Source: Phycisphaeraceae bacterium (lineage in GTDB: Bacteria; Planctomycetota; Phycisphaerae; Phycisphaerales; UBA1924). Taken from it: a stretch of DNA of 64,000 nucleotides. The notes under the pieces are model-generated. The model searched no databases and was not told the origin of the DNA. It saw only the letters and a list, made by a program, of their open reading frames with translations. Positions 1-64,000 of this stretch are shown here, piece by piece. Position 1 is the stretch's first letter; each line of letters opens with the position of its first letter. The stretch covers positions 124,001 to 188,000 of the forward strand of contig JAHBXB010000001.1 in assembly GCA_019636655.1 (NCBI GenBank), written 5' to 3'. The position numbers and the translations under genes are program-made.

Positions 1-305
1 GCCGAACCATCGACGGCTCCGACCACGCCGTCGGCTGGTTCCCCGACACCGTCTTCCAGGAGCGATCCGTCCGCCTCGCGCCGGGCGACCGATTGATCCT
101 TTATTCCGATGGCATCTCCGAGGCGGCCAACCTCGCTGGTCGGGCTTTCGGCACGCCCGGCGTCCTCAGCACCCTTGATGCCTCCCGCAACTCCCCCCTC
201 AAGCATGCCCTTGACGACATGGTCCGCGCCGCCTCCGGCGCCTCCGATCGGCCGTTTCGGGACGATGTCTCGGCCCTCGGGGTCGCCTTCACCGGCTCCG
301 CCTGA
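1..305 (+). CDS. SpoIIE/RsbU-type PP2C serine phosphatase, C-terminal end (partial)
   Basis: The gene enters from the left edge; its reading frame begins at base 3 and stops at 303-305. The visible 100 residues are the end of a PP2C-like SpoIIE phosphatase domain. They contain the strand-turn motif LILYSDGISEA and the terminal metal-binding motif FRDDVSALGV, whose Asp pair normally coordinates the catalytic Mn/Mg ions. Such enzymes dephosphorylate STAS-domain anti-anti-sigma factors and act as outputs of stress signalling. A response regulator and a hybrid kinase follow in the same direction, so it probably belongs to a phosphorelay cluster. Sensor domains, if any, lie outside the window. Confidence 0.85.
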   Translation, partial: RTIDGSDHAVGWFPDTVFQERSVRLAPGDRLILYSDGISEAANLAGRAFGTPGVLSTLDASRNSPLKHALDDMVRAASGASDRPFRDDVSALGVAFTGSA

Positions 306-386
306 TCGCCCATGCCCATGACGGCCATCGAATAGACTCCGCATCGTGGAGCCACCGCGCCCGCGGCCGCCCAGGAGCCGTCACCC

Positions 387-770
387 GTGCCCAGACTCCT
401 GATCGTCGAGGACAACGAAGCCAACCGCGACATGCTCTCGCGCCGGCTGACCCGCCGCGGCTACGAGGTCATCATGGCCGCCGATGGCCAGCAGGGTGTC
501 GACACCGCCTCCTCCGCCCGCCCCGATCTGATTCTCATGGACCTCAGCCTCCCCGTCCTCGACGGCTGGGAGGCCACGCGGCGACTCAAGGCCAACCCCG
601 CCACCGCGGCCATCCCGGTCATCGCACTCACCGCCCACGCCCTCGAGACCGACCGCACCCGGGCCATGGAAGCGGGATGCAACGACTACGACACCAAGCC
701 CGTCGACCTCGAACGCCTCGTCGCCAAGATCGAGGCCCTCCTTGGCCGCCCGTCCCAACCCTCGTCCTGA
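387..770 (+). CDS. Single-domain response regulator (CheY/DivK-like)
   Basis: A 127-residue stand-alone receiver domain with no output domain. The acidic pocket is LLIVEDNE near residues 4-11, the phospho-acceptor Asp lies in LILMDLSLPVLDGW (about residue 52), the conserved Thr is in ALTAHA and the Lys in DTKPVD. Length is typical for a CheY/DivK-like protein. The start is GTG at 387, preceded by CCAGGAG at 371-377. The hybrid histidine kinase begins 33 bases downstream on the same strand, so this protein is a likely phosphotransfer partner. The specific pathway cannot be read from sequence. Confidence 0.93.
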   Translation: MPRLLIVEDNEANRDMLSRRLTRRGYEVIMAADGQQGVDTASSARPDLILMDLSLPVLDGWEATRRLKANPATAAIPVIALTAHALETDRTRAMEAGCNDYDTKPVDLERLVAKIEALLGRPSQPSS

Positions 771-803
771 TCCTGTCCCGCACCGAAGAACACGAGGCCC
801 TCC

Positions 804-3719
804 ATGCCGATCCGAGCCCTCATGCTCCTGCTTCTCCTCGTCGCGTTTGTCGCCGGCGGCGTCGTCGGCTGGAACCGGATCTCGGAGGCGATGCAGGCCA
901 ACGCCCAGCGCCAGGTCGTCTCCAAGGCCGAGATCCTCCTCCAGACCATGATCGGCGTCCGCGACTACACCACCAACAACGTCAACCTCCACCTCAAGCC
1001 CCTCCTCGCAGCAGAGCCCGAGTTCATCAAGGAGACGGTCCCGGGCTACTCCGCGCGAGAGGTTTTCGAGAACTTCCGCAACGGTAAGCCCGAGTACAGC
1101 GCCTTCCTCTTCAAGGAAGCGACGATCAACGCCACCAACGAGCGCAACGAGGCCAACCCCTTCGAGCGAGAGATCGTCCAGGAGTTCCGGAAGCAGGTCG
1201 CCGAGCACGAGGCCGACCCCGCCGTCCCCCTCGCGCCCACCAGCGGATTCCACATCGATCCGGACACCGGTGAGGACGTCTTCTACATCGCTCAGCCCAT
1301 CGTCATCAAGGAACGGTCCTGCCTGGAGTGCCACACCACCCCGGACATGGCCCCCGCCAGCCAGATCCGCACCTACGGCCCGGACCGCGGCATGGGCTGG
1401 AACCTCGGCGATGTCATCGGCGCCCGCATCGTCTACGTCCCCGCGAAGCAGGTCGTTGAAGCCGGCGTTCGCACCGCCCGCAACGTCATGCTGATCTTCA
1501 TCAGCACGTTCGGCCTCATGATCACCATGATCATGTTCGTCCTGGGCCGCCGGGTCGTCCGCCCTTTGCGGCACCTGGCCGGAGCCGTCGCCCGGGTCGG
1601 CAAGGGCGACCTCCCGCCCAGCACCCGCATCTCCACCCAGGATCCCATCCTCGCCCGCTCCGCCCGCCGCGGCGACGAACTGGGCACCCTCGTCGCCGGC
1701 TTCGACTCCATGGCCCAACAGGTCGGCGCCCGCGAGGATGACCTCCGCCGGGCCCGCGCCGCCTCCGAGCAGCGAGAGGTCTATTTCCGATCCGTGATCG
1801 AGCAGTCCTCCGACGCCGTGCTGATCGTCGCCCCCGACGGCGAGATCCGCTACGTCAGCCCCGCGATCACCTCCATGCTCGGCCGCTCTCCCGACGAACT
1901 CATCGGCACATCCGCCTTCGACCTGGTCCACCCCGACGACCGCCCGGCCGCCCGCGAGTCGCACGAGCGAGTCATCAAGCTCGGCGTCAGCCCCATTGTC
2001 CGCCTCCGCTGCCGCCACGCCGACGGCTCCTGGCGCGACATCGAGGCCGCCGGCAGCAGCCTCCTCGACGTCCCCGCCGTCGCCGGTATCGTCGTCGTCT
2101 TCCGCGATGTCACCGAAAAGCGACGCGCCGAAGAGGCGACCCGCGACAAGGAGGCCGCCGAGCAGGCCAACCGCGCCAAGAGCCAGTTCCTCGCCAACAT
2201 GTCCCACGAGCTCCGCACCCCCCTCAACGCCATCATCGGCTACAGCGAGATGCTCCAGGAGGAAGTCACCGACCTCGGCGCCGCCGGCACCGCCTTCGTC
2301 GGCGATCTCAAGAAGATCCAGTCCGCCGGACGCCACCTGCTCAGCCTCATCAACGACGTACTCGACCTCTCGAAGATCGAGGCCGGCAAGATGGATCTCT
2401 TCCTCGAGGAGTTCGCCGTCCCCGACATCATCACCGACGTCGTCACCACCGTGCATCCCCTTGTCGAACAGAAAGGCAACCGCCTCGAAGTCCGCATCGC
2501 CCCCGACGCCGGCCAGATGCGCGCCGACCTCACCAAGCTCCGCCAGGCCCTTTTCAACCTCCTCTCCAACGCTTCCAAGTTCACCGAGGGCGGAGTCATC
2601 ACCGTCGACGTCCGCCGCGAGCCCGGCTCCTCCGGCGACATCATCTCCTTCACCGTCTCCGACACCGGCATCGGCATGTCCGATGAGCAGCTCTCCCGCC
2701 TCTTCGAGGCCTTCTCCCAGGCCGACGCCTCCACCACCCGCAAGTACGGAGGCACCGGCCTGGGCCTGGCCATCACCCGCCGCTTCTGCCGCATGATGGG
2801 CGGCGACATCTCCGTCCGCAGCGAGCCATCCAAGGGCTCGGCCTTCACCATCCGCATCCCCGCTACGGTCGCCGATCCCAAGCTCGAGCCGCCGCCCGCG
2901 CCGGACGAACCCGCCACGGACACGCCCGACGCCGCCCCCGCCGGCCCCAGCCGCTGCGTCCTCGTGATCGACGACGATCCGATCGTCCACGACCTGATGC
3001 GCCGGACCCTCGCCAAGGAGGGCCTCCGCGTCGAAACCGCCCTTTCCGGCGATGCGGGACTCGAGGCCGCCCGCCGCCTCCGTCCCGACGTCATCACCCT
3101 CGACGTCATGATGTCCGGCCGCGACGGCTGGTCCGTCCTCTCCGCCCTCAAGTCCGACCCCGACCTCGCCCCCATCCCAGTCGTCATGGTCACCATCATC
3201 GACCAGAAGCGACTCGGCTTCTCCTTGGGCGCCTCGGAGTACCTCGTCAAGCCCGTCGACTTCGACCGTCTCGCCGACATCCTCGAGCGACTCAACCGCA
3301 CCCACTCGGGCGACATCCTCGTCGTCGAGGACGACGCCTCCCTCCGCGAACTGGTCCGTCGCAGCATCGAGCGCATCGGCCGCCGCGTCGTCGAAGCCGA
3401 GAACGGCCGCCGCGCCATCGAGCAACTCCAGAATTGCGAAGAGGGCGCCCTCCCCGGCCTCATCGTCCTCGATCTCATGATGCCCGAGATGGACGGCTTC
3501 CAGGTTCTCGAGGCCCTCCGCACCCATCCGCGCTGGCGGTCCATCCCTGTCGTCGTGGTCACCGCCAAGCCCCTGACAGCCCAGGAACGGGCCCGCCTCC
3601 AGGAGCAGGTGATGAATGTTCTGGAAAAGGGCGACTACCCGCTCGACGACCTCCTCGCGGCGGTCCGCGATCTCGTCTCCACCTGCGCCACCCCACCGCC
3701 CGCCCCCCCCAAGGCCTGA
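804..3719 (+). CDS. Hybrid sensor histidine kinase: Tll0287-like heme domain, HAMP, PAS, HisKA/HATPase, two receivers
   Basis: A 971-residue membrane-bound hybrid kinase. An N-terminal membrane helix (about residues 5-22) is followed by a periplasmic domain containing CLECH at 173-177. This is the CxxCH c-type heme signature seen in Tll0287-like (DUF3365) sensors. A second helix (about 228-252) leads into HAMP (RPLRHLAGAVARVGKGDL) and PAS (about 333-445). HisKA has its phospho-His at 468 in MSHELRTPLN, and the ATPase domain shows DTGIGMS and GGTGLGLAI. Two receiver domains carry Asp767 and Asp890. Inferred role: sensing redox state or a small ligand through heme, with output through the attached and the neighbouring receivers. 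The ligand is unknown. Confidence 0.93.
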   Translation: MPIRALMLLLLLVAFVAGGVVGWNRISEAMQANAQRQVVSKAEILLQTMIGVRDYTTNNVNLHLKPLLAAEPEFIKETVPGYSAREVFENFRNGKPEYSAFLFKEATINATNERNEANPFEREIVQEFRKQVAEHEADPAVPLAPTSGFHIDPDTGEDVFYIAQPIVIKERSCLECHTTPDMAPASQIRTYGPDRGMGWNLGDVIGARIVYVPAKQVVEAGVRTARNVMLIFISTFGLMITMIMFVLGRRVVRPLRHLAGAVARVGKGDLPPSTRISTQDPILARSARRGDELGTLVAGFDSMAQQVGAREDDLRRARAASEQREVYFRSVIEQSSDAVLIVAPDGEIRYVSPAITSMLGRSPDELIGTSAFDLVHPDDRPAARESHERVIKLGVSPIVRLRCRHADGSWRDIEAAGSSLLDVPAVAGIVVVFRDVTEKRRAEEATRDKEAAEQANRAKSQFLANMSHELRTPLNAIIGYSEMLQEEVTDLGAAGTAFVGDLKKIQSAGRHLLSLINDVLDLSKIEAGKMDLFLEEFAVPDIITDVVTTVHPLVEQKGNRLEVRIAPDAGQMRADLTKLRQALFNLLSNASKFTEGGVITVDVRREPGSSGDIISFTVSDTGIGMSDEQLSRLFEAFSQADASTTRKYGGTGLGLAITRRFCRMMGGDISVRSEPSKGSAFTIRIPATVADPKLEPPPAPDEPATDTPDAAPAGPSRCVLVIDDDPIVHDLMRRTLAKEGLRVETALSGDAGLEAARRLRPDVITLDVMMSGRDGWSVLSALKSDPDLAPIPVVMVTIIDQKRLGFSLGASEYLVKPVDFDRLADILERLNRTHSGDILVVEDDASLRELVRRSIERIGRRVVEAENGRRAIEQLQNCEEGALPGLIVLDLMMPEMDGFQVLEALRTHPRWRSIPVVVVTAKPLTAQERARLQEQVMNVLEKGDYPLDDLLAAVRDLVSTCATPPPAPPKA

Positions 3720-3890
3720 ATCGACCCGACGACCGCCCCGGTCCCCGCGTATGCAACCCCGACTTCGCCCGCCGGAATAATCCACGGCCGTGTACGGTTC
3801 TTATTTGACTCACCAACACGCCCGCACGGACAATCGGCCCGACCCCCGATTCCCCGGGCACCCACCAGTCCAACCCAAGGAGCCTTCCCA

Positions 3891-4985
3891 ATGCTGACCC
3901 GTCTGCTCGCCGCCGGCCTCATCTTCTGCGCCGCCGGCGCCGTCGTCGCCCAGGACAGCCCGTCCAAGGAGCAGCCCGCGCCCGCTAAGGCCGAAAAACC
4001 CGCCAGCAAGAAACTGAGCCCCGGCGACAAGGCCCCGGCCCTCTCGATCGAGAAGTGGGTCAAGGGCGAGCCCGTCACCGGCTTCGAGAACGGACGCACC
4101 TACGTCATCGAGTTCTGGGCCACCTGGTGCGGCCCCTGCATCGCCAGCATGCCCCACCTCACCGAACTCCAGTCCCATTACAAGGACAAGGGCCTCACCA
4201 TCATCGGCGTCACCAGCGCCGATCCCAACAACTCCCTCGACGATGTCACCGAGATGGTCAAGGAGAAGGGCGACGGCATGGGCTACACCGTCGCTTGGGA
4301 CACCGACCGTGAAACCTACGACGCCTACATGAAGGCCGCCAAGCAGAACGGCATTCCCACCGCCTTCGTCGTCAACTCCGCCGGTGTCATCGCCTACATC
4401 GGCCACCCATCCCGCCTCGACAAGCCCCTCGAGCAGATCATCGCCGGCACCTACGACATCAAGGCCGCCGCCGAGCGCGAGGCCAAGCGGACGCCCCTTA
4501 TGAAGGCCATCGGCTCGTCCATCCAGGCCGGCGAGTGGGACACCGCTCTGGCCAAGACCGAGGAACTCATCGCACTCGACCCCGAGAATGGCGGCGACAT
4601 CGCCGCCAGCGTCTTCGCCACGGTCCTCAAGGGCGCGGACGACCCCACCAGCGCCTACGCCTTCGCCCGCAAGGCCGTCGACGGCTCCGCCAAGGACAAC
4701 GCGATGGCCCTGAACATCATCTCCTGGTCCATCGTTGACCCCGAGGCCGATGTCTCCAACAAGGACCTCGACCTCGCCATGGCCGCCGCCAAGCGCTGCG
4801 ACGAGATCTCCGGCAGCAAGGAGCCCGCCTTCATCGACACCCTCGCCCGCGTCTACTTCCTCAAGGGCGACAAGGTGAAGGCGATCGAACTCCAGGAGAA
4901 GGCCGTCCGCCTCGCCGACGGCGACATGCGCGAGCAGCTCGAAGAGTCCCTCGCCGAGTACAAGGCCGCCGGTTCCAAGAACTGA
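3891..4985 (+). CDS. TlpA-like exported thioredoxin-fold protein with helical C-terminal region
   Basis: A 364-residue protein with a signal peptide (MLTRLLAAGLIFCAAGAVVA, then Q). A Lys/Pro-rich linker follows, then a TlpA/AhpC-TSA-like thioredoxin domain. The redox motif is WATWCGPC with cysteines 80 and 83, and the cis-Pro loop is NGIPTAFVV. The second half (about 205-364) is helical and looks like TPR or similar repeats. It probably acts as a periplasmic thiol-disulfide reductase or chaperone. GGAGCC at 3878-3883 is a weak ribosome site. A strong terminator follows at 5032, so it is probably monocistronic. Substrates are unknown. Confidence 0.88.
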   Translation: MLTRLLAAGLIFCAAGAVVAQDSPSKEQPAPAKAEKPASKKLSPGDKAPALSIEKWVKGEPVTGFENGRTYVIEFWATWCGPCIASMPHLTELQSHYKDKGLTIIGVTSADPNNSLDDVTEMVKEKGDGMGYTVAWDTDRETYDAYMKAAKQNGIPTAFVVNSAGVIAYIGHPSRLDKPLEQIIAGTYDIKAAAEREAKRTPLMKAIGSSIQAGEWDTALAKTEELIALDPENGGDIAASVFATVLKGADDPTSAYAFARKAVDGSAKDNAMALNIISWSIVDPEADVSNKDLDLAMAAAKRCDEISGSKEPAFIDTLARVYFLKGDKVKAIELQEKAVRLADGDMREQLEESLAEYKAAGSKN

Positions 4986-5031
4986 CCAAAGAACTGGCTC
5001 CCCCCCGTCCTTCATCTCCCCTGTTCCCCCG

Positions 5032-5062
5032 ACCGGCGTCCCCCCTGGGACGCCGGTTTTTT
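5032..5062 (+). terminator. Rho-independent terminator of the TlpA-like gene
   Basis: A perfect 11-bp stem (ACCGGCGTCCC at 5032-5042 pairing with 5047-5057) and a 4-base loop are followed by a run of six T. It sits 47 bases after the stop codon of the TlpA-like gene and before the next gene's ribosome site, separating two transcription units. Confidence 0.9.
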
Positions 5063-5098
5063 CTTCCATACCATCCCGGATCCCACCAAGGAGCGCCC

Positions 5099-6538
5099 AT
5101 GCTCTTCCGCATGCTCTACGACGACAAACTCGCCCAGGCCGCCTACCTCATCGGCTGCCAGCGCACCGGCGAGGCCATCGTCATCGACCCCGAGCGCGAC
5201 GCCGACCGCTACATCGCCGCCGCCCGCGCCGAGGGCCTCCGGATCACCGCCGTCGCCGAGACCCACATCCACGCCGACTACCTCTCCGGCGCCCGCGAAC
5301 TCGCCGAGCGCACCGGTGCCAAGGTCTACCTCTCCGATGAGGGCGGCGCCGACTGGAAGTACCTCTGGGTCCACCACAAGTCCTCCGGCGGCGACTATCC
5401 TCACCAGCTCCTCAAGCACCACGACACCTTCTCCGTCGGCAACATCGACTTCACCACCCTCCACACCCCCGGCCACACCCCCGAGCACATCGCCTTCCTC
5501 GTCACCGACCGCGGCTCGGGCGCCGCCGAGCCCATGGGCATCGTCTCCGGCGACTTCGTCTTCGTCGGCGACCTCGGCCGCCCCGACCTCCTCGAGACCG
5601 CGGCCGGCCACGCCGGCGTCAAGGAGTCCTCCGCGCGCCAACTCCGCGAATCCGCCCGCGCCTTCCTCGATCTCCCCGACTTCCTCCAGGTCTGGCCCGC
5701 CCACGGCGCCGGCAGCGCCTGCGGCAAGGCCCTCGGCGCCGTCCCCCAGTCCACTGTCGGCTACGAGAAGCGCTTCAACCCCCTCCTCCGCATCGCCCAG
5801 GACGAAGCCCGCTTCGTCGACTCCATCCTCGACGGCCAGCCCGAACCCCCGCTCTACTTCGCCCGCATGAAGCGCGAGAACAAGTCCGGCCCCGCACTCC
5901 TCGGCGCCCTCCCCAAACCCCGCGCCCTCACCCCCGCCGACCTCGCCGATCTCACCCCCGACTCGGTCATCCTCGATACCCGCCCATGGCCCGCCTTCCG
6001 CGCCGCCCACCTCAAGGGCGCCCTCAGCGCCCCCCTCGACAAGTCCTTCCCCACCATCGCCGGCTCTTACATCGATCCCCGCTCCGCCATCATCCTCATC
6101 GCCGAGCCCCACCAGGTCGCCGAGGCCGTCCGCGACCTCATCAACGTCGGCCTCGACCGCATCACCGCCTACGCCACCCCCGACACCCTCAATACCTTCA
6201 CCACATCCAACCCCTCCCGCGCCGTCTCCACCCCCGAGATCGACGTCGCCGCGGCCAAGTCTCTGCTCAACTCCGCCTCGCCCCCCTTCCTCCTCGATGT
6301 CCGCAAGAGCGTCGAGTTCACCGCCGGCCACCTCCCCGGCGCCACCAACGCCGTCCACGTCCGTCTCCCCGAATCCCTCGACCGCCTCCCCAAGAACCGC
6401 CCCATCCTTGTCAGCTGCCAGGGCGGCATGCGCTCCGCTCGCGCCTGCTCCCTCCTGCAGCGCCACGGCTTCAACGTCACCAACCTCGCCGGCGGCTTTG
6501 GCGCCTGGGCCAAGTCCGGCGGACCCGTCGAGAAGTAG
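5099..6538 (+). CDS. Metallo-beta-lactamase/double rhodanese protein, persulfide dioxygenase-like
   Basis: A 479-residue cytoplasmic enzyme. The N-terminal metallo-beta-lactamase domain has HIHAD (His56, His58, Asp60), GHTPEH (His126), GDLGRPD (Asp158) and His202. This is the ETHE1/Blh-like iron-site pattern for glutathione or CoA persulfide dioxygenases. Two rhodanese domains follow: the first (about 285-365) lacks a catalytic Cys, and the second (about 385-479) has Cys440 in SCQGGMRSA. This order matches CstB/Blh-type sulfide-detoxification proteins. It would oxidise persulfides to sulfite and thiosulfate. AAGGAG at 5087-5092 supports the ATG. The next gene encodes a sulfite-exporter-like protein, which fits removal of the product. 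Confidence 0.9.
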   Translation: MLFRMLYDDKLAQAAYLIGCQRTGEAIVIDPERDADRYIAAARAEGLRITAVAETHIHADYLSGARELAERTGAKVYLSDEGGADWKYLWVHHKSSGGDYPHQLLKHHDTFSVGNIDFTTLHTPGHTPEHIAFLVTDRGSGAAEPMGIVSGDFVFVGDLGRPDLLETAAGHAGVKESSARQLRESARAFLDLPDFLQVWPAHGAGSACGKALGAVPQSTVGYEKRFNPLLRIAQDEARFVDSILDGQPEPPLYFARMKRENKSGPALLGALPKPRALTPADLADLTPDSVILDTRPWPAFRAAHLKGALSAPLDKSFPTIAGSYIDPRSAIILIAEPHQVAEAVRDLINVGLDRITAYATPDTLNTFTTSNPSRAVSTPEIDVAAAKSLLNSASPPFLLDVRKSVEFTAGHLPGATNAVHVRLPESLDRLPKNRPILVSCQGGMRSARACSLLQRHGFNVTNLAGGFGAWAKSGGPVEK

Positions 6539-6612
6539 CGACCCCTTGATCGCAACGTGGTGGGGCCGGCGTCCCGCCCGCTCTTGCTCAGTCGACCACC
6601 ACGAGCCTCCAC

Positions 6613-8040
6613 GTGATCTACGCCCTCCTCGGCGCCCTCATCATCGGCCTCGCCCTCGGCCTCCTCGGCTCCGGCGGCGGCATCCTCACCGTCCCCATAC
6701 TCGTCTACCTCGCCGGCCACGAACGCCACACCGCCACCGCTGAGTCCCTCGCGATCGTCGGCCTCATCAGCCTCATTTCCGCCGCCCTCCTCGCCCGCGC
6801 CGGCCGGGTGGACCTCCGCCGCGCCGCCGTCTTCGGCATCCCCGGCATGGCCGGCGCTGCGCTCGGCGGCTGGCTCGGCGGCCTCGTCCCCGGCCCGGCC
6901 AAGCTCGCCCTCCTCGCCGTCATCATGCTCGCCGCCGCCGCGATGATGGCCCGCCGCTCGCCCCCAACACCCCGCTCTCCCGGCCAGATCCGCTACCTCG
7001 CCGTCGCCACCCAGGGCCTCCTCGTCGGCGCCGTCACCGGGCTCGTCGGCGTCGGCGGCGGCTTCCTCATCGTCCCAGCACTCGTCCTCCTCGGCGGCGT
7101 CGAGATGCACATCGCCATCGGCACCAGCCTCGCCATCATCACCCTCAACTCCGCGGCGGGCCTCGTCTCCAACCTCCGCGCCCTCGACGCCCGCGGCCTC
7201 CACGTCGACTGCCCCACCATCGCCCTCTTCGCCGCCATCGGCATCGGCGGCAGCCTCGTCGGCGCCTCCCTCGGCGCCCGACTCGACCAGCGACGCCTCC
7301 GCCAGATCTTTTCGGGCTTCCTTCTCCTCCTCGCCGTGTTTATCCTTATCAAGGAGGGCCCGGGCGTCGTCCGCTCATTCCGCCCGCCCGAGCCCCCCGA
7401 AGCGTCCGCGGCCGCACACTTCACCCGCAGCCCCGCCCGCAGCGTCGGGGCCCAACAGGAGGGACACCCCATGACCACCCTCGCCTCCCCCGCGACCTCA
7501 ACCCAGCAGCACGTGCATCAGATCGAACCGCGAGATCTCGATTCCCTCCTCCGCGCCGGCCGCGCCGTCATCATCGACGTCCGCGAGCCCGTCGAGCACC
7601 GCACCGAGCACATCGCCGGCTCCATCTCGCTCCCCCTCTCCTCCTTCGATCCCACCCGCGTCCCCGCCGCCGGCGACAAGACCATCGTCCTCCACTGCCG
7701 CTCCGGCAAGCGATCCGCCACCGCGGCGGAAAAACTCCTCGCCGCCGGTCGCGAATCCGTCACCTGCCTCACCGGCGGTCTCGAAGCCTGGAAAGCCGCC
7801 GGACTCCCCATCGAGAAGGACGCATCCGCACCGCGCCTCGATCTGCAGCGCCAGACCCAGATCACCATCGGGTCTTTCGTGCTGCTCTGGGTTGCCCTCG
7901 GCGCCTTCGTTTCCCCTTGGTTCCTCGCCCTCGCGGCCTTCATGGGCGCCGGTCTGGTCGTTGCCGGCGCCACAGGCACCTGCGGCATGGCCATGCTCAT
8001 CGCCAAGATGCCGTGGAACCGCGCCGCTCCGCAGAGCTGA
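6613..8040 (+). CDS. TauE/SafE permease fused to rhodanese-DUF2892 (YgaP-like)
   Basis: One open frame of 475 residues holds two normally separate proteins. Residues 1 to about 255 are a TauE/SafE-family anion permease with repeated hydrophobic helices and two glycine-rich motifs ([13 protein letters not shown] and [13 protein letters not shown]). Residues about 287-475 match YgaP: a rhodanese domain with catalytic Cys362 in HCRSGKRSA, then a DUF2892 two-helix membrane tail. No stop codon separates them, but a perfect ribosome site and ATG lie at the junction. Expected role: export of sulfite or another sulfur oxyanion coupled to sulfane-sulfur transfer at the membrane. The GTG start has no strong ribosome site. 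Confidence 0.85.
7457..7473 (+). promoter_or_regulatory. Internal Shine-Dalgarno and ATG for a separate YgaP-like protein
   Basis: AGGAGGG at 7457-7463 lies seven bases before ATG 7471, in frame with the long fusion. Translation from here would give a 189-residue rhodanese-DUF2892 protein with catalytic Cys76. This is the strongest ribosome-binding match in the region and falls exactly at the domain boundary. Either a free YgaP-like product is made alongside the fusion, or the two genes were joined recently by loss of the permease stop codon (or by a sequence error). Confidence 0.7.
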
Positions 8041-8173
8041 TCGCACGATTCTCATGCCGATACGTAGCGCATCGCCCGGATTCTGATCACGGTGGTTGCA
8101 GTCTACAACTCTGCAGAGCATCCGCCGCGGTGGTGTCAACATATGGCGCAACAAGGATTTGTGTTGCGATATC

Positions 8174-8199
8174 ACCCATACGACCGCAGGGGTATGGGT
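8174..8199. repeat. 8-bp perfect inverted repeat upstream of the acquired gene
   Basis: ACCCATAC at 8174-8181 is the exact complement of 8192-8199, with a 10-base spacer. It lies in the 218-base AT-richer gap (8041-8258) ahead of the methyltransferase-like gene. It could be an operator or an RNA hairpin; there is no T-run to make it a terminator. No other clear signal was seen in this gap. Confidence 0.4.
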
Positions 8200-8258
8200 C
8201 TCAAGAAGTGAAGACGCGATCGGACGGTCAAGCATCAGTTTTGGTACACTCCAGCCCC

Positions 8259-10280
8259 ATGACGAGTACCAAGGTTGACGATCGTGGCGAAAAGGCGTCA
8301 GGCACGCCGTACGCAAAACACGTGTTCCGTATGATTGCTATTGCAATCGGTGCGGGGCTTATCCACTTCGGTGTTGAAAGAGCCATGCACGCCCACTCAA
8401 TGACGGAATGGTTGACCAATCTCTGGTCGGCTCCGCGTGAAGAGTGGTGGAGGGGGCTTCAGGCAGGCATCGTCGCATCGTTGCTGCTTGAATCAGCCAT
8501 AGTACTCGTCGATGTCGCAAGGCGGGTAGGCATGCTCCTTAGTGCTACTGGACGGCTCCAGGATGAGTTTGACGCCCCCAACCGGGTAAAGCTGCCTGAC
8601 GTCGAGGATGCCGATACGAGACGGCGGGTCATGCACATCGCGACCAGTATTCGGGAAACACTTGAACTGATAGCACAGCGGACTCCAGCCGAAACTCGAC
8701 AGCAGTATGCTCGCTGCTACGACGCAGCGATTTCAGAAGTCAACGCTGGCATTGCTAGTAAGCATATCCGCTTGCAGGTGGAAGGAGTTTCGGCACCTCG
8801 GATTCTAGATCTAATCCGAACAACAGCGGCCCATGCCGACCGTGTTGTGGCGACGTGCTTCACGAAGATGGACGACTTCTGGTGCACCAAGACGGGACTG
8901 GATTATCTCGAACTCAACTTGTCGCTGCTTAGGCCTGATCCGGAATACAATCGAAATCAGTCGCTTCAAATGGAGCGCATTTTTGGAGTCATGGAGAAAG
9001 ATGGGTATCGAGACAACATAAAGCTTCGTGAAGTCATACGTCTTCTTCGCAGCAATGGATGCGAATGCCATGTTCGGTCTCCGCTGACTGTTTCTGGAAG
9101 CTCGCCGCGAGACTTGTTCATTCTGCTGCGCAAGGACGCTCCATTGATGGGTATCGAGTGGGATGTGGATCGTCACGGCACTGCTCTCGGAGTTACGGTT
9201 CAGTTGCCCGGCGGTGCGCTCGACGAGCTCTACGCTGCATACCGGAAGCTGCGGGCTGCGCCATCAAGTGGCGACCTGCCCGAGGGGCTCCATGAACTGC
9301 GCGGTGTGGCCGCATCAAAGGCTTATCTCGAGCGACTAAATGAGACGTATATTCGTACGAATAGCCTTCAATACCTACGTAATGCACCGAGATCTCCTGA
9401 CGGCATCGCTGAGTATTGGAGAAAGCTGGAAGGAACAATAGTAAGGCCGAGCACCAAGACCATGGCATGGATGTCGGACCAGATTGCGTCGAAGATGAAG
9501 ACGAACGGAAGGATTGAGCGGATCTGTATTCTCGGCTGCACGCCGGAAGTTCGGGAACTCGTGGCAACCACAAAGACTCTGGATCGCGTCAGAGTTGAGC
9601 TGGTTGATCTGTCGCAGGCGATGTACGATGGAATGAATGCTTTTATTCGTCGATCGCCTCATCTCGATGATCGCGCACGAGAGCGATGCGCCGCGCAGGT
9701 GCTACTGCCAATTAACTGGTTGGGATTGGATTTGCTTAGAAAGGCGCAGTTTGATCTTGTTCTTGGAGTGGATGTGCTCAATATGCTGCCACGAGATGGC
9801 ATGAAGATGCTGCTCGATCGTATCAGTCAAGTGCTCAGGCCCGGTGGGAGTGCTCTGCTCCAGATGGTGTGCCACTCGCCTGAGCGTATGAATGGGCATT
9901 CTCAGATGGTCGATCGGATGCCACAGCGAGCAACGAGGCGCTTGGCAAAGGCCGCTAGTCATAATCATCACGATCTCTTTGTCGACATCGCGTTTGATCT
10001 CTGCAATGCTGCGGAGGACCTCCCCAAGCTGAATCTTCCTGAGGCGTATGACTGGGTAATGAGCCATGCCTCAGATGCGGCGCATGGATCCTTTGTGGAT
10101 ACGGTACGGTCTACGTATGCCCATTGTCACAGCGTGCTTTCGTTGGTCAGCCCTTCAGAGTTGTTTGCTGATGGGATGCGGCCAAGGGACTTGCATCCCA
10201 TTGGCAATGTGCAGGACGCGTACGATGGCAAGCTGCGGTTCACCGGCGACATGCACATGTTCCGCTTTGACAAGCAATAG
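8259..10280 (+). CDS. Membrane-anchored protein with C-terminal class I SAM methyltransferase-like domain
   Basis: A 673-residue protein unlike its neighbours in composition: A/T-rich wobble positions, longer AT runs and no C-bias. Hydrophobic stretches near residues 22-40 and 66-88 suggest two N-terminal membrane helices. The middle (about 170-300) is an unrecognised mixed alpha/beta domain. Residues about 410-560 look like a Rossmann methyltransferase: ICILGCTPEVREL (motif I position), VELVDLSQAM (acidic end of strand 2), and FDLVLGVDVLNMLPRDGM followed by LRPGGSALLQ. Start chosen at ATG 8259; the open frame extends upstream to 7917 but there overlaps the rhodanese gene. It is probably horizontally acquired. 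The substrate is unknown. Confidence 0.72.
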   Translation: MTSTKVDDRGEKASGTPYAKHVFRMIAIAIGAGLIHFGVERAMHAHSMTEWLTNLWSAPREEWWRGLQAGIVASLLLESAIVLVDVARRVGMLLSATGRLQDEFDAPNRVKLPDVEDADTRRRVMHIATSIRETLELIAQRTPAETRQQYARCYDAAISEVNAGIASKHIRLQVEGVSAPRILDLIRTTAAHADRVVATCFTKMDDFWCTKTGLDYLELNLSLLRPDPEYNRNQSLQMERIFGVMEKDGYRDNIKLREVIRLLRSNGCECHVRSPLTVSGSSPRDLFILLRKDAPLMGIEWDVDRHGTALGVTVQLPGGALDELYAAYRKLRAAPSSGDLPEGLHELRGVAASKAYLERLNETYIRTNSLQYLRNAPRSPDGIAEYWRKLEGTIVRPSTKTMAWMSDQIASKMKTNGRIERICILGCTPEVRELVATTKTLDRVRVELVDLSQAMYDGMNAFIRRSPHLDDRARERCAAQVLLPINWLGLDLLRKAQFDLVLGVDVLNMLPRDGMKMLLDRISQVLRPGGSALLQMVCHSPERMNGHSQMVDRMPQRATRRLAKAASHNHHDLFVDIAFDLCNAAEDLPKLNLPEAYDWVMSHASDAAHGSFVDTVRSTYAHCHSVLSLVSPSELFADGMRPRDLHPIGNVQDAYDGKLRFTGDMHMFRFDKQ

Positions 10281-10328
10281 CAATAGAGTCCCAGAACAAT
10301 GGCTGGGTTCGGCGGTACCTATGGCACC

Positions 10329-11483
10329 CTACTGCAGTGCGGAGTCGAGATCTTGGATAAGATCTTTCGCGTCTTCAATGCCCACGCTAAGACGGACGAG
10401 GTCGTCGGTGATGCCAAGCTGGTGCCGATGAGCTGGTGGGACGGAGGCGTGTGTCATGATCGCGGGGTGCTCAATCAGAGATTCCACTCCGCCCAGCGAT
10501 TCGGCGAGCGAAAAGAGACGCACTTGTTCGAGCATCGAAGTCGCGCCGGCAACTCCGCCGTCGATGCGGCAACTGATGATGGCGCCATAGCCCCTCATCT
10601 GCTCAGTCGCCAAGGCGTGCTGTGGGTGTGCCTTGAGCCCGGGGAAAAACACTTCGAGCACACGTGTATGGGCTGACAGAAAATCAACAACCTGTAGTGC
10701 GTTGGCACAGTGACGATCCATCCGCACGTGCAGTGTCTTGGTTGATCGCAACAGCATAAAGCAGTCCGTTGGCCCCGGCACCGCACCCGCCGCGTTCTGC
10801 ACGAACCGCAGCCGCTCCGCCAGTTCATCGTTGCTCGTCACCAGCACCCCGCCGATCACGTCGCTGTGCCCGCCGATGTACTTGGTCGACGAGTGCATCA
10901 CCACATCCGCCCCCAGCGCCAGGGGGTTCTGTAGGTACGGTGTAGCGAAGGTGTTGTCCACCACGCTCACCGCTCCGCGCGCCCTCGCCATCGTCGTCAC
11001 CGCGCCGATGTCGATCACCTTCAGCATCGGGTTCGTCGGCGTCTCGATCCACACCAGCCGCGTCTTCGGCGTGAACGCCCCCTCAGTCGCCTTCAGGTCT
11101 GTCATGTCCACCCGCGTCACAGTCAGGCCCAGTTGCTTGAACACCTTGTCGATGAGCCGGAACGTCCCCCCGTACACATCGTCGCACAGCACGATGTGAT
11201 CCCCCGAACTCAGCGTGTGCAGCACGCAGTCAATCGCTGCGAGCCCTGAGGAGAAGCACAGCCCGTGTTTCCCGCCCTCAAGCGAAGCAAGGTTGTCCTC
11301 CAGCGCCGTCCTCGTCGGATTCTTCGACCGTGAATAGTCGTAACCGTCCTTAAAAACGCCCGGAGACTCTTGGACGTACGTCGAAGTCTGGTAGATCGGC
11401 GTCATGATCGCGCCAGTCGTCGGATCCGGCGACTGCCCCGCGTGGATCGCCCTCGTGCCAAACCCCTGTGCGCTGTCGTGCAT
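10329..11483 (-). CDS. Cystathionine gamma-synthase/gamma-lyase family PLP enzyme (paralog 1)
   Basis: A 384-residue Cys/Met-metabolism PLP enzyme. The PLP lysine is Lys201 in MHSSTKYIGGHSD. The pocket motifs are YSRSKNPTR, SSGLAAI, DDVYGGT and VVDNTFATP. Glu334 in GGVESLIEHP is the residue typical of gamma-synthases and gamma-lyases. It therefore probably forms or cleaves cystathionine in methionine/cysteine interconversion. The ATG at 11483 is preceded by AGGAGCGAGCC, preferred over an unsupported start at 11570. The last third (about 10329-10700) has weaker C/G wobble bias than the first part and borders the AT-rich segment. Confidence 0.88.
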   Translation of the reverse strand: MHDSAQGFGTRAIHAGQSPDPTTGAIMTPIYQTSTYVQESPGVFKDGYDYSRSKNPTRTALEDNLASLEGGKHGLCFSSGLAAIDCVLHTLSSGDHIVLCDDVYGGTFRLIDKVFKQLGLTVTRVDMTDLKATEGAFTPKTRLVWIETPTNPMLKVIDIGAVTTMARARGAVSVVDNTFATPYLQNPLALGADVVMHSSTKYIGGHSDVIGGVLVTSNDELAERLRFVQNAAGAVPGPTDCFMLLRSTKTLHVRMDRHCANALQVVDFLSAHTRVLEVFFPGLKAHPQHALATEQMRGYGAIISCRIDGGVAGATSMLEQVRLFSLAESLGGVESLIEHPAIMTHASVPPAHRHQLGITDDLVRLSVGIEDAKDLIQDLDSALQ

Positions 11484-11685
11484 GGCTCGCTCCTGAAGAG
11501 CGTCAACAGTAGGGGCCCCGTGACCCGGCGGTGGGCAGGCGGTGGGGCGGGCGTCCAGCCTGCCATCCACACTCCACCCAGTTCTCCACAGCCTTTTTGC
11601 ACCGAGTGATCACTCCTGTGCGCTCAATCGCGACGATACCCCCGTTTCCTCTTGCACCCTCCACGCCACGCGTTACGTTCCCGCC

Positions 11686-12843
11686 ATGCACGCAACGCCC
11701 TCCTCCACCCTCGCCCCCGCCGCGAAGCCCCCTCGCCATGTCGAGGAACTCTTCCCCGCCCTCCTCTTCGAGTTCGTCAACGACTCGGCGCCCATCGACC
11801 AACTCTGCACCCAGTACGACATGACCCCGCAGGAACTCGCCGACTGGGCCGAAACCCCCCGGACCATTGACCAACTCAGGGCCGTCATCCGCGTCTCAAG
11901 AATCCGCGCCGCCTGCTCCGCCGTCGCGGCGGCTCCCCTCGCCATCGAGACCCTCCGCCAACTCTCCTGCGGCGACCACGAGAGCAAGCCCGCCGAGGTC
12001 CGCCGCGCCGCCCATGAACTCCTCCGTCTCACCCATCCGGGCACGTCCGACCCTCGCCCCGGCTCCCGCTCCACACCCCGAGGGCCCCGCGCGGCGTCCT
12101 CACCGTCCATCGAGCACGGGCATCACCAGGGTCCGCTCCCAGCTGGCCACCTCAGACCCGCCGTTCAGAGCCTCCGCGAGACGCTCGCCGCCATCGAGAC
12201 CTTCCACCTCCATGTGCACGCTCCCTCGCCCGAGGGCGATCTCCCGCACGCGTCCGCCCTCCCCCCGCGCGATCTCCAGCACGCGATCGGGCCCGACCTC
12301 GTGCCCGTGCCCCGCGAACCGGACGCTCGCCCGCTTGGCCCTTCCCCTTCCCCGCCCGCTCCCGAGACGCGCCTGCCCGCCGATCTCCTCGACAGCGCCG
12401 GCAGAGCCGGAAAGCCTTACCACGTCGCCCAGGATCGCCGCGGCGGTCGGCCCGGGCCCGGCGCCGAGCCCCCGAAGAAAGATCTCGCCGGCCAGCTCGC
12501 ACCGGATAAGCACCCCGTTCTCCTCGGCCCGCACACCAGCGAGCGGATGCGACAGCGGAACGAGCGTCGGCCCGACCCGCAGCCGCCGCTCGACAAAGTC
12601 CAGGTCGGCGACCAGCCGGATCACCCGCCCGCTCTCCCGGGCGTGACGGATGTCCTCCAGCTGCACACGATCGATCCCTCCACGTTCGATCTCGTGAGGC
12701 CTGACGGGCCCCCATCCGCAGGCCATCGCCAGGATGCAGACTTTCTCCGCCGCATCCTGCCCGGAGATGTCGGCGCTCGGATCCGGCTCGACCAGCCCGC
12801 GAGCCCGCGCCTCATCCAGCGCGGCCGCGAACCTGATCCCTGA
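11686..12843 (+). CDS. Hypothetical protein with uncertain 3' end, antisense to hom
   Basis: From ATG 11686 to about 12100 the frame shows strong C/G wobble bias and a plausible helical, HTH-like sequence (EELFPALLFEFVNDSAPIDQ, then MTPQELADWAE). I believe about 135 residues are genuinely coding. The frame has no stop until 12843, so as written it runs 740 bases antisense through the homoserine dehydrogenase gene, where the residues become low-complexity Pro/Arg/Ser. The natural protein probably ended near 12100. A lost stop or a small frameshift would explain the overrun. The family is not recognised. Confidence 0.4.
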   Translation: MHATPSSTLAPAAKPPRHVEELFPALLFEFVNDSAPIDQLCTQYDMTPQELADWAETPRTIDQLRAVIRVSRIRAACSAVAAAPLAIETLRQLSCGDHESKPAEVRRAAHELLRLTHPGTSDPRPGSRSTPRGPRAASSPSIEHGHHQGPLPAGHLRPAVQSLRETLAAIETFHLHVHAPSPEGDLPHASALPPRDLQHAIGPDLVPVPREPDARPLGPSPSPPAPETRLPADLLDSAGRAGKPYHVAQDRRGGRPGPGAEPPKKDLAGQLAPDKHPVLLGPHTSERMRQRNERRPDPQPPLDKVQVGDQPDHPPALPGVTDVLQLHTIDPSTFDLVRPDGPPSAGHRQDADFLRRILPGDVGARIRLDQPASPRLIQRGREPDP

Positions 12844-13362
12844 CGCCATCCGCGACAGGATGTAGTTGCACGACCCGCTCACAATCGCCCGGATGGATTC
12901 CACGCGATCGCCGCGCAGCTGCTCCAGGGCCGCCAGCACCGGCACCCCGGCGCACACGCTCGCCTCATACGCCAGCCGTGCGCCGCCCGCTTCCGCATGC
13001 CGGGCCAGTTCCTCGGCGTGGTGCGAGATCAGCGACTTGTTCGCGGTCACCACATTTACTCCCGACTCCAGCGCGCGCCGGACGCACGCCCGCGCCGGAT
13101 CCAATCCGCCGAGCACCTCGATGAGTACCCCTGGCTCCGCATCCATCACCTCCTCGAACCGCGTGGTGAACAGCCCGCCGGCAATCCCACGGTCCCGCCC
13201 CGCATCGCGCACCAGCACCTTCACCAACTCGAACCGGCCGCTCCGGTCTTCCACCAGCCGCCGCGCCACCGCGCTGCCGACCGTCCCGCACCCCAGCAGA
13301 GCCACCCGCATGGGGGGCCGCTGAGGTGCGTCAACCCTGGACAGCAATGGTGATCCGTTCAC
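12100..13362 (-). CDS. hom: Homoserine dehydrogenase
   Basis: A 420-residue NAD(P)-dependent enzyme reducing aspartate semialdehyde to homoserine. The nucleotide-binding motif is LLGCGTVGS (Gly24, Gly26, Gly29), followed by NVVTANKSLISHH. Catalytic-domain signatures are GSCNYILSRM and EPDPSADISGQDAAEK. The C-terminal part is shorter and less conserved than a full ACT domain. Start is GTG 13362, whose GTGA overlaps the stop of the upstream PLP enzyme, so translation is probably coupled. An alternative start at 13311 would remove a 17-residue extension. Homoserine made here supplies the adjacent cystathionine enzymes. Confidence 0.92.
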   Translation of the reverse strand: MNGSPLLSRVDAPQRPPMRVALLGCGTVGSAVARRLVEDRSGRFELVKVLVRDAGRDRGIAGGLFTTRFEEVMDAEPGVLIEVLGGLDPARACVRRALESGVNVVTANKSLISHHAEELARHAEAGGARLAYEASVCAGVPVLAALEQLRGDRVESIRAIVSGSCNYILSRMASGIRFAAALDEARARGLVEPDPSADISGQDAAEKVCILAMACGWGPVRPHEIERGGIDRVQLEDIRHARESGRVIRLVADLDFVERRLRVGPTLVPLSHPLAGVRAEENGVLIRCELAGEIFLRGLGAGPGPTAAAILGDVVRLSGSAGAVEEIGGQARLGSGRGRGRAKRASVRFAGHGHEVGPDRVLEIARGEGGRVREIALGRGSVHMEVEGLDGGERLAEALNGGSEVASWERTLVMPVLDGR

Positions 13363-14555
13363 GCCCGCACCCCTTTCTCCAGGCTCTCCCGGGCATCCAC
13401 CCCGGAGCCGCTCAACGCCCGATCCAGGTCGTCGATCAGGTTGGCCACCTCCTCAATCCCCACGCTCAGCCGCACCAGCCCGTCGCTGATTCCGATCCGC
13501 GCCCGTTCCTCCGCCTCCACCGAGGCGTGCGTCATCGTCACCGGGTGGCACAGCAGCGACTTGACCCCGCCCAGCGATTCCGCCAGCGGCCACAGCCGCA
13601 GCCGCGGCAGGATCGCCCTCACAGTCTCCAGTCCCCCCTTGAACTCCACGCTCACGATCGACCCAAACCCCGACGCCTGCGCCGCCGCCAGGTCGTGCTG
13701 CGGGTGGCTCCGCAGCCCCGGGTAGTACACACGCTCCACCGCCGGGTGCGATTGCAGGAACCGCGCCACCGCCAGCGCGTTCTTCGCGTGCCGCTCCACC
13801 CGGAGACCGAGCGTCTTGATCCCGCGAAGCAGCAGGAAGCAGTCCTGCGGCCCCGGCACTGCACCCGTCGCGTTCTGCACGAACTTCAGGCGCGCCGCCC
13901 AGTCCGCGTCCGACGTCACCACCGACCCGCCGATCACGTCGCAGTGCCCGCCGATGTACTTGGTGGTCGAGTGCAGCACGAGGTCCGCGCCCAGCGCCAG
14001 AGGCCGCTGGAACACCGGCGTTGCGAACGTGTTGTCCACCAGCGTCGGGATCCGCGCCGCGCGGCCGAGCGCAGCGCACGCCCGAAGGTCCGTGATCTTC
14101 AGCAGCGGGTTCGAGGGCGTCTCCAGCCACAGCAGCCGCGTCTGTGCCGTGATCGCCGCGCCGACCGCCCGGACATCCGTCGAGTCGACCAGCGAGAACC
14201 GCACGCCGAACCGCGAGAACACCCTGGTGAACAGCCGGTAGCACCCGCCGTACAGGTCCTGCGACGCGACCACATGGTCCCCCGACGACAGGCACTGCAG
14301 CACCGCGTTCGCCGCGGCGAGCCCGGAGGCGAACGCAAAGCCGTGCTTCGCCCCTTCCAACGCCGCCAGCGACGCCTCCAGCGCGGCCCGCGTCGGATTC
14401 CCCGATCGCGAGTAGCACCACTCGGGTGTGCCGCCGAGTTCGTCCTGCGAGAAAGTGGTCGTCTGGTAGATCGGGGTCACGACCGCGCCGGTGAGCGGGT
14501 CGCTGGGAGAACCGGCGTGGATGGCGAGAGTGTCGAATCCGTAATCGAGAGGCAT
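13359..14555 (-). CDS. Cys/Met metabolism PLP enzyme (paralog 2; gamma-synthase or beta-lyase-like)
   Basis: A 398-residue relative of the enzyme at 10329, sharing YSRSGNPTR, ASGLAAAN, DLYGGC, VDNTFATP and the PLP lysine (Lys199 in LHSTTKYIGGHCD). At the position where paralog 1 has the specificity glutamate it has Lys332, in GGVKSLLCHP. A VKSL motif there resembles cystathionine beta-lyases more than gamma-enzymes. It may therefore perform a different step, such as beta-lyase or sulfhydrylase activity. It overlaps hom by four bases and is the first gene of that pair. Substrate assignment is inference. Confidence 0.85.
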   Translation of the reverse strand: MPLDYGFDTLAIHAGSPSDPLTGAVVTPIYQTTTFSQDELGGTPEWCYSRSGNPTRAALEASLAALEGAKHGFAFASGLAAANAVLQCLSSGDHVVASQDLYGGCYRLFTRVFSRFGVRFSLVDSTDVRAVGAAITAQTRLLWLETPSNPLLKITDLRACAALGRAARIPTLVDNTFATPVFQRPLALGADLVLHSTTKYIGGHCDVIGGSVVTSDADWAARLKFVQNATGAVPGPQDCFLLLRGIKTLGLRVERHAKNALAVARFLQSHPAVERVYYPGLRSHPQHDLAAAQASGFGSIVSVEFKGGLETVRAILPRLRLWPLAESLGGVKSLLCHPVTMTHASVEAEERARIGISDGLVRLSVGIEEVANLIDDLDRALSGSGVDARESLEKGVRA

Positions 14556-14875
14556 GATCTGACTCCATGCAAGCGAGGGATGACCGTGCTCCGCATCGCG
14601 GCGGAGTGGGCCGATCGAGGGTCACAACGGGAAAACACGTCCGATGGCGGCGGCGGCAAGAAGCCCGGACGCGGGAGTCAGCGAATCTCGTTGGTGCGGT
14701 GGCGAGTCAGACGGCCATCAGCCAGACCGACCCAGCCGCACGCGGAGATTCACTCCCGTGCCCGGGCTGGACATGGACATAGGCATGTCCATCAGGTTGG
14801 CGAAGCGGAGACTCATCGGCGATGACGATAGCCGCCCGTCACTTCGAGTCAAGCGTCGCTGCACGCCGCCCGGCA
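14556..14875. other. 320-base gap between cystathionine beta-synthase and PLP enzyme paralog 2
   Basis: No gene is supported here. It is GC-rich, and as the upstream region of the paralog 2-hom pair it should hold their promoter. I looked for a SAM-type riboswitch core and for a terminator with a T-run and found neither. No confident -35/-10 pair is visible. Confidence 0.6.
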
Positions 14876-16246
14876 TCACGGCCGCGACGTCAGGAACTCC
14901 AGCACATCGATCTTCGACACGATCCCCGTGATCGCGCCGTTGTCCACCACCACGCCCACCTGGTCCGTCTCGAAGATGCGGAACAGTTCCTCGATGCGCG
15001 CCTTCGGATAGATCAGCCCGCCGATCGGGTGCGCCACCAGCCGCACCGGCGATGCGGGCGTCACCTCCCCGCCGTGCAGACCCCGAAGCACATCCACCTC
15101 GTGCACCATCGAATGCGGATGACCCTGCCCATCCACCACCGGCACCTGCGACACCCCGTGCTCCTTCAGCAGCGCAATCACCTCGCCCACCGAATCCGTC
15201 TCTCTCGCGGTGATGACCCGCTGCGGGTGCGCCCGCAGGATGTCCTCCACCAGCCCGAGGTCGTGTCCGCCGTCCAGGAAGCCGTAGTCCTTCATCCACG
15301 CATCGGAGAGGAACTTCGTGATGTACCGCGTCCCCGAGTCCGGCAGCACCGTCACCACCGTCTTGCCCGGCCCAAGCTTCTTCGCCACCTGGATCGCGAT
15401 GTGCACGTTCCCGCCGCTGGACCCCCCGCAGAACAGCCCCTCCTCTCGCACCAGCCGGCGCGCGACCGTGAAGCACTCCTTGTCGTTCACCTGGTGGATC
15501 TCGTCGATCACCGAGAAGTCCGTCGCGCGGCAGAGGATGTCCTCGCCCATCCCCTCCACCTTGTACACGTGCGGCGTCGGCAGCGTCTTGGTGTAGAAGT
15601 AGTGGTAGTGCACCGACCCGATCGGGTCGACGCCGACGATCCGCACCTTCGGCGCGTGCTTCTTGAAGTACCGCCCGATCCCCGACAGCGTGCCCCCCGT
15701 CCCCAGCCCAGCCACCACCGCGTCGATCTTCCCCCCGTCCGTCTCGCGGAAGATCTCGGCCCCGGTCAGGTTCTCGTGTGCATCGATGTTCAGCGGGTTG
15801 TGGTACTGATCCACGTAGAACGCCCCGGGCGTCTCCCGCGCAATCCGCTTGGCCGTCTCGACATAGTGCTGAGGCGAGTCGCCCGGCACATCCGTCGGCG
15901 TGATCACCACCTCCGCCCCGAAGGACTTGAGCATGTTCACCTTCTCGAGCGACATCTTGTCCGGCATCGTGAACACGCAGCGGTAGCCCCGCACCGCGCA
16001 CCACATCGCCACCCCAAGCCCCGTGTTGCCCGATGTGTTCTCCACGATCGTCGCGCCCGGCTTGATGTCGCCGCGCTTCAGCGACTCCTCGAGGATGTAG
16101 TACGCCATCCGGTCCTTGATGGACCCCGCCGGGTTCATGTACTCGCACTTGACCAGCACCGTGGCGCACCCCTCGGGCACGACCTTGTTCAGGCGGATCA
16201 GGGGGGTGTTGCCGATGGCGTCGAGGATCGAGTTCTTCGTGTTCAC
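14876..16246 (-). CDS. Cystathionine beta-synthase (PALP domain plus CBS domain pair)
   Basis: A 456-residue enzyme. Residues 1 to about 330 are a fold-type II PLP domain with NPAGSIKDRM (PLP Lys44), ENTSGNTG and the phosphate-binding loop GLGTGGTLSG. Residues about 335-456 form a CBS (Bateman) pair expected to bind adenosyl ligands. The eukaryotic N-terminal heme domain is absent. It condenses serine or O-acetylserine with homocysteine to give cystathionine. Together with the gamma-type enzyme at 10329 it allows reverse transsulfuration to cysteine. A plain cysteine synthase is less likely because of the CBS pair and the length. Confidence 0.9.
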   Translation of the reverse strand: MNTKNSILDAIGNTPLIRLNKVVPEGCATVLVKCEYMNPAGSIKDRMAYYILEESLKRGDIKPGATIVENTSGNTGLGVAMWCAVRGYRCVFTMPDKMSLEKVNMLKSFGAEVVITPTDVPGDSPQHYVETAKRIARETPGAFYVDQYHNPLNIDAHENLTGAEIFRETDGGKIDAVVAGLGTGGTLSGIGRYFKKHAPKVRIVGVDPIGSVHYHYFYTKTLPTPHVYKVEGMGEDILCRATDFSVIDEIHQVNDKECFTVARRLVREEGLFCGGSSGGNVHIAIQVAKKLGPGKTVVTVLPDSGTRYITKFLSDAWMKDYGFLDGGHDLGLVEDILRAHPQRVITARETDSVGEVIALLKEHGVSQVPVVDGQGHPHSMVHEVDVLRGLHGGEVTPASPVRLVAHPIGGLIYPKARIEELFRIFETDQVGVVVDNGAITGIVSKIDVLEFLTSRP

Positions 16247-16368
16247 GGGCGGTTCCTGGTCGTTCGGGCCGGTGCCGGGCGTCGGACCCGCAGCATAGCC
16301 GCCGCGGCCGGGGCTGTGCCGGTCGCCTCAGGAATCGCCCAGGTTATTCGTCTGCCCCCGCCGCCCGC

Positions 16369-16806
16369 TCAGGATCCGTGGTCGAACATCATGACCGGCT
16401 GCGAACCCTCGTCCGGGTCCAGCACCATGTTCTCGATGTTCAGGCTCGGGAAGACCCGGTACACGTCGTCCGCCATCAGGTTCGATTCCAGCACCGTCCC
16501 GTCCAGTGCACACACCGTGTACCGCGGTCCCTCGCGCGTTGCGTACGCCAGCACAAGGTGGTCCGCCGAGGTGAGCTGCCCGATCAGCATGTTCCCCAGC
16601 GCATCGCGGTCAGGGGCCTTGAACACCGCCGGGGCCGGGCCCAGCGTCGGCTTGGGGGTCCGCGCGTGCAGCGGGTCCGCCGAGGAGTCGCTCGGGCGGA
16701 TCACCGAGGAAATCGCCGCGAACACCATCACCGCGACAGCGATCGCGACAATCCGGTTCACGGAGCGGGGAAGCGGCGACAACAGGCGTCGTGACATGGA
16801 ATCCAT
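16369..16806 (-). CDS. Hypothetical membrane-anchored protein
   Basis: A 145-residue protein with one N-terminal helix (RIVAIAVAVMVFAAISSVI, about residues 18-36), then a Pro/Ala-rich linker and a short soluble domain. No family is recognised. A second in-frame Met at residue 4 is an alternative start; neither has a clear ribosome site. Wobble bias supports coding. It lies between cystathionine beta-synthase and the sigma factor, all on the minus strand. Confidence 0.6.
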   Translation of the reverse strand: MDSMSRRLLSPLPRSVNRIVAIAVAVMVFAAISSVIRPSDSSADPLHARTPKPTLGPAPAVFKAPDRDALGNMLIGQLTSADHLVLAYATREGPRYTVCALDGTVLESNLMADDVYRVFPSLNIENMVLDPDEGSQPVMMFDHGS

Positions 16807-16947
16807 ATATGGCTTATCGGCGCCCGCCGCGGCTGCATCAAGACGATCCCTCAGTTGGGCCCCGCAAACCGGCGGCCCGGAAGGGGTTCAACGTCCGAGA
16901 AGTCCCGCCATAGGGGGAAGAGGAGGATGGAGCAAGGGAGGGTGGGG

Positions 16948-17619
16948 TCAGGCGGTTTCCACTGCGGGCGAGGCCAGCGCGGGCTTGCGCCGCCTCACGA
17001 CCACCTCCGGGCTCGGCGCTGCTGCCCGGCGCTCCGGCAGGGGTGCATCCGACAGCGCATCCGCGAGCCATTGCCGGGTCTGCTGCCAGTCGCCGACGAT
17101 CGTCTTGCGGGAGACCCCGAGCACCTCGGCAACCTGCGTGTGGTTCAGCCCCGCAAAGAAACGCAGCTCGACCAGCCGCCCCCAGCGCGGGTTGACCTTG
17201 CTCAAGCGCGTGATGACCTCATCGAGCTCCCGCATCTCGACCTCACGCTCGCCCGAACTGGTCACCATGTCGAACGACACGCGGGCGTGCCCGAAGCCGC
17301 GCTTAAGCGCGCGCCGCCGCCGCGCATGGTCGATCAGCACCTTGCGCATCGCCGACGCGGCGACCGCGAAGAAGTGCGCCGGGCCGTTCCACGATTCCGG
17401 CGGGTTCCGCGCCAGGCGCAGGTACGTCTCATGCACCAGCAGCGACGGCTCCAGCATGATGTCGCGCTGCTCGCGCCGCAGGAACGACCCCGCCAGCGCG
17501 CGGAGCTGGTCGTACACCACCGGCAGCAGGTCGTCGGTGGATGCCGCCCGTTGGCGTGGCGCGGAGGCAGGAGCGGGCTGCGGGGTGGCGCGGCGACCGT
17601 TCGAAGGAGTCCTTTTCAT
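16948..17619 (-). CDS. ECF-like RNA polymerase sigma factor (Sigma70_ECF type)
   Basis: A 223-residue sigma factor of the Sigma70_ECF type, a group expanded in planctomycetes. Region 2 is LLPVVYDQLRALAGSFL with HETYLRLAR; region 4 includes VELRFFAGLNHTQVAEVLGV and SRKTIVGDWQQ as the helix-turn-helix. There are Pro/Ala-rich N- and C-terminal extensions. It is divergent from the small protein gene at 17877, with 257 bases between, and no anti-sigma gene adjoins it. It could control the divergent small genes or the exporter, but no promoter match was established. Confidence 0.88.
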   Translation of the reverse strand: MKRTPSNGRRATPQPAPASAPRQRAASTDDLLPVVYDQLRALAGSFLRREQRDIMLEPSLLVHETYLRLARNPPESWNGPAHFFAVAASAMRKVLIDHARRRRALKRGFGHARVSFDMVTSSGEREVEMRELDEVITRLSKVNPRWGRLVELRFFAGLNHTQVAEVLGVSRKTIVGDWQQTRQWLADALSDAPLPERRAAAPSPEVVVRRRKPALASPAVETA

Positions 17620-17876
17620 GATCGCTCCACGAGGAAGCCGACCCTGGCTCGAGCGGGCCGACTCATCCTACTGGGGGAAGCCGCGGAACGGGAGGGTGTC
17701 GAGGGAAAACGCACCAAGTGGGCCGAAATCATGCGAACGGTGTGCGTACATTGACGGCGGTGGCGCGCGGGGGGCGGATTGCGCTCTCCCAAGTGCGAGC
17801 GAGCGGGGTTCCCACACAACCCGCCCGAGCGCCACGAAGGGACCGAACAGACAGGCAGGAGCAAGGAGCACAAGCC

Positions 17877-18059
17877 ATGGCTGCGAAGAACTCTGGTGGT
17901 CGAGAGGAAGGGAAGCCCGACGCACAAGGGGGAAAGACCGCGAAGAAAGCGGATCTCCGCTCGGTCAGCGGGGGCTTTGCCCCCAAGGAGGTTCCGGTCC
18001 AGACCAAGGCGCCGCCGCTGACGATCAAGATCAAACTGGACCAGGATCTCAAGGGGTAG
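17877..18059 (+). CDS. Small Lys-rich protein with leader-like Gly-Gly motif
   Basis: A 60-residue hydrophilic protein of no known family, starting at ATG 17877 after AAGGAGCAC. Residues about 27-33 read LRSVSGG: Leu at -7, Val at -4 and Gly-Gly at -2/-1 relative to a possible cleavage point, as in double-glycine leaders of exported peptides. The 27 residues after it (FAPKEVPVQTK onward) would be the released part. A C39 peptidase-exporter is encoded 4 kb away. No nitrile-hydratase-like leader is visible. The coding call rests on the ribosome site, wobble bias and the terminator placed directly after it. Confidence 0.6.
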   Translation: MAAKNSGGREEGKPDAQGGKTAKKADLRSVSGGFAPKEVPVQTKAPPLTIKIKLDQDLKG

Positions 18060-18095
18060 CAAAGTCGTGTGACCAGGTTGTGTTGTGTTCGCGCC

Positions 18096-18122
18096 ATCGC
18101 CCGCTTTTCGCGGGCGATTTTT
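18096..18122 (+). terminator. Rho-independent terminator after the small protein gene
   Basis: A 9-bp perfect stem (ATCGCCCGC at 18096-18104 with 18110-18118) with a 5-base loop runs into five T, 36 bases after the stop of the 60-residue protein. It supports that small gene as a real, separately transcribed unit. Confidence 0.88.
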
Positions 18123-18316
18123 GTTGTGCGCGATCAGCCTGCAGACCGCACCGGATCACCCCCAGCCCGGTGGCGCGCACCGCGCCGAATGCGCGTGTTT
18201 CTGTGTACGTGACGTGTTGCACAGTTCGCGTTTCCTCGTGAGGCCGCTTCATGAGGCGGGTTGTCCGGAACCCCAACCAACAACCACAGGCCGGACCACA
18301 AGGTGGAGCACGAATC

Positions 18317-18826
18317 ATGATGAACCCGAAGGATCCGAAGGCACCGACCACGACGCAGGGCAAGCCCATCAGCAGCAAGGGCTCGCTGAAGTACGCGTCG
18401 GGCGGCGGCGGCAAGGAGTGCGAGGAAGAGAACGCCAAGATCGAGATGGCCGAGAAGGCGAACGCCAACAAGATCGACAAGAGCAAGCTCGCCGGCGCTT
18501 CGGGCGGCTCGAAGAACCCCGCTGAGACCGTCGACGCCATCAAGTCGCCGGCGACCCAGGCCCAGGGCTTCGAGAAGTCCGGACGTTTCAGCAAGACCGA
18601 TGCGCACAGCATCGTCGGCGGCTCGAAGAACCCGGCCGAGTCGGTCGACACCTTCAAGGGCGGAGCGACGAAGGCCGACGGCTTCGAGAAGTCGGGACGC
18701 TTTACCAAGACGGACGCTCAGAACATTGTCGGGGGCGGCCCGATGACCGCGCAATCGGGAACACGCGAGCAGTTCCCATCGCAGAAGGGCGGCACGACCA
18801 AGGACCAGGTGGTCAAGGGCGGCTGA
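18317..18826 (+). CDS. Repeat protein with Gly-Gly at each repeat boundary; candidate exporter substrate
   Basis: A 169-residue hydrophilic, low-complexity protein starting at ATG 18317 after AGGTGGAGCAC. The middle contains two tandem 38-residue repeats (residues 65-102 and 103-140). Each begins SKNPAE, contains GFEKSGRF and ends IVGG. A Gly-Gly also precedes the first repeat, and the protein ends VVKGG. No family, signal peptide or membrane helix is recognised. Convergently placed next to the NHLM exporter with its C39 (Gly-Gly) peptidase, it could be a polyprotein-style substrate. This is inference; a structural or stress protein remains possible. Confidence 0.7.
   Translation: MMNPKDPKAPTTTQGKPISSKGSLKYASGGGGKECEEENAKIEMAEKANANKIDKSKLAGASGGSKNPAETVDAIKSPATQAQGFEKSGRFSKTDAHSIVGGSKNPAESVDTFKGGATKADGFEKSGRFTKTDAQNIVGGGPMTAQSGTREQFPSQKGGTTKDQVVKGG
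18509..18736 (+). repeat. Two tandem 114-bp in-frame repeats
   Basis: Unit 1 is 18509-18622 and unit 2 is 18623-18736. Both are exactly 114 bases (38 codons), in frame, and share the start SKNPAE, the core GFEKSGRF with TKTDA or SKTDA after it, and the end IVGG. Several positions differ, so this is an old duplication kept in register rather than a recent slippage event. Confidence 0.85.
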
Positions 18827-18854
18827 GCCCGCGCGGCCGTGCAGGAATCCCAGA

Positions 18855-18887
18855 CGGCGGGCGTCCGGATGGCGCCCGCCGTTCTTT
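18855..18887 (+). terminator. Probable terminator of the repeat-protein gene
   Basis: A 10-bp stem (ACGGCGGGCG at 18855-18864 with 18874-18883) is followed by the imperfect T-tract TTCTTTC, 28 bases after the repeat-protein stop and before the convergent exporter gene. The T-tract is weak, so confidence is moderate. Confidence 0.65.
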
Positions 18888-18900
18888 CGCGCCGATATCA

Positions 18901-21831
18901 CTAGGCGAGCTGCCGCTTGACCAGGTCGTAGAACAGGCCCGGCACGCTGACGAGGTGGTCGTAGTTCCCCTGCTGCACCACGCGGCCCTTGTCGACGACG
19001 TAGATGCGGTCGGCTGTGGCGATCGTCGAGAGGCGGTGGGCGATGACGATCCGGGTGGAGCGGAGGCGGTCGAGCGACTGCGTGACGATGGCCTGCGTGG
19101 GGTTGTCCAGGGCGCTGGTGGCCTCGTCGAAGAAGACGATGCGCGGTCGGGTGACCAGGGCCCGCGCGATCATCAGTCGCTGGCGCTGGCCGCCGGAGAG
19201 GGACGCCGCGGACTCGGAGATGATGGTGTGCATCCCCATCGGCATCTCCTCGATGTCGCGGTCGAAGCCCGCGAGGCGGGCGGCCTCCCAGGCGTCGGCG
19301 AGGGTGAGGCTGACCGAGGAGCCGACGATGTTGGAGAAGATGTCGCCGGGCATGAGGTCGCCGTTCTGGAGGACGACGCCGATCTGGCGGCGCAGGGCGT
19401 GCGGGTCCAGCCCGGCGGCGTCGAACCCGTCGTAGGCGATGGTGCCGGATTCGGGCTGCTCGAACCCAAGGAGGATGCGCAGGAGGGTGGACTTGCCCGA
19501 GCCGGAGGGGCCGACGATGGCGACGAACTCGCCGGGGTCGGCGTGGAACGAGACGTCCTGGAGGATGACGGGGCCGTCGGTCTGGTAGCGGAAGGAGATG
19601 TTGGAGACCTCGACGCGGCCGCGGAGCGGGCCTGGGGCGAGGCGGGTCTCGGAGGCCTCGGGCTTCTCCTCGAGGATGGGGGAGAGACGCTTCCAGATGG
19701 GGACGATGTTGAGCAGGCCGACGGCGGTGGTGCCGAGGTCAATCAGGCCGTAGAGGAGGCCGACGTAGGCGGAGAGGAAGGCGAGGAAGGAGCCGGTGGT
19801 GAAGGTGCGAGGCGTGTCGGCGGGGAGGAAGACCTGGCGCGCGACGACGGCGAAGAGGACCATGTAGGTGACGATCGGGAAGGCGGCGGCGAAGGTGTCG
19901 AGGGCGTTGGAGATACCGCGGGAGGAGAGCTGGAGCCGCTGCTGGCGGGCGAAGGTGCGGGCCCAGCGGGCGAAGGCGCGGTCCTCGGCGGCGGCGACCC
20001 TGATCTTGGAGACGCCGTTCATGAACTGAAGGAGGAGGGAGGCCATCTTGCCGTGGCTCTCCTGGATGTCGTGCTGGTAGCGGGCGCGGAGCAGGCCGCA
20101 GACGACGATCGCGCCGACCAGCAGCAGGATCATGCCGAGCGCGACGAGGGCGGCGGGGGGGCTGTAGTAGAAGAGGAGGGCGAGGCTGAAGACGGAGAAG
20201 ACGCTGGAGACGACCGTGGTGATGGCGGAGGTGGAGAGCTCGGACATGATGGTGTCGATGCCCATCGCGCGGTAGGCGAGGTCGCCCGCCGCGTATCGCG
20301 TGAAAAAGCGGGCGGGGAGGTGGATGAGGCGGTGCCAGATCGCGGCCTGGAGGGCGCTGCCGGCGCGGTACTGGACGCGGGTGAGGGCGACCGAGCGGGT
20401 GATCTGGAAGGCGGCGGCGGCGAAGGCGGCGACGCCGAGGGCCAGGGTGATCTGGAGGAGCTGGGTCTGCTCGCTGGAGGGGATGATGTAGTCGAAGACG
20501 GTGCCGACGGCGATCGGGGTGGCGAGGGTGAGGAGCCCGCCGGCGACTCCCATGAGCACGACGGTGACGACGTCTCGCGTGAGGCCGTGGGCGGCGAAGC
20601 GGGCGAGGTCGCGGCCGGTGAGTGCGTGCGAGGGGAGGCAGCGGTAGAAGCAGAACGCGGCGGGGTCGAGTTTCCGCGCGAGCACGGCGGTGACGGGGAG
20701 GATGGAGCCGTCGGCGGGGTTGTGGAGCGAGTACGACGTGGCGGAGTCGGGGATGAGGGCGACGGGGGTCTCGCCGCCGTCGAGGAAGCCAAGGAGCGGG
20801 CCGTTGTCGCGGCGGTGCCAGTCGCGCGTGAGGCGGACGCGGCGGCTCTCGACCCGCGAGGCGTGGGCGATGGCCTCGACGGGGTTCTGGTTGTCGGCGC
20901 CGCGGGTGCCCAGTGGCGGGGGCGTGAGGTCGATGCCGAGGTGGCGACCGACGAGCGTCGCCGCGGCGATGAGGGCGGAGTCGGAGGAGTCGGCGACGGG
21001 GGTGAGGCGGGAGCGGTTGAGGATGGATCGGAGTTCGCTGAAGGCGGCGTTGACGGTGGACCGTGTGGCGACCGACTTGGCGAGGAGGCGGTGGCGGTCG
21101 CGCTCCATCTCGCGGGTGCGCTGGGTGTCGATGAGGGTTTCGAGGGCCTGGTGGAAGGTGTAAAGGCCGCGCCAGTAGGCGTCGTCGGGGGTGATCGAGT
21201 CGGAGCGGGAGGAGGCGAGGCGGCAGGGGGAATCGGCGGTGAGCCAGCCGTCTTTTCCGACGGGGAAGAGGATGTCGCCGTCGACGGTGCACGCGCCGGC
21301 GGAGCCCATGAAGCGGACGGCGCCGTTGAGGGGCCGCAGCCAGGCGATGCCGGTCTGGGGCTGGGCGGCCTCGCCTGCCGCGAGGTCGACCACGCCGCCG
21401 CAGCGGAGGTTGTGGGTCCCCGGGGGGGGGATCTCGGCGGTGCAGAGCGAGCAGACCGAGCCGACCCAGCGGTCGATGCGGGCGAGGATCTCGGGGGCGA
21501 GGTCGTCGTCGCGGGCGGCCTTTGCGAGTTGGGTGATGCCGAGGCGGATGGCGTGGGCGTCGGTGGAGCCGAAGCCCAGGAGCAGCACGTTGTGGTAGGC
21601 GGTTGGGGGCGGGAGGCCGAAGAGGAGGTTGCCCGGGGTGATGCGGAGGAGGTGGGTGCGCTGGAGGTCGGTGGCGTCGTCGTGGCGGGCGATGGTCATG
21701 GCGACGACGTCGATGTGGCCGCGGGTGACGAGCCAGACCGAGCCGGGGTCGACGAGGGGGAGCGGCTGGTTGGCCGACGTTGCGGTCGGCGTACCGCGCA
21801 TTTCGAAGAGTTCGTCGAGGGTGGGGGGCAT
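18901..21831 (-). CDS. NHLM-type bacteriocin exporter, ABC permease/ATPase without peptidase
   Basis: A 976-residue protein. A long N-terminal cytosolic region (about 1-400) resembles the cyclic-nucleotide-binding-like domain typical of the second ABC protein in NHLM systems (starting MPPTLDELF). Then come six membrane helices (about 415-690) and an ATPase with Walker A GPSGSGKST, signature LSGGQRQR and Walker B IVFFDEATSALD. It lacks a C39 peptidase and probably pairs with the peptidase-ABC protein encoded 8 bases upstream. Family role: export of peptides with nitrile-hydratase-like or Nif11-like leaders. It is the last gene of the exporter operon. Confidence 0.88.
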   Translation of the reverse strand: MPPTLDELFEMRGTPTATSANQPLPLVDPGSVWLVTRGHIDVVAMTIARHDDATDLQRTHLLRITPGNLLFGLPPPTAYHNVLLLGFGSTDAHAIRLGITQLAKAARDDDLAPEILARIDRWVGSVCSLCTAEIPPPGTHNLRCGGVVDLAAGEAAQPQTGIAWLRPLNGAVRFMGSAGACTVDGDILFPVGKDGWLTADSPCRLASSRSDSITPDDAYWRGLYTFHQALETLIDTQRTREMERDRHRLLAKSVATRSTVNAAFSELRSILNRSRLTPVADSSDSALIAAATLVGRHLGIDLTPPPLGTRGADNQNPVEAIAHASRVESRRVRLTRDWHRRDNGPLLGFLDGGETPVALIPDSATSYSLHNPADGSILPVTAVLARKLDPAAFCFYRCLPSHALTGRDLARFAAHGLTRDVVTVVLMGVAGGLLTLATPIAVGTVFDYIIPSSEQTQLLQITLALGVAAFAAAAFQITRSVALTRVQYRAGSALQAAIWHRLIHLPARFFTRYAAGDLAYRAMGIDTIMSELSTSAITTVVSSVFSVFSLALLFYYSPPAALVALGMILLLVGAIVVCGLLRARYQHDIQESHGKMASLLLQFMNGVSKIRVAAAEDRAFARWARTFARQQRLQLSSRGISNALDTFAAAFPIVTYMVLFAVVARQVFLPADTPRTFTTGSFLAFLSAYVGLLYGLIDLGTTAVGLLNIVPIWKRLSPILEEKPEASETRLAPGPLRGRVEVSNISFRYQTDGPVILQDVSFHADPGEFVAIVGPSGSGKSTLLRILLGFEQPESGTIAYDGFDAAGLDPHALRRQIGVVLQNGDLMPGDIFSNIVGSSVSLTLADAWEAARLAGFDRDIEEMPMGMHTIISESAASLSGGQRQRLMIARALVTRPRIVFFDEATSALDNPTQAIVTQSLDRLRSTRIVIAHRLSTIATADRIYVVDKGRVVQQGNYDHLVSVPGLFYDLVKRQLA

Positions 21832-21839
21832 GGGAGGTG

Positions 21840-24125
21840 CTACTCGGACTGGATGAGCCGGCGGTAGGCGCCGTCGTCGGCGATGAGGCTGTCGTGGGTG
21901 CCGCGCTGGACGACCTTGCCGCGTTCGAGGACGATGATCTCGTTGCAGTCGCGGATGGTGGAGAGGCGGTGGGCGACGATGATGCAGGTGCAGCCGCGGC
22001 GGCGGATGTGGTCGTCGACGTACTTCTCGGTGGCGGCGTCGAGGGCGCTAGTGGCCTCGTCCATGACGAGGATGGTGGGGTCGTTGACGATGGCGCGGGC
22101 GATCTCGAGGCGTTGGCGCTGGCCGCCGGAGAAGTTCCGGCCGTCCTCCTCGACGATGGAGGCGTAGGCGCCGCGGCGGGCGGCGATGTCGTCGTGGATG
22201 CAGGCGTCCTTGGCGGCGCGCTGGATGGCGTCGTCGGGGAGGGTGGAGTCCCAGAGGGCGATGTTCTCGCGGATGGTGCCCTCGAAGAAGAAGATGTCCT
22301 GGTCGACCATGGCGAAGGAGTTGGAGAGGAGGGGGCGCGGGATGGAGTCGCGCGGGCGGCCGTCGAAGAGGATCTCGCCGGACCAGGGGCGGTAGAGGCC
22401 GGAGAGGAGGCGGGCGATGGTGGACTTGCCAGAGCCGGAGCCGCCGACGAGGGCGACGCGGTCGCCGGGGCTGAGTTCGAGGGAGAAGTCCTCGATGAGC
22501 GGGGGGTCGAGTCGGCTGTAGCCGAAGGTGACGTTGCGGATGGAGACGAAGCCGGAGAGGCGCTTGGTGAGCTGCTCGGGGGGCGCGGCGGGGTCGACGG
22601 GGCCGCGGGTGAGGGCGGGATCGATCTCGTGGTTGGCGACGTCGTCGAGGCGCTTCATGTCGCCGGTGAGGCGCTGGATGACGTCGCCGAGGCGGACGAG
22701 GTCCTGGATGGGGCGGGAGAAGTTGATGAGGAGGGACTGGAAGGCGACGAGCATGCCGATGGTGAGGGCGCCGTCCATGACCTGGAGGCCGCCGATGCCG
22801 AGGACGGCGGCGGTGGAGAGGGCGGTGAGGGTGACGGGGACGACGCCGAGGAAGGCGGAGGAGACGGCGAGGCGCTGCTCGGCGGCGGAGGACTTGGCCT
22901 GGTAGCCGGCCCAGCGGGCGAAGAAGTCGGACTCGCGGGCGGAGGCCTTGATGGACTCGATGGTCTGAATGCCGCCCATGGCGGTGGCCATTAGCTTGCC
23001 GGATTCCTGGAGCATGCGCTGGCTCTCGTCGGCGCGGGCGCGGGAGATGAGGCGGAGCAGGACGAGGTTGAGCAGCGCGATGGAGACGCCGACGGCGGTG
23101 AGGACGGGGTCGTAGCGGAGCATGAGGACGACGTAGAAGATGGCGGTGGCGAGGCCGATGGCGCTGGTGGCGAGGTCGCCGGTGAGGGCTTCGGCGACGC
23201 GTTCGTTGCCGGAGATGCGGCCGGAGATATCGCCGGCGAATCGCTGCATGAAGAAGTTCATGGGGAGGCGGAGGACGTGCCAGAGGAAGCGCCCGGTGCT
23301 GGTGATGGCGAGCTTGGCGCTGGCGCGCATGAGGTGGTGCTGTTGGAGCGCGGTGAGGCCGGCGCGGAGCGCGGCGGCGACGGCCATGCCGATCAGCAGG
23401 GGGCCGAGCCAGCGGTTGGAGCCTCCGATGAGCAGTTCGTCGACGAAGATCTTGGTGAAGGTGGGGATGGCCAGTCCCGGGATGACCAGGCCCAGGCCGG
23501 CGAGGATGCAGAAGGAGACGGCGACGCGGATGCCGGGGAGTCGCTTGGCGAGGGCGGCGACGACGGAGGGCCTGCGGCCGCCGGGCCGGAAGGCGGGGCC
23601 CGGGCTGAAGGTGAGGACGATGCCGGAGAAGGCCTTGTCGAACTCGTCGTCGGTGACGGTGCGGCGGCCGGAGGCGGGGTCGTTGAGGTAGACCACGCCG
23701 CGGCGGCCAAACCCCTCGAGGACGAGGAAGTGGTTGAAGTTCCAGAAGAGGATGGAGGGGACCGGGGCGTCGACAACCTCGTCGAGTTCCATCTTCCAGC
23801 CGGAGCACTCGAGGCCGTAGTTCTCGGCGGCGGTGAGGACGTTGGCGGCGTTGGAACCGTCGCGGGAAACGCCGCAATCGACGCGGAGGGTCTCGAGGGG
23901 GACGTAGCGGCGGAAGTGGGCGAGGATGATCCCGAGCGCGGCGGCGCCGCACTCGACGGCTTCCATCTGGATGACGGTGGGGGTCCTGGTGCGACGTCGG
24001 CGGCGCCTGGCGGGGAGACTCGGGTTCGGAGCGCGGGGCTGTGGCGGCGAATCCGGCGGCGGCGCAGCGGGCTCGTCGCCGGTCGTGACGGGGGCGGTGA
24101 CGGCCTCGGCGGCGTCAGTCGGCAC
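21840..24125 (-). CDS. NHLM-type exporter with C39 peptidase (peptidase/permease/ATPase)
   Basis: A 761-residue protein. After a Pro/Arg-rich 45-residue tail comes a C39 peptidase domain with intact catalytic residues: Gln53 and Cys59 in VIQMEAVECGAAAL, His132 in NFNHFLVLEG and Asp149 in LNDPASG. Membrane helices span about 195-470. The ATPase has GGSGSGKST, FSGGQRQRLEIARA and ILVMDEATSALD. C39 domains remove leaders after Gly-Gly while exporting the peptide. It overlaps the HlyD-like gene by 11 bases, so the genes are coupled. Small Gly-Gly proteins are encoded nearby at 17877 and 18317. Confidence 0.92.
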   Translation of the reverse strand: MPTDAAEAVTAPVTTGDEPAAPPPDSPPQPRAPNPSLPARRRRRRTRTPTVIQMEAVECGAAALGIILAHFRRYVPLETLRVDCGVSRDGSNAANVLTAAENYGLECSGWKMELDEVVDAPVPSILFWNFNHFLVLEGFGRRGVVYLNDPASGRRTVTDDEFDKAFSGIVLTFSPGPAFRPGGRRPSVVAALAKRLPGIRVAVSFCILAGLGLVIPGLAIPTFTKIFVDELLIGGSNRWLGPLLIGMAVAAALRAGLTALQQHHLMRASAKLAITSTGRFLWHVLRLPMNFFMQRFAGDISGRISGNERVAEALTGDLATSAIGLATAIFYVVLMLRYDPVLTAVGVSIALLNLVLLRLISRARADESQRMLQESGKLMATAMGGIQTIESIKASARESDFFARWAGYQAKSSAAEQRLAVSSAFLGVVPVTLTALSTAAVLGIGGLQVMDGALTIGMLVAFQSLLINFSRPIQDLVRLGDVIQRLTGDMKRLDDVANHEIDPALTRGPVDPAAPPEQLTKRLSGFVSIRNVTFGYSRLDPPLIEDFSLELSPGDRVALVGGSGSGKSTIARLLSGLYRPWSGEILFDGRPRDSIPRPLLSNSFAMVDQDIFFFEGTIRENIALWDSTLPDDAIQRAAKDACIHDDIAARRGAYASIVEEDGRNFSGGQRQRLEIARAIVNDPTILVMDEATSALDAATEKYVDDHIRRRGCTCIIVAHRLSTIRDCNEIIVLERGKVVQRGTHDSLIADDGAYRRLIQSE

Positions 24126-25386
24126 CGACGGCCCTCCTGACGGCGGGGATGACGAGGCTGAGAGGGCTCTGGCGGCGGACGGTGACGGAGGCGTTGCAGA
24201 GTGTGCCGGCGGAGATCTGCTGGGGCGGGCCTTCGGAGGAGGTCCAGCGGTAGCCGCTGGGGGTGTTGGGGTCGGCGGCGAGCGAGATTTCCATCTCGAG
24301 GGGTGTTCCGAACTGGGCGCTGAACTTCTCGACGAGGTCGCGATCGGCGAGCTTGGTCATCATGGCGGACTTGCTGGTGGGGATGGAGGAGATCCAGTTG
24401 ACGGTGCCGACGAGGGAGCCGTGCTCCTCGCGGCGGACGGTGCTGGGGACGACCTCGACGCGCATTCCGCTCTGGATGCGCTTGCCGGTGGCGGCGGAGA
24501 CGTAGACGACGGCCTTGAGGGCGCCCGGGGAGGCATCGGCGGGCTCGATGAGGACGATGGGGTCGCCGACCTGGAGGGAGTTCTGAACGGCGGCGCGGAC
24601 CTCGACGACGCGGCCGGCGTATGGGCAGGTGATGCGGGACTCGCGGTCGAGGCGGTTCTGGAGGGAGCTGACGGAGAGGGCGATCTCGTCGGCCTTGAGT
24701 TTGCGGTTCATGCGTTCGCGCTCGCGCTGGAAGGAGGCGGAGCGGTTGCGGTTGACGAGTTGCTCGAGTTCGATGCGCGCCTCGTCGCGCTCCTGGCGGG
24801 CGGCCTGCATGTCGTCGTCGACGCGCTCGCGGTCGATGGCGACCATGTTGCCCTCGTTCATCAGGCGGGTGATGAACTCGCGGCGGGCCTGGAGGCGTTC
24901 GATGCGTTCCTCGGAGTAGGTGATGGTGCTCTCGAGGCGTCGGCGGTCGACGGCGGCGAGGTTCTCCTGGAGTTCCTCCTCGCGGCGGTCGAACTCGGCG
25001 AGGGCCTCGTTCTGGCGGTTAATCTCCTGGAGGCGGGTGGTGAGTTCGGCGAGCTGGTCCTCGAGGTCGCGCTTGTCGATGGTGCCGACGACGTCGCCGG
25101 CGGAGACGGGCTCGCCGACCTTGACGTCGAGGGAGATGAGCCGGCCGGTGCTGGGGGACTCGATCTGCTTGAGGCCGCCGCCGGCGATGAGGATGCCGCG
25201 GCCGTCTTCGACGGTGGGGGCCGAGCCGAAGACGGACCAGAGGCCGACGGCGGCGAGGACGGCCCAGATGGCGAGGAGGGCGATCCAGCCCTTGGGGCTG
25301 GTGACGTGGAGGACCTGGTCGAGCTGCTCGGGGGAGGAGAGGCGTTCGAGCGCCGACTCTCGGAAGAGCTGCCGTTGCAGGGACAT
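24115..25386 (-). CDS. NHLM-type HlyD-like secretion (membrane fusion) protein
   Basis: A 423-residue membrane fusion protein. Its N-terminus LFRESALERLSSPEQLDQVL followed by TSPKGWIAL matches the conserved start of NHLM secretion proteins. One membrane helix (about 38-56) is followed by a lipoyl half, a long coiled coil (about 115-240, rich in Glu/Arg), the second lipoyl half (ITCPYAGRVVEVRA) and a beta-barrel region. It links the ABC exporter to the periplasm. ATG 25386 is preferred over 25422 because family similarity begins right there. It is the first gene of the three-gene exporter set. Confidence 0.9.
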   Translation of the reverse strand: MSLQRQLFRESALERLSSPEQLDQVLHVTSPKGWIALLAIWAVLAAVGLWSVFGSAPTVEDGRGILIAGGGLKQIESPSTGRLISLDVKVGEPVSAGDVVGTIDKRDLEDQLAELTTRLQEINRQNEALAEFDRREEELQENLAAVDRRRLESTITYSEERIERLQARREFITRLMNEGNMVAIDRERVDDDMQAARQERDEARIELEQLVNRNRSASFQRERERMNRKLKADEIALSVSSLQNRLDRESRITCPYAGRVVEVRAAVQNSLQVGDPIVLIEPADASPGALKAVVYVSAATGKRIQSGMRVEVVPSTVRREEHGSLVGTVNWISSIPTSKSAMMTKLADRDLVEKFSAQFGTPLEMEISLAADPNTPSGYRWTSSEGPPQQISAGTLCNASVTVRRQSPLSLVIPAVRRAVGAD

Positions 25387-25540
25387 GTGTGCGCCTCCGA
25401 TCGAGGATGGCCAGCGTACCACGGGGTCCGGGATGGACCCAGAGGATTCCGGCGCGCGAGTGGAGAACGCGCGAGGGGCCGGTTGGGCGGTGGTTGTGCG
25501 GCTCGACGTGGAGCGGGATGTCGGTCAGCGCGGCTCGGCG

Positions 25541-27241
25541 CTAGGCGGGCGCGAGGCGAAGGCTGGCGATGGTGACATCGTCGGCGAGGGTGATGCGGTC
25601 CGGCGGCTGGGCCGGGGCGGCGAACTCGGCGAGGGCGGAGAGGAGCGCGGTGACTTCCGCCGCGGGATCGCGGGGGCGGGAGAGGGTGGAGATGATGCGA
25701 TGCATTCCGAACTCCTCGCCGGCGGGGCTCTGCTGCTCGACGAGTCCGTCGCTGTAGAGGATGAGGCGGGAGTCGGGGTCGAGGACGATGCGGTCCGCGG
25801 TGTAGGCGGCGGAGGCATCGATGCCGAGGGGGAGGCCGCCGGTGGATTCGACGCGGACGGCGGGGGCGTTGGCGCGGCAGACGAGGGCGTGGCCGTGGCC
25901 CGCATCGACGAAGGCGAGGGAGCGATCGGCGGGGTTGAAGACGCCGAGCCAGAGGGTGATGAAGCGGCCTTCGGAGGAGTGGGCGGTGATATGGCGGTTG
26001 GCGTCGGCGATGGCGGCGGCGGGGTCGGCGGAGTGGTGGAGGGAGGCGTTGAGGTGGGCCTGGGCGGTGGCCATGAGCATGGCGGCCTCGACGCCCTTGC
26101 CGGAGACATCGCCGAGGAAGACGGCGACGCGGCCGTCGGGCATGGGCATGACATCGATGAGATCGCCGGCGACGAAGCGGCCGGGGCGGGAGCGGATGGA
26201 CCATTCGAGGCCCGCGATGCGGCCGTCGGGTGCGGGCATGATGAGACGCTGCGCCTCGCGGGCGGCGTTGAGATCGGCCTCGAGCTGGCGCTGTCGGTGT
26301 GCGAGTTCGCCGCGGTGGAGGTTGGCGAGGGCGAGACCGGTGATGCGGGCGAGGGCCTGGCAGAAGGCGGGGGCATCGGGCTCGATGGCGCCGGCGTTGA
26401 GCGGGGCGGTCTTGCCGATCTCGTGGCGGCGGGAATCGAGGTAGAGGTAAGCGACGGGGGCGGCGTCGAGCATGATGGGGGCGCAGAGAGCGGCCTGGAT
26501 GCCCAGTTGCATGACGCTCTGGCCGTAGTCCTGGGCGCCGCCCTCTTCGAGGCGGGCGATCTGGCCGTCGGCTGCGGCCTCCATGAGCGAGCGGCTGAAG
26601 GTGAAGAGGGACTCGGAGGGGCGGATGCCCATGGGGCCGACCTCGCGGGTGGCGAGGACCTCGATCTGCGAGGTGAATCCGCCGGCGCTGGGGCGGAGGA
26701 AGGCGGCGCGCGGGAAGCCGGTGCCAGAGACGAGGGCGTCGAGGACGGCCTGGGCGAGGGCGAACTCGGAGTCGGCGGCGGTGATGGAGGCGGCGCAGTC
26801 GAGGATGAGTTCGAGGCGGTGCTGGGCGCGGATGGCGAGTTCGTCGGCGGAGACGCGCTGGATGCGGTGGTAGGTGGAGCCGGCGTCGTCGCTGGTGCTG
26901 AGGAGCCTGCCGCGCTGGCCCGCGGGGCCGATGCGGAAGAGCCAGGGACCGATGCGGATGGAGTCGCCGTCGTGGATGGGCGCGGGGTCGTCGGGGATGA
27001 GACGGACGCCGTTGAGGTAGGTGCCGTGCGAGGAGGCGAGGTCCTTGAGGAGCCAGGAATCGGCGCGGCAGGAGAGTTCGGCGTGGCGGCGGGAGACGGC
27101 GCTGTCGGCGAGGACGATGTCGCAGGCGGACTGGCGGCCGAGGACCCAGGCGCGGTCGGACGAGACGACGAGCGGGTCGATAGGGGGGCCCGCGACGGGC
27201 TCGAGGTGGAGGACCCGGGTGATGGTGGAGGTTGGGCTCAT
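25541..27241 (-). CDS. FHA-GAF-SpoIIE (PP2C) phosphatase
   Basis: A 566-residue signalling protein. The FHA domain (about 20-105) shows LGRQSACDIVLADSAVSRRH and SSHGTYLNG, the phosphothreonine-binding residues. A GAF-like domain (about 140-300) follows, then a short coiled coil and a PP2C/SpoIIE phosphatase (about 340-566) with GDVSGKGVEAAMLMA, LILYSDGLVEQQ and LADDVTIASL. It probably reads kinase phosphorylation through FHA and dephosphorylates an anti-anti-sigma protein. It lies 154 bases upstream of the exporter genes on the same strand, and a STAS protein is encoded at 32776. Confidence 0.92.
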   Translation of the reverse strand: MSPTSTITRVLHLEPVAGPPIDPLVVSSDRAWVLGRQSACDIVLADSAVSRRHAELSCRADSWLLKDLASSHGTYLNGVRLIPDDPAPIHDGDSIRIGPWLFRIGPAGQRGRLLSTSDDAGSTYHRIQRVSADELAIRAQHRLELILDCAASITAADSEFALAQAVLDALVSGTGFPRAAFLRPSAGGFTSQIEVLATREVGPMGIRPSESLFTFSRSLMEAAADGQIARLEEGGAQDYGQSVMQLGIQAALCAPIMLDAAPVAYLYLDSRRHEIGKTAPLNAGAIEPDAPAFCQALARITGLALANLHRGELAHRQRQLEADLNAAREAQRLIMPAPDGRIAGLEWSIRSRPGRFVAGDLIDVMPMPDGRVAVFLGDVSGKGVEAAMLMATAQAHLNASLHHSADPAAAIADANRHITAHSSEGRFITLWLGVFNPADRSLAFVDAGHGHALVCRANAPAVRVESTGGLPLGIDASAAYTADRIVLDPDSRLILYSDGLVEQQSPAGEEFGMHRIISTLSRPRDPAAEVTALLSALAEFAAPAQPPDRITLADDVTIASLRLAPA

Positions 27242-27327
27242 GCCGCGTGAAAGGAAGGAGCGGCGCGGCGGTCGGGGGCGCGCGAGAGGGTGCGTCGGCG
27301 CCGGGCGCCGTGCTTTATCCTACCAAG

Positions 27328-28476
27328 TCAGCGGTGACGCAGGGTGGCGGTGCGGGCTCGGGCTGGGCGGAGCCCGCAGGCGTGGAGGAGATCGGCGAGC
27401 GTTGCTGGGGGGTGGCCACGCTTGCTGTTGGCGCTGCCGATCTCGAACGCGAGTCTCCATTGGTCCCGCAGCGTGCGCTGGGCGGCCCAGTAGCCGGTTC
27501 GGGGGTCGTACATATTGGTCGATTCGGAGCTGACGCCGTTGAGTTCGACGATGGCAAGGTCGCGGCCGGCGCGGAAGGCTTCCACGCAGGAGTAGCGCAC
27601 ATCGAAGCGGCCGAAGTGGAAGCCGGGGTATGACTGGGCGATGCGGTCGACGGCATTGGTGAGGTCGTCGGTGATGAGGTGGGCGCCGTCGAGGAACATC
27701 GAGCCCTGGCAGTGGTTGCCGGCGATGCCAAGGGAAATGGGTTCGCCGGGTCCGGGGACGGTGCCTGCGGCGGGGCCGAGGCGGCGGATGAAGATGTGCG
27801 CCTGGAGGCGGTAGCGGGGGTGGTTCCAAATGAGGTTGCGGAGGGTGGAGCGGCCGTCGCCGTGGATGAGAGGGAACCGCTTGTCGGTGATGGAGAAGAT
27901 GCGGCCGCGGGGCTCGCCGGGGTGGCGGATGTAGAAGATGCCGGCTTCAAAGGGGCCGGGGTGGTAGACCTGGGCGATGACGGGGCCCGGGTTGGCAGCG
28001 AGGTAGGCGAGAGCCTGGGCGTGGGAGCGGGTGAGTTCGACGCCGGCGCCGCGCTGGCCGACATCGGGCTTGAGGATGATGGGGAAGGACCATGCGCGCT
28101 GCTGCATGATGCGGAGGAGCGCGGCGGACCGCTCGGGCGCGGGTGCGGGCGGGAGGATCGCGGCGGGGACGACTGCGGATTCCGGGAGACGGGAGAGGAT
28201 GTCCCACTTGGACTCGCCGATGACGCCGCCGAGCGGCATGGCGGGGTTCGCGGCGGTGAAGGCGGTGAGGCTGCGATGGCGGAAGGCGAGGCGCAGGAGG
28301 TGTGGGGCGAGCGGAGCGTAGATCATCCATGCGGGCCAGAACTCCCAGCGGAGACGGCGGCTGATGATTGCACGGGTTCGTGTTCGGGCGTGGCGCCAGC
28401 GCTCCGCGATGCCGGCGGCCGGGCGGGCCGGGATTGGCGGAGCGATCATCGGCGTCGCGCCGGGGTGGGCCGTCAT
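27328..28476 (-). CDS. ATP-grasp ligase (D-Ala-D-Ala ligase-like fold)
   Basis: A 382-residue ATP-grasp enzyme. The N-terminal part (RWEFWPAWMIYAPL) and the segment TAANPAMPLGGVIGESKWD recall a widespread uncharacterised ATP-grasp group. ATP-binding parts include IILKPDVGQRGAGVEL, and the C-terminal metal/nucleotide segment includes FGRFDVRYS and IVELNGVSSEST. It would ligate a carboxylate to an amine or similar nucleophile; the substrate is unknown. Its start overlaps the NRDE gene by four bases. It could in principle modify an exported peptide, but it does not resemble the known graspetide ligases closely enough to claim that. Confidence 0.8.
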   Translation of the reverse strand: MTAHPGATPMIAPPIPARPAAGIAERWRHARTRTRAIISRRLRWEFWPAWMIYAPLAPHLLRLAFRHRSLTAFTAANPAMPLGGVIGESKWDILSRLPESAVVPAAILPPAPAPERSAALLRIMQQRAWSFPIILKPDVGQRGAGVELTRSHAQALAYLAANPGPVIAQVYHPGPFEAGIFYIRHPGEPRGRIFSITDKRFPLIHGDGRSTLRNLIWNHPRYRLQAHIFIRRLGPAAGTVPGPGEPISLGIAGNHCQGSMFLDGAHLITDDLTNAVDRIAQSYPGFHFGRFDVRYSCVEAFRAGRDLAIVELNGVSSESTNMYDPRTGYWAAQRTLRDQWRLAFEIGSANSKRGHPPATLADLLHACGLRPARARTATLRHR

Positions 28477-29255
28477 CCGGCCACCCTGGCCCGCTTGAGC
28501 GGGAGGGCCGAGCGGGTGGTGACGAGGGGAGTGGAGGCGTCCTCCGGGATGGGGGAGTAGTCGAGGGAGGCCGAGTGGTCCCAGAGTTCGATGACGGTGC
28601 GGCTGACGGTGCGGGCGTCGGGGCGTGACATGAGCACGCTCAGGTGGGGGCGGGTCGGCCAGGTGTGTGTGTGGAAGCGGTCCTGCGCGGCGGAGGGGTC
28701 GTCGGCGCGGGCGACGATGGACTCGAAGAGTCGGCGGCGGCGCGGTTCGACCATGTGATCACCGAGGCTCGAAGAGGTGAGCATGAGAGGGCGGCCGAGC
28801 GGGGCGCGTGAGGAGATGCGGAGCGTGCGGGAGTCTGATGTGAGGACGGCGGACTCGCCGCGGGCGGCGATGAACAGGGAAAAGGGTGGGTAGGCGGCGG
28901 GATCGATGGAGTGGAGCGAGGTGAGGGCCTCGGAGATCGAGGACTCGGCGAGTGCGAGGGGGACGAGTTCGCCGCGGGACCGCGGTGCGCTGGCAGGGAT
29001 GCCGGGGGATGGGTTGGCGTTGAGGAGCGTGGCGATGAGGCCGGAGTCGTTGACGCCGATCCAGGTGCCGCCGGACTGGGGATCAATGGGAGCGAGAGCG
29101 GATCGCGGGCCGGCGGTGATGACGATGGGGGGCGTAGCGGCGGGGCGGGTGCGGCGCTCATCGCGGTTGCAGACGAGGCGGAGGAGGGGGGAGTGCTCGC
29201 GGGCCGAGCCGGCGGCGCGACGGAACCTCGGGGCCACGACTGTTACCGTGCACAT
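28473..29255 (-). CDS. NRDE/TANGO2-family protein
   Basis: A 260-residue protein with the family signatures: MCTVTVV at the N-terminus (Cys2 is the possible Ntn-type nucleophile) and LVCNRDERRTRP near residue 30. GTWIGVNDSGLIATLLN follows near residue 65. The family's biochemical role is not settled; eukaryotic TANGO2 is linked to heme or lipid trafficking. It overlaps the ATP-grasp gene by four bases and the DinB-like gene by 13, so all three are probably co-transcribed. Confidence 0.88.
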   Translation of the reverse strand: MCTVTVVAPRFRRAAGSAREHSPLLRLVCNRDERRTRPAATPPIVITAGPRSALAPIDPQSGGTWIGVNDSGLIATLLNANPSPGIPASAPRSRGELVPLALAESSISEALTSLHSIDPAAYPPFSLFIAARGESAVLTSDSRTLRISSRAPLGRPLMLTSSSLGDHMVEPRRRRLFESIVARADDPSAAQDRFHTHTWPTRPHLSVLMSRPDARTVSRTVIELWDHSASLDYSPIPEDASTPLVTTRSALPLKRARVAG

Positions 29256-29806
29256 CGACCTGAATCCAAGTGGGCGAGGGTGGAGGGGGCGTAGCCGAAG
29301 GTGGCGGGGACGGGCGTGCCGAGCGAGATCGCCATGGATCGCACGGTGGCGTTGTGGTGGATCGTGTGGCTGAGGACGAAGGCGAGTTCGCGGCCGAGGG
29401 TTGATTCGACTTCGACGCAGGCGCCGCCGCGGGATGGCATGACGCGGACGTTGAGCAGATCGTCGGCGTCGGCGCGGGCGAGATCGAGGATGGCCTGGTG
29501 GAGGCGGCGGATCTCGACGACGGCGGCGGCGGGGCTGGACTCGATCGTGGTACCGCGGTCGCGGTGGTCGTAGTCGACGACGCCGGTGCGGGCGCCGGTG
29601 GTGAGGGCGCGGACGTGGTCGAGGGCGTGGCGGATGTGGGCGCCGAGGGAGCCGTTCGCGAATGTGGGGCCGCAGGGGCGGGTGTACAGGTCCACGGTGA
29701 GGGAGAGGGCGACGGACTCGAGTTCGGCGAGGATGTCGGCGAGCGGGGCCGCGAGGAGCGCGGCGCTGGTGCTGTGACGGGTGAGGTGATCGATGGTGGT
29801 GTGCAT
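29243..29806 (-). CDS. DinB-like four-helix metalloprotein
   Basis: A helical protein of 187 residues (from ATG 29806; an upstream ATG at 29854 would add 16 residues of low-complexity sequence). The histidines expected for the DinB/YfiT metal site are seen in HIRHALDHV and in LSHTIHHNATV. These enzymes bind a divalent metal and often act as thiol-dependent transferases or in stress responses; the substrate here is unknown. It is the first gene of the DinB-NRDE-ATP-grasp overlap cluster. Confidence 0.75.
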   Translation of the reverse strand: MHTTIDHLTRHSTSAALLAAPLADILAELESVALSLTVDLYTRPCGPTFANGSLGAHIRHALDHVRALTTGARTGVVDYDHRDRGTTIESSPAAAVVEIRRLHQAILDLARADADDLLNVRVMPSRGGACVEVESTLGRELAFVLSHTIHHNATVRSMAISLGTPVPATFGYAPSTLAHLDSGRCAR

Positions 29807-29870
29807 GTGCGGCGCCCCGGGGGTTGGTCGGGATTGAGATGCCGTTGGGTGCATGGAGTTGCGGGGCGGA

Positions 29871-30656
29871 TTAGTGCGGGGTGGTTGCGGAACGGCGGAT
29901 GTTGTCGGGTGGCACGGAGAGCATGTTGATGCCGTCGAAACGGCGGAGTATTCCCGAGACTACCACGGGTTCGCCCACGAGGTCGAGCATGGGGGGCGGG
30001 AGCGGTTCGCCGCGGTCGGTTACCAGGAGGTAATAGTCGTGGCCGTCGGTGGTTGGAACGACGAGCATCGGGGGGATGCCTCGGGAGATGCAGAGGGTGG
30101 CGCAGGCTTTGTGGCCTTTGCCGTCGCCGGGTTTCATCGCGCCGAGGAAGCACTTGTAGTCGACGATCTCGCCGCGGAGGGTGATGGGGCCGAGGGTGTC
30201 GGTAGTGGGGGCGGGCACAGGGGATTGTGAAGGGAGGGGTGTGACGGCGTCGGCGTCGGGGAGGAGTTCGAGGATCTCGCGGCCGTCGCGGTCGAGCCTC
30301 CAGCCTCGGATGCGGACGTGGACGCCGTCGTTGGACGCGACGCGGTCCTGGGCGCCGTGCTTGCCTTCCTGGACGAGGAAGATGGTGGTTGGGGGATCGC
30401 CAGGGTGCTGCGGGGCGACCCTGAGGATTGGGTAGGGGTGGGCGACGAGGGTTCCCTCACGGGAGACGGGGAGGCCGGTGTCCCAGACGGCGGGTCCGGG
30501 ATCGCGCTGGGTCAAGGCGATGATGGCGGCGGAGATCGCCGCAAGCCAGAGGATGGCGGGGATCAGCACGCGAAGGGCGCGCCGATGAGTCTGCGGCATG
30601 GGGAGGTAGCCGACGTAGAAGTCGTCGGGCGCGGGGGTGGAGGTATGTTCAGGCAT
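29871..30656 (-). CDS. Membrane-anchored Cys-containing protein of the Rieske module
   Basis: A 261-residue protein with one membrane helix near residues 30-50 (VLIPAILWLAAISAAIIAL) and an exported soluble part. The C-terminal domain holds VDYKCFLGAMKPG, HKACATLCISRG and VSGILRRFDG, three cysteines in a compact domain seen beside ferric-reductase-like proteins. Its role is unknown; metal or redox cofactor binding is inferred from the Cys/His pattern. The start overlaps the ferric-reductase-Rieske gene by eight bases. The larger upstream frame is antisense-like and is not used. Confidence 0.75.
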   Translation of the reverse strand: MPEHTSTPAPDDFYVGYLPMPQTHRRALRVLIPAILWLAAISAAIIALTQRDPGPAVWDTGLPVSREGTLVAHPYPILRVAPQHPGDPPTTIFLVQEGKHGAQDRVASNDGVHVRIRGWRLDRDGREILELLPDADAVTPLPSQSPVPAPTTDTLGPITLRGEIVDYKCFLGAMKPGDGKGHKACATLCISRGIPPMLVVPTTDGHDYYLLVTDRGEPLPPPMLDLVGEPVVVSGILRRFDGINMLSVPPDNIRRSATTPH

Positions 30657-31743
30657 GGGCCGGCTCCAGCGGTTCGAAGCGGGCCGGGGGGACAGGGGTG
30701 CCTGGTGGGAGCGGGTCGGGGTTGATGAGGATGCGCCGGCCTTCGATGCGGACCTGGTACGTGGGGATGCGCTCGGTGAACGGGGGCGGCGACTGGCCGC
30801 TGGCGGGGAGGTACTGGTAGCCGTGCCAGGGACAGGTGATGCAGCCGTCGATGACCTTGCCCTCGCTGAGCGGGCCGCCCTGGTGGGCGCAGGTGTCGGA
30901 GACCGCGGAGATCGAGCCGTTGTGGCGGAAGACGGCGACGCGGGCGGGAGGGGAGTTGCCGGCGCGCTTGATGCAGATGGAGGCGGCGCGGTTGTCGGGG
31001 ATGTCGTCGACGGCGCCGGCATCGATCCAGGCGGGCGCGGGTGGGATGGGGATGGCCGCGCGATCGCGGGCGAGTTCGCGGCGGCCGGCGATGAGGTGGA
31101 GGGAGCTGACCAGGGAGATGCTGATCGCCAGGAGGATGGGGTAGAGGAGGCTGCGCTCGGACTGCAGGATGCCGAGGGCGACGTGCATGATGATCAGGGC
31201 GTAGGCGGCGTACACGAGCATGTGCAGGGACTTCCAGATCCGGGGCGAGAGGTTGGCGAGCCAGAAGTCGTGGCTGGTGGCGGCCATGAGGAAGAGGATG
31301 AGAAGGGCGAGGAACCCGAGGACTTCAAAGCGGAACCCGCTGATCGAGGCGAAGGAGGTGACGCCGCCGCTCTCGACCAGGGTGGCGACGATGGGGTTCC
31401 GGCCCCCGAAGGCGCCGTAGTAGAGGGTGGCGAGGGCGGCATGGGCGAGCGCAACGAGGAACATGCAGACGCCGAGGTGTCGGCGGTTGTAGAGAAGCGG
31501 GGCGGCGCGGGGCCACAGGCGGGCGAGCGGGCCGATGCAAAGGATGATGGTGAGCATGACCAGGGCGCAGGTGGCCAGCGCGCGGATCAGAAGGATCTCG
31601 TCGCTGATCGCGTGGCGGCCGCGCCAGGCGAGTTTGCCGACGGCGATGAAGGCGAGGAGGTAGAGGGCGACGCCGGAGACCATGGTGAGGTCGTAGAGGC
31701 GCTTGTGCCGGTTCCACTGCACGAGGCGGTATGAGGCGCTCAT
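30649..31743 (-). CDS. Ferric-reductase-like membrane domain fused to Rieske [2Fe-2S] domain
   Basis: A 364-residue fusion. Residues about 15-215 form six membrane helices of the ferric reductase/NOX type, with His residues suited to heme ligation (RRHLGVCMFLVALAHAAL, SLHMLVYAAYALIIMHVAL). Residues about 240-345 are a Rieske domain with CAHQGGPL and CPWHGYQY as cluster ligands. It probably transfers electrons across or at the membrane, from the Rieske centre to heme or the reverse. It is part of a run of overlapping genes downstream of an ECF sigma factor. Confidence 0.88.
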   Translation of the reverse strand: MSASYRLVQWNRHKRLYDLTMVSGVALYLLAFIAVGKLAWRGRHAISDEILLIRALATCALVMLTIILCIGPLARLWPRAAPLLYNRRHLGVCMFLVALAHAALATLYYGAFGGRNPIVATLVESGGVTSFASISGFRFEVLGFLALLILFLMAATSHDFWLANLSPRIWKSLHMLVYAAYALIIMHVALGILQSERSLLYPILLAISISLVSSLHLIAGRRELARDRAAIPIPPAPAWIDAGAVDDIPDNRAASICIKRAGNSPPARVAVFRHNGSISAVSDTCAHQGGPLSEGKVIDGCITCPWHGYQYLPASGQSPPPFTERIPTYQVRIEGRRILINPDPLPPGTPVPPARFEPLEPAHA

Positions 31744-31880
31744 GGGCGGGCTCCGGGTGTGGAGGAGGCCGGCGCGACAGGCGCGGGGCGGGCGAGGAGG
31801 GCGCCGGCGAGCGCGATGAGGAGGGCGGCGCCGAGCACGGTCCAGAGGGCGGCGTGGATGCGTCGCTGGGTCGGGGTCAA
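31740..31880 (-). CDS. 46-residue membrane peptide with TTG start
   Basis: A very short gene: TTG at 31880 overlaps the stop of the 78-residue gene (TTGA), and its own stop overlaps the ATG of the Rieske fusion (ATGA). The product has a single helix, ALWTVLGAALLIALAGALLA, then a Pro/Ala-rich tail. Tight coupling on both sides and wobble bias argue that it is translated. It may be a small subunit of the redox complex. Confidence 0.65.
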   Translation of the reverse strand: MTPTQRRIHAALWTVLGAALLIALAGALLARPAPVAPASSTPGARP

Positions 31881-32113
31881 TGCCGGGGGTCCTTGTCGGG
31901 GGATGTGTTGCGTCGGGCGGCCAGCCAGCGGCGCAGGAGCAGAGGCCAGAGGGCGGCGGCGCCGGGGAGGATGACGAGGCGGAATCCGATCGGGGCGTGC
32001 CGAGCGACTGGGTCGATGCGGGCGGCGCCCACGAGCGAGAACGCGATGGCGAAGAGCAGGCCGAGCGCGAGGTAGGCGGCGAGGAGGATGAGCAGGATGG
32101 CGACCGGGTCCAT
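31877..32113 (-). CDS. Small membrane protein of the Rieske module
   Basis: A 78-residue protein with two hydrophobic stretches (AILLILLAAYLALGLLFAIA and LVILPGAAALWPLLL) and a basic C-terminus (RRWLAARRNT). No family is recognised with certainty. The ATG lies three bases after the stop of the ECF sigma gene, and its end overlaps the 46-residue gene. Probably an accessory subunit of the ferric-reductase-Rieske protein. Confidence 0.75.
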   Translation of the reverse strand: MDPVAILLILLAAYLALGLLFAIAFSLVGAARIDPVARHAPIGFRLVILPGAAALWPLLLRRWLAARRNTSPDKDPRH

Positions 32114-32116
32114 GGG

Positions 32117-32779
32117 CTAGTTCCCGTCGGTGGCGGCGTGTGCGGAATCGGCGCTGAGTGAGCCGTCGCGCATGTAGGGATCGAGGAGGGTTCGGAGGGC
32201 TTGGCGGGCGCGGTGGAGGCGGGTCTTGACGGCGGCGTCGGTGAGGCCGAGGTGGGCGGCGGTCTGGGCGGTATCGAGTTCCTCGATGTCGCGTAGGAGC
32301 AGGACGAGGCGGTAGGGCTCGGGGAGGCGGTCGATGCAGGAGCGGATGATCGATGCGAGTTCGTCTCGGTCGAGGCGGTTGGTGGGGGGCTGGCGCCACG
32401 GGCTGGGGGCGACGGCGTGGTGGCCGGACTCGTCGAACGCGGGGAGGAGCCCCTCGATGGAGCCGGCGGGGTGGCGGGAATCGGTTCGGCGCTTCATGAG
32501 CGCCGCGTTCACGGCGATGCGGTGGAGCCATGTCGAGAGGCGAGAGGTTCCCTCGAAGGAGGCGATGGCCTTGAACGCGGAGAGGAAGGCGTCCTGGACG
32601 GCGTCCTGGGCGTCGGCTTCGCTGCGGAGGTAGCGGCGGGCGACGGCGAGCATCCGCGGGCCGTACTCGCGGACGACGTGGTCGAACGCCGCTTCATCGC
32701 CGGATCGCAGCCGGGCGAGGAGATCCGCCTCGGGATCGGCGTGCGGCGATGCGGTGGAGCCGGGTCGTGCAGCGGTCAT
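32117..32779 (-). CDS. ECF RNA polymerase sigma factor
   Basis: A 220-residue sigma factor. Region 2 has EAAFDHVVREYGPRMLAVAR and AQDAVQDAFLSAFKAI; region 4 has LPEPYRLVLLLRDIEELDTA followed by QTAAHLGLTDAAVKTRLHRAR. The linker between them is longer than usual (about 110-150). ATG 32779 overlaps the STAS gene stop (ATGA). It heads the Rieske/ferric-reductase genes, so it may co-express or control that redox module. No anti-sigma gene directly adjoins it; a zinc-finger anti-sigma-like protein is encoded at 35298. Confidence 0.92.
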   Translation of the reverse strand: MTAARPGSTASPHADPEADLLARLRSGDEAAFDHVVREYGPRMLAVARRYLRSEADAQDAVQDAFLSAFKAIASFEGTSRLSTWLHRIAVNAALMKRRTDSRHPAGSIEGLLPAFDESGHHAVAPSPWRQPPTNRLDRDELASIIRSCIDRLPEPYRLVLLLRDIEELDTAQTAAHLGLTDAAVKTRLHRARQALRTLLDPYMRDGSLSADSAHAATDGN

Positions 32780-33036
32780 GACTGGGTCTCCTCGAGCAGC
32801 GTAGCGATGTACGGGGATGGTGCGTGCAGGCGGAAGCCGCGGGCGCGCAGGTGGGCGAGCATGTCGAGGCCGCGGGAGTCGGCGGACAGCAGGCCGGAGA
32901 GATCGAGCGTGACAGCGCTGGGTGACTGGGCCGTGTTGCACAGGCGCAGGAGTTCACCGACGCCGTCGGAATCGAGGCGGCCCTCGATCCGGATGGTCCT
33001 GCTGGTGGTGGAGGTGGATTGCGAGAGTTTGAACAC
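32776..33036 (-). CDS. STAS-domain protein (anti-anti-sigma-like)
   Basis: An 86-residue single STAS domain. AVTLDLSGLLSADSRGLDML carries the serine (in ADSRGL) at the position that is phosphorylated in SpoIIAA/RsbV proteins. It could be the substrate of the SpoIIE-type phosphatase at 25541 or the partial one at 1. Its stop overlaps the start of the ECF sigma gene by four bases. Partner-switch regulation is inferred from the family; no matching HATPase anti-sigma kinase is seen in the window. Confidence 0.8.
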   Translation of the reverse strand: MFKLSQSTSTTSRTIRIEGRLDSDGVGELLRLCNTAQSPSAVTLDLSGLLSADSRGLDMLAHLRARGFRLHAPSPYIATLLEETQS

Positions 33037-33212
33037 TGGCGTGCCTCCGTGTGCCGGGTGTGTGGCAAGCCGCGTGCCAGTGGTGCCGGGTCGGGCGGGT
33101 GTGTTGCTAAGTAGTGGAAACAGCAGCGTTTGCAGGCGATTGGGACTTCGCGGCGGGGAAACGGCGAGGCGCGGCCGGCCGCGTGGGGACGCGACGGGCC
33201 GCGTCGGCGGGC

Positions 33213-35186
<1,974 letters not shown>

Positions 35187-35297
35187 GCTCGCTGCGCCTT
35201 CAGGAGCCGGGTGTCCACGCGCGGCATGGTCTGGCCCCGCAGGGGCAGGGTACCAGAGGCGTCTGGGGTGCACCAGCGTGGGCCGCATAGCGGGGTG

Positions 35298-35534
35298 TCA
35301 GCGTGAGGATTGGCGGGCCGCGCGGATGGCGGCGACGAGGGACTCGGGCGCCGGGTCGTCCTTGGCATGAGCGAAGGCGTCCTTGCCGAGTTTGACGGCC
35401 TGGGAGTAGGTCCGCAGGTAGTCGCGGCAGGCCTCGCAGACGGCCAGGTGGCCCTCGAAGGCGGACCTGGTTACGGCCGGCAGTTCGTCGTCGAGGTAGA
35501 GCATCAGGAAGTCGGCGATCTCTTGGCACGTCAT
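35298..35534 (-). CDS. Zinc-finger (zf-HC2) anti-sigma-like protein
   Basis: A 78-residue protein with the HC2 pattern: Cys3 in MTCQE, then His29, Cys33 and Cys36 in HLAVCEACRDYL. These ligands bind zinc in anti-sigma domains of the RsrA/ChrR kind, and oxidation there releases the sigma factor. It lacks any membrane helix. ATG 35534 follows CAGGAG. The nearest sigma factor gene is two genes downstream (32117), which is a plausible partner. It is divergent from the glucose dehydrogenase gene. Confidence 0.85.
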   Translation of the reverse strand: MTCQEIADFLMLYLDDELPAVTRSAFEGHLAVCEACRDYLRTYSQAVKLGKDAFAHAKDDPAPESLVAAIRAARQSSR

Positions 35535-35737
35535 GCGAGACTCCTGAGCCGGCAATACCGGGGCGACGTGGGTTGGATGCGGTTTTCGTTCCCGGGTTAC
35601 GGGTGGTGCGGGAGAATTCGTGGAGACGGCAACGCGGGGCGGCGCGGCGGCATCGAACGACCGCGGCTCAGTCACGCCCCCCCGGCGGCCCCTTGGTCTG
35701 CCGGCACGGGGCGTGGGGGCGCACACGGAGATGATAC

Positions 35738-36847
35738 ATGAAGGCCGTCGCTGTCTACCCGCGGGAGCGGGATATCCGTCTGATCGAGGTTGCCGAGCCA
35801 CGGATCACGTCGCCGACGCAGGTGAAACTGCGAACGCTGGAGGTGGGGGTGTGCGGGACGGACCGGGAGATCTGCGGGTTCCATTACGGGACGCCGCCGG
35901 AGGGGTCGGAGTTCCTGGTCATCGGGCACGAGTGCCTTGGGGAGGTGGTGGAGGTGGGGTCGGGGGTGACCGGGTTCAAGCCGGGTGACCTGGCGGTGCT
36001 GACGGTCCGGCGGGGCTGCGGGCTGCGGGAGTGCCCGGCGTGCGGCGAGGGGCGGCAGGACTTCTGTTACACGGGGCGGTTCACCGAGCGGGGGATCAAG
36101 CAGCAGCACGGGTACATGACCGAGATGGTCGTGGACGAGCAGCAGAACATGGTGCCGGTGCCCAGGAGCCTGCGCGAGGTCGCGGTGCTGGTCGAGCCGC
36201 TCACGATCGCGGAGAAGGCGCTGATCGAGGTGTGGCAGGTGCAGCAGCGCCTGCCGTGGTCGTGCCCGACGGCGAAGGACAAGAAGCCGGGGCACTGCCA
36301 CCATGCGCTGGTGCTGGGGGCGGGGCCGATCGGGCTGCTGGGGGCGATGGCGTTCGCCGCGGCGGGGTTCTCGACGTTCGTGTACTCGAGGGAGGACGAG
36401 GGGAGTGAGAAGGCAGAACTGGTGCGGTCGTTCGGGGCGACGTATGTGTCGGCCGGGAGGACACCGGTGGAGGGGCTGGTGGATCGGATCGGGACGATCG
36501 ACGTGGTGTACGAGGCGACGGGGGCCTCGCGGCTGTCGTTCGAGGTGCTCAAGCAGGTGGGGGCCAACGCGGCGTTCATCTTCACGGGGGTGCCGGGGCT
36601 GAAGGGGCCGGCGGAGATCGACACCGACCAGATCATGCGGAACATGGTGCTCAAGAACCAGGTGCTGCTGGGGACGGTGAACGCGGGGCGTGACGCGTTC
36701 GAGGCAGCGATCCGCGACCTTGGCGTGTTCATGGAGAAGTGGCCGGGCGCGGTGCGGAAACTGCTGACGGGCCGGTTCCGCGCGCAGGACTACCGGGAGC
36801 CGCTGCTGTCGACCGACGGCATCAAGAGCGTCATCACGTTTTCCTGA
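35738..36847 (+). CDS. Glucose 1-dehydrogenase-like zinc alcohol dehydrogenase
   Basis: A 369-residue medium-chain dehydrogenase. Catalytic zinc ligands are Cys39 (VGVCGTD) and His64-Glu65 (IGHECLGEV). A structural zinc site is formed by Cys94, Cys99, Cys102 and Cys110. The nucleotide-binding motif is VLGAGPIGLLG near residue 190. LKNQVLLGTVNAG near the C-terminus is typical of archaeal-type glucose 1-dehydrogenases. It would oxidise glucose to gluconolactone with NAD(P). It opens a plus-strand carbohydrate island that also encodes a gluconolactonase-like protein, consistent with a glucose-to-gluconate route. Confidence 0.88.
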   Translation: MKAVAVYPRERDIRLIEVAEPRITSPTQVKLRTLEVGVCGTDREICGFHYGTPPEGSEFLVIGHECLGEVVEVGSGVTGFKPGDLAVLTVRRGCGLRECPACGEGRQDFCYTGRFTERGIKQQHGYMTEMVVDEQQNMVPVPRSLREVAVLVEPLTIAEKALIEVWQVQQRLPWSCPTAKDKKPGHCHHALVLGAGPIGLLGAMAFAAAGFSTFVYSREDEGSEKAELVRSFGATYVSAGRTPVEGLVDRIGTIDVVYEATGASRLSFEVLKQVGANAAFIFTGVPGLKGPAEIDTDQIMRNMVLKNQVLLGTVNAGRDAFEAAIRDLGVFMEKWPGAVRKLLTGRFRAQDYREPLLSTDGIKSVITFS

Positions 36848-36892
36848 TCGGGCCTGGCGCGGCGGCGCCGGGCGGCGGATGAGGAGGCGGCG

Positions 36893-37741
36893 ATGACCAT
36901 GGTTGAAGCGGTGGCGCGGCACTGGCCGGAGTATGTCATCGAGGGCGTGCTGCTGGGGCTGTTCATGGTCTCCGCGTGCGTGGCGGTGATCGTGGTGGAG
37001 CATCCGGGCTCGCCGGTGCGGCGGGCAGTTCGGAGCGGGCTGGCCCGTCGGGCGATCGTCGGGGCGGCGATGGGGCTGACGGCGGTGGCGCTGATCACAT
37101 CGGCGTGGGGGAAGCGGTCCGGGGCGCACATGAATCCGGCGGCGACGCTCGCGTTCGCGTGGCTCGGGAAGGTGGATGGGTGGGACGCGGCGTGGTATGT
37201 CGTTGCACAGTGCATCGGCGGGGTCGCGGGTGTGCTGCTGTGTCGGGGGGTGCTGGGCGCGGTGGTCTCTCATCCGTCGGTGGAGTACGTGGTCACGCGG
37301 CCGGGGCCGCGGGGCGCGGTGTGGGCGTTCTGGGGTGAGTTGGGGATCTCGTTCGTTCTGCTGCTGGCGGTGCTGGTGCTGAGCGGGCGGATGGGGACGG
37401 CCGCGCTCACGCCGTGGGTGGTCGGGGTGCTGCTCACGGTGTACATCGCGTTCGAGGCGCCGCTGTCGGGGATGAGTCTCAATCCGGCGCGGACACTGGC
37501 GTCGGCCGTGGCGGCCCGGCGGTACACGGCGCTGTGGGTGTACCTCGCGGCGCCGACGCTGGGCATGCTGGGCGCGGCGGCGGTGTACACGGCCGTTCCC
37601 GGCTGGGGGAGTGTGCCGTGCGCGAAACTGGATCACTCGGGCCCGGGGCCGTGCCTCTTCCACTGCGAGTTTGAGGAGCGGTCGCGGCTGCACGCAACGT
37701 CGCAGCGCGACCGGCATCCGACGGACGGCGGGGCGCGCTGA
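36893..37741 (+). CDS. MIP-family channel (aquaporin/glycerol facilitator-like)
   Basis: A 282-residue membrane channel. Both half-helix signatures are present: NPA at 81-83 (GAHMNPAATLAFAW) and NPAR at 197-200 (GMSLNPARTLAS). About six helices are visible, with an unusual hydrophilic Cys/His-containing tail after residue 235. GAGGAGG precedes ATG 36893. It passes water or small polyols or sugars-derived solutes. Placed between a sugar dehydrogenase and a GMC oxidoreductase, a polyol substrate is possible. Selectivity cannot be fixed from the motifs alone. Confidence 0.92.
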   Translation: MTMVEAVARHWPEYVIEGVLLGLFMVSACVAVIVVEHPGSPVRRAVRSGLARRAIVGAAMGLTAVALITSAWGKRSGAHMNPAATLAFAWLGKVDGWDAAWYVVAQCIGGVAGVLLCRGVLGAVVSHPSVEYVVTRPGPRGAVWAFWGELGISFVLLLAVLVLSGRMGTAALTPWVVGVLLTVYIAFEAPLSGMSLNPARTLASAVAARRYTALWVYLAAPTLGMLGAAAVYTAVPGWGSVPCAKLDHSGPGPCLFHCEFEERSRLHATSQRDRHPTDGGAR

Positions 37742-37775
37742 ACCGGGTTGGGGGCGCGCGGACCAGGAGCCTCAC

Positions 37776-39383
37776 ATGCAGCGGGATGGTCGCTACGACG
37801 TCATCATCATCGGGAGCGGGGCGGGCGGTGGCACGCTGGCGCGGCACCTGGCACCGTCGGGGAAACGGATCCTGATCGTGGAGCGCGGCGGTTTTCTGCC
37901 GCGGGAATGGGCGAACTGGGACCCGAAAGCGGTGTTCGAGGAGCAGCGGTACCTCGCGAAGGAGACGTGGTACGACCGCGACGACCGGCCGTTCACGCCG
38001 TTCACGCATTACTGCGTGGGTGGGAATACAAAGGTGTACGGGGCGGCGCTGCTGCGGATGAGGGAGGATGACTTCGGCGAGGTGCGGCACTACGGGGGGA
38101 TCTCTCCGGCGTGGCCGATCACGTACGAGGATCTCGAGCCGTACTACACGCGGGCGGAGCGGATGTACAGCGTGCACGGCCGACGCGGCTCGGACCCGCA
38201 CGAACCGCGTGCGTCGTCGCCGTACCCGTTCCCGCCGATCGAACACGAGCCGCGGATGCGGGAGGTCTTTGAGGATCTTCGGGCGCTGGGGCACAGGCCT
38301 TTCCCGATCCCGCTGGGTGTTCGCCTACCGGAGCCGGCGAGCGCGGATCGGCCAGCATCGTCGTACCGCCTCGGCCGGTTTGACGGGTACCCGGATGTGA
38401 CGGAGGTGAAAGCCGATGCGCAGGTGTGCGGCGTCGGGCCGGCGCTGGCGTATCCGAACGTGTCGCTGGTGACCGGGTGCGTGGCGGAGCGGCTGGAGAC
38501 GGACGAGTCGGGGCGGCGGGTGATCGGGGTAGTGGTGCGGCGCGAGGGGACGGGTGAGCGGGTGGTTCTCTCGGGGGATGTCGTTGTGGCGGCGTGTGGG
38601 GCCGTGAACACCGCCGCGCTGATGCTGCGATCGGCGAACGAGCGGCACCCGCGCGGGCTGGCGAACTCGTCGGACCAGGTCGGCCGGAACTACATGACGC
38701 ACAACAACGGGATGGTCATCGCGGTGACGGAGGGACAGAACCCGTCGCAGTTCCAGAAGTCGTTCGGGCTCACGGAGTTTTACCGGGGCGCGCCGGACTC
38801 GGCTCTGCCGCTGGGGACGATCCAGCTGATGGGGAAGCCGGATCCGGGAACGCTGGCGTTCATGGCGAAGGGGACGATGGACAACGTGCCGGTGGAGGAG
38901 TTGGCAAAGCGGACCGTTGATTTCTTCATCACGGCGGAGGATCTGCCGGATGCGCAGAACCGGGTCTTGCTGCGGGGGGACGGGGCGATCCGGATCGCGT
39001 ACACGCAGAACAACATCGAGGCGTACGACCGGCTGGAGGCGAAGCTGCGGGAGATGATGGACGCGGCGGAGCGCCGGCACGGGCGCGCGGCGCCGACGTA
39101 CCTGACGCTCAAGCTGGGTGTGAACGGGGTGAGCCACCAGTGCGGCACGATGCGGATGGGATCGGATCCGGCGACGTCGGTGGTCGACCCGTCGTGCCGG
39201 GCCCATGACGTGGACAACTTGTACGTCGCGGACAGTTCCTGCTTCGTCTCGAGCAGCGCGGTGAACCCCTCGCTGACGATCATGGCGAATGCGATGCGGG
39301 TCGGGGATGAGATCCTGGGCCGGATCGGGTGCCCGTCGTGCTCGGCGCTGGCGGCCGAGATGGAAGGGAGCGCGGCGGTATGA
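37776..39383 (+). CDS. GMC-family FAD oxidoreductase
   Basis: A 535-residue flavoprotein. The FAD-binding motif is VIIIGSGAGGGTLARHL near residues 9-25. The C-terminal GMC domain has GVSHQCGTMRMG (catalytic His region), DNLYVADSSCFVSSS and NPSLTIMANA. It probably oxidises a sugar, sugar acid or polyol. CCAGGAG at 37761-37767 supports ATG 37776. A longer upstream frame overlaps the channel gene and is rejected. The next gene overlaps by four bases (ATGA), so the two are coupled. Confidence 0.93.
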   Translation: MQRDGRYDVIIIGSGAGGGTLARHLAPSGKRILIVERGGFLPREWANWDPKAVFEEQRYLAKETWYDRDDRPFTPFTHYCVGGNTKVYGAALLRMREDDFGEVRHYGGISPAWPITYEDLEPYYTRAERMYSVHGRRGSDPHEPRASSPYPFPPIEHEPRMREVFEDLRALGHRPFPIPLGVRLPEPASADRPASSYRLGRFDGYPDVTEVKADAQVCGVGPALAYPNVSLVTGCVAERLETDESGRRVIGVVVRREGTGERVVLSGDVVVAACGAVNTAALMLRSANERHPRGLANSSDQVGRNYMTHNNGMVIAVTEGQNPSQFQKSFGLTEFYRGAPDSALPLGTIQLMGKPDPGTLAFMAKGTMDNVPVEELAKRTVDFFITAEDLPDAQNRVLLRGDGAIRIAYTQNNIEAYDRLEAKLREMMDAAERRHGRAAPTYLTLKLGVNGVSHQCGTMRMGSDPATSVVDPSCRAHDVDNLYVADSSCFVSSSAVNPSLTIMANAMRVGDEILGRIGCPSCSALAAEMEGSAAV

Positions 39384-40471
39384 CGAGGGCCACAGCGATC
39401 AGGCGGTGGATCGTTGCGTGCGCGGCGGGGATCGCGATCGCGGGCGGCGCCGGAGTGATGGTGGCGACCGAGCCACCGGCGCGGTCCGTGGAATCGGGCA
39501 CGGCCATGGCCGGGCCGCTGGTGCGGGCCGTCGGGCCGATCGGGATCACGGTGAGCGACTTGGAGGGGGCGGTTCGCTTCTACACGGGTGTCCTGGGGTT
39601 CGAGCGGGTGGTCGACGTGGAGATCGCGGGGGACGCCGCGGAGCGGCTGCGCGGGTTGTTTGGCGTCCGGGCGCTGGTGGCGCGGTTGCGATTGGGCTCG
39701 GACGAGATCGAGCTGACGCAGTACCTGGCCCCGGAGGGGCGGCCGATCCCGGCGGATTCCCGGAGCAACGACCGCTGGTTCCAGCACATCGCGATCGTCG
39801 TGGCGGATATGGACCGGGCGTACGCGCTGCTCAGGCAGCACCGCGTGCGGCACGCCTCATCGGGGCCGCAGACGCTGCCGGCATGGAACACGGACGCGGC
39901 GGGGATCTCGGCGTTCTACTTCAAGGATCCGGATGGGCACGTGCTGGAGGTGATTCACTTCCCGGCGGGCAAGGGGGACCCGAAGTGGCACGCCGCGGCG
40001 GACTCGGCGAGGTTGTTCCTGGGGATCGACCACACCGCGATCGTGGTGGCGGACACGGAGCGGAGCCTGGAGTTCTACCGCGACACGCTGGGCCTGCACG
40101 TGGCGGGATCGAGCGAGAACTACGGGACTGAGCAGGAGCACCTCAACAACGTGTTCGGGGCGCGCCTGCGGATTACGTCGCTCCGGGCCGAGTCGGGTCC
40201 GGGGGTCGAACTGCTGGAGTACCTGTCACCGAGCGACGGCCGCGCGGCACCGACGGATGAGAAGGCGAGCGACCTGACGCACTGGACGACCGGGCTGATC
40301 GTGTGGGATGGGCCTGTGGCGGAGGCGTCGCTGCGAGCGGCGCGGGCGAGGTGGGTGTCGCCCGGGCTGGTCGAGACGCCGGACGGCGTAGCGATGCAGG
40401 TGCGGGATCCGGATGGACACGCGCTGATCGTTTCGGCGTCGGCGAGCGCTGGCACGAGGGTGTCCCGGTGA
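39380..40471 (+). CDS. Exported two-domain VOC (glyoxalase-fold) protein
   Basis: A 363-residue protein with an N-terminal hydrophobic helix (WIVACAAGIAIAGGAGVMVA) and two VOC domains, about 50-200 (GITVSDLEGAVRFYTGVLGF, KDPDGHVLEVIHFP) and 215-355 (DHTAIVVADTERSLEFYRDT, RDPDGHALIVS). VOC enzymes bind a metal and act as dioxygenases, isomerases or lyases. The reaction here is unknown, but an extracytoplasmic sugar-derived substrate fits the neighbours. Its start overlaps the GMC stop. Confidence 0.85.
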   Translation: MTRATAIRRWIVACAAGIAIAGGAGVMVATEPPARSVESGTAMAGPLVRAVGPIGITVSDLEGAVRFYTGVLGFERVVDVEIAGDAAERLRGLFGVRALVARLRLGSDEIELTQYLAPEGRPIPADSRSNDRWFQHIAIVVADMDRAYALLRQHRVRHASSGPQTLPAWNTDAAGISAFYFKDPDGHVLEVIHFPAGKGDPKWHAAADSARLFLGIDHTAIVVADTERSLEFYRDTLGLHVAGSSENYGTEQEHLNNVFGARLRITSLRAESGPGVELLEYLSPSDGRAAPTDEKASDLTHWTTGLIVWDGPVAEASLRAARARWVSPGLVETPDGVAMQVRDPDGHALIVSASASAGTRVSR

Positions 40472-40514
40472 TCAGACGGATTGTGCGACCGGAGGGTGTG
40501 GAGCGGAGCCAAGA

Positions 40515-40934
40515 ATGAGCAAGTCCCTGTCCATCCTGTGCTGGGTGATGCAGATAGCGGCCGCGGGAATCCTGCTGCAGACGCTGTTCTTCAAGTTCAG
40601 CGGGGCGGAGGAGTCGCGGTACATCTTCTCGACGCTCGGTGTGGAGCCGTGGGGGAGGTTTGCCGCGGGCACCGCGGAGCTGGTGGCGGTGGTGCTGCTG
40701 CTGGTGCCGCAGACGGCGGCGATCGGGGCGGCTCTCGCGGCGGTGCTGATGGGCGGGGCGGTGATGAGCCATCTGACGAGGCTCGGGGTGGAGGTACGGG
40801 GCGATGGGGGGTTGCTGTTCGCGCTGGCCGTGGTGGTGTTGGCGGCGAGCGTGGGGGTGGTGGTGATCCGCCGGTCGCAGTTGCCGGTGATCGGTCCGCA
40901 GCTGCGCAGTGTGGCGGGGACCGAGACAGTCTGA
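40515..40934 (+). CDS. DoxX-like membrane protein
   Basis: A 139-residue protein with four hydrophobic helices. Typical DoxX-like features are the short N-terminal helix, LFFKFSGAEESRYIFSTLG and GRFAAGTAELVAVVLLLVPQ. Members associate with redox enzymes, but the function is unclear. It lies 43 bases after the VOC gene and 48 before a glucosidase gene in the same direction. Confidence 0.82.
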   Translation: MSKSLSILCWVMQIAAAGILLQTLFFKFSGAEESRYIFSTLGVEPWGRFAAGTAELVAVVLLLVPQTAAIGAALAAVLMGGAVMSHLTRLGVEVRGDGGLLFALAVVVLAASVGVVVIRRSQLPVIGPQLRSVAGTETV

Positions 40935-40982
40935 GCGTGATTCAAACCGGGGCCGCGCAGCGGCGGATTTCAGGAGACGGCG

Positions 40983-43781
40983 ATGGCGATGCACAACGGA
41001 ACGACGGCACGTCCTGGTGGGCAAGCAGAACGCAAGGACCCGGAGTCGGTACGACTGGCGGAGGATGGGCGGCGGGAGAAGAACTGGAAGCGGTGGGGGC
41101 CGTACCTCGCGGAGCGGCAGTGGGGGACGGTACGGGAGGACTACTCCGAGGGGGGCGACTGCTGGAACTCGTTCTCGCATGACCAGGCGCGGTCTCGCGC
41201 CTACCGGTGGGGCGAGGATGGCCTGCTGGGGATCACGGACCGGGAATGCCGGCTGTGCTTCGGGCTTGCGCTGTGGAACGGGAAGGACCCGATCCTTAAG
41301 GAGCGGCTCTTCGGGCTGACGGGCCCAGAGGGGAACCACGGCGAGGACGTCAAGGAGGAGTACTTCTACCTCGACTCTACGCCGACGCACTCGTACATGA
41401 AGGTGCTGTACAAGTACCCGCAGGCGGAGTTCCCGTACGCGCGGCTGGTGCACGAGAACAGGTCGAGGGGGCGCGGCGAGGCGGAGTACGAACTGGCGGA
41501 CACCGGCGTGTTCGCGCAGAGCAGGTACTTCGATGTGCAGGCCGAGTACGCCAAGGCGGGGCCGGATGATGTGCTGATCCGCGTGACGGTGTCGAACCGG
41601 GGGCCGGAGCCGGCGAGGATCGACGTGCTGCCGACGTTGTGGTTCCGGAACACGTGGTCATGGCCGACGCAAGGCGAGGCGGCCGGGAAGCCGAGGCTCG
41701 CCCGCGCCGCATCGCAGGTGGTCGCCGATCACCCGACGCTGGGGCGGTTCCGGCTGGCCGTGGGGACAGGGCCGGACGGGCGGGAACCTGAACTGCTGTT
41801 CACGGAGAACGAGAGCAACGCTGCGAGGCTGTATGGGGGGACGAACACCTCGGGGTACGCGAAGGACGGGTTCCACGAGCGCGTGGTCGGCGGGCGGGAG
41901 AGCGCGGTGAATCCATCGGGCGAGGGGACGAAGGCCGCCGCGTGGTATCGGATGGAGATCCCGGCGGGGGGGCGCGTGTCGCTGCGGCTGCGGCTGTGCC
42001 CGGAGTCGGACGCGCCGGCGCGAGGGGTTGGCGAGGACTTTGACAGCGTGTTCGAGCAGCGGCTCGGCGAGGCCGACGAGTTTTACACCGGGCTCGGGCA
42101 TGATCGGCTGGAGCCCGAGCAGCGGGCGGTGGCGCGGCAGGCCGCCGCGGGATTGCTGTGGAGCAAGCAGTTCTATTACTACGTCATCAAGCCGTGGATG
42201 ACCGGCGACCCGGGGCACCCGGCGCCGCCGGAATCCCGCAAGTCGGGGCGGAATGCGGACTGGTTGCACCTGTACAACCGTGACATCATCTCGATGCCGG
42301 ACAAGTGGGAGTACCCGTGGTTCGCGGCGTGGGATCTGGCGTTTCACATGATTCCATTTGCGAGGCTGGACCCGCAGTTTGCCAAGGAGCAGCTCCTGCT
42401 GCTGCTGCGGGAGTGGTACATGCATCCGAGCGGGCAGATCCCGGCGTACGAGTTTGCGTTCGGGGATGTGAACCCGCCGGTGCACGCGTGGGCATGCTGG
42501 CGGGTGTACAAGATGACCGGGCCGCACGGGGGGCGCGACCGTGTCTTCCTGGCCCGGGCGTTCCACAAGCTGCTGCTCAACTTCAACTGGTGGGTGAACC
42601 GGAAGGACCCATCGGGGAAGCACCTGTTCGCCGGGGGATTCCTGGGCCTGGACAACATCGGCGTCTTTGACCGGTCGCAGCCGCTGCCCACGGGCGGCAC
42701 CCTGGAGCAGGCGGATGGGACGGCGTGGATGGCGTTCTATTGCGGCACGATGCTGAGCATCGCGCTGGAACTGGCGTCGGAGGATCCGGCGTACGAAGAC
42801 GTCGCGAGCAAGTTCTTCGAGCACTTCGTCGCGATCACGGACGCGATCAACACGGTTGGCGGCACGGGATTGTGGGACGAGGCGGACGGGTTCTACTACG
42901 ACCAGATTCGGCTGGATGGCGGGCGTTCGATCCCGCTCAAGGTGCGATCGCTGGTCGGGATGGTTCCGCTGCTGGCGGTCGAGGTGCTTGAGAACGAGGT
43001 GATCGATCGGCTCCCCGGTTTCAAGAAGCGGATGCAGTGGTTCCTGGATCACCGCAAGGACCTGCCGTGGAACACGACATGTGCGTGCGGCCACGGCGGT
43101 GCGGACCGGGGGCACCGCCTGCTGGCGATCCCGACGCGGGAGCGGCTCGAGCGAGTGCTGTCGTACCTGCTGGACGAGGGCGAGTTCCTCTCGCCGTACG
43201 GCGTGCGGTCCGTGTCGAAGGTGCACGAGCGGTCGCCGTACGTGCTGGGACTTGGCGGGCGGGAGTACCGCGTAGATTACACGCCGGGGGAATCGACGAC
43301 AGGGCTGTTCGGCGGGAACTCCAACTGGCGGGGTCCGATCTGGTTCCCGCTGAACTTCCTGATCCTGGAGGCGTTGGAGAGGTATCACCACTTCTACGGT
43401 GATGACCTGCGGGTGGAGTGCCCTAAGGGGTCGGGGGTGATGGTCAATCTTGGTCAGGCGGCGGACCTGGTGCGGATGCGCCTCGTGGCGCTGTTCCTGC
43501 CCGGGGATGGCGGCCGGCGGCCGTGCCATGGCGAGGAGGCGCGGTTTGCGCTCGATCCCCACTGGCGGGACCTTGTACTGTTCCACGAACATTTTCACGG
43601 CGACACCGGCCGCGGCCTTGGGGCCACCCACCAGACGGGCTGGACGGCGCTGGTGCTTCCGATGCTCGAATCTCTTGTACGGGAAAGGCCGGGCGCTGCC
43701 GGGCGTGCGAATGAATCAGGTGCGGGAGCGGCAACGGTCACGACATCCCGTCGGGCGCGGGGCGTGCACGCGGCAACGTAA
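40983..43781 (+). CDS. GH63-like glucosidase (paralog 1)
   Basis: A 932-residue cytoplasmic-looking glycoside hydrolase of the MGH1/GH63-like group. Signature segments include NWKRWGPYLAERQWGTVRED, GDCWNSFSHDQARSRAYRWG, LTGPEGNHGEDVKE, WEYPWFAAWDLAFH, HAWACWRVYKM and FGGNSNWRGPIWFPLNFLI. The WEYPWFAAWDLAFH and GGNSNWRGPIW regions hold acidic residues placed like the catalytic pair of the (alpha/alpha)6 barrel. It would remove terminal glucose from oligosaccharides. A highly similar gene lies at 49451. The C-terminal 40 residues are unrelated low-complexity. A stretch of 230 bases without a gene follows. Confidence 0.88.
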   Translation: MAMHNGTTARPGGQAERKDPESVRLAEDGRREKNWKRWGPYLAERQWGTVREDYSEGGDCWNSFSHDQARSRAYRWGEDGLLGITDRECRLCFGLALWNGKDPILKERLFGLTGPEGNHGEDVKEEYFYLDSTPTHSYMKVLYKYPQAEFPYARLVHENRSRGRGEAEYELADTGVFAQSRYFDVQAEYAKAGPDDVLIRVTVSNRGPEPARIDVLPTLWFRNTWSWPTQGEAAGKPRLARAASQVVADHPTLGRFRLAVGTGPDGREPELLFTENESNAARLYGGTNTSGYAKDGFHERVVGGRESAVNPSGEGTKAAAWYRMEIPAGGRVSLRLRLCPESDAPARGVGEDFDSVFEQRLGEADEFYTGLGHDRLEPEQRAVARQAAAGLLWSKQFYYYVIKPWMTGDPGHPAPPESRKSGRNADWLHLYNRDIISMPDKWEYPWFAAWDLAFHMIPFARLDPQFAKEQLLLLLREWYMHPSGQIPAYEFAFGDVNPPVHAWACWRVYKMTGPHGGRDRVFLARAFHKLLLNFNWWVNRKDPSGKHLFAGGFLGLDNIGVFDRSQPLPTGGTLEQADGTAWMAFYCGTMLSIALELASEDPAYEDVASKFFEHFVAITDAINTVGGTGLWDEADGFYYDQIRLDGGRSIPLKVRSLVGMVPLLAVEVLENEVIDRLPGFKKRMQWFLDHRKDLPWNTTCACGHGGADRGHRLLAIPTRERLERVLSYLLDEGEFLSPYGVRSVSKVHERSPYVLGLGGREYRVDYTPGESTTGLFGGNSNWRGPIWFPLNFLILEALERYHHFYGDDLRVECPKGSGVMVNLGQAADLVRMRLVALFLPGDGGRRPCHGEEARFALDPHWRDLVLFHEHFHGDTGRGLGATHQTGWTALVLPMLESLVRERPGAAGRANESGAGAATVTTSRRARGVHAAT

Positions 43782-43800
43782 AGCAACGATCCTCATCAGC

Positions 43801-43841
43801 CGTGCACCGTGTCGGCACTCGGAGCGCCGGCGCGGTGCACG
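43801..43841. repeat. 9-bp inverted repeat in the 43782-44011 gap
   Basis: CGTGCACCG at 43801-43809 is the exact complement of 43833-43841, with 23 bases between. There is no T-run, so it is not a standard terminator. It could be an operator or an RNA hairpin ahead of the HbpS-cupin gene. Nothing else was recognised in this gap. Confidence 0.35.
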
Positions 43842-44011
43842 CGCGCCGGGGGCTCCTTCGGGGTAGTCGTGAATGGAGGAGCCTCGGATGAGCGGTGCAA
43901 CGGGCGCGGGTGGGCGGCATCACACGTGCAGCCAAGCCCACGCGCGGCAGGCGCACAGGCGGGCTCACGCTCGCTCGTTCGGCACACGCATCTGGCACAA
44001 GGACCAAACCC

Positions 44012-44935
44012 ATGATGACATTCGCTTCGGTTCTCCTTGCGACGGCGATCGCCGGCACGGAGCCCCCGATCGGGACAAACGCTCGGGAGGTCAACTGGCC
44101 GCATGCGGGTGCGCAGGTGGTCACCCAGAAGGCAACGCTGACCCAGGCCGGGGCACGGCGGGTCATCAACGCTGCTATCGCTGAGATTCGCCGGAATGGG
44201 ACCACCGGGGTCATCGCTGTTGTTGACGACGGCGGGAACCTGGTGGCCGTCGAGCGCACCGACGGCACGTTCGCGGCCGGAGCGAACATCTCGATCGGCA
44301 AGGCGCGCACATCGGCGCTGTTCAAGAAACCCACGAACGCATTCGAGGAGATTATCAAGGGTGGGCGGACGCCGATGGTGGCGCTCAACGACTTCACGCC
44401 GCTGCAGGGCGGGGTGCCGATCTTCGTTGAGGGGGAGGTCGTTGGCGCTGTCGGTGTCAGCGGGGCGAAGAGCGCCCAGCAGGATGAACAGATCGCGATG
44501 GCCGGCGCCGCGGCGGTGGCCTCGATGGCCGGAGCGAGCGGTGGTGAGGACCAGGCCGTGGTGTACGTGCCGCGGGCCGTTGTTGACTCGGGGCTGGCGA
44601 AGGGGGAGGTTCTCGTGGATACGCCGCGGTACGCGGTGAACGCGAGCCGGCGGGACCAGCCGGGGCTAGCGGAGGTTCATGACGATGAGACCGATGTGTT
44701 CTACGTCCTCGACGGCGCCGCGACGCTGGTGACCGGCGGCGATGTGGTTGGGCCGGACATCTCGGCGCCGGGGCAGGTGCGTGCCAGATCGATCCGGGGC
44801 GGAGAGGCGAGGCAACTGGTCAAGGGCGACGTCGTTGTCGTGCCCGCCGGTGTGCCCCACTGGTTCAAGGCCGTTGATGCCCCCTTGGTGTACATGACGG
44901 TCAAAGTCAAGAGCGAGGCTCCGGTCGCGCCGTGA
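44012..44935 (+). CDS. HbpS/GlcG-like domain fused to a cupin domain, exported
   Basis: A 307-residue protein with a short signal peptide (MMTFASVLLATAIAG). Residues about 35-175 are a GlcG/HbpS (DUF336) domain: ALFKKPTNAFEEIIKGG, LQGGVPIFVEGEVVGAVGVS and DEQIAMAGA. Residues about 190-300 are a cupin barrel with EVHDDETDVFYVLDGAATLV and VVVPAGVPHWFKA. HbpS proteins bind heme-like ligands; the cupin is probably a sugar or metal binding or isomerase module. The fusion suggests a small-molecule sensor or enzyme outside the cytoplasm. Confidence 0.85.
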   Translation: MMTFASVLLATAIAGTEPPIGTNAREVNWPHAGAQVVTQKATLTQAGARRVINAAIAEIRRNGTTGVIAVVDDGGNLVAVERTDGTFAAGANISIGKARTSALFKKPTNAFEEIIKGGRTPMVALNDFTPLQGGVPIFVEGEVVGAVGVSGAKSAQQDEQIAMAGAAAVASMAGASGGEDQAVVYVPRAVVDSGLAKGEVLVDTPRYAVNASRRDQPGLAEVHDDETDVFYVLDGAATLVTGGDVVGPDISAPGQVRARSIRGGEARQLVKGDVVVVPAGVPHWFKAVDAPLVYMTVKVKSEAPVAP

Positions 44936-44983
44936 CCGCGACGTTAGTTGTTGTTTCCCTAACCCCATTTCGAGTGCTTCCAC

Positions 44984-45478
44984 ATGACACGCACACTGAA
45001 TCTAGTTGTCGTCCTGCTGCTCCTTGTGATCACCGGTTGCGAGAATGCTGCGCGGTGCATTACCGCCGGCGATGGTCCATCAGGGCAAAGGGTCCTGGTC
45101 AACATCGATGACCAGGGCGTTGCTCTGGAGGGCTACGACCCGGTGAGTTACTTCACCCGTGCCAAGCCCGTGAAGGGTGATCCGGCGATCACGTCAACGT
45201 ACCTCGGCGCGACGTACCGTTTTACCAGCGGCGCGGACAAGGCGACGTTTGACGCGGATCCCGCGAAGTACGCCCCACAGTTCGGCGGGTACTGCGGGTA
45301 TGCGGCATCGATCAACACGATCTCGCCGGTGGACCCCATGCTCTACCAGGTACTTGACGGCCGGCTCGTGCTGCAGCACAACCAAAAGGCGTGGCGTCTC
45401 TGGAACCAGGATGTTCCGGGGAACCTCGCCAAGGCCGATCAGAACTGGCCCGGACTGGTCCAGCGGAACTGCCACTGA
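44984..45478 (+). CDS. YHS-domain lipoprotein
   Basis: A 164-residue lipoprotein (LVVVLLLLVITGC, lipidated Cys19). The YHS-like region contains VALEGYDPVSYFTRAKPVKG, a strand-rich segment and FGGYCGYAAS. These small domains are associated with metal or heme handling, but no reaction is established. It lies 48 bases after the HbpS-cupin gene, pointing to a shared function. A terminator follows. Confidence 0.87.
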   Translation: MTRTLNLVVVLLLLVITGCENAARCITAGDGPSGQRVLVNIDDQGVALEGYDPVSYFTRAKPVKGDPAITSTYLGATYRFTSGADKATFDADPAKYAPQFGGYCGYAASINTISPVDPMLYQVLDGRLVLQHNQKAWRLWNQDVPGNLAKADQNWPGLVQRNCH

Positions 45479-45507
45479 GGTTTGCCACCGCGGTCTCTCC
45501 GTTCCGA

Positions 45508-45539
45508 GGCCCGGCGCTGCAACCGGCGCGGGGCCTTTT
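45508..45539 (+). terminator. Probable terminator after the YHS lipoprotein gene
   Basis: GGCCCGGCGC at 45508-45517 pairs with GCGCGGGGCC at 45526-45535 with one mismatch and an 8-base loop. A TTTTC tract follows at 45536-45540. It lies 30 bases after the stop codon, in the 121-base gap before the gluconolactonase-like gene. Confidence 0.7.
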
Positions 45540-45599
45540 CGATTCGGGCGGCTTCCCGTGCCGTCGATTCCATCCACCCTCGTTGCCAAGGGCTCAGTC

Positions 45600-47201
45600 A
45601 TGCGTATCTCCTGCTTCCTCGTTTCAGTGCTCGCCTCGATCGGCGCGACTTTCGCCGCGCCGGACCGGTCGCCGCTGGCGCCCGATGCGATTGTTGATCT
45701 GCGAACACCGGGAGGCGTGGGGATGGTCAATGGGCAATGGCGCTACACAGATGCGGTGATCACAGAGGTTGATCACCGTGTCGCGGGGGCCGACAACAAG
45801 CCATCGGGACTGGCGGTGCGAACGCACGACGTTTCGCCGCATGCCGGTTCGGTTGAGTTTGACGACGCAGGCTGGGAGGAGGTGGATCCCACGGGGCTCG
45901 AGAGGCGGCGATCGACCGGGCGGCTGGCGTTCGGCTGGTACCGTCTCAACATTACCATCCCCGAGCGGGTTGGAACGCTGAATACCGCTGGAGCCAGCGT
46001 GTACTTCGAGATCGTCGTCGACGACTATGCCGAGGTGTGGGTCGACGGCAGATTGCCGCAAGTGCTGGGCCAGAGTGGCGGGGCGCTGGTGCGCGGCTGG
46101 AACTCGCCGAATCGGGTGTTGCTGACCGACCACGCCAAGCCGGGGCAGCGGATCCAGGTGGCGGTGTTCTGCGCCAACGGGCCGCTCTCCGAGCCGCCGG
46201 CGAACTACATCTGGATCCGGTCCGCCACACTGGACTTCTATCGGCCAGGGAGAGCGGTGGGGGCGGTGCCGGTGTCGACGGAGGTCACGCGAGTTGATCC
46301 GGCGATCGACGTCATCATCCTCCCCGGTACGCAGGCGGAGAGACTGGCAGATGGGTTCAGTTTCGTCGAGGGGCCGGTGTGGGCCAGCGTCGAATCGGGA
46401 TACCTGCTCTTCAGTGATCCAAATAGGAATGTCATCCATCGTTGGTCGCCGGATGGGGAGGTCTCCATCTACCGCACCAAGAGCGGTTACACGGGGACCG
46501 ACATCGGTGAGTACCACCAGCCCGGCTCCAACGGCTTGGCGATCGATCCCGAAGGCCGGCTGACCATCTGCGAGCACGGAAACCGGCGTGTGACGCGGCT
46601 GGAGCACAACGGCACCCTCACCGTGCTCGCGGATCGGCACAACGGAAAGCGGCTGAACAGCCCGAACGACCTTGTGTACCGGTCCGATGGGACCCTGTAT
46701 TTCACGGATCCCCCTTTTGGCCTTCCGAGGGCGTTCGCAGACCCGAGCAAGGAACTCGAGTTTAGCGGCGTCTACTGCCTCTACAACGGGACGCTCCGGC
46801 TGGTAGGAACGGATATGACCGGCCCCAACGGCCTGGCGCTCTCGCCCGATGAGAAGCACCTGTATGTTGACAACTGGGACGAAAAGCGCAAGGTGGTGAT
46901 GCGATACGATGTCGCGCCGGATGGGTCGCTATCGAATGGCGCGGTGTTCTTCGACATGACGGGAGCGCCGGGAGAGGAAGCGCTCGACGGCCTGAAGGTC
47001 GATGCACACGGGAATGTGTATGTGTCAGGTCCGGGTGGGGTCTGGATCATCTCGGCCGCGGGGGCGCACCTTGGGACACTTGTACTCCCCGAGTTGCCGG
47101 CCAACTTCGCGTGGGGGGATGCGGATGGACGGACGCTGTATATGACGGCTCGTACAGGGCTGTACCGGATCCTGCTGGGGGTGCCTGGGAGCCGCCGCTA
47201 G
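45600..47201 (+). CDS. SMP-30/gluconolactonase-like protein with N-terminal beta-sandwich domain
   Basis: A 533-residue exported protein (signal MRISCFLVSVLASIGATFAA). Residues about 60-215 look like a galactose-binding-type beta-sandwich (FGWYRLNITIPERVG, VYFEIVVDDYAEVWVDG). Residues about 235-533 are an SMP-30/gluconolactonase propeller with FVEGPVWASV, GSNGLAIDPEGRLTICEHGN, RLNSPNDLVYRSDGTLYFTD and GPNGLALSPDEKHLYVDNWD, which hold the metal ligands. It would hydrolyse an aldonolactone such as gluconolactone, the product expected of the dehydrogenase at 35738. The start is ATG 45600; the earlier in-frame region is noncoding. Confidence 0.9.
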   Translation: MRISCFLVSVLASIGATFAAPDRSPLAPDAIVDLRTPGGVGMVNGQWRYTDAVITEVDHRVAGADNKPSGLAVRTHDVSPHAGSVEFDDAGWEEVDPTGLERRRSTGRLAFGWYRLNITIPERVGTLNTAGASVYFEIVVDDYAEVWVDGRLPQVLGQSGGALVRGWNSPNRVLLTDHAKPGQRIQVAVFCANGPLSEPPANYIWIRSATLDFYRPGRAVGAVPVSTEVTRVDPAIDVIILPGTQAERLADGFSFVEGPVWASVESGYLLFSDPNRNVIHRWSPDGEVSIYRTKSGYTGTDIGEYHQPGSNGLAIDPEGRLTICEHGNRRVTRLEHNGTLTVLADRHNGKRLNSPNDLVYRSDGTLYFTDPPFGLPRAFADPSKELEFSGVYCLYNGTLRLVGTDMTGPNGLALSPDEKHLYVDNWDEKRKVVMRYDVAPDGSLSNGAVFFDMTGAPGEEALDGLKVDAHGNVYVSGPGGVWIISAAGAHLGTLVLPELPANFAWGDADGRTLYMTARTGLYRILLGVPGSRR

Positions 47202-47283
47202 GCATGCACGCCGAGTGCTTGCGTCGGGGTGGACCTATTGTGAGCAGGCCGCCGCGGACACGGCGACTGATTGGGGAGCGGCG

Positions 47284-49374
47284 ATGACGATTCAAATTGA
47301 TGAACGTACAGAGTGGCTGGAGGCCGATGGCCTGGGCGGGTTCGCTTCGGGAACGACCAGCGGGGTTCGCTCTCGCCGGTATCACGGTCTGCTGACGGCG
47401 TCGGTCCGTCCGCCGACGGGGCGGTTTGTGCTGGTCAACGGGTTCGACGCGTGGATCGAGACGCCCGGCGGTGTCTTCCCGCTTACGTCGCAGAAGTACC
47501 CGCCGGGGGTGGTGCATCCCCACGGTTCGCTGCACATCGCGTCGTTCACGCACAAACCGTGGCCGACCTGGACGTGTCGCTTTGAGGACGGGACAGAACT
47601 TGTGCACGAGGTGTTCGTGCCGAGGGGACGGGCGATGGTCGCGGTCTCCTTCCGGCTTGTCCGCGGCGGGGCGGGCGGATCGCGGCTGGTGCTCAGGCCG
47701 TTCCTTTCGGGTCGGGACTACCACAGCTTGCACCATGAGAACGGCGAGTTCAACTTCACGCCCGAGGTCAAGGGAGAGGTCGCCGTGTTCCGGCCTTACC
47801 CCGGAGTACCGAGCGTGGTCGTGCGGTCCAACGGCGTGTTCGCGAGTGATCCGGTCTGGTACAGGAACTTTCAATATGACGAGGAGCGGGCCCGCGGGCT
47901 GGAGTGCACGGAGGACCTGGCCTCGCCCGGTTCGCTGACGTGGAGGCTCTCGGCGCGTGACGGCGCGGAGCCGGCGGTGATGCTGCTGGCGGCCGGGTCG
48001 GTGCCGTGCTCCAGCGCCGAGTTGATCTCCGGGCCGTCGCCGGCGGTGCCGACGTACGAGGACCTCCGGAACGGCGAGTTGCACCGGCGCCGGGCGCTCG
48101 GCTCCGGGCTGGAGGTCGCCGCGAACTCGTACATCTCGCGGCGGGAGGATCCCGGATCGGAGGCTGGAAGGACGATCATCGCCGGGTACCCCTGGTTCAC
48201 CGACTGGGGCCGGGACACGTTCATTTCCCTCCGGGGCCTGTGCCTCGCGGCGGGGCGGATCGAGGACGCGAGGGCGATCCTGCTCGCGTGGGCGGCGCAT
48301 GTGTCGGAAGGAATGCTGCCGAATCGATTCCCGGACTCGCCGTCGGACAGCCCCGAGTACAACGCGGTCGATGCGTCGCTGTGGTATGTCGTCGCCGTCG
48401 GGGAATACCTCGACCTTGCAGCGGCAGGCAAGGCGAGCATCTCGGCGTCGGAGGAGCGAACCCTTCGGCGTGCGGTCCTGGAGATCGTCAGCGGCTATTC
48501 AAAGGGAACCCGATACGGCATCCGCGTCGACAGGGATGGTCTGGTTGCCGCGGGCGAGCCCGGGGTCCAGCTCACGTGGATGGATGCGAAGTGCGGCGAT
48601 TGGGTGGTGACGCCGCGGATCGGCAAGCCCGTAGAAATCCAGGCGCTGTGGGCGGCGGCGCTGGCCGTGGCGGAGCGGTTCGATTCGGCGTGGAGCGACG
48701 CGCTGCAGCGCGTTCGGACCGGCTTTGCGGAGCGGTTCTGGAATCCCGAGCGAGGCTGCCTGTTTGACGTCGTCGATACCGACCACGTCACGGGACGGAA
48801 CGACGGGACGCTCCGGCCGAACCAACTGTTCGCGGTCGGGGGCCTGCCCGTGCAGCTCGTTGCCGGCGACCAGGCCCGCCAGATTGTGGACCTCGCCGAA
48901 CGGGAACTGCTGACGCCGATGGGGCCGCGGTCGCTGGCGCGGGGAGAGCCGGGCTACACCGAGCGATACGGCGGCACGCCGTTGCAGCGCGACGGATCCT
49001 ACCACCAGGGGATTGTCTGGCCGTGGGTGCTTGGGGCGTTTGTGGAGGCGTGGGTCAGGGTCCGCGGCGGGACCGACGAGGCCAAGTCGGAGGCGCGCCG
49101 GCGGTTCCTTGATCCGATTCTCGCCGGGCTCGACGATGGGAGCGTCGGCGGCCTCGGGCACATCGCTGAGATCGCGGATGCAGCGGCGCCGTTCACTCCG
49201 CGCGGATGCCCGTTCCAGGCGTGGTCGATCGGCGAGGCGCTCCGGCTGGATCGCGTGGTGCTCGCGCCGGGTCACTCGCAGTCAACCGGGATCGAGCCCA
49301 GGCCCGTGACCGCGGCGCCTCGGGGTCGAGCGGCCGTCGGCGCGAAGCCGTCGAGCGCGCGCGCCCGCAGGTAG
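47284..49374 (+). CDS. Glycogen debranching enzyme / amylo-alpha-1,6-glucosidase-like
   Basis: A 696-residue protein with the GDE N-terminal domain (WLEADGLGGFASGTTSGVRS, RRYHGLL) and the C-terminal (alpha/alpha)6 barrel. The barrel shows GYPWFTDWGRDTFISLRGLC, GMLPNRFPDSP, YNAVDASLWYVVAVGEYL, TWMDAKCGDWVVTPRIGKPV and QGIVWPWVLGAFVE. The Asp residues in DWGRDT and WMDAK are in the positions of family catalytic or binding residues. It hydrolyses alpha-1,6 branches in glycogen or related glucans. It lies between a lactonase and a glucosidase gene, consistent with glucan breakdown feeding glucose oxidation. The start is ATG 47284. Confidence 0.92.
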   Translation: MTIQIDERTEWLEADGLGGFASGTTSGVRSRRYHGLLTASVRPPTGRFVLVNGFDAWIETPGGVFPLTSQKYPPGVVHPHGSLHIASFTHKPWPTWTCRFEDGTELVHEVFVPRGRAMVAVSFRLVRGGAGGSRLVLRPFLSGRDYHSLHHENGEFNFTPEVKGEVAVFRPYPGVPSVVVRSNGVFASDPVWYRNFQYDEERARGLECTEDLASPGSLTWRLSARDGAEPAVMLLAAGSVPCSSAELISGPSPAVPTYEDLRNGELHRRRALGSGLEVAANSYISRREDPGSEAGRTIIAGYPWFTDWGRDTFISLRGLCLAAGRIEDARAILLAWAAHVSEGMLPNRFPDSPSDSPEYNAVDASLWYVVAVGEYLDLAAAGKASISASEERTLRRAVLEIVSGYSKGTRYGIRVDRDGLVAAGEPGVQLTWMDAKCGDWVVTPRIGKPVEIQALWAAALAVAERFDSAWSDALQRVRTGFAERFWNPERGCLFDVVDTDHVTGRNDGTLRPNQLFAVGGLPVQLVAGDQARQIVDLAERELLTPMGPRSLARGEPGYTERYGGTPLQRDGSYHQGIVWPWVLGAFVEAWVRVRGGTDEAKSEARRRFLDPILAGLDDGSVGGLGHIAEIADAAAPFTPRGCPFQAWSIGEALRLDRVVLAPGHSQSTGIEPRPVTAAPRGRAAVGAKPSSARARR

Positions 49375-49450
49375 GCGCGGGGGTCGCGGGGAATGGCAGG
49401 TCGCTGTATGCTCCCACCACGCGGCGAGGTCATGCCGCGCCGGGGCCGCC

Positions 49451-52168
49451 ATGTCGAACCAGCACCCACACGCCGACGATGCCCACCCCACGATGTGCAA
49501 GGACCCCGAGTCGCAGCGGCTCGCTGAGGATGCCGCGCGCATCAAGAACTGGAAGCGCTGGGGGCCCTACCTCTCCGAACGGCAGTGGGGGACGGTGCGA
49601 GAGGACTACTCGCCGAACGGGGACTGCTGGAACTATCTCCTGCACGACCACGCACGGTCGCGTGCCTACCGCTGGGGCGAGGACGGGATCCTCGGCCTGA
49701 CCGATCGCGAGTGCCGGCTCTGCTTCGCGCTGGCGATGTGGAACGGCAAGGACCCGATCATCAAGGAGCGGCTCTTCGGCCTCACGGGCCCCGAGGGGAA
49801 CCACGGCGAGGACGTCAAGGAGACCTACTTCTTCCTCGATTCGACGCCGACACACTCCTACATGAAGGGGCTGTACAAGTACCCTCAGCAGGCGTATCCG
49901 TACGACCACATCGTGGCGGTGAACAAGGGGCGCACGCGGCTGGAGCCGGAGTACGAGATCGCCGACACCGGCATCTTCGACGAGGGCCGGTACTTCGATG
50001 TCCAGATCGAGTACGCGAAGGACGGCGGCGGCGGGCCGGACGACATCCTGATCCGCGCCACCATCTTCAACCGCGGTCCGGACGCCGCGCCGCTGCACTT
50101 CCTGCCGACGCTGTGGTGCCGCAACACGTGGGCGTGGGGCGCGGTGCACGAGGGGTCGTGGCCGCGGGCGCCGATCGAGGCGGCCGGGCCGGCCGTCTCG
50201 AACGGGCTGCGAGTGGCGCACGCCTCGCTCGGCACGTTCCGGTTCTGGGCCGATGCCGCGTCTGATTCGACGGCGCCGGCCTGGCTCTTCACCGAGAACG
50301 AGACCAACTCGGAGCGGCTGTTCGGCCGGCCCAACGCCGCGGCCCACGTCAAGGACGCGTTCAACGAGCTGCTGGTGCACGGCAAGACGGATGCGGTCAG
50401 TCCGGAGCGGTCGGGGACCAAGGTGGCCGCGTACTACAACCTGACCGTTCCCGCCGGCGGCTCCGTGGTGGTCCGCATGAGGCTCTGCGCCGAGGCGGCG
50501 ACGCCGCCGGCGCCGTTCTCGCCTGAGTTCGAGGCGGCCTTCTCACGCCGGAAGGCGGAGGCCGACGAGTTCTATTCGCACCGCATCCGCGGCGACCTCG
50601 GCAACGAGCGGTCGATGGTGTCACGGCAGGCCTACGCGGGGCTGCTCTGGTCGAAGCAGTACTACAACTACATCGTCGACGTCTGGCTCAAGGGGGACCC
50701 GGCCGAGCCGACCCCATCGCCGGAGCGGGAGCGCGGTCGGAACAGCGAGTGGCGGCAGGTCTTCTGCCGCGATGTCATCTCGATGCCCGACTCGTGGGAG
50801 TACCCGTGGTTCGCCGCGTGGGACCTGGCGTTCCACTGCGTTGCGTTCGCGCGGATCGACCCGGAGTTTGCGAAGCAGCAGTTGATTCTGTTTCTGCGCG
50901 AGTGGTACATGCACCCCTCGGGGCAGCTCCCGGCGTACGAGTTCGCGTTCAGCGACGTCAACCCGCCGGTGCACGCGTGGGCGGTGTGGCGGGTGTACAA
51001 GATCACGGGGCTGCGGGGGAAGCGGGACCGACTTTTTCTCGCGAGGGCGTTCCAGAAGCTGCTGATCAACTTCACGTGGTGGGTGAACCGCAAGGACCCG
51101 AACGGCAAGAACCTTTTCGCCGGCGGATTCCTCGGTCTGGACAACATCGGTGTGTTCGATCGATCGATGAAGCTCCCCGACGACGTCACGCTGGCCCAGG
51201 CGGACGGGACGGCGTGGATGGCGTTCTTCTGCGGCACGATGATGTCGATCGCGCTGGAACTGGCCTCGGAGGACCCGGCGTACGAGGATGTGGCCTCCAA
51301 GTTCTTCGAGCACTTCGTGGCCATCACGGATGCGATGAACAGCCTCGGTGGCTCCGGCCTGTGGGACGAGACCGACGGGTTCTACTACGACCAGGTGAGC
51401 ATGGACGGCGTAGTCGTGCCGATGAAGGTGCGATCGCTCGTCGGCGTCGTGCCGATGCTCGCCGTCGAGGTGCTGGAGGACGACACCATCGATCGCCTGC
51501 CGGGGTTCCGCAAGCGGATGGAGTGGTTCCTCAAGAACCGCACGGATCTCGCGCGGTACATCACCTACCTCGAGCACAAGGGGGAGCAGCAGCACAACCA
51601 CCGCCTGCTGGCGATTCCCTCCCGGCAGCGACTGGAGTCGGTCCTGCGGTACCTCTTCGACGAGTCCGAGTTCCTGTCGCCGTACGGCGTCCGCTCCGTC
51701 TCGAAGTTCCACGAGGCCCATCCCTTTGTGACCCAGGACCGTGCCGGGCGCGAGTACCGCGTGGACTACGCGCCGGGCGAATCGACGACCGAGATGTTCG
51801 GCGGCAACTCCAACTGGCGCGGGCCGGTGTGGCTCCCGCTCAACTACCTCATCATCGAGGCGCTCGAGCGGTACCACCACTACTACGGCGACAACCTGCT
51901 GGTCGAGGTCCCCGTCGGGTCGGGTCGGAAGATCAGCCTCCACGACGCGGCCCACGAGCTGCGATCGAGGCTGACGGCGCTGTTCCTGGCGGGCGGAGGC
52001 GGTCGGAGGCCGTGCAACGGGGACGATCCGCGGTTTGCATCCGACCCGCACTGGAAGGACCTCGTGCTCTTCCACGAGTACTTCCACGCCGAGACCGGCA
52101 AGGGCCTCGGGGCGAGCCATCAGACCGGCTGGACCGCGCTGATCGCGACGCTCTTGCAGAAACACTGA
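49451..52168 (+). CDS. GH63-like glucosidase (paralog 2)
   Basis: A 905-residue near-duplicate of the enzyme at 40983, matching it over almost the full length (GPYLSERQWGTVREDYSPNG, DHARSRAYRWGEDGILGLTD, WEYPWFAAWDLAFH, GGNSNWRGPVWLPLNYLI). It lacks the other copy's extra C-terminal tail and differs most in the middle (about residues 225-310), where a loop of different length lies between conserved barrel segments. It is the last gene of the plus-strand carbohydrate island and ends three bases before the convergent metal transporter. No terminator is visible between them. Confidence 0.88.
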   Translation: MSNQHPHADDAHPTMCKDPESQRLAEDAARIKNWKRWGPYLSERQWGTVREDYSPNGDCWNYLLHDHARSRAYRWGEDGILGLTDRECRLCFALAMWNGKDPIIKERLFGLTGPEGNHGEDVKETYFFLDSTPTHSYMKGLYKYPQQAYPYDHIVAVNKGRTRLEPEYEIADTGIFDEGRYFDVQIEYAKDGGGGPDDILIRATIFNRGPDAAPLHFLPTLWCRNTWAWGAVHEGSWPRAPIEAAGPAVSNGLRVAHASLGTFRFWADAASDSTAPAWLFTENETNSERLFGRPNAAAHVKDAFNELLVHGKTDAVSPERSGTKVAAYYNLTVPAGGSVVVRMRLCAEAATPPAPFSPEFEAAFSRRKAEADEFYSHRIRGDLGNERSMVSRQAYAGLLWSKQYYNYIVDVWLKGDPAEPTPSPERERGRNSEWRQVFCRDVISMPDSWEYPWFAAWDLAFHCVAFARIDPEFAKQQLILFLREWYMHPSGQLPAYEFAFSDVNPPVHAWAVWRVYKITGLRGKRDRLFLARAFQKLLINFTWWVNRKDPNGKNLFAGGFLGLDNIGVFDRSMKLPDDVTLAQADGTAWMAFFCGTMMSIALELASEDPAYEDVASKFFEHFVAITDAMNSLGGSGLWDETDGFYYDQVSMDGVVVPMKVRSLVGVVPMLAVEVLEDDTIDRLPGFRKRMEWFLKNRTDLARYITYLEHKGEQQHNHRLLAIPSRQRLESVLRYLFDESEFLSPYGVRSVSKFHEAHPFVTQDRAGREYRVDYAPGESTTEMFGGNSNWRGPVWLPLNYLIIEALERYHHYYGDNLLVEVPVGSGRKISLHDAAHELRSRLTALFLAGGGGRRPCNGDDPRFASDPHWKDLVLFHEYFHAETGKGLGASHQTGWTALIATLLQKH

Positions 52169-52171
52169 GCG

Positions 52172-53482
52172 TCAGCGGTCCTTGTGCGGCCCGCCAGCCG
52201 GCGGGATCGGGCGGCCGTGAGGGTCGGTGCTGGCGCCGATCTGGCGGTCGAGGCGGGCATCGAGCGAGGGGCCGATGAAGTGCTCGACCCGGTGCGAGGG
52301 CTCGTGCACGTGGTCCTCGGGATATCCGAGTTCGCCCGCGAGGAAACTCTCCCACAGGCGGTGCGAGCGGACGACCTGGGCGGCGCTCGCCGCGCCCCGA
52401 TCGGTGAGGGAGAGCGTGCCCGCGGGATCGACGCCGACAAGCCGCTCGCGCCGCAGCGAGGCAAGAGCGAGTCTCGCGATCACCCCGCCCCCAGCCGATT
52501 TCGAAACGGCGTGCGCGGTCGCGGGCCCCGCGCCCCCCGATTCGTGCGCCCGGTACAGATCGCCCAGGATATCCTCGCGAGCGATCCGCAGGCTCAGCCG
52601 GGCGCCGTGCACGAGCTTGCTGACGACGCCGTGGCGCGGAGCCGCCAAGGCCGCGAGCAGGAACTGGCACCCCGCGACCACGCTCACCATGCCGGAGACC
52701 GACGAGTTGGTCCACAGCGCCAGCAGGTAGCCCAGGATCGCGGCGGTGGTGCCGAGCACCGCGGCCAGGACGAGCATCCGCCCCAGGCGATCGGTGAGCA
52801 GGTGCGCGGTCGCGCCTGGTGCAACGAGCATCGCGACGACGAGGATCGACCCCACCGCCTCGAAGGAGACGACGGAGGTGGCGGCCACCATCGTCATGAG
52901 CCCGTAGTGGATCAGCGGCACGCTGATCCCCATGGTCGCCGCGAGATACTGGTCAAACGAGACGACCTTGAGTTCCTTGTAGAACACCGCCACGAGCGCG
53001 ATATTAAAGGCCGCGACGGCGGCGAGCCAGAACGTCATCGAAGGCATGCCGGCGATCCGGTGCGGGTCGGTGGCGACCGTCTCGATGATCCCGTAGAGCA
53101 CGCACCCGGGGTCAAGGTCGACGCTCCCGGCCTTCCACGTGATCAGGACGACACCGACGGCGAACAGCGTGGTGAACACCACTCCCATCGCGGAGTCCTC
53201 GCCGACGCGGCCCCATCGGTGCAGCGCACTCGACAGCACCGCCGTCGCGACGCCCACGACCAGGGCCCCGGCCAGCATCGCGGGGACGTTGCGGCTGTTG
53301 GTCAGGATGAACGCGACCGCCAGCCCGGGGAGGATCGCGTGCGAGATCGCGTCCCCAAGCAGCGACAACCGGCGCAGCACCAGGAAGCAGCCGATTACGC
53401 CGCAGGCCACGCTGCAGAGCGCGGCGGTGAGCATCACCCAGAGGTCGTCGCCGGTCAGGCCGAAGGCAGCTGCCAGAATCAT
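52172..53482 (-). CDS. Mn/Zn ABC permease fused to a DtxR-like domain (permease 2)
   Basis: A 436-residue protein. Residues about 1-285 are an ABC-3 type permease (LRRLSLLGDAISHAILPGLA, EAVGSILVVAMLVAPGATAH) with eight or more helices. Residues about 300-436 resemble the dimerisation and metal-binding part of DtxR/MntR regulators: SLTDRGAASAAQVVRSHRLW, ELGYPEDHVHEPSHRVEHF and LDARLDRQIG. This puts a metal-sensor-like module on the cytoplasmic face of the transporter. It follows a similar permease by one base. The metal, Mn or Zn, is inferred from the family. Confidence 0.9.
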   Translation of the reverse strand: MILAAAFGLTGDDLWVMLTAALCSVACGVIGCFLVLRRLSLLGDAISHAILPGLAVAFILTNSRNVPAMLAGALVVGVATAVLSSALHRWGRVGEDSAMGVVFTTLFAVGVVLITWKAGSVDLDPGCVLYGIIETVATDPHRIAGMPSMTFWLAAVAAFNIALVAVFYKELKVVSFDQYLAATMGISVPLIHYGLMTMVAATSVVSFEAVGSILVVAMLVAPGATAHLLTDRLGRMLVLAAVLGTTAAILGYLLALWTNSSVSGMVSVVAGCQFLLAALAAPRHGVVSKLVHGARLSLRIAREDILGDLYRAHESGGAGPATAHAVSKSAGGGVIARLALASLRRERLVGVDPAGTLSLTDRGAASAAQVVRSHRLWESFLAGELGYPEDHVHEPSHRVEHFIGPSLDARLDRQIGASTDPHGRPIPPAGGPHKDR

Positions 53483-53483
53483 G

Positions 53484-54854
53484 TCACGGGCTCCTGCGCG
53501 GCGTTGGCGGACGGCGGCCCGACGGGATCGGATGAACCGACAGCGGAACCTCGCCGCGGCTTCCCGGCAGGCGGCCCTCGGCGGCGAGGCGGGACTCGAG
53601 CCGGCTGATCAACTCGGGCGGCAGGAAGTGCTCGATGCGGTCGGCGTCGCTGTCCACGTGGTCGGGCGCGATGTGCGCGTGCTCGACCATGAAGAGTTCC
53701 CACAGGCGGTGGGTGCGAACGGCGCGGGCGGCGGCGACCGCCCCTTCGGGCGTGAGGTTCCATCCCCCGGGGGCCCGCTGCGCGAAGCCCCGCCGCGTCG
53801 CGAGGCGGAGGGCGTGTTTGAAGGCACGGCGCCCGCCCCGGGCGTCGACCCGGAGATCGTCGGCGTTCCACGGGGCTGGTATCTCACGCGGCTCGGACCA
53901 CTCGTACACGGTCCGCAGCAGGTGGTCGAGTTCGACGCGGCGCCTCAGACGCACCTGTCGCACGAGGCTGGCCACGAGGCCGCGACGGGGCGCGGCGGCG
54001 AGCGAGAACGCAAACGCCGCCGCGGCGGTCAGCACGATCATCGGTCCGGTGGGCCATCCGCGGCTGAGGGCCTCGCGGGGTGCTGGCAGGACGGCGCTCA
54101 GGGCCGTGCCCAGTGCCCCCGCGCCGGCGCCGATCGCCCCCGCGAGCACGAGCATCGGCCCGAATCGGTCGGTCCAGCACCGGGCGGTCACGGGCGGGAT
54201 CACCAGCAGCGCCACCATCAGCACGACGCCGACTGCGGGTAGCCCGGCGACGGTGCACACGCAGACGAGGGCCATCAGCAGAAGATCAAGCCGGGCGGCC
54301 GGCCAGCCCTGCGACACCGCAAAGTCCTGGTCGAAGCAGAGGAGCTTGAACTCCTTCCACAGAAGCGCGGCGACGCCGATGACCGCGGCCGCGACCGCGG
54401 CGATGACCAGGGCGTCGGACCGAAGCATGGTCGCGGCCTTGCCGAAGATGAACGAGTCCAGCCCGGCGCGGTTACCCGCCGGGCGATGCTGGATCACCAC
54501 GCTCAGCACGATCCCGAGCCCGAAGAACCCGCCGATCGCCATCGCGATCGCCGCGTCCTCCTTCACCCGGGTGAACCGCTTGACCGCCGAGATGGTCCAC
54601 GCGGCGACCACGCCGATGATGAGCGCTCCGAGCAGGAAGGCCGAGAAGTTCCGGTCGCCGACCACGAAGAACGCCAGGCACACGCCGGGCAGCGCCGCGT
54701 GGGCCATGGCGTCGCCGACCAGAGCCCGCCGGCGCAGGACCGCGAGCGAGCCCACCACGCCGCTCGCCAGACCAAGCAGCGCCGTCCCGGCGAGCACGGT
54801 CCGAGTGTTCGCGTCCTGCAGGGTCAGGAGCCGGATGAGGTCCGAAGTGTCCAT
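53484..54854 (-). CDS. Mn/Zn ABC permease fused to a DtxR-like domain (permease 1)
   Basis: A 456-residue homologue of the neighbouring permease with the same architecture: ABC-3 permease helices (LRRRALVGDAMAHAALPGVC, LPAVGVVLMVALLVIPPVTA) and a C-terminal DtxR-like half. That half has NLTPEGAVAAARAVRTHRLW, EHAHIAPDHVDSDADRIEHF and ISRLESRLAAEG. The His/Glu/Asp positions are partly kept. A heterodimeric channel with two sensor tails is likely. It lies 26 bases after the ATPase gene. Confidence 0.9.
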   Translation of the reverse strand: MDTSDLIRLLTLQDANTRTVLAGTALLGLASGVVGSLAVLRRRALVGDAMAHAALPGVCLAFFVVGDRNFSAFLLGALIIGVVAAWTISAVKRFTRVKEDAAIAMAIGGFFGLGIVLSVVIQHRPAGNRAGLDSFIFGKAATMLRSDALVIAAVAAAVIGVAALLWKEFKLLCFDQDFAVSQGWPAARLDLLLMALVCVCTVAGLPAVGVVLMVALLVIPPVTARCWTDRFGPMLVLAGAIGAGAGALGTALSAVLPAPREALSRGWPTGPMIVLTAAAAFAFSLAAAPRRGLVASLVRQVRLRRRVELDHLLRTVYEWSEPREIPAPWNADDLRVDARGGRRAFKHALRLATRRGFAQRAPGGWNLTPEGAVAAARAVRTHRLWELFMVEHAHIAPDHVDSDADRIEHFLPPELISRLESRLAAEGRLPGSRGEVPLSVHPIPSGRRPPTPRRSP

Positions 54855-54880
54855 GGTGTCTGCAGCAGTGGACTGTGCGA

Positions 54881-55708
54881 TTAGCGACTGCCGTCCGCGC
54901 CCGCGGCTCGACGAACGGCCTCGGCGGCTTCGTCGAGCAGGGTGAGCCGACCGCCGTAGGTCTTCTGCAGGTTCTCCCGGGTAAAGACCGCCGCGGTCGG
55001 CCCCGCGGCCACGAGCCGCATATTGAGCATGACGATGAAGTCGAAGTACTCGGGCACGGTCTGGAGGTCGTGGTGCACGGCTACGACCGTGCGTCCTTCG
55101 GAGCGGAGCGACCTGAGCACGTCGACGATGGCCTTCTCCGTCGCGGCATCAACGCCGGCAAAGGGCTCGTCCATGAAGTACAGCGGCGCATCCTGGGCCA
55201 GCGCCCGCGCGAGGAACACCCGCTGCTGCTGGCCGCCGGAGAGCTGGCTGATCTGCCTGCGGGCGAGCGGCAGCATCCCGACCTGATCGAGGGCGTGCTC
55301 CGCCGCGGCGCGGTCGTTGCGCCCGGGGCGGCGGAACCAGCCGAGGGTGCCGTAGCGGCCCATGATGACCACGTCGAGCGCATCGACGGGGAAGTCCCAG
55401 TCAACGGTCTCCCGCTGGGGGACGTAGCCGATCAGCCGGCGTGCCTGGTTGAGCGGCTTGCCGAACAGGTCGATCCGGCCGCTCGCGAGGGGAACCAGCC
55501 CGAGGATCGCCTTGATCAGCGTGCTCTTGCCCGCGCCGTTCGGCCCGACCACGGCGATCAACTGCCCGGCGGGGAGCGAGACGTCGACGTCCCAGAGAAC
55601 GGGCTTGCGGTGGTACGCCACCGTGACGTCGTGCACCTCTACGGCAGCGGCGGTCGCGGGCGGGGCATGCGGCGGCCGTGTGCGGGCGGTGCTGCTGGTG
55701 GTGGTCAT
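54881..55708 (-). CDS. Mn/Zn ABC transporter ATPase
   Basis: A 275-residue ATP-binding protein. Walker A GPNGAGKST, Q-loop in GYVPQRETVDWDFPV, signature LSGGQQQR and Walker B LYFMDEPFAGVD are all present. The VDWDFP segment is typical of ZnuC/MntA-type importers. A 20-residue Thr/Pro/Ala-rich tail precedes the domain. ATG 55708 overlaps the binding-protein stop (ATGA). It powers the two permeases downstream. Confidence 0.95.
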   Translation of the reverse strand: MTTTSSTARTRPPHAPPATAAAVEVHDVTVAYHRKPVLWDVDVSLPAGQLIAVVGPNGAGKSTLIKAILGLVPLASGRIDLFGKPLNQARRLIGYVPQRETVDWDFPVDALDVVIMGRYGTLGWFRRPGRNDRAAAEHALDQVGMLPLARRQISQLSGGQQQRVFLARALAQDAPLYFMDEPFAGVDAATEKAIVDVLRSLRSEGRTVVAVHHDLQTVPEYFDFIVMLNMRLVAAGPTAAVFTRENLQKTYGGRLTLLDEAAEAVRRAAGADGSR

Positions 55709-56694
55709 CGTGCGGGCTCCGCGAGCGCCGCGACGATGACGTCGACGTTGTGGCGCACCATGCCGATGTAGGTGCCCTCGGGGGTTCCCGACGGGCCCAT
55801 GGCGTCGCTGAAGAGTTCGCCGCCGATCTTCACGTTGTGCCCGCGGGCACGGGCCCCCTCGACGAGTGCTTCGATCGTCTTCCTGGGAACGCTGCTCTCG
55901 ACGAAGACCGCAGGGATTCGGTCCTTCACGAGCATGTCGACGAGCGCGTTGATGTCGCGCATGCTTGCCTCGGAATCGGTGCTGATCCCCTGGATCGCGC
56001 GGACCTCCATCCCGTAGGCCCGCCCGAAGTACCCGAACGCGTCGTGGGCGGTCACCAGGACACGCCGGTCGGCGGGGATGGTCGCGATGCGCTCGCGGGC
56101 CCAGGCGTCCAGCCTCGCGAGTTCTTCGAGGTACGCCGCGCTTCGCTCGTTGTACCCGGGCTTCCCGGCGGGATCGATCTCGATGAGGGCGTCGCGGGTG
56201 CGTTCGGTCGCGAGCATCCACAGCGAGACGTCGAACCAGACGTGAGGATCGAAATGTCCCTGGAACTCGGGCGGCTCGCGGAGGCGGTCTTCCGGGATCG
56301 CGTCCGTGACCTGGACGGTCGGGTGCCGCTGCGCCATCTTGACGAGCACATCCGCCATCCGTCCCTCGAGATGCAGGCCGTTGTACAGGACCAGGTCCGC
56401 CGAGGTCAGCAGCCGCACATCGCCGGGCGAGGCCTTGTACATGTGCGGATCGACCCCCTCACCCATCAGCGCCGTGACGGCCGCCCGGTCCCCGGCGACG
56501 TTGCGGGCCACATCGGCGATCATGCCGGTGGTCGCGACGACACTGAGTGGGGAACCGCTCTGCCCGTCCGCGGGCGGGGACGAGCCCTCGCCGGCGGTGC
56601 GGGAGCACGCGGCAACCAAACCGCCGGCGATGAGCGCCACCACGAGTCGGAATGCAGCCCAAGCCGGTGCTGACCAAGACCATCCGTGCCGCAT
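55705..56694 (-). CDS. Mn/Zn ABC transporter substrate-binding lipoprotein (TroA/ZnuA-like)
   Basis: A 329-residue lipoprotein (lipobox LVAAC, Cys30) of the cluster A-I metal-binding family. Probable ligands are His84 (GVDPHMYKAS), His151 (HFDPHVWFD), His217 (VTAHDAFGYFG) and Asp297 (LFSDAMG). The three-His/one-Asp set resembles TroA/ZnuA more than the His2-Glu-Asp set of Mn-specific PsaA. There is no His-rich loop. ATG 56694 follows GGAGG at 56703-56707. It is the first gene of the importer operon, under the promoter and operator-like repeats upstream. Confidence 0.93.
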   Translation of the reverse strand: MRHGWSWSAPAWAAFRLVVALIAGGLVAACSRTAGEGSSPPADGQSGSPLSVVATTGMIADVARNVAGDRAAVTALMGEGVDPHMYKASPGDVRLLTSADLVLYNGLHLEGRMADVLVKMAQRHPTVQVTDAIPEDRLREPPEFQGHFDPHVWFDVSLWMLATERTRDALIEIDPAGKPGYNERSAAYLEELARLDAWARERIATIPADRRVLVTAHDAFGYFGRAYGMEVRAIQGISTDSEASMRDINALVDMLVKDRIPAVFVESSVPRKTIEALVEGARARGHNVKIGGELFSDAMGPSGTPEGTYIGMVRHNVDVIVAALAEPAR

Positions 56695-56717
56695 GAGGGG
56701 CCTCCATCCACGAGAAG

Positions 56718-56733
56718 TGTAACCTCGGCTACA
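56718..56733. promoter_or_regulatory. Operator-like palindrome TGTAACC-TC-GGCTACA
   Basis: A 16-bp imperfect palindrome (7-bp arms, one mismatched pair) lies just downstream of the importer's -10 element. The same arm sequences recur at 56753-56759 (TGTAGCC) and 56781-56787 (GGCTACA). In the divergent region between an MntR-type regulator and its likely target, these are good candidates for the repressor's binding sites. Confidence 0.6.
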
Positions 56734-56738
56734 AATAA

Positions 56739-56767
56739 ATCGTATCATCATCTGTAGCCCACGGCAA
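56739..56767 (-). promoter_or_regulatory. Sigma-70-type promoter of the metal importer operon
   Basis: Read on the minus strand: -35 TTGCCG (56762-56767), a 17-base spacer, and -10 TACGAT (56739-56744). An operator arm (GGCTACA in this direction, 56753-56759) lies in the spacer and the full palindrome at 56718-56733 covers the expected start site, so a bound repressor would block polymerase. Confidence 0.6.
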
Positions 56768-56787
56768 CTTCTGCCGCGCTGGCTACA
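56753..56787. promoter_or_regulatory. Second pair of operator-like half sites
   Basis: TGTAGCC at 56753-56759 and GGCTACA at 56781-56787 are exact complements separated by 21 bases. The second arm overlaps TACACT (56784-56789), a possible -10 for the mntR-type gene on the plus strand, suggesting autoregulation. No clear -35 partner was found for it. Confidence 0.5.
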
Positions 56788-56795
56788 CTTTTCTG

Positions 56796-57260
56796 ATGCC
56801 ACGACCCGGCTCCAAGCCCGGTAACGCCCGCCCCGTCTCCGCACGCCAGTCCGCGGCGGTGCACGCCCAGACCCGCCGGGCGCATGCCAAGGAGACCGCA
56901 GAGGACTATGCCGAAGCGATCGCCGACCTGATCTCTTCACGGGGAGAGGCCCGCGTGACGGACATCGCCCAGTTGCTCGGCGTCTCCCACGTCACGGTGG
57001 TGAGGACGATCGCGCGGCTGCAGCGGGATGGGTGGGTCACGGCGAAGCCGTACCGGTCGATCTTCCTGACCGACTCGGGCGCTCGCCTGGCCGAGATGGC
57101 CCGGCGGCGGCACGGGATCGTGCTGAGTTTCCTCCTGTCACTGGGCGTGAGCGAGGCGGCGGCGCTCGCCGATGCGGAGGGGATCGAGCACCACGTGAGC
57201 GACGAGACGCTCGCCGCGTTCGAGCGGTTCAGCCGGCGCACGAAAAAAGGCCCGGCATAG
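56796..57260 (+). CDS. mntR: MntR/DtxR-family metal-dependent repressor
   Basis: A 154-residue DNA-binding regulator. A Lys/Arg/Gln-rich tail of about 30 residues precedes the winged helix (YAEAIADLISSRGEARVTDI, then LLGVSHVTVVRTIARLQRDG). The dimerisation helices include GIEHHVSDETLAAFERF. The C-terminal SH3-like domain of DtxR is absent, as in MntR. It would repress the divergent importer when Mn or a related metal is plentiful. No ribosome site precedes the ATG. The TAG stop lies in the loop of the following terminator. Confidence 0.9.
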   Translation: MPRPGSKPGNARPVSARQSAAVHAQTRRAHAKETAEDYAEAIADLISSRGEARVTDIAQLLGVSHVTVVRTIARLQRDGWVTAKPYRSIFLTDSGARLAEMARRRHGIVLSFLLSLGVSEAAALADAEGIEHHVSDETLAAFERFSRRTKKGPA

Positions 57261-57271
57261 GCCGGGCCTTT
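57243..57271. terminator. Bidirectional terminator shared by mntR and the DUF2959 gene
   Basis: An 11-bp perfect stem (AAAGGCCCGGC at 57246-57256 with 57261-57271) has loop ATAG. On the minus strand a run of six T (57243-57248) makes it a good terminator for the convergent lipoprotein gene. In the plus direction only three T follow. The mntR stop codon (57258-57260) is inside the loop. Confidence 0.85.
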
Positions 57272-57295
57272 GGGGGAATACCGGAGGAAGGGCGA

Positions 57296-57919
57296 TCAGT
57301 TCGGGATCAGCTTGTTCGTCTCGGCGACCAGGACGCCCAGGCTCTGCTTGAGCATGAACGACTGCTTGGTGGCGTCCTCGAGCTTGGGCATGAGCGACTG
57401 CACGTTGGCGGAGCTCATGTCGGTGGCGAGGCTGGCCTCGGTGTCCTTCAAGGTGGTGAGGAGGCTCATGTACTGGTCGCGGGTCCGTTGCATGTACTCC
57501 TGCAGAACGGAGTACTTCAGGGCGCCCTGCGTGCGTTGGGCGTTGGCATCGGGCATGGCATCTCCCGGCTCGCCGGCGATCTGGCGGTCCCACGCGGCGA
57601 AGTAGGCCTGGCCGTCGTCGCGCATGTAGCCCGCCTGGGCCTGGATCAGGGCCGCCTGGCGACGCAGACCGCCGAGGTCGCTCTGGAAGGTCTTAAACGC
57701 GGCCTCGCGGTTCGTGGTCGCGGACGACATCACGTTGGTCAGGGACTTCATCGTGCTGTCGAGCTGCGGGATCGCCTGGGACAGCTCCTGCTTGTACGTG
57801 ACGGCGCTCACTCGCGCCTGGTCGTACACCTCTTCGCGGGTGGGCGAGCACCCGGTGGCGGTCAGCAGCGCCGCTCCGACGGCTGCCAGCGTCATCGTCC
57901 CGATCAATCGTCTGTTCAT
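57296..57919 (-). CDS. DUF2959-like lipoprotein
   Basis: A 207-residue helical lipoprotein (signal with LTATGC, Cys24). The rest is a long coiled-coil-like sequence (VTYKQELSQAIPQLDSTMKS, AAFKTFQSDLGGLRRQAALI) of the DUF2959 kind. Function is unknown; a periplasmic structural or trafficking role is possible. ATG 57919 follows GGAG at a suitable distance. The longer upstream frame belongs partly to transposase remains and is not used. Confidence 0.8.
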   Translation of the reverse strand: MNRRLIGTMTLAAVGAALLTATGCSPTREEVYDQARVSAVTYKQELSQAIPQLDSTMKSLTNVMSSATTNREAAFKTFQSDLGGLRRQAALIQAQAGYMRDDGQAYFAAWDRQIAGEPGDAMPDANAQRTQGALKYSVLQEYMQRTRDQYMSLLTTLKDTEASLATDMSSANVQSLMPKLEDATKQSFMLKQSLGVLVAETNKLIPN

Positions 57920-58065
57920 GGCAGGACTCCTGGTTCGTGTTTGATACCCGGCTTCGGGTGGTTGACCGAGCCGGCGGTTGAATCGTGTCGTGCGAGTATA
58001 TCGTGCAAAGGTGCGGCTATCGTGGCGAGCAGAACTGGTAGCGGCATCGTGCGTAAAGAAGTCCC

Positions 58066-58510
58066 CTATTTTAGTGATCTGGCCGCGAGACGAGCGCATG
58101 ATTCCTCGCGATCCATCCGAGTGAGTGTGGCATCGGCGTCGTCGGTCCAGACGAAGAGCTTGGCGTCGTCGTTGTGGACAGCGAGGTAATCGAGTGCGGT
58201 GGCGATGCTGGGGAATACCCCGCGGCGGAGCTGCTTTTGCGTCAGGCTGGCGAAAGCGTGTTCGATCTGGTTGTGCCAGTTGGAGTTGGTTGGGGGGATG
58301 CAGTGGTATTCGGGATGACACGTCAGCCGCCGCCAGCGGCGGCCTGTGTGAGGCGTCGCTGCCCAGCACGATGTGCATCGCCGTGTTCAGGGTTCGAACG
58401 TCTTCACCACCGCGCCGATGGAGTTGAGGAATCCGACGAACTCCTGGCGCCGATGGTTGCGATGGCATTCGCCGATTACCACACCGGTCTTGGAAGACTC
58501 TCTTTCAGAC
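58066..58510 (-). pseudogene. IS630-family transposase remnant, multiply frameshifted
   Basis: Three pieces of an IS630-type DDE transposase in different minus frames. The first is GVVIGECHRNHRRQEFVGFL with NSIGAVVKTFEP and a stop (about 58510-58390); the second is NTAMHIVLGSDASHR (about 58388-58330). The third is CHPEYHCIPPTNSNWHNQIE, then LTQKQLRRGVFPSIATALDY and KLFVWTDDAD, ending at 58066. The catalytic Glu region is kept, but the usual LDN motif of the second Asp is altered to LGSD. The gene is dead. I found no terminal inverted repeats. Confidence 0.75.
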
Positions 58511-58520
58511 GCTCCGTCGA

Positions 58521-58636
58521 AACGCGGTGCAGGATCACCGCGAGATACTCAAGATCCGTGGGCGGTAACAGCGATCACCGGACACTCGGAGGAAGTAGAA
58601 CCCAAGCACTACCTCGGCTACGACAGGCTGACATGA
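58521..58636 (+). pseudogene. Tyrosine-recombinase C-terminal remnant
   Basis: The frame ending at the TGA at 58634-58636 reads VTAITGHSEEVEPKHYLGYD. It matches the end of phage-type integrases, where TGHS precedes the catalytic Tyr by about ten residues (here in KHY). Nothing upstream of about 58521 continues the enzyme, and the IS630 remnant begins there on the other strand. It is therefore a truncated tail, perhaps cut by the insertion sequence. Confidence 0.6.
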
Positions 58637-58758
58637 ATAGGGCCACCGGCGCAGCGAAACACAATGGGGTGGAACTGGTTGTTGCGATATGGAAGTCGCT
58701 GCTAGCCGCGACCGTGGAGGAGATTCTCGCTGTTGTGTGCAAGCAAGCCGCCGGTTGA
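58633..58758 (+). CDS. Small ORF coupled to the integrase tail
   Basis: A 41-residue frame from ATG 58633, overlapping the integrase-tail stop (ATGA). The product contains NGVELVVAIWKSLLAATVEE and is partly amphipathic. The four-base overlap suggests it was translated together with the former integrase. No family is recognised, and it may be non-functional now that the integrase is broken. Confidence 0.35.
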   Translation: MNRATGAAKHNGVELVVAIWKSLLAATVEEILAVVCKQAAG

Positions 58759-58764
58759 TGTTGG

Positions 58765-59406
58765 TCACGCTCCGATGCGGCGAAGCCGGTCGATGGTGGG
58801 CGTGATTTCCGGGTCTCTGAGTTCCCGCGGTATCGACGCGAAATAGTCTCCGTCGATTTCGACGTCGGTATTTGCTCCGTGGTCTGGCGCGGCGTCCAAG
58901 AACATTTTTCCGTCTTCAAAGTCGCGGTCCCACAAGACCTGATCGCTCAGATCTTCGATCGCCCAAGTCCACTCTTCAAGATCGTCGTCGTTATCGGCAA
59001 GGGCTTTAAGGCCACGCTCGTAGCACCCAGCTCGAATAATGCTCCGGATATCAAAGCTGTCGGCCGCATCAAGTTCGAACTCGACGAGGGCCAGCAGTTG
59101 CTTGTAAACCGCGTAGATAGCCGCCTCGCTCGCGGCGGTGTGGGCCGGAGTCGACACAGAAGAGGGGTCGAGAAGCGCACCCGCGATATCTTCAAGCAAT
59201 GCCAATCGCTGGCCGTAGGAAAGCGAATCGAACACCTCCACGCTGCTCTCGTGGTCGTCGCCCCACTCAGCCAACTCCTCGACGAGAGCACTCAACCCGG
59301 CCTTGAAAGCTCGGGCTTCCGCACCCTTCAGAACGCGATTTCCTTGAGGGGTTCGCCACATGGCCGCTCGCTCAAAGCGGAACTGCCGCAACCCGGCTTC
59401 GGCCAT
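58765..59406 (-). CDS. Hypothetical acidic protein
   Basis: An approximately 213-residue acidic helical protein of no recognised family (LVEELAEWGDDHESSVEVFD, YKQLLALVEFELDAADSFDI, LADNDDDLEEWTWAIEDL). ATG 59406 is preferred because GAGGCGG lies just before it. An ATG at 59454 would place the start only eight bases from the tRNA gene. Its wobble bias is weaker than in core genes, and it adjoins mobile-element remains, so it may have arrived by transfer. Confidence 0.6.
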   Translation of the reverse strand: MAEAGLRQFRFERAAMWRTPQGNRVLKGAEARAFKAGLSALVEELAEWGDDHESSVEVFDSLSYGQRLALLEDIAGALLDPSSVSTPAHTAASEAAIYAVYKQLLALVEFELDAADSFDIRSIIRAGCYERGLKALADNDDDLEEWTWAIEDLSDQVLWDRDFEDGKMFLDAAPDHGANTDVEIDGDYFASIPRELRDPEITPTIDRLRRIGA

Positions 59407-59461
59407 CCGCCTCAAATAGGCCGAAGGTGAATAGAACCGCAAACGCAGATTCAAATCGAAG

Positions 59462-59534
<73 letters not shown>

Positions 59535-59934
59535 GTTCACGCGGCGGATTTCTCCCGCCGTCGGCCATTCTAGCCCTTCAGCCCCTTCCGTCCAGATTGA
59601 TCGGTCCGCTTGGCCCGCCTAGGTATGCCTGACACTCGCGCCTTGTCGTCGTTCCACCCGGGGTCGGCCTCAGTGCACAACGTCCGATCCCGCGCTCTCG
59701 GCGCGGCGACTTCCGGTTCAGTGCCGCCTGCTCTGAGACAGTGCCAAACCCATCCCAGCCCAGCGGTTCCGGCCGCGGTTTACCCCTGCTCTGGCCGCGT
59801 TGACTCCCCCAGTGCTTTCACCTAACCTTCCGGTCCGATTCCCGGCTCGTTTGGGGGAATCATCACCTCAGTCCAACGCGGCTTCAGCCGGATGGCCGGC
59901 AGCCGGTGGCCTCACCCGACTGGAGCGTCTCGCC
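59535..59934. other. 400-base gap upstream of rpmF
   Basis: No gene is supported. In many bacteria a DUF177 (YceD) gene precedes rpmF; none is seen here. The only clear signal is the promoter at 59800-59828. The rest is GC-rich sequence without repeats or a readable terminator. Confidence 0.6.
59800..59828 (+). promoter_or_regulatory. Sigma-70-type promoter for rpmF-plsX-fabH-fabD
   Basis: -35 TTGACT (59800-59805), a 17-base spacer and -10 TAACCT (59823-59828), about 107 bases before the rpmF start. The -35 is close to consensus and the spacing is ideal, so this is the probable main promoter of the operon, leaving a leader of about 100 bases. Confidence 0.65.
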
Positions 59935-60135
59935 ATGCAGCCTGCCTTTCGCCAATCCTACGGTCGGACCCGCCGCCGCCGTTCGCACCATGCCCTGACG
60001 GCTGTGAAGCCCACGCTCGACCCCCTCTCGGGCATGCCGAAGATGCACCACCGCGTCTGCAAGGAATCCGGGTACGTCCGGCCCGGCCTGCGCATCAGCG
60101 TTCCGAAGCTTGGGATCGGTTCTCAGAAGGGCTAA
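59935..60135 (+). CDS. rpmF: 50S ribosomal protein L32
   Basis: A 66-residue basic protein matching bL32: GRTRRRRSHHALTAVKPTLD near the N-terminus and HHRVCKESGYVRPGL in the second half. The usual zinc CxxC pair is reduced to one Cys (HRVCKESGYV), giving a zinc-free form. The ATG at 59935 is preferred; the upstream extension of the frame lacks similarity. The order rpmF-plsX-fabH-fabD is the conserved bacterial arrangement linking ribosome and lipid synthesis. Confidence 0.92.
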   Translation: MQPAFRQSYGRTRRRRSHHALTAVKPTLDPLSGMPKMHHRVCKESGYVRPGLRISVPKLGIGSQKG

Positions 60136-60140
60136 GGCCG

Positions 60141-61181
60141 ATGCGGCTTGCCGTTGACGTCATGGGGGGCGACCACGCTCCCGATGCGATCCTGAAGGGC
60201 TGCCTGGATGCCCTGCCGTCGCTGGGGCCCGATGACCAGTTGGTACTGGTCGGCAACCGGCGCGATATCCAGGAGATCCTCACTGAGCGCGGCGCTACCG
60301 ACCCGCGGCTGATCGTCGAGCACGCCTCCGAAGTCATCGGGATGGATGAGAGCCCGGTGGACGCCGTCCGGGCCAAGAAGGATTCCTCGCTGGTCCGCAT
60401 GGCCCTGCTCGGCTCCCGCAAGGCCGAGGTTCCCTGCGACGTCGTCCTCTCCGCAGGGAACACCGGGGCGTGCGTCTCCGCTGCGACCATGCACATGAAG
60501 CGACTGCCCGGAGTCCACCGCCCGGGCATCGCCGTGACAATCCCCTCGTTCAAGGGGCCGGTGGTCCTTTGTGATGCCGGGGCCAACCCTGAGCCGCGGG
60601 CGACCCACCTTTGGCAGTATGGGATCATGTCCGCCGTATTCTCCCACCAGGTCCTGGGGATCGAGCGGCCGCGCGTGGCCCAGATGAACATCGGGTCGGA
60701 AGAGGGCAAGGGCACCGACCTGATCCAGCAGGTCCACGAGCTGTGCAAGGCCACACCCGGGATGAACTACATCGGGTTCATCGAGGGGCGCGACCTGTTC
60801 GACGGCGCGGCAGATGTCGTGATTACCGATGGCTTTGTCGGGAACACGCTGCTGAAGATGGCCGAGGGTCTGGCCAAGAGCCTCATCCAGAACATGATCG
60901 AGCACGTCTTTGCCGCCGACATGGACCTGGCGCTCCAGCTCGAGCCGGTGATGAAGTCGCTCTACAAGCGGATGGACTACCACGAGTACGGCGGCGCCCC
61001 GCTCCTGGGGGTCAATGGCGTCTGCGTCATCGCCCACGGTTCCAGCCAGGCCAAGACGATCAAGTCCGCGATCGCCAACTGCCGGCAGTACGTCAAGTCC
61101 GGGTTCAACGATTCCATCATCCAGCGGCTGGCGGAGGTCGAACACATTGCCCGGCACCAGCACCAGGCGGAGCCGGCATGA
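60141..61181 (+). CDS. plsX: Phosphate acyltransferase PlsX
   Basis: A 346-residue enzyme making acyl-phosphate from acyl-ACP for phospholipid synthesis. It shows the start MRLAVDVMGGDHAP, SAGNTGACVSAA, CDAGANPEPR, GSEEGKGTDL, GFIEGRDLFDGAADVVITDG and GGAPLLGVNG. ATG 60141 lies five bases after the rpmF stop, following GAAGGGCTAAGG. It overlaps fabH by four bases. Confidence 0.97.
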   Translation: MRLAVDVMGGDHAPDAILKGCLDALPSLGPDDQLVLVGNRRDIQEILTERGATDPRLIVEHASEVIGMDESPVDAVRAKKDSSLVRMALLGSRKAEVPCDVVLSAGNTGACVSAATMHMKRLPGVHRPGIAVTIPSFKGPVVLCDAGANPEPRATHLWQYGIMSAVFSHQVLGIERPRVAQMNIGSEEGKGTDLIQQVHELCKATPGMNYIGFIEGRDLFDGAADVVITDGFVGNTLLKMAEGLAKSLIQNMIEHVFAADMDLALQLEPVMKSLYKRMDYHEYGGAPLLGVNGVCVIAHGSSQAKTIKSAIANCRQYVKSGFNDSIIQRLAEVEHIARHQHQAEPA

Positions 61182-62221
61182 CCACTCCGGCTCCCGCCGC
61201 CGCCGGACCTCGCCCGACGCCCGCGGTGCGCGGGGTGGAGCTTCTCGGCACCGGATCGGCCCTCCCGGCTCGCCGGCTGACCAACGTCGACCTCGAGAAG
61301 ATGATGGACACCTCGGACGAATGGATCGTCCAGCGGACCGGTATCCGGGAACGACGGATCATCAACCGCGAGGCCGGGGAATCCGCTCACTCGCTGAGTG
61401 CCGACGCCTTGCGGGCCGCGCTGACCGATGCAAAGATCGGCCCGGAAGAACTCGACCTGGTGATCGTCGCGACAATGACGGCGGAGATGACCTGCCCGCC
61501 GACTTCCTGCCGCGTTATTGATTCTGTCGGCGCTGCGAACGCAGGCGCGTTCGACCTTTCCGCCGCGTGCTGCGGCTTTGTCTTCGCGATCAATACCGCT
61601 CACGATCTGATCAAGTGCGGTGGGTACCGAACCATCGCGGTGATCGGGTGCGACACGCTCTCGATCAACATGGACTACACGACCGAGGGGCGCAGCACCG
61701 CGATCATCTTCGGCGACGCGGCGGGCGCGGCCATCTTCCGCGCGTGCGACGACGCCGGCAAGGGGATCCTCGCTCAGAGCATGCACGCCGATGGTGGGGG
61801 ATGGAAGGACATCTACGTTCCCCGGTGTGCGCACGATTTCCCGAGCGGAACGGAGCCCGACGCCGCCAAGCACGGCTTTGTGCAGATGAATGGCGCGCAG
61901 GTCTTCAAGTTCGCTGTCGGGACCTTCCCTGAGTTGATCGCCGAGACGCTGGCCAAGGCCGCGATCGCCGCCGACAAGGTCGACATGTACGTCTGCCATC
62001 AGAGCAACGCACGCATCCTCCAGGCTGCCCGCGACCGATTCGGGCTCCCAGCCGACAAACTCTATATCAACATTGACCGTTACGGGAACACCGTCGCGGC
62101 CAGCGTCCCCCTGTGCCTCGATGAACTCCGGCGGGCAGGCCGAGTTCAGGCGGGTCAGCGGGTCATGTTCGTGGCCTTTGGAGGCGGCCTGACGTGGGGA
62201 AGCAGCCTCTGGCAGCTCTGA
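61178..62221 (+). CDS. fabH: Beta-ketoacyl-ACP synthase III
   Basis: A 347-residue condensing enzyme that starts fatty-acid synthesis from acetyl-CoA and malonyl-ACP. The catalytic triad is visible: Cys131 in DLSAACCGF, His274 in CHQSNARIL and Asn304 in RYGNTVAAS. TSDEWIVQRTGIRERR is typical of the family. An Ala/Pro-rich 17-residue extension precedes the conserved start. ATG overlaps the plsX stop (ATGA), indicating coupled translation. Confidence 0.97.
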   Translation: MTTPAPAAAGPRPTPAVRGVELLGTGSALPARRLTNVDLEKMMDTSDEWIVQRTGIRERRIINREAGESAHSLSADALRAALTDAKIGPEELDLVIVATMTAEMTCPPTSCRVIDSVGAANAGAFDLSAACCGFVFAINTAHDLIKCGGYRTIAVIGCDTLSINMDYTTEGRSTAIIFGDAAGAAIFRACDDAGKGILAQSMHADGGGWKDIYVPRCAHDFPSGTEPDAAKHGFVQMNGAQVFKFAVGTFPELIAETLAKAAIAADKVDMYVCHQSNARILQAARDRFGLPADKLYINIDRYGNTVAASVPLCLDELRRAGRVQAGQRVMFVAFGGGLTWGSSLWQL

Positions 62222-62287
62222 GCGGCGTCGGAATGGCGAGGTCCACCGGATCGCACGCCGGCGCGTGTTCCCCCATATCCTTGTTCC

Positions 62288-63280
62288 ATGGCATCTCCCC
62301 GGATTGTGCTGTGTCCCGGTCAGGGCGCCCAAGTGGTCGGCATGGGCAAGGCGTGGTACGACGCCTCGCCCGAGGCGCGGAAGGTCTTCCACACAGCAGA
62401 TGAACTTCTTGGTGACCGTTTCGGCGCTCCGCTGAGCCTGTTGTGCTTCGAGGGGCCCGTCGAGCGGCTGAATCAGACCGACGCCGCCCAGCCGGCCCTC
62501 TATGTTGCCGGTGTGGCCTGCTGGCGAGGGCTGCTGGCACAGTGGCATGCCGGGGGCAACGCGGGCGGCGCCGCCGTCGAGGCCTCTGTCCTCGCGATTG
62601 CGGGCCTGAGCCTGGGCGAGTACACGGCCCTGCACCTTGCAGGGGCGTTTTCATTCGAGGACGGGTTGGAACTTGTCGCTGTCCGTGGCCGCGCCATGCA
62701 GGATGCGGCCGAGGCGGTTCCCTCCGGGATGGTCGCCCTCATCGGGGCCGATGAGGCCCAGGCAGCGGCTGTCTGCGCCAAGGCTCGCGGGAACGATGTG
62801 CTTGTGACGGCGAACTTCAATGCCCCGGGTCAGGTGGTCATCAGCGGGTCCAAGGCGGCTTGCGAGCGGGCCATTGAAGCGGCGGGCACCGTGGGCGTTC
62901 GGGCAACCCCCCTCCCCGTCGCCGGGGCGTTCCATTCACCGATCATGGCCCCCGCCGCCGAGCGGCTTGCGCTGGCCCTGAAGAGGACCGCGATTCGTCC
63001 TCCCAGGTGCGCGGTGGTATCGAATGTCACTGCTCTTCCGCATGAAGCCGACGGTTCGGGTACCATCGAAGAGTCCATTCGGCGCCGGCTCGTTGAGCAG
63101 CTCACGTCCCCGGTGCGGTGGTCGCAGTCGTGCCAGTGGTTGGCTTCCGGGTGGCCGGCCGACAGGGCGGAGTACCACGAGCTCGCGCCGGGCAAGACGC
63201 TTGCCGGCCTCATGCGTCGGATCGAGAAGACGATCAAGGTCGCTGCTCACGATGAGCCAGGAGTTGGGAATGCGGTCTGA
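62288..63280 (+). CDS. fabD: Malonyl-CoA:ACP transacylase
   Basis: A 330-residue enzyme loading malonyl onto ACP. The nucleophile Ser108 is in AGLSLGEYTAL, the catalytic His216 in VAGAFHSPIM, Arg135 in AVRGRAM and the start motif is CPGQGAQ. It lies 66 bases after fabH. The 3' end overlaps the following lipoprotein gene by 11 bases. Confidence 0.96.
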   Translation: MASPRIVLCPGQGAQVVGMGKAWYDASPEARKVFHTADELLGDRFGAPLSLLCFEGPVERLNQTDAAQPALYVAGVACWRGLLAQWHAGGNAGGAAVEASVLAIAGLSLGEYTALHLAGAFSFEDGLELVAVRGRAMQDAAEAVPSGMVALIGADEAQAAAVCAKARGNDVLVTANFNAPGQVVISGSKAACERAIEAAGTVGVRATPLPVAGAFHSPIMAPAAERLALALKRTAIRPPRCAVVSNVTALPHEADGSGTIEESIRRRLVEQLTSPVRWSQSCQWLASGWPADRAEYHELAPGKTLAGLMRRIEKTIKVAAHDEPGVGNAV

Positions 63281-64000
63281 ACGGAAAGGACATCGCGGGT
63301 GGGCTGGGGTGTTTGGATTGGCGTTGCTCGCCTCGGTCGCGGTCCTCGCCGGCTGTCCCGCCAAGAAGGCGCCACCCCCGCCGCCGCCCCCGCCGGCCCC
63401 TCCGCCGGCTCCTCCGCCGCTGACCCTTGGCACGTTGGCGCAGGACATGCAGGCCGACCCGCGTGTGCAGTTTGCTGACAACGTCGAGGTCTTCGACGAG
63501 GCCTTCGCGCGGAGCGTGGTGTCACTGGCCGATGCGATCGCTCGGGGCAGCGCCTCGGGCCTCCGCTCCATGGTCACGCCCTCCACATCGGGTGTGCTCT
63601 CGATGCTCGAGACCAGCGGCGATTGGTCCGCTGAGACCGGCAAACTCGAGGCCGTGCGGATCGTCTACATCGGGGCGCCTCCCAGTTCCGACCTCGGTCT
63701 TCCTCCCCCCGGCTCGCTGCCCGAGGTCAGCCAGGCCGAGATGATGAAGCTCGCCGAGAAGATGCAGGGCGCCATGGCGTCCCTCAACCTCACCCAGGAG
63801 GACATGATGCGGATTGCGGCCGCGGGACCCAACGCGCCGCAGGTCATCGAGGAGATGAAGGGCGAGGGCAAGTTCACAGACGAGCAGATGCAGAAGTTTC
63901 AGGACGCTGTGAGCGAAGCCCTTCCTGCCGCGATGACCGGCGGGCGATCCGATTTCGTCCCTGAGCGCGCGGTCGTCCTCGCCATGCAGGATCCCGCTGG
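63270..64000 (+). CDS. Proline-rich lipoprotein, truncated by window end
   Basis: The first 243 residues are visible. A lipoprotein signal (WAGVFGLALLASVAVLAGC) is followed by a Pro-rich linker (AKKAPPPPPPPPAPPPAP) and an acidic helical domain (RVQFADNVEVFDEAFARSVV, EMMKLAEKMQGAMASLNL). No family is recognised. ATG 63270 is chosen because AGGAG lies six bases upstream inside fabD; an in-frame ATG at 63252 lacks this. The 11-base overlap with fabD suggests co-expression. Confidence 0.75.
   Translation, partial: MRSERKGHRGWAGVFGLALLASVAVLAGCPAKKAPPPPPPPPAPPPAPPPLTLGTLAQDMQADPRVQFADNVEVFDEAFARSVVSLADAIARGSASGLRSMVTPSTSGVLSMLETSGDWSAETGKLEAVRIVYIGAPPSSDLGLPPPGSLPEVSQAEMMKLAEKMQGAMASLNLTQEDMMRIAAAGPNAPQVIEEMKGEGKFTDEQMQKFQDAVSEALPAAMTGGRSDFVPERAVVLAMQDPA

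What the first reader, a model, noticed from the sequence alone, without database searches (positions are those of the whole stretch)
8041..10328. Acquired AT-richer segment with a membrane-tethered methyltransferase-like protein of novel architecture
Base composition and codon use change sharply at 8041 and return after the gene. The protein combines two membrane helices, an unrecognised middle domain and a methyltransferase-like C-terminus. The combination is unfamiliar to me and could belong to a defence, signalling or surface-modification role.
Basis: partly seen in the sequence, partly recalled or inferred. Interest (0 to 1): 0.6.

Follow-up and report, generated by a model that had tools for sequence, protein, structure and literature searches.

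The report
Acquired membrane-anchored methyltransferase-like gene
A planctomycete-type genome carries one foreign-looking gene whose protein joins two membrane helices, a little-known middle domain and a methyltransferase-like end; it is probably a rare, horizontally acquired membrane-tethered enzyme of unknown target, and no defence role is shown.

Summary
The gene at 8259-10280 (673 codons; the AT-richer stretch starts at 8041) has GC 0.544, lower than 1,544 equal-sized windows in 424 kb of its genome, and the most deviant tetranucleotides. The protein has two predicted membrane helices (about 19-43, 64-88), a middle domain (about 175-334) and a class I methyltransferase-like C-terminus (Pfam E 2.3e-5, below cut-off). 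No full-length relative was found in 199 other relatives, phages or plasmids; scans of viral and genome contigs, which reach close relatives only, found none. Each half has one relative: the middle domain in a 359-aa two-helix protein without methyltransferase, in an AT-rich islet; the methyltransferase in a 335-aa protein on a contig with a phage terminase. The middle domain weakly resembles DUF6879-like proteins; membership is not shown. I read it as a laterally acquired, membrane-tethered methyltransferase with a sensor-like middle domain. Defence is possible, but libraries and neighbours do not support it. Structure models failed (pLDDT 35.7, 40.0). New combination of known kinds of parts.

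The parts
8041..8258 (+). AT-richer upstream gap (GC 0.55), 218 bases, after the stop of the TauE/rhodanese gene
   Evidence: no sigma-70-like promoter found in 7900-10500
8259..10280 (+). gene for the 673-residue protein (ATG start most likely; stop TAG at 10278-10280)
   Evidence: compositional outlier
8313..8387 (+). first predicted membrane helix, residues about 19-43
   Evidence: hydropathy
8448..8522 (+). second predicted membrane helix, residues about 64-88 (Arg-Arg at its end; inside-facing C-terminal part is inferred)
   Evidence: hydropathy; topology is inference
8523..8780 (+). linker, residues about 89-174, possibly helical
   Evidence: helices in a model of very low confidence; inference
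8781..9260 (+). middle domain, residues about 175-334, with the stretches RVVATCFT (195-202), RIFGV (240-244) and IEWDVD (299-304)
   Evidence: shared with P0002; no match in Pfam, NCBIfam or PDB sequences
9336..10277 (+). methyltransferase-like part and C-terminal extension, residues 360-673; motif-like stretches ILGCTPEVREL (424-434), VELVDLS (446-452), FDLVLGVDVLNMLP (498-511), VLRPGG (525-530)

Best explanation
A horizontally acquired single gene encoding a membrane-tethered methyltransferase. Two N-terminal helices anchor the protein; the rest faces the cytoplasm, where SAM is. The C-terminal class I fold transfers a methyl group to a substrate at or near the membrane, and the middle domain, which elsewhere sits on the same kind of anchor without the enzyme, acts as an exchangeable sensing or docking module that controls access or activity. 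Shown here: composition, order of parts, separate occurrence of both halves. Inferred: topology, SAM binding, catalysis, the sensing role and the membrane-near substrate.
For: Lowest GC and most deviant tetranucleotides of the 424 kb sampled. A 673-codon frame with a methyltransferase match of E 2.3e-5 and a 335-aa stand-alone relative over residues 396-545 (25% of 153 positions, E 3e-9 for that one comparison). The pair's profile retrieves solved SAM-dependent methyltransferases first (best E 0.00095, 9fcx; 7 of 9 hits are that series). The middle domain is shared with P0002, 359 aa, two hydrophobic N-terminal segments, no methyltransferase (26% of 161 positions, E 2e-9 for that one comparison). 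P0002 and its neighbour have the lowest GC (0.487, 0.492) of 8 genes measured on that contig, the others 0.565-0.615. Rare: in 199 other relatives only these two partial matches. The methyltransferase relative lies on a contig with a terminase large subunit (PHROG E 5.1e-35), consistent with mobile cargo.
Against: All four Pfam methyltransferase matches are under their cut-offs; with the window protein alone the best solved structure has E 0.48; motif I is not the usual GxGxG, so catalysis is unproven. Both structure models are unusable (mean pLDDT 35.7 and 40.0). No empty site; the repeat search showed no convincing border repeat. No partner gene seen; the neighbours are sulfur-metabolism genes. 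P0002's GC3 (0.552) is far from two near genes (0.885, 0.875) but not from two farther ones (0.575, 0.553), so its outlier status rests on total GC, and the islet also holds an ATP-grasp gene. The terminase is about 12 kb from P0003.
Confidence: 0.45

Rival explanations
1. A solitary membrane-anchored defence or abortive-infection factor: the middle domain senses an infection cue and the methyltransferase-like domain is the effector or a nucleic-acid modifier.
For: Acquired single gene; anchor-plus-domain layout of P0002 and of the L032 protein; methyltransferase relative on a contig with a terminase; weak PADLOC hit mad2, E 0.0086.
Against: The mad2 hit is weak and covers only the generic methyltransferase stretch (444-553); P0002, P0003 and the three further proteins gave no PADLOC hit; the flanking genes that were scanned are sulfur-metabolism genes.
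Confidence: 0.2
2. A biosynthetic or lipid-modifying methyltransferase held at the membrane, with the middle domain binding or presenting the substrate.
For: The weak NCBIfam matches include a corrinoid-associated and a RiPP-biosynthesis methyltransferase (E 0.019 and 0.056); an anchor fits a hydrophobic substrate (inference).
Against: Those matches are far under cut-off; the scanned neighbours are not biosynthetic partners but TauE/rhodanese, metallo-beta-lactamase/rhodanese, redoxin and Cys/Met-metabolism proteins.
Confidence: 0.2
3. A decaying or non-catalytic protein: an acquired gene whose methyltransferase fold only binds a ligand or no longer works.
For: Unusual motif I (sequence), sub-threshold Pfam scores, no promoter-like site found.
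Against: Frame of 673 codons without a stop; the motif I variant is shared by the stand-alone relative P0003, so it looks like a subfamily trait.
Confidence: 0.12

Closest known systems
P0002, 359-aa protein of Phycisphaeraceae bacterium bin3-gambi PHY-2 (WUAK01000042.1; L004/L008)
   Same: Two hydrophobic N-terminal segments, linker and the same middle domain (E 2e-9 pairwise); lies in an AT-rich islet
   Different: Ends after the domain; no methyltransferase
   Same: Region 396-545 with shared RPST, ILGxTxExR and NMxP residues (E 3e-9 pairwise)
   Different: No middle domain aligned and no Pfam methyltransferase match of its own; lies on a contig with a terminase
DUF6879 (PF21806) and proteins of plasmid-collection records L032 (Bradyrhizobium), L033 (Nonomuraea), L034 (Acaryochloris)
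   Same: Similar order of motifs (FW or WW, Y, RIF/RVF); L032 and L033 proteins have hydrophobic N-terminal stretches
   Different: PF21806 finds nothing in this genome at E 10; the link to the window protein is weak; L034 has no such hydrophobic stretch
Pfam Methyltransf_25 / Methyltransf_12 (PF13649, PF08242)
   Same: Match over residues 466-530, E about 2e-5
   Different: Below the curated cut-offs; membrane anchor and middle domain added

Membership tests
Class I SAM-dependent methyltransferase | Profile match above the curated cut-off | tested here: not met
   Best 25.4 bits against 27 (PF13649) and 25.4 against 30 (PF08242)
Class I SAM-dependent methyltransferase | Motif I glycine-rich loop, acidic residue after the second strand, post-motif region | tested here: inconclusive
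   ILGCTPE in place of GxGxG; VELVDLS, FDLVLGVDVLNMLP and VLRPGG at 446-530; the roles of the motifs are recalled; several positions are shared with P0003
Class I SAM-dependent methyltransferase | Rossmann-like fold | tested here: inconclusive
   Single-sequence model, mean pLDDT 35.7
Class I SAM-dependent methyltransferase | Methyl transfer from SAM | not testable with these tools
   needs the bench
DUF6879 (PF21806) | Match to the Pfam profile | tested here: not met
   No match at E 10 in the own genome; no Pfam family at E 10 for either of the 2 members of A2
DUF6879-like group of L032-L034 | Similarity beyond chance | tested here: inconclusive
   Profile of the three: P0002 E 0.004, window protein E 0.68, next unrelated ORF 0.96, among 3,414 sequences; shuffles reaching the score for the window domain: 2, 42 and 303 of 500; hhalign probability 5.5% and 0.3%
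Phospholipase D superfamily | HxK(x)4D catalytic motif | tested here: not met
   Not present in residues 175-334 as read
Phospholipase D superfamily | PLD fold | tested here: inconclusive
   Model with mean pLDDT 40.0; Foldseek 0 hits at E 0.001, human PLD2 only among hits without meaning
Known anti-phage defence systems | PADLOC profile match and system genes nearby | tested here: not met
   Only mad2, E 0.0086, over a generic methyltransferase stretch; the flanking genes were scanned with Pfam, not PADLOC

The most novel reading that the evidence does not exclude
A mobile family of two-helix membrane anchors carrying an exchangeable, non-catalytic sensor domain, here coupled to a methyltransferase effector: a one-gene, membrane-based immune or stress switch that acts by methylation.
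Probability: 0.1. Interest if true: 0.7.

Novelty: new variant of a known kind. Interest (0 to 1): 0.35.

Why it matters
The order anchor, middle domain, methyltransferase was found in no other genome searched, and its two halves occur separately in mobile-looking settings. If the middle domain is a sensor, this gene would show what it can control, since the enzyme is fused to it, and would give a handle on a domain for which Pfam, NCBIfam and PADLOC gave no name.

Tried and rejected
Defence by library: one weak generic hit, rejected as evidence. Whole-protein searches of plasmids and phages found nothing at E 0.01; at E up to 10 in phages only a weak match (E about 10) over tail-protein genes. 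The pattern-based scans of viral and genome contigs with the whole protein use exact 8-residue words and reach close relatives only; none found. Viral scans with P0002, A2, A4, A3 and P0005 found none. The genome-contig scan with A2 confirmed 1 of 119 pattern matches, and that one is P0002 itself, already known.

Weak genome hits in L006, L028, L029 and L030 were read in six frames and dropped: by my reading they lie in a tape-measure-like hydrophobic protein, a kinase/ATPase-like protein, a helicase/nuclease-like protein and beside an SMC-like gene. Weak plasmid hits at E 0.3-10 were not pursued except H1, which looks like a peptidase (my reading). Of the five hits, H22 (acetate-CoA ligase) was dropped and H18 not opened because H24/H25 later showed that it and H19 carry the same protein. 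Searches with the L033 and P0005 proteins in plasmids found only themselves.

Structure: both predictions failed, so the Foldseek list carries no weight. Empty-site test: in 61 genomes (many fragmented) I saw no pair of TauE/rhodanese and Cys/Met-enzyme matches closer than about 30 kb on one contig, except a rhodanese-only piece about 2 kb from the Cys/Met gene in G024 (read by eye).

Literature, all from listings and starts of abstracts; no paper was opened. No paper in the held library holds the word DUF6879. In four other searches nothing in the listed titles or abstract starts pointed to this architecture: 6 of 6, 8 of 19, 8 of 15 and 10 of 16 papers listed.

Circularity warning: L032-L034 were found with a 68-residue peptide that I composed from a recalled motif and from the window protein's own motif (E 0.9 to 4 for these), so their likeness to the window motif is partly selected for. 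Not part of that query are the DUF6879 matches of L032 and L033 (E 2.2e-4 and 0.07, both under the cut-off; L034 none) and the hydrophobic stretches.

Full report
What is there. The frame 8259-10280 (+) encodes 673 residues. It sits between a TauE/rhodanese gene ending at 8040 and a convergent Cys/Met-metabolism PLP-enzyme gene whose frame ends at 10329. Further upstream are a metallo-beta-lactamase/rhodanese protein and a redoxin-like protein: a sulfur-metabolism setting with which this gene has no visible link. It occurs once in its genome.

Is it foreign? GC is 0.544 against a sampled mean of 0.671; 0 of 1,544 windows of the same length in 424 kb are as low, and the tetranucleotide distance exceeds all 386 windows compared. 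The sample is the window and 18 stretches of one contig, about 12% of 3.66 Mb. GC3 alone is less striking: 13 of 277 ORFs are lower, one of them this gene's own longer frame. The whole protein matches 2 of 199 other relatives, each only in part (its tally of 3 of 200 counts the own genome). The N-terminal half (residues 1-387) matched 1 of 391 other genomes, spuriously. Profile searches with the two-member middle-domain alignment found no further credible member: 0 of 293, 0 of 300, 0 of 337 and 0 of 336 genomes other than the own one, after I dropped three matches as spurious. These samples overlap and are all of one phylum. In the 61-genome tables no other genome of the genus appears and the two flanking genes are not neighbours, so an empty site could not be shown. 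The repeat search showed no convincing border repeat, and the only tRNA of the window is far away at 59461.

The parts. Two hydrophobic segments lie at about 19-43 and 64-88. The methyltransferase-like region gives E about 2e-5 to two general methyltransferase families, under their cut-offs, and aligns with P0003 (25% over 153 positions, E 3e-9 for that comparison). P0003 itself has no Pfam methyltransferase match. A profile of both retrieves solved SAM-dependent methyltransferases first (best E 0.00095); the window protein alone gives E 0.48. The middle domain has no library match but aligns with P0002 (26% over 161 positions, E 2e-9 for that comparison).

Both relatives look mobile, with caveats. 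P0002's gene and its overlapping ATP-grasp neighbour have the lowest GC (0.487, 0.492) of 8 genes measured on that contig; the other six have 0.565-0.615. P0002's GC3 of 0.552 differs from two near genes (0.885, 0.875) but not from two farther ones (0.575, 0.553). P0003 shares a 19-kb stretch with a terminase large subunit about 12 kb away (PHROG E 5.1e-35; Pfam GpA_nuclease 5.1e-27); 5 of 7 proteins scanned from that stretch match a PHROG at E 0.001 or better, some of them only families that cellular proteins could match too.

What is the middle domain? Three proteins found with a composed motif peptide share an order of motifs around WW or FW, Y and RIF/RVF. Two of them have hydrophobic N-terminal stretches (L032 several, L033 one above the threshold of 1.6; L034 none) and weak DUF6879 matches. 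A profile of these three, run over 3,414 sequences including 600 shuffled controls, ranks P0002 first (E 0.004) and the window protein next (E 0.68) among non-members, the latter barely ahead of an unrelated ORF (0.96). Pairwise, the Nonomuraea domain against P0002 beats all 500 shuffles (z 6.2); the Acaryochloris and Bradyrhizobium domains against P0002 are reached by 2 and 38 of 500. Against the window domain the counts are Acaryochloris 2, Bradyrhizobium 42 and Nonomuraea 303 of 500, the last being plain chance. Profile comparison gives probabilities of only 5.5% (E 0.007) and 0.3% (E 0.18). PF21806 itself finds nothing in this genome at E 10. The link therefore runs through P0002 and is suggestive at best, with the circularity told in Tried and rejected. 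A phospholipase-D-like fold is a recalled lead; no HxK(x)4D motif is present and no usable model was made.

How it most likely works. The anchor holds a cytoplasmic enzyme at the membrane; the middle domain, which also exists on such an anchor alone, is best read as a sensing or docking module; the C-terminus methylates a membrane-near substrate. Only the architecture and the foreign character are shown; the rest is inference. Defence is a live rival, but the libraries and the scanned neighbours give it no support.

Novelty. The combination was found nowhere else in the collections searched, within the reach of those searches, but the parts are of known kinds or close to them; hence a new variant of a known kind, of moderate interest.

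Noticed in passing
window 58001-59534: A second GC dip (0.591 and 0.584 in the windows 58001-59000 and 58501-59500) next to the only tRNA gene found (tRNA-Lys, 59461-59534), possibly another acquired stretch.
   Followed up: no
window 6613-8040: TauE/SafE exporter, rhodanese and YgaP-like membrane domain in one frame; in G035 and G120 the same match contains a TGA, so they may be two genes there.
   Followed up: partly
L035 (G143:C4:2000-21011): Stand-alone relative of the methyltransferase part on a contig with a terminase, an ABC/GNAT protein and other PHROG-matching genes: possibly a phage or prophage stretch.
   Followed up: partly
L008 1360-3288: The P0002 gene and an overlapping ATP-grasp gene of equally low GC form an AT-rich islet.
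   Followed up: partly
L032 3425-4450, L033 3479-4381, L034 3461-4513: Uncharacterised proteins of a Bradyrhizobium plasmid, a Nonomuraea replicon and an Acaryochloris plasmid that share a motif order; the first two match DUF6879 weakly and have hydrophobic N-terminal stretches.
   Followed up: partly
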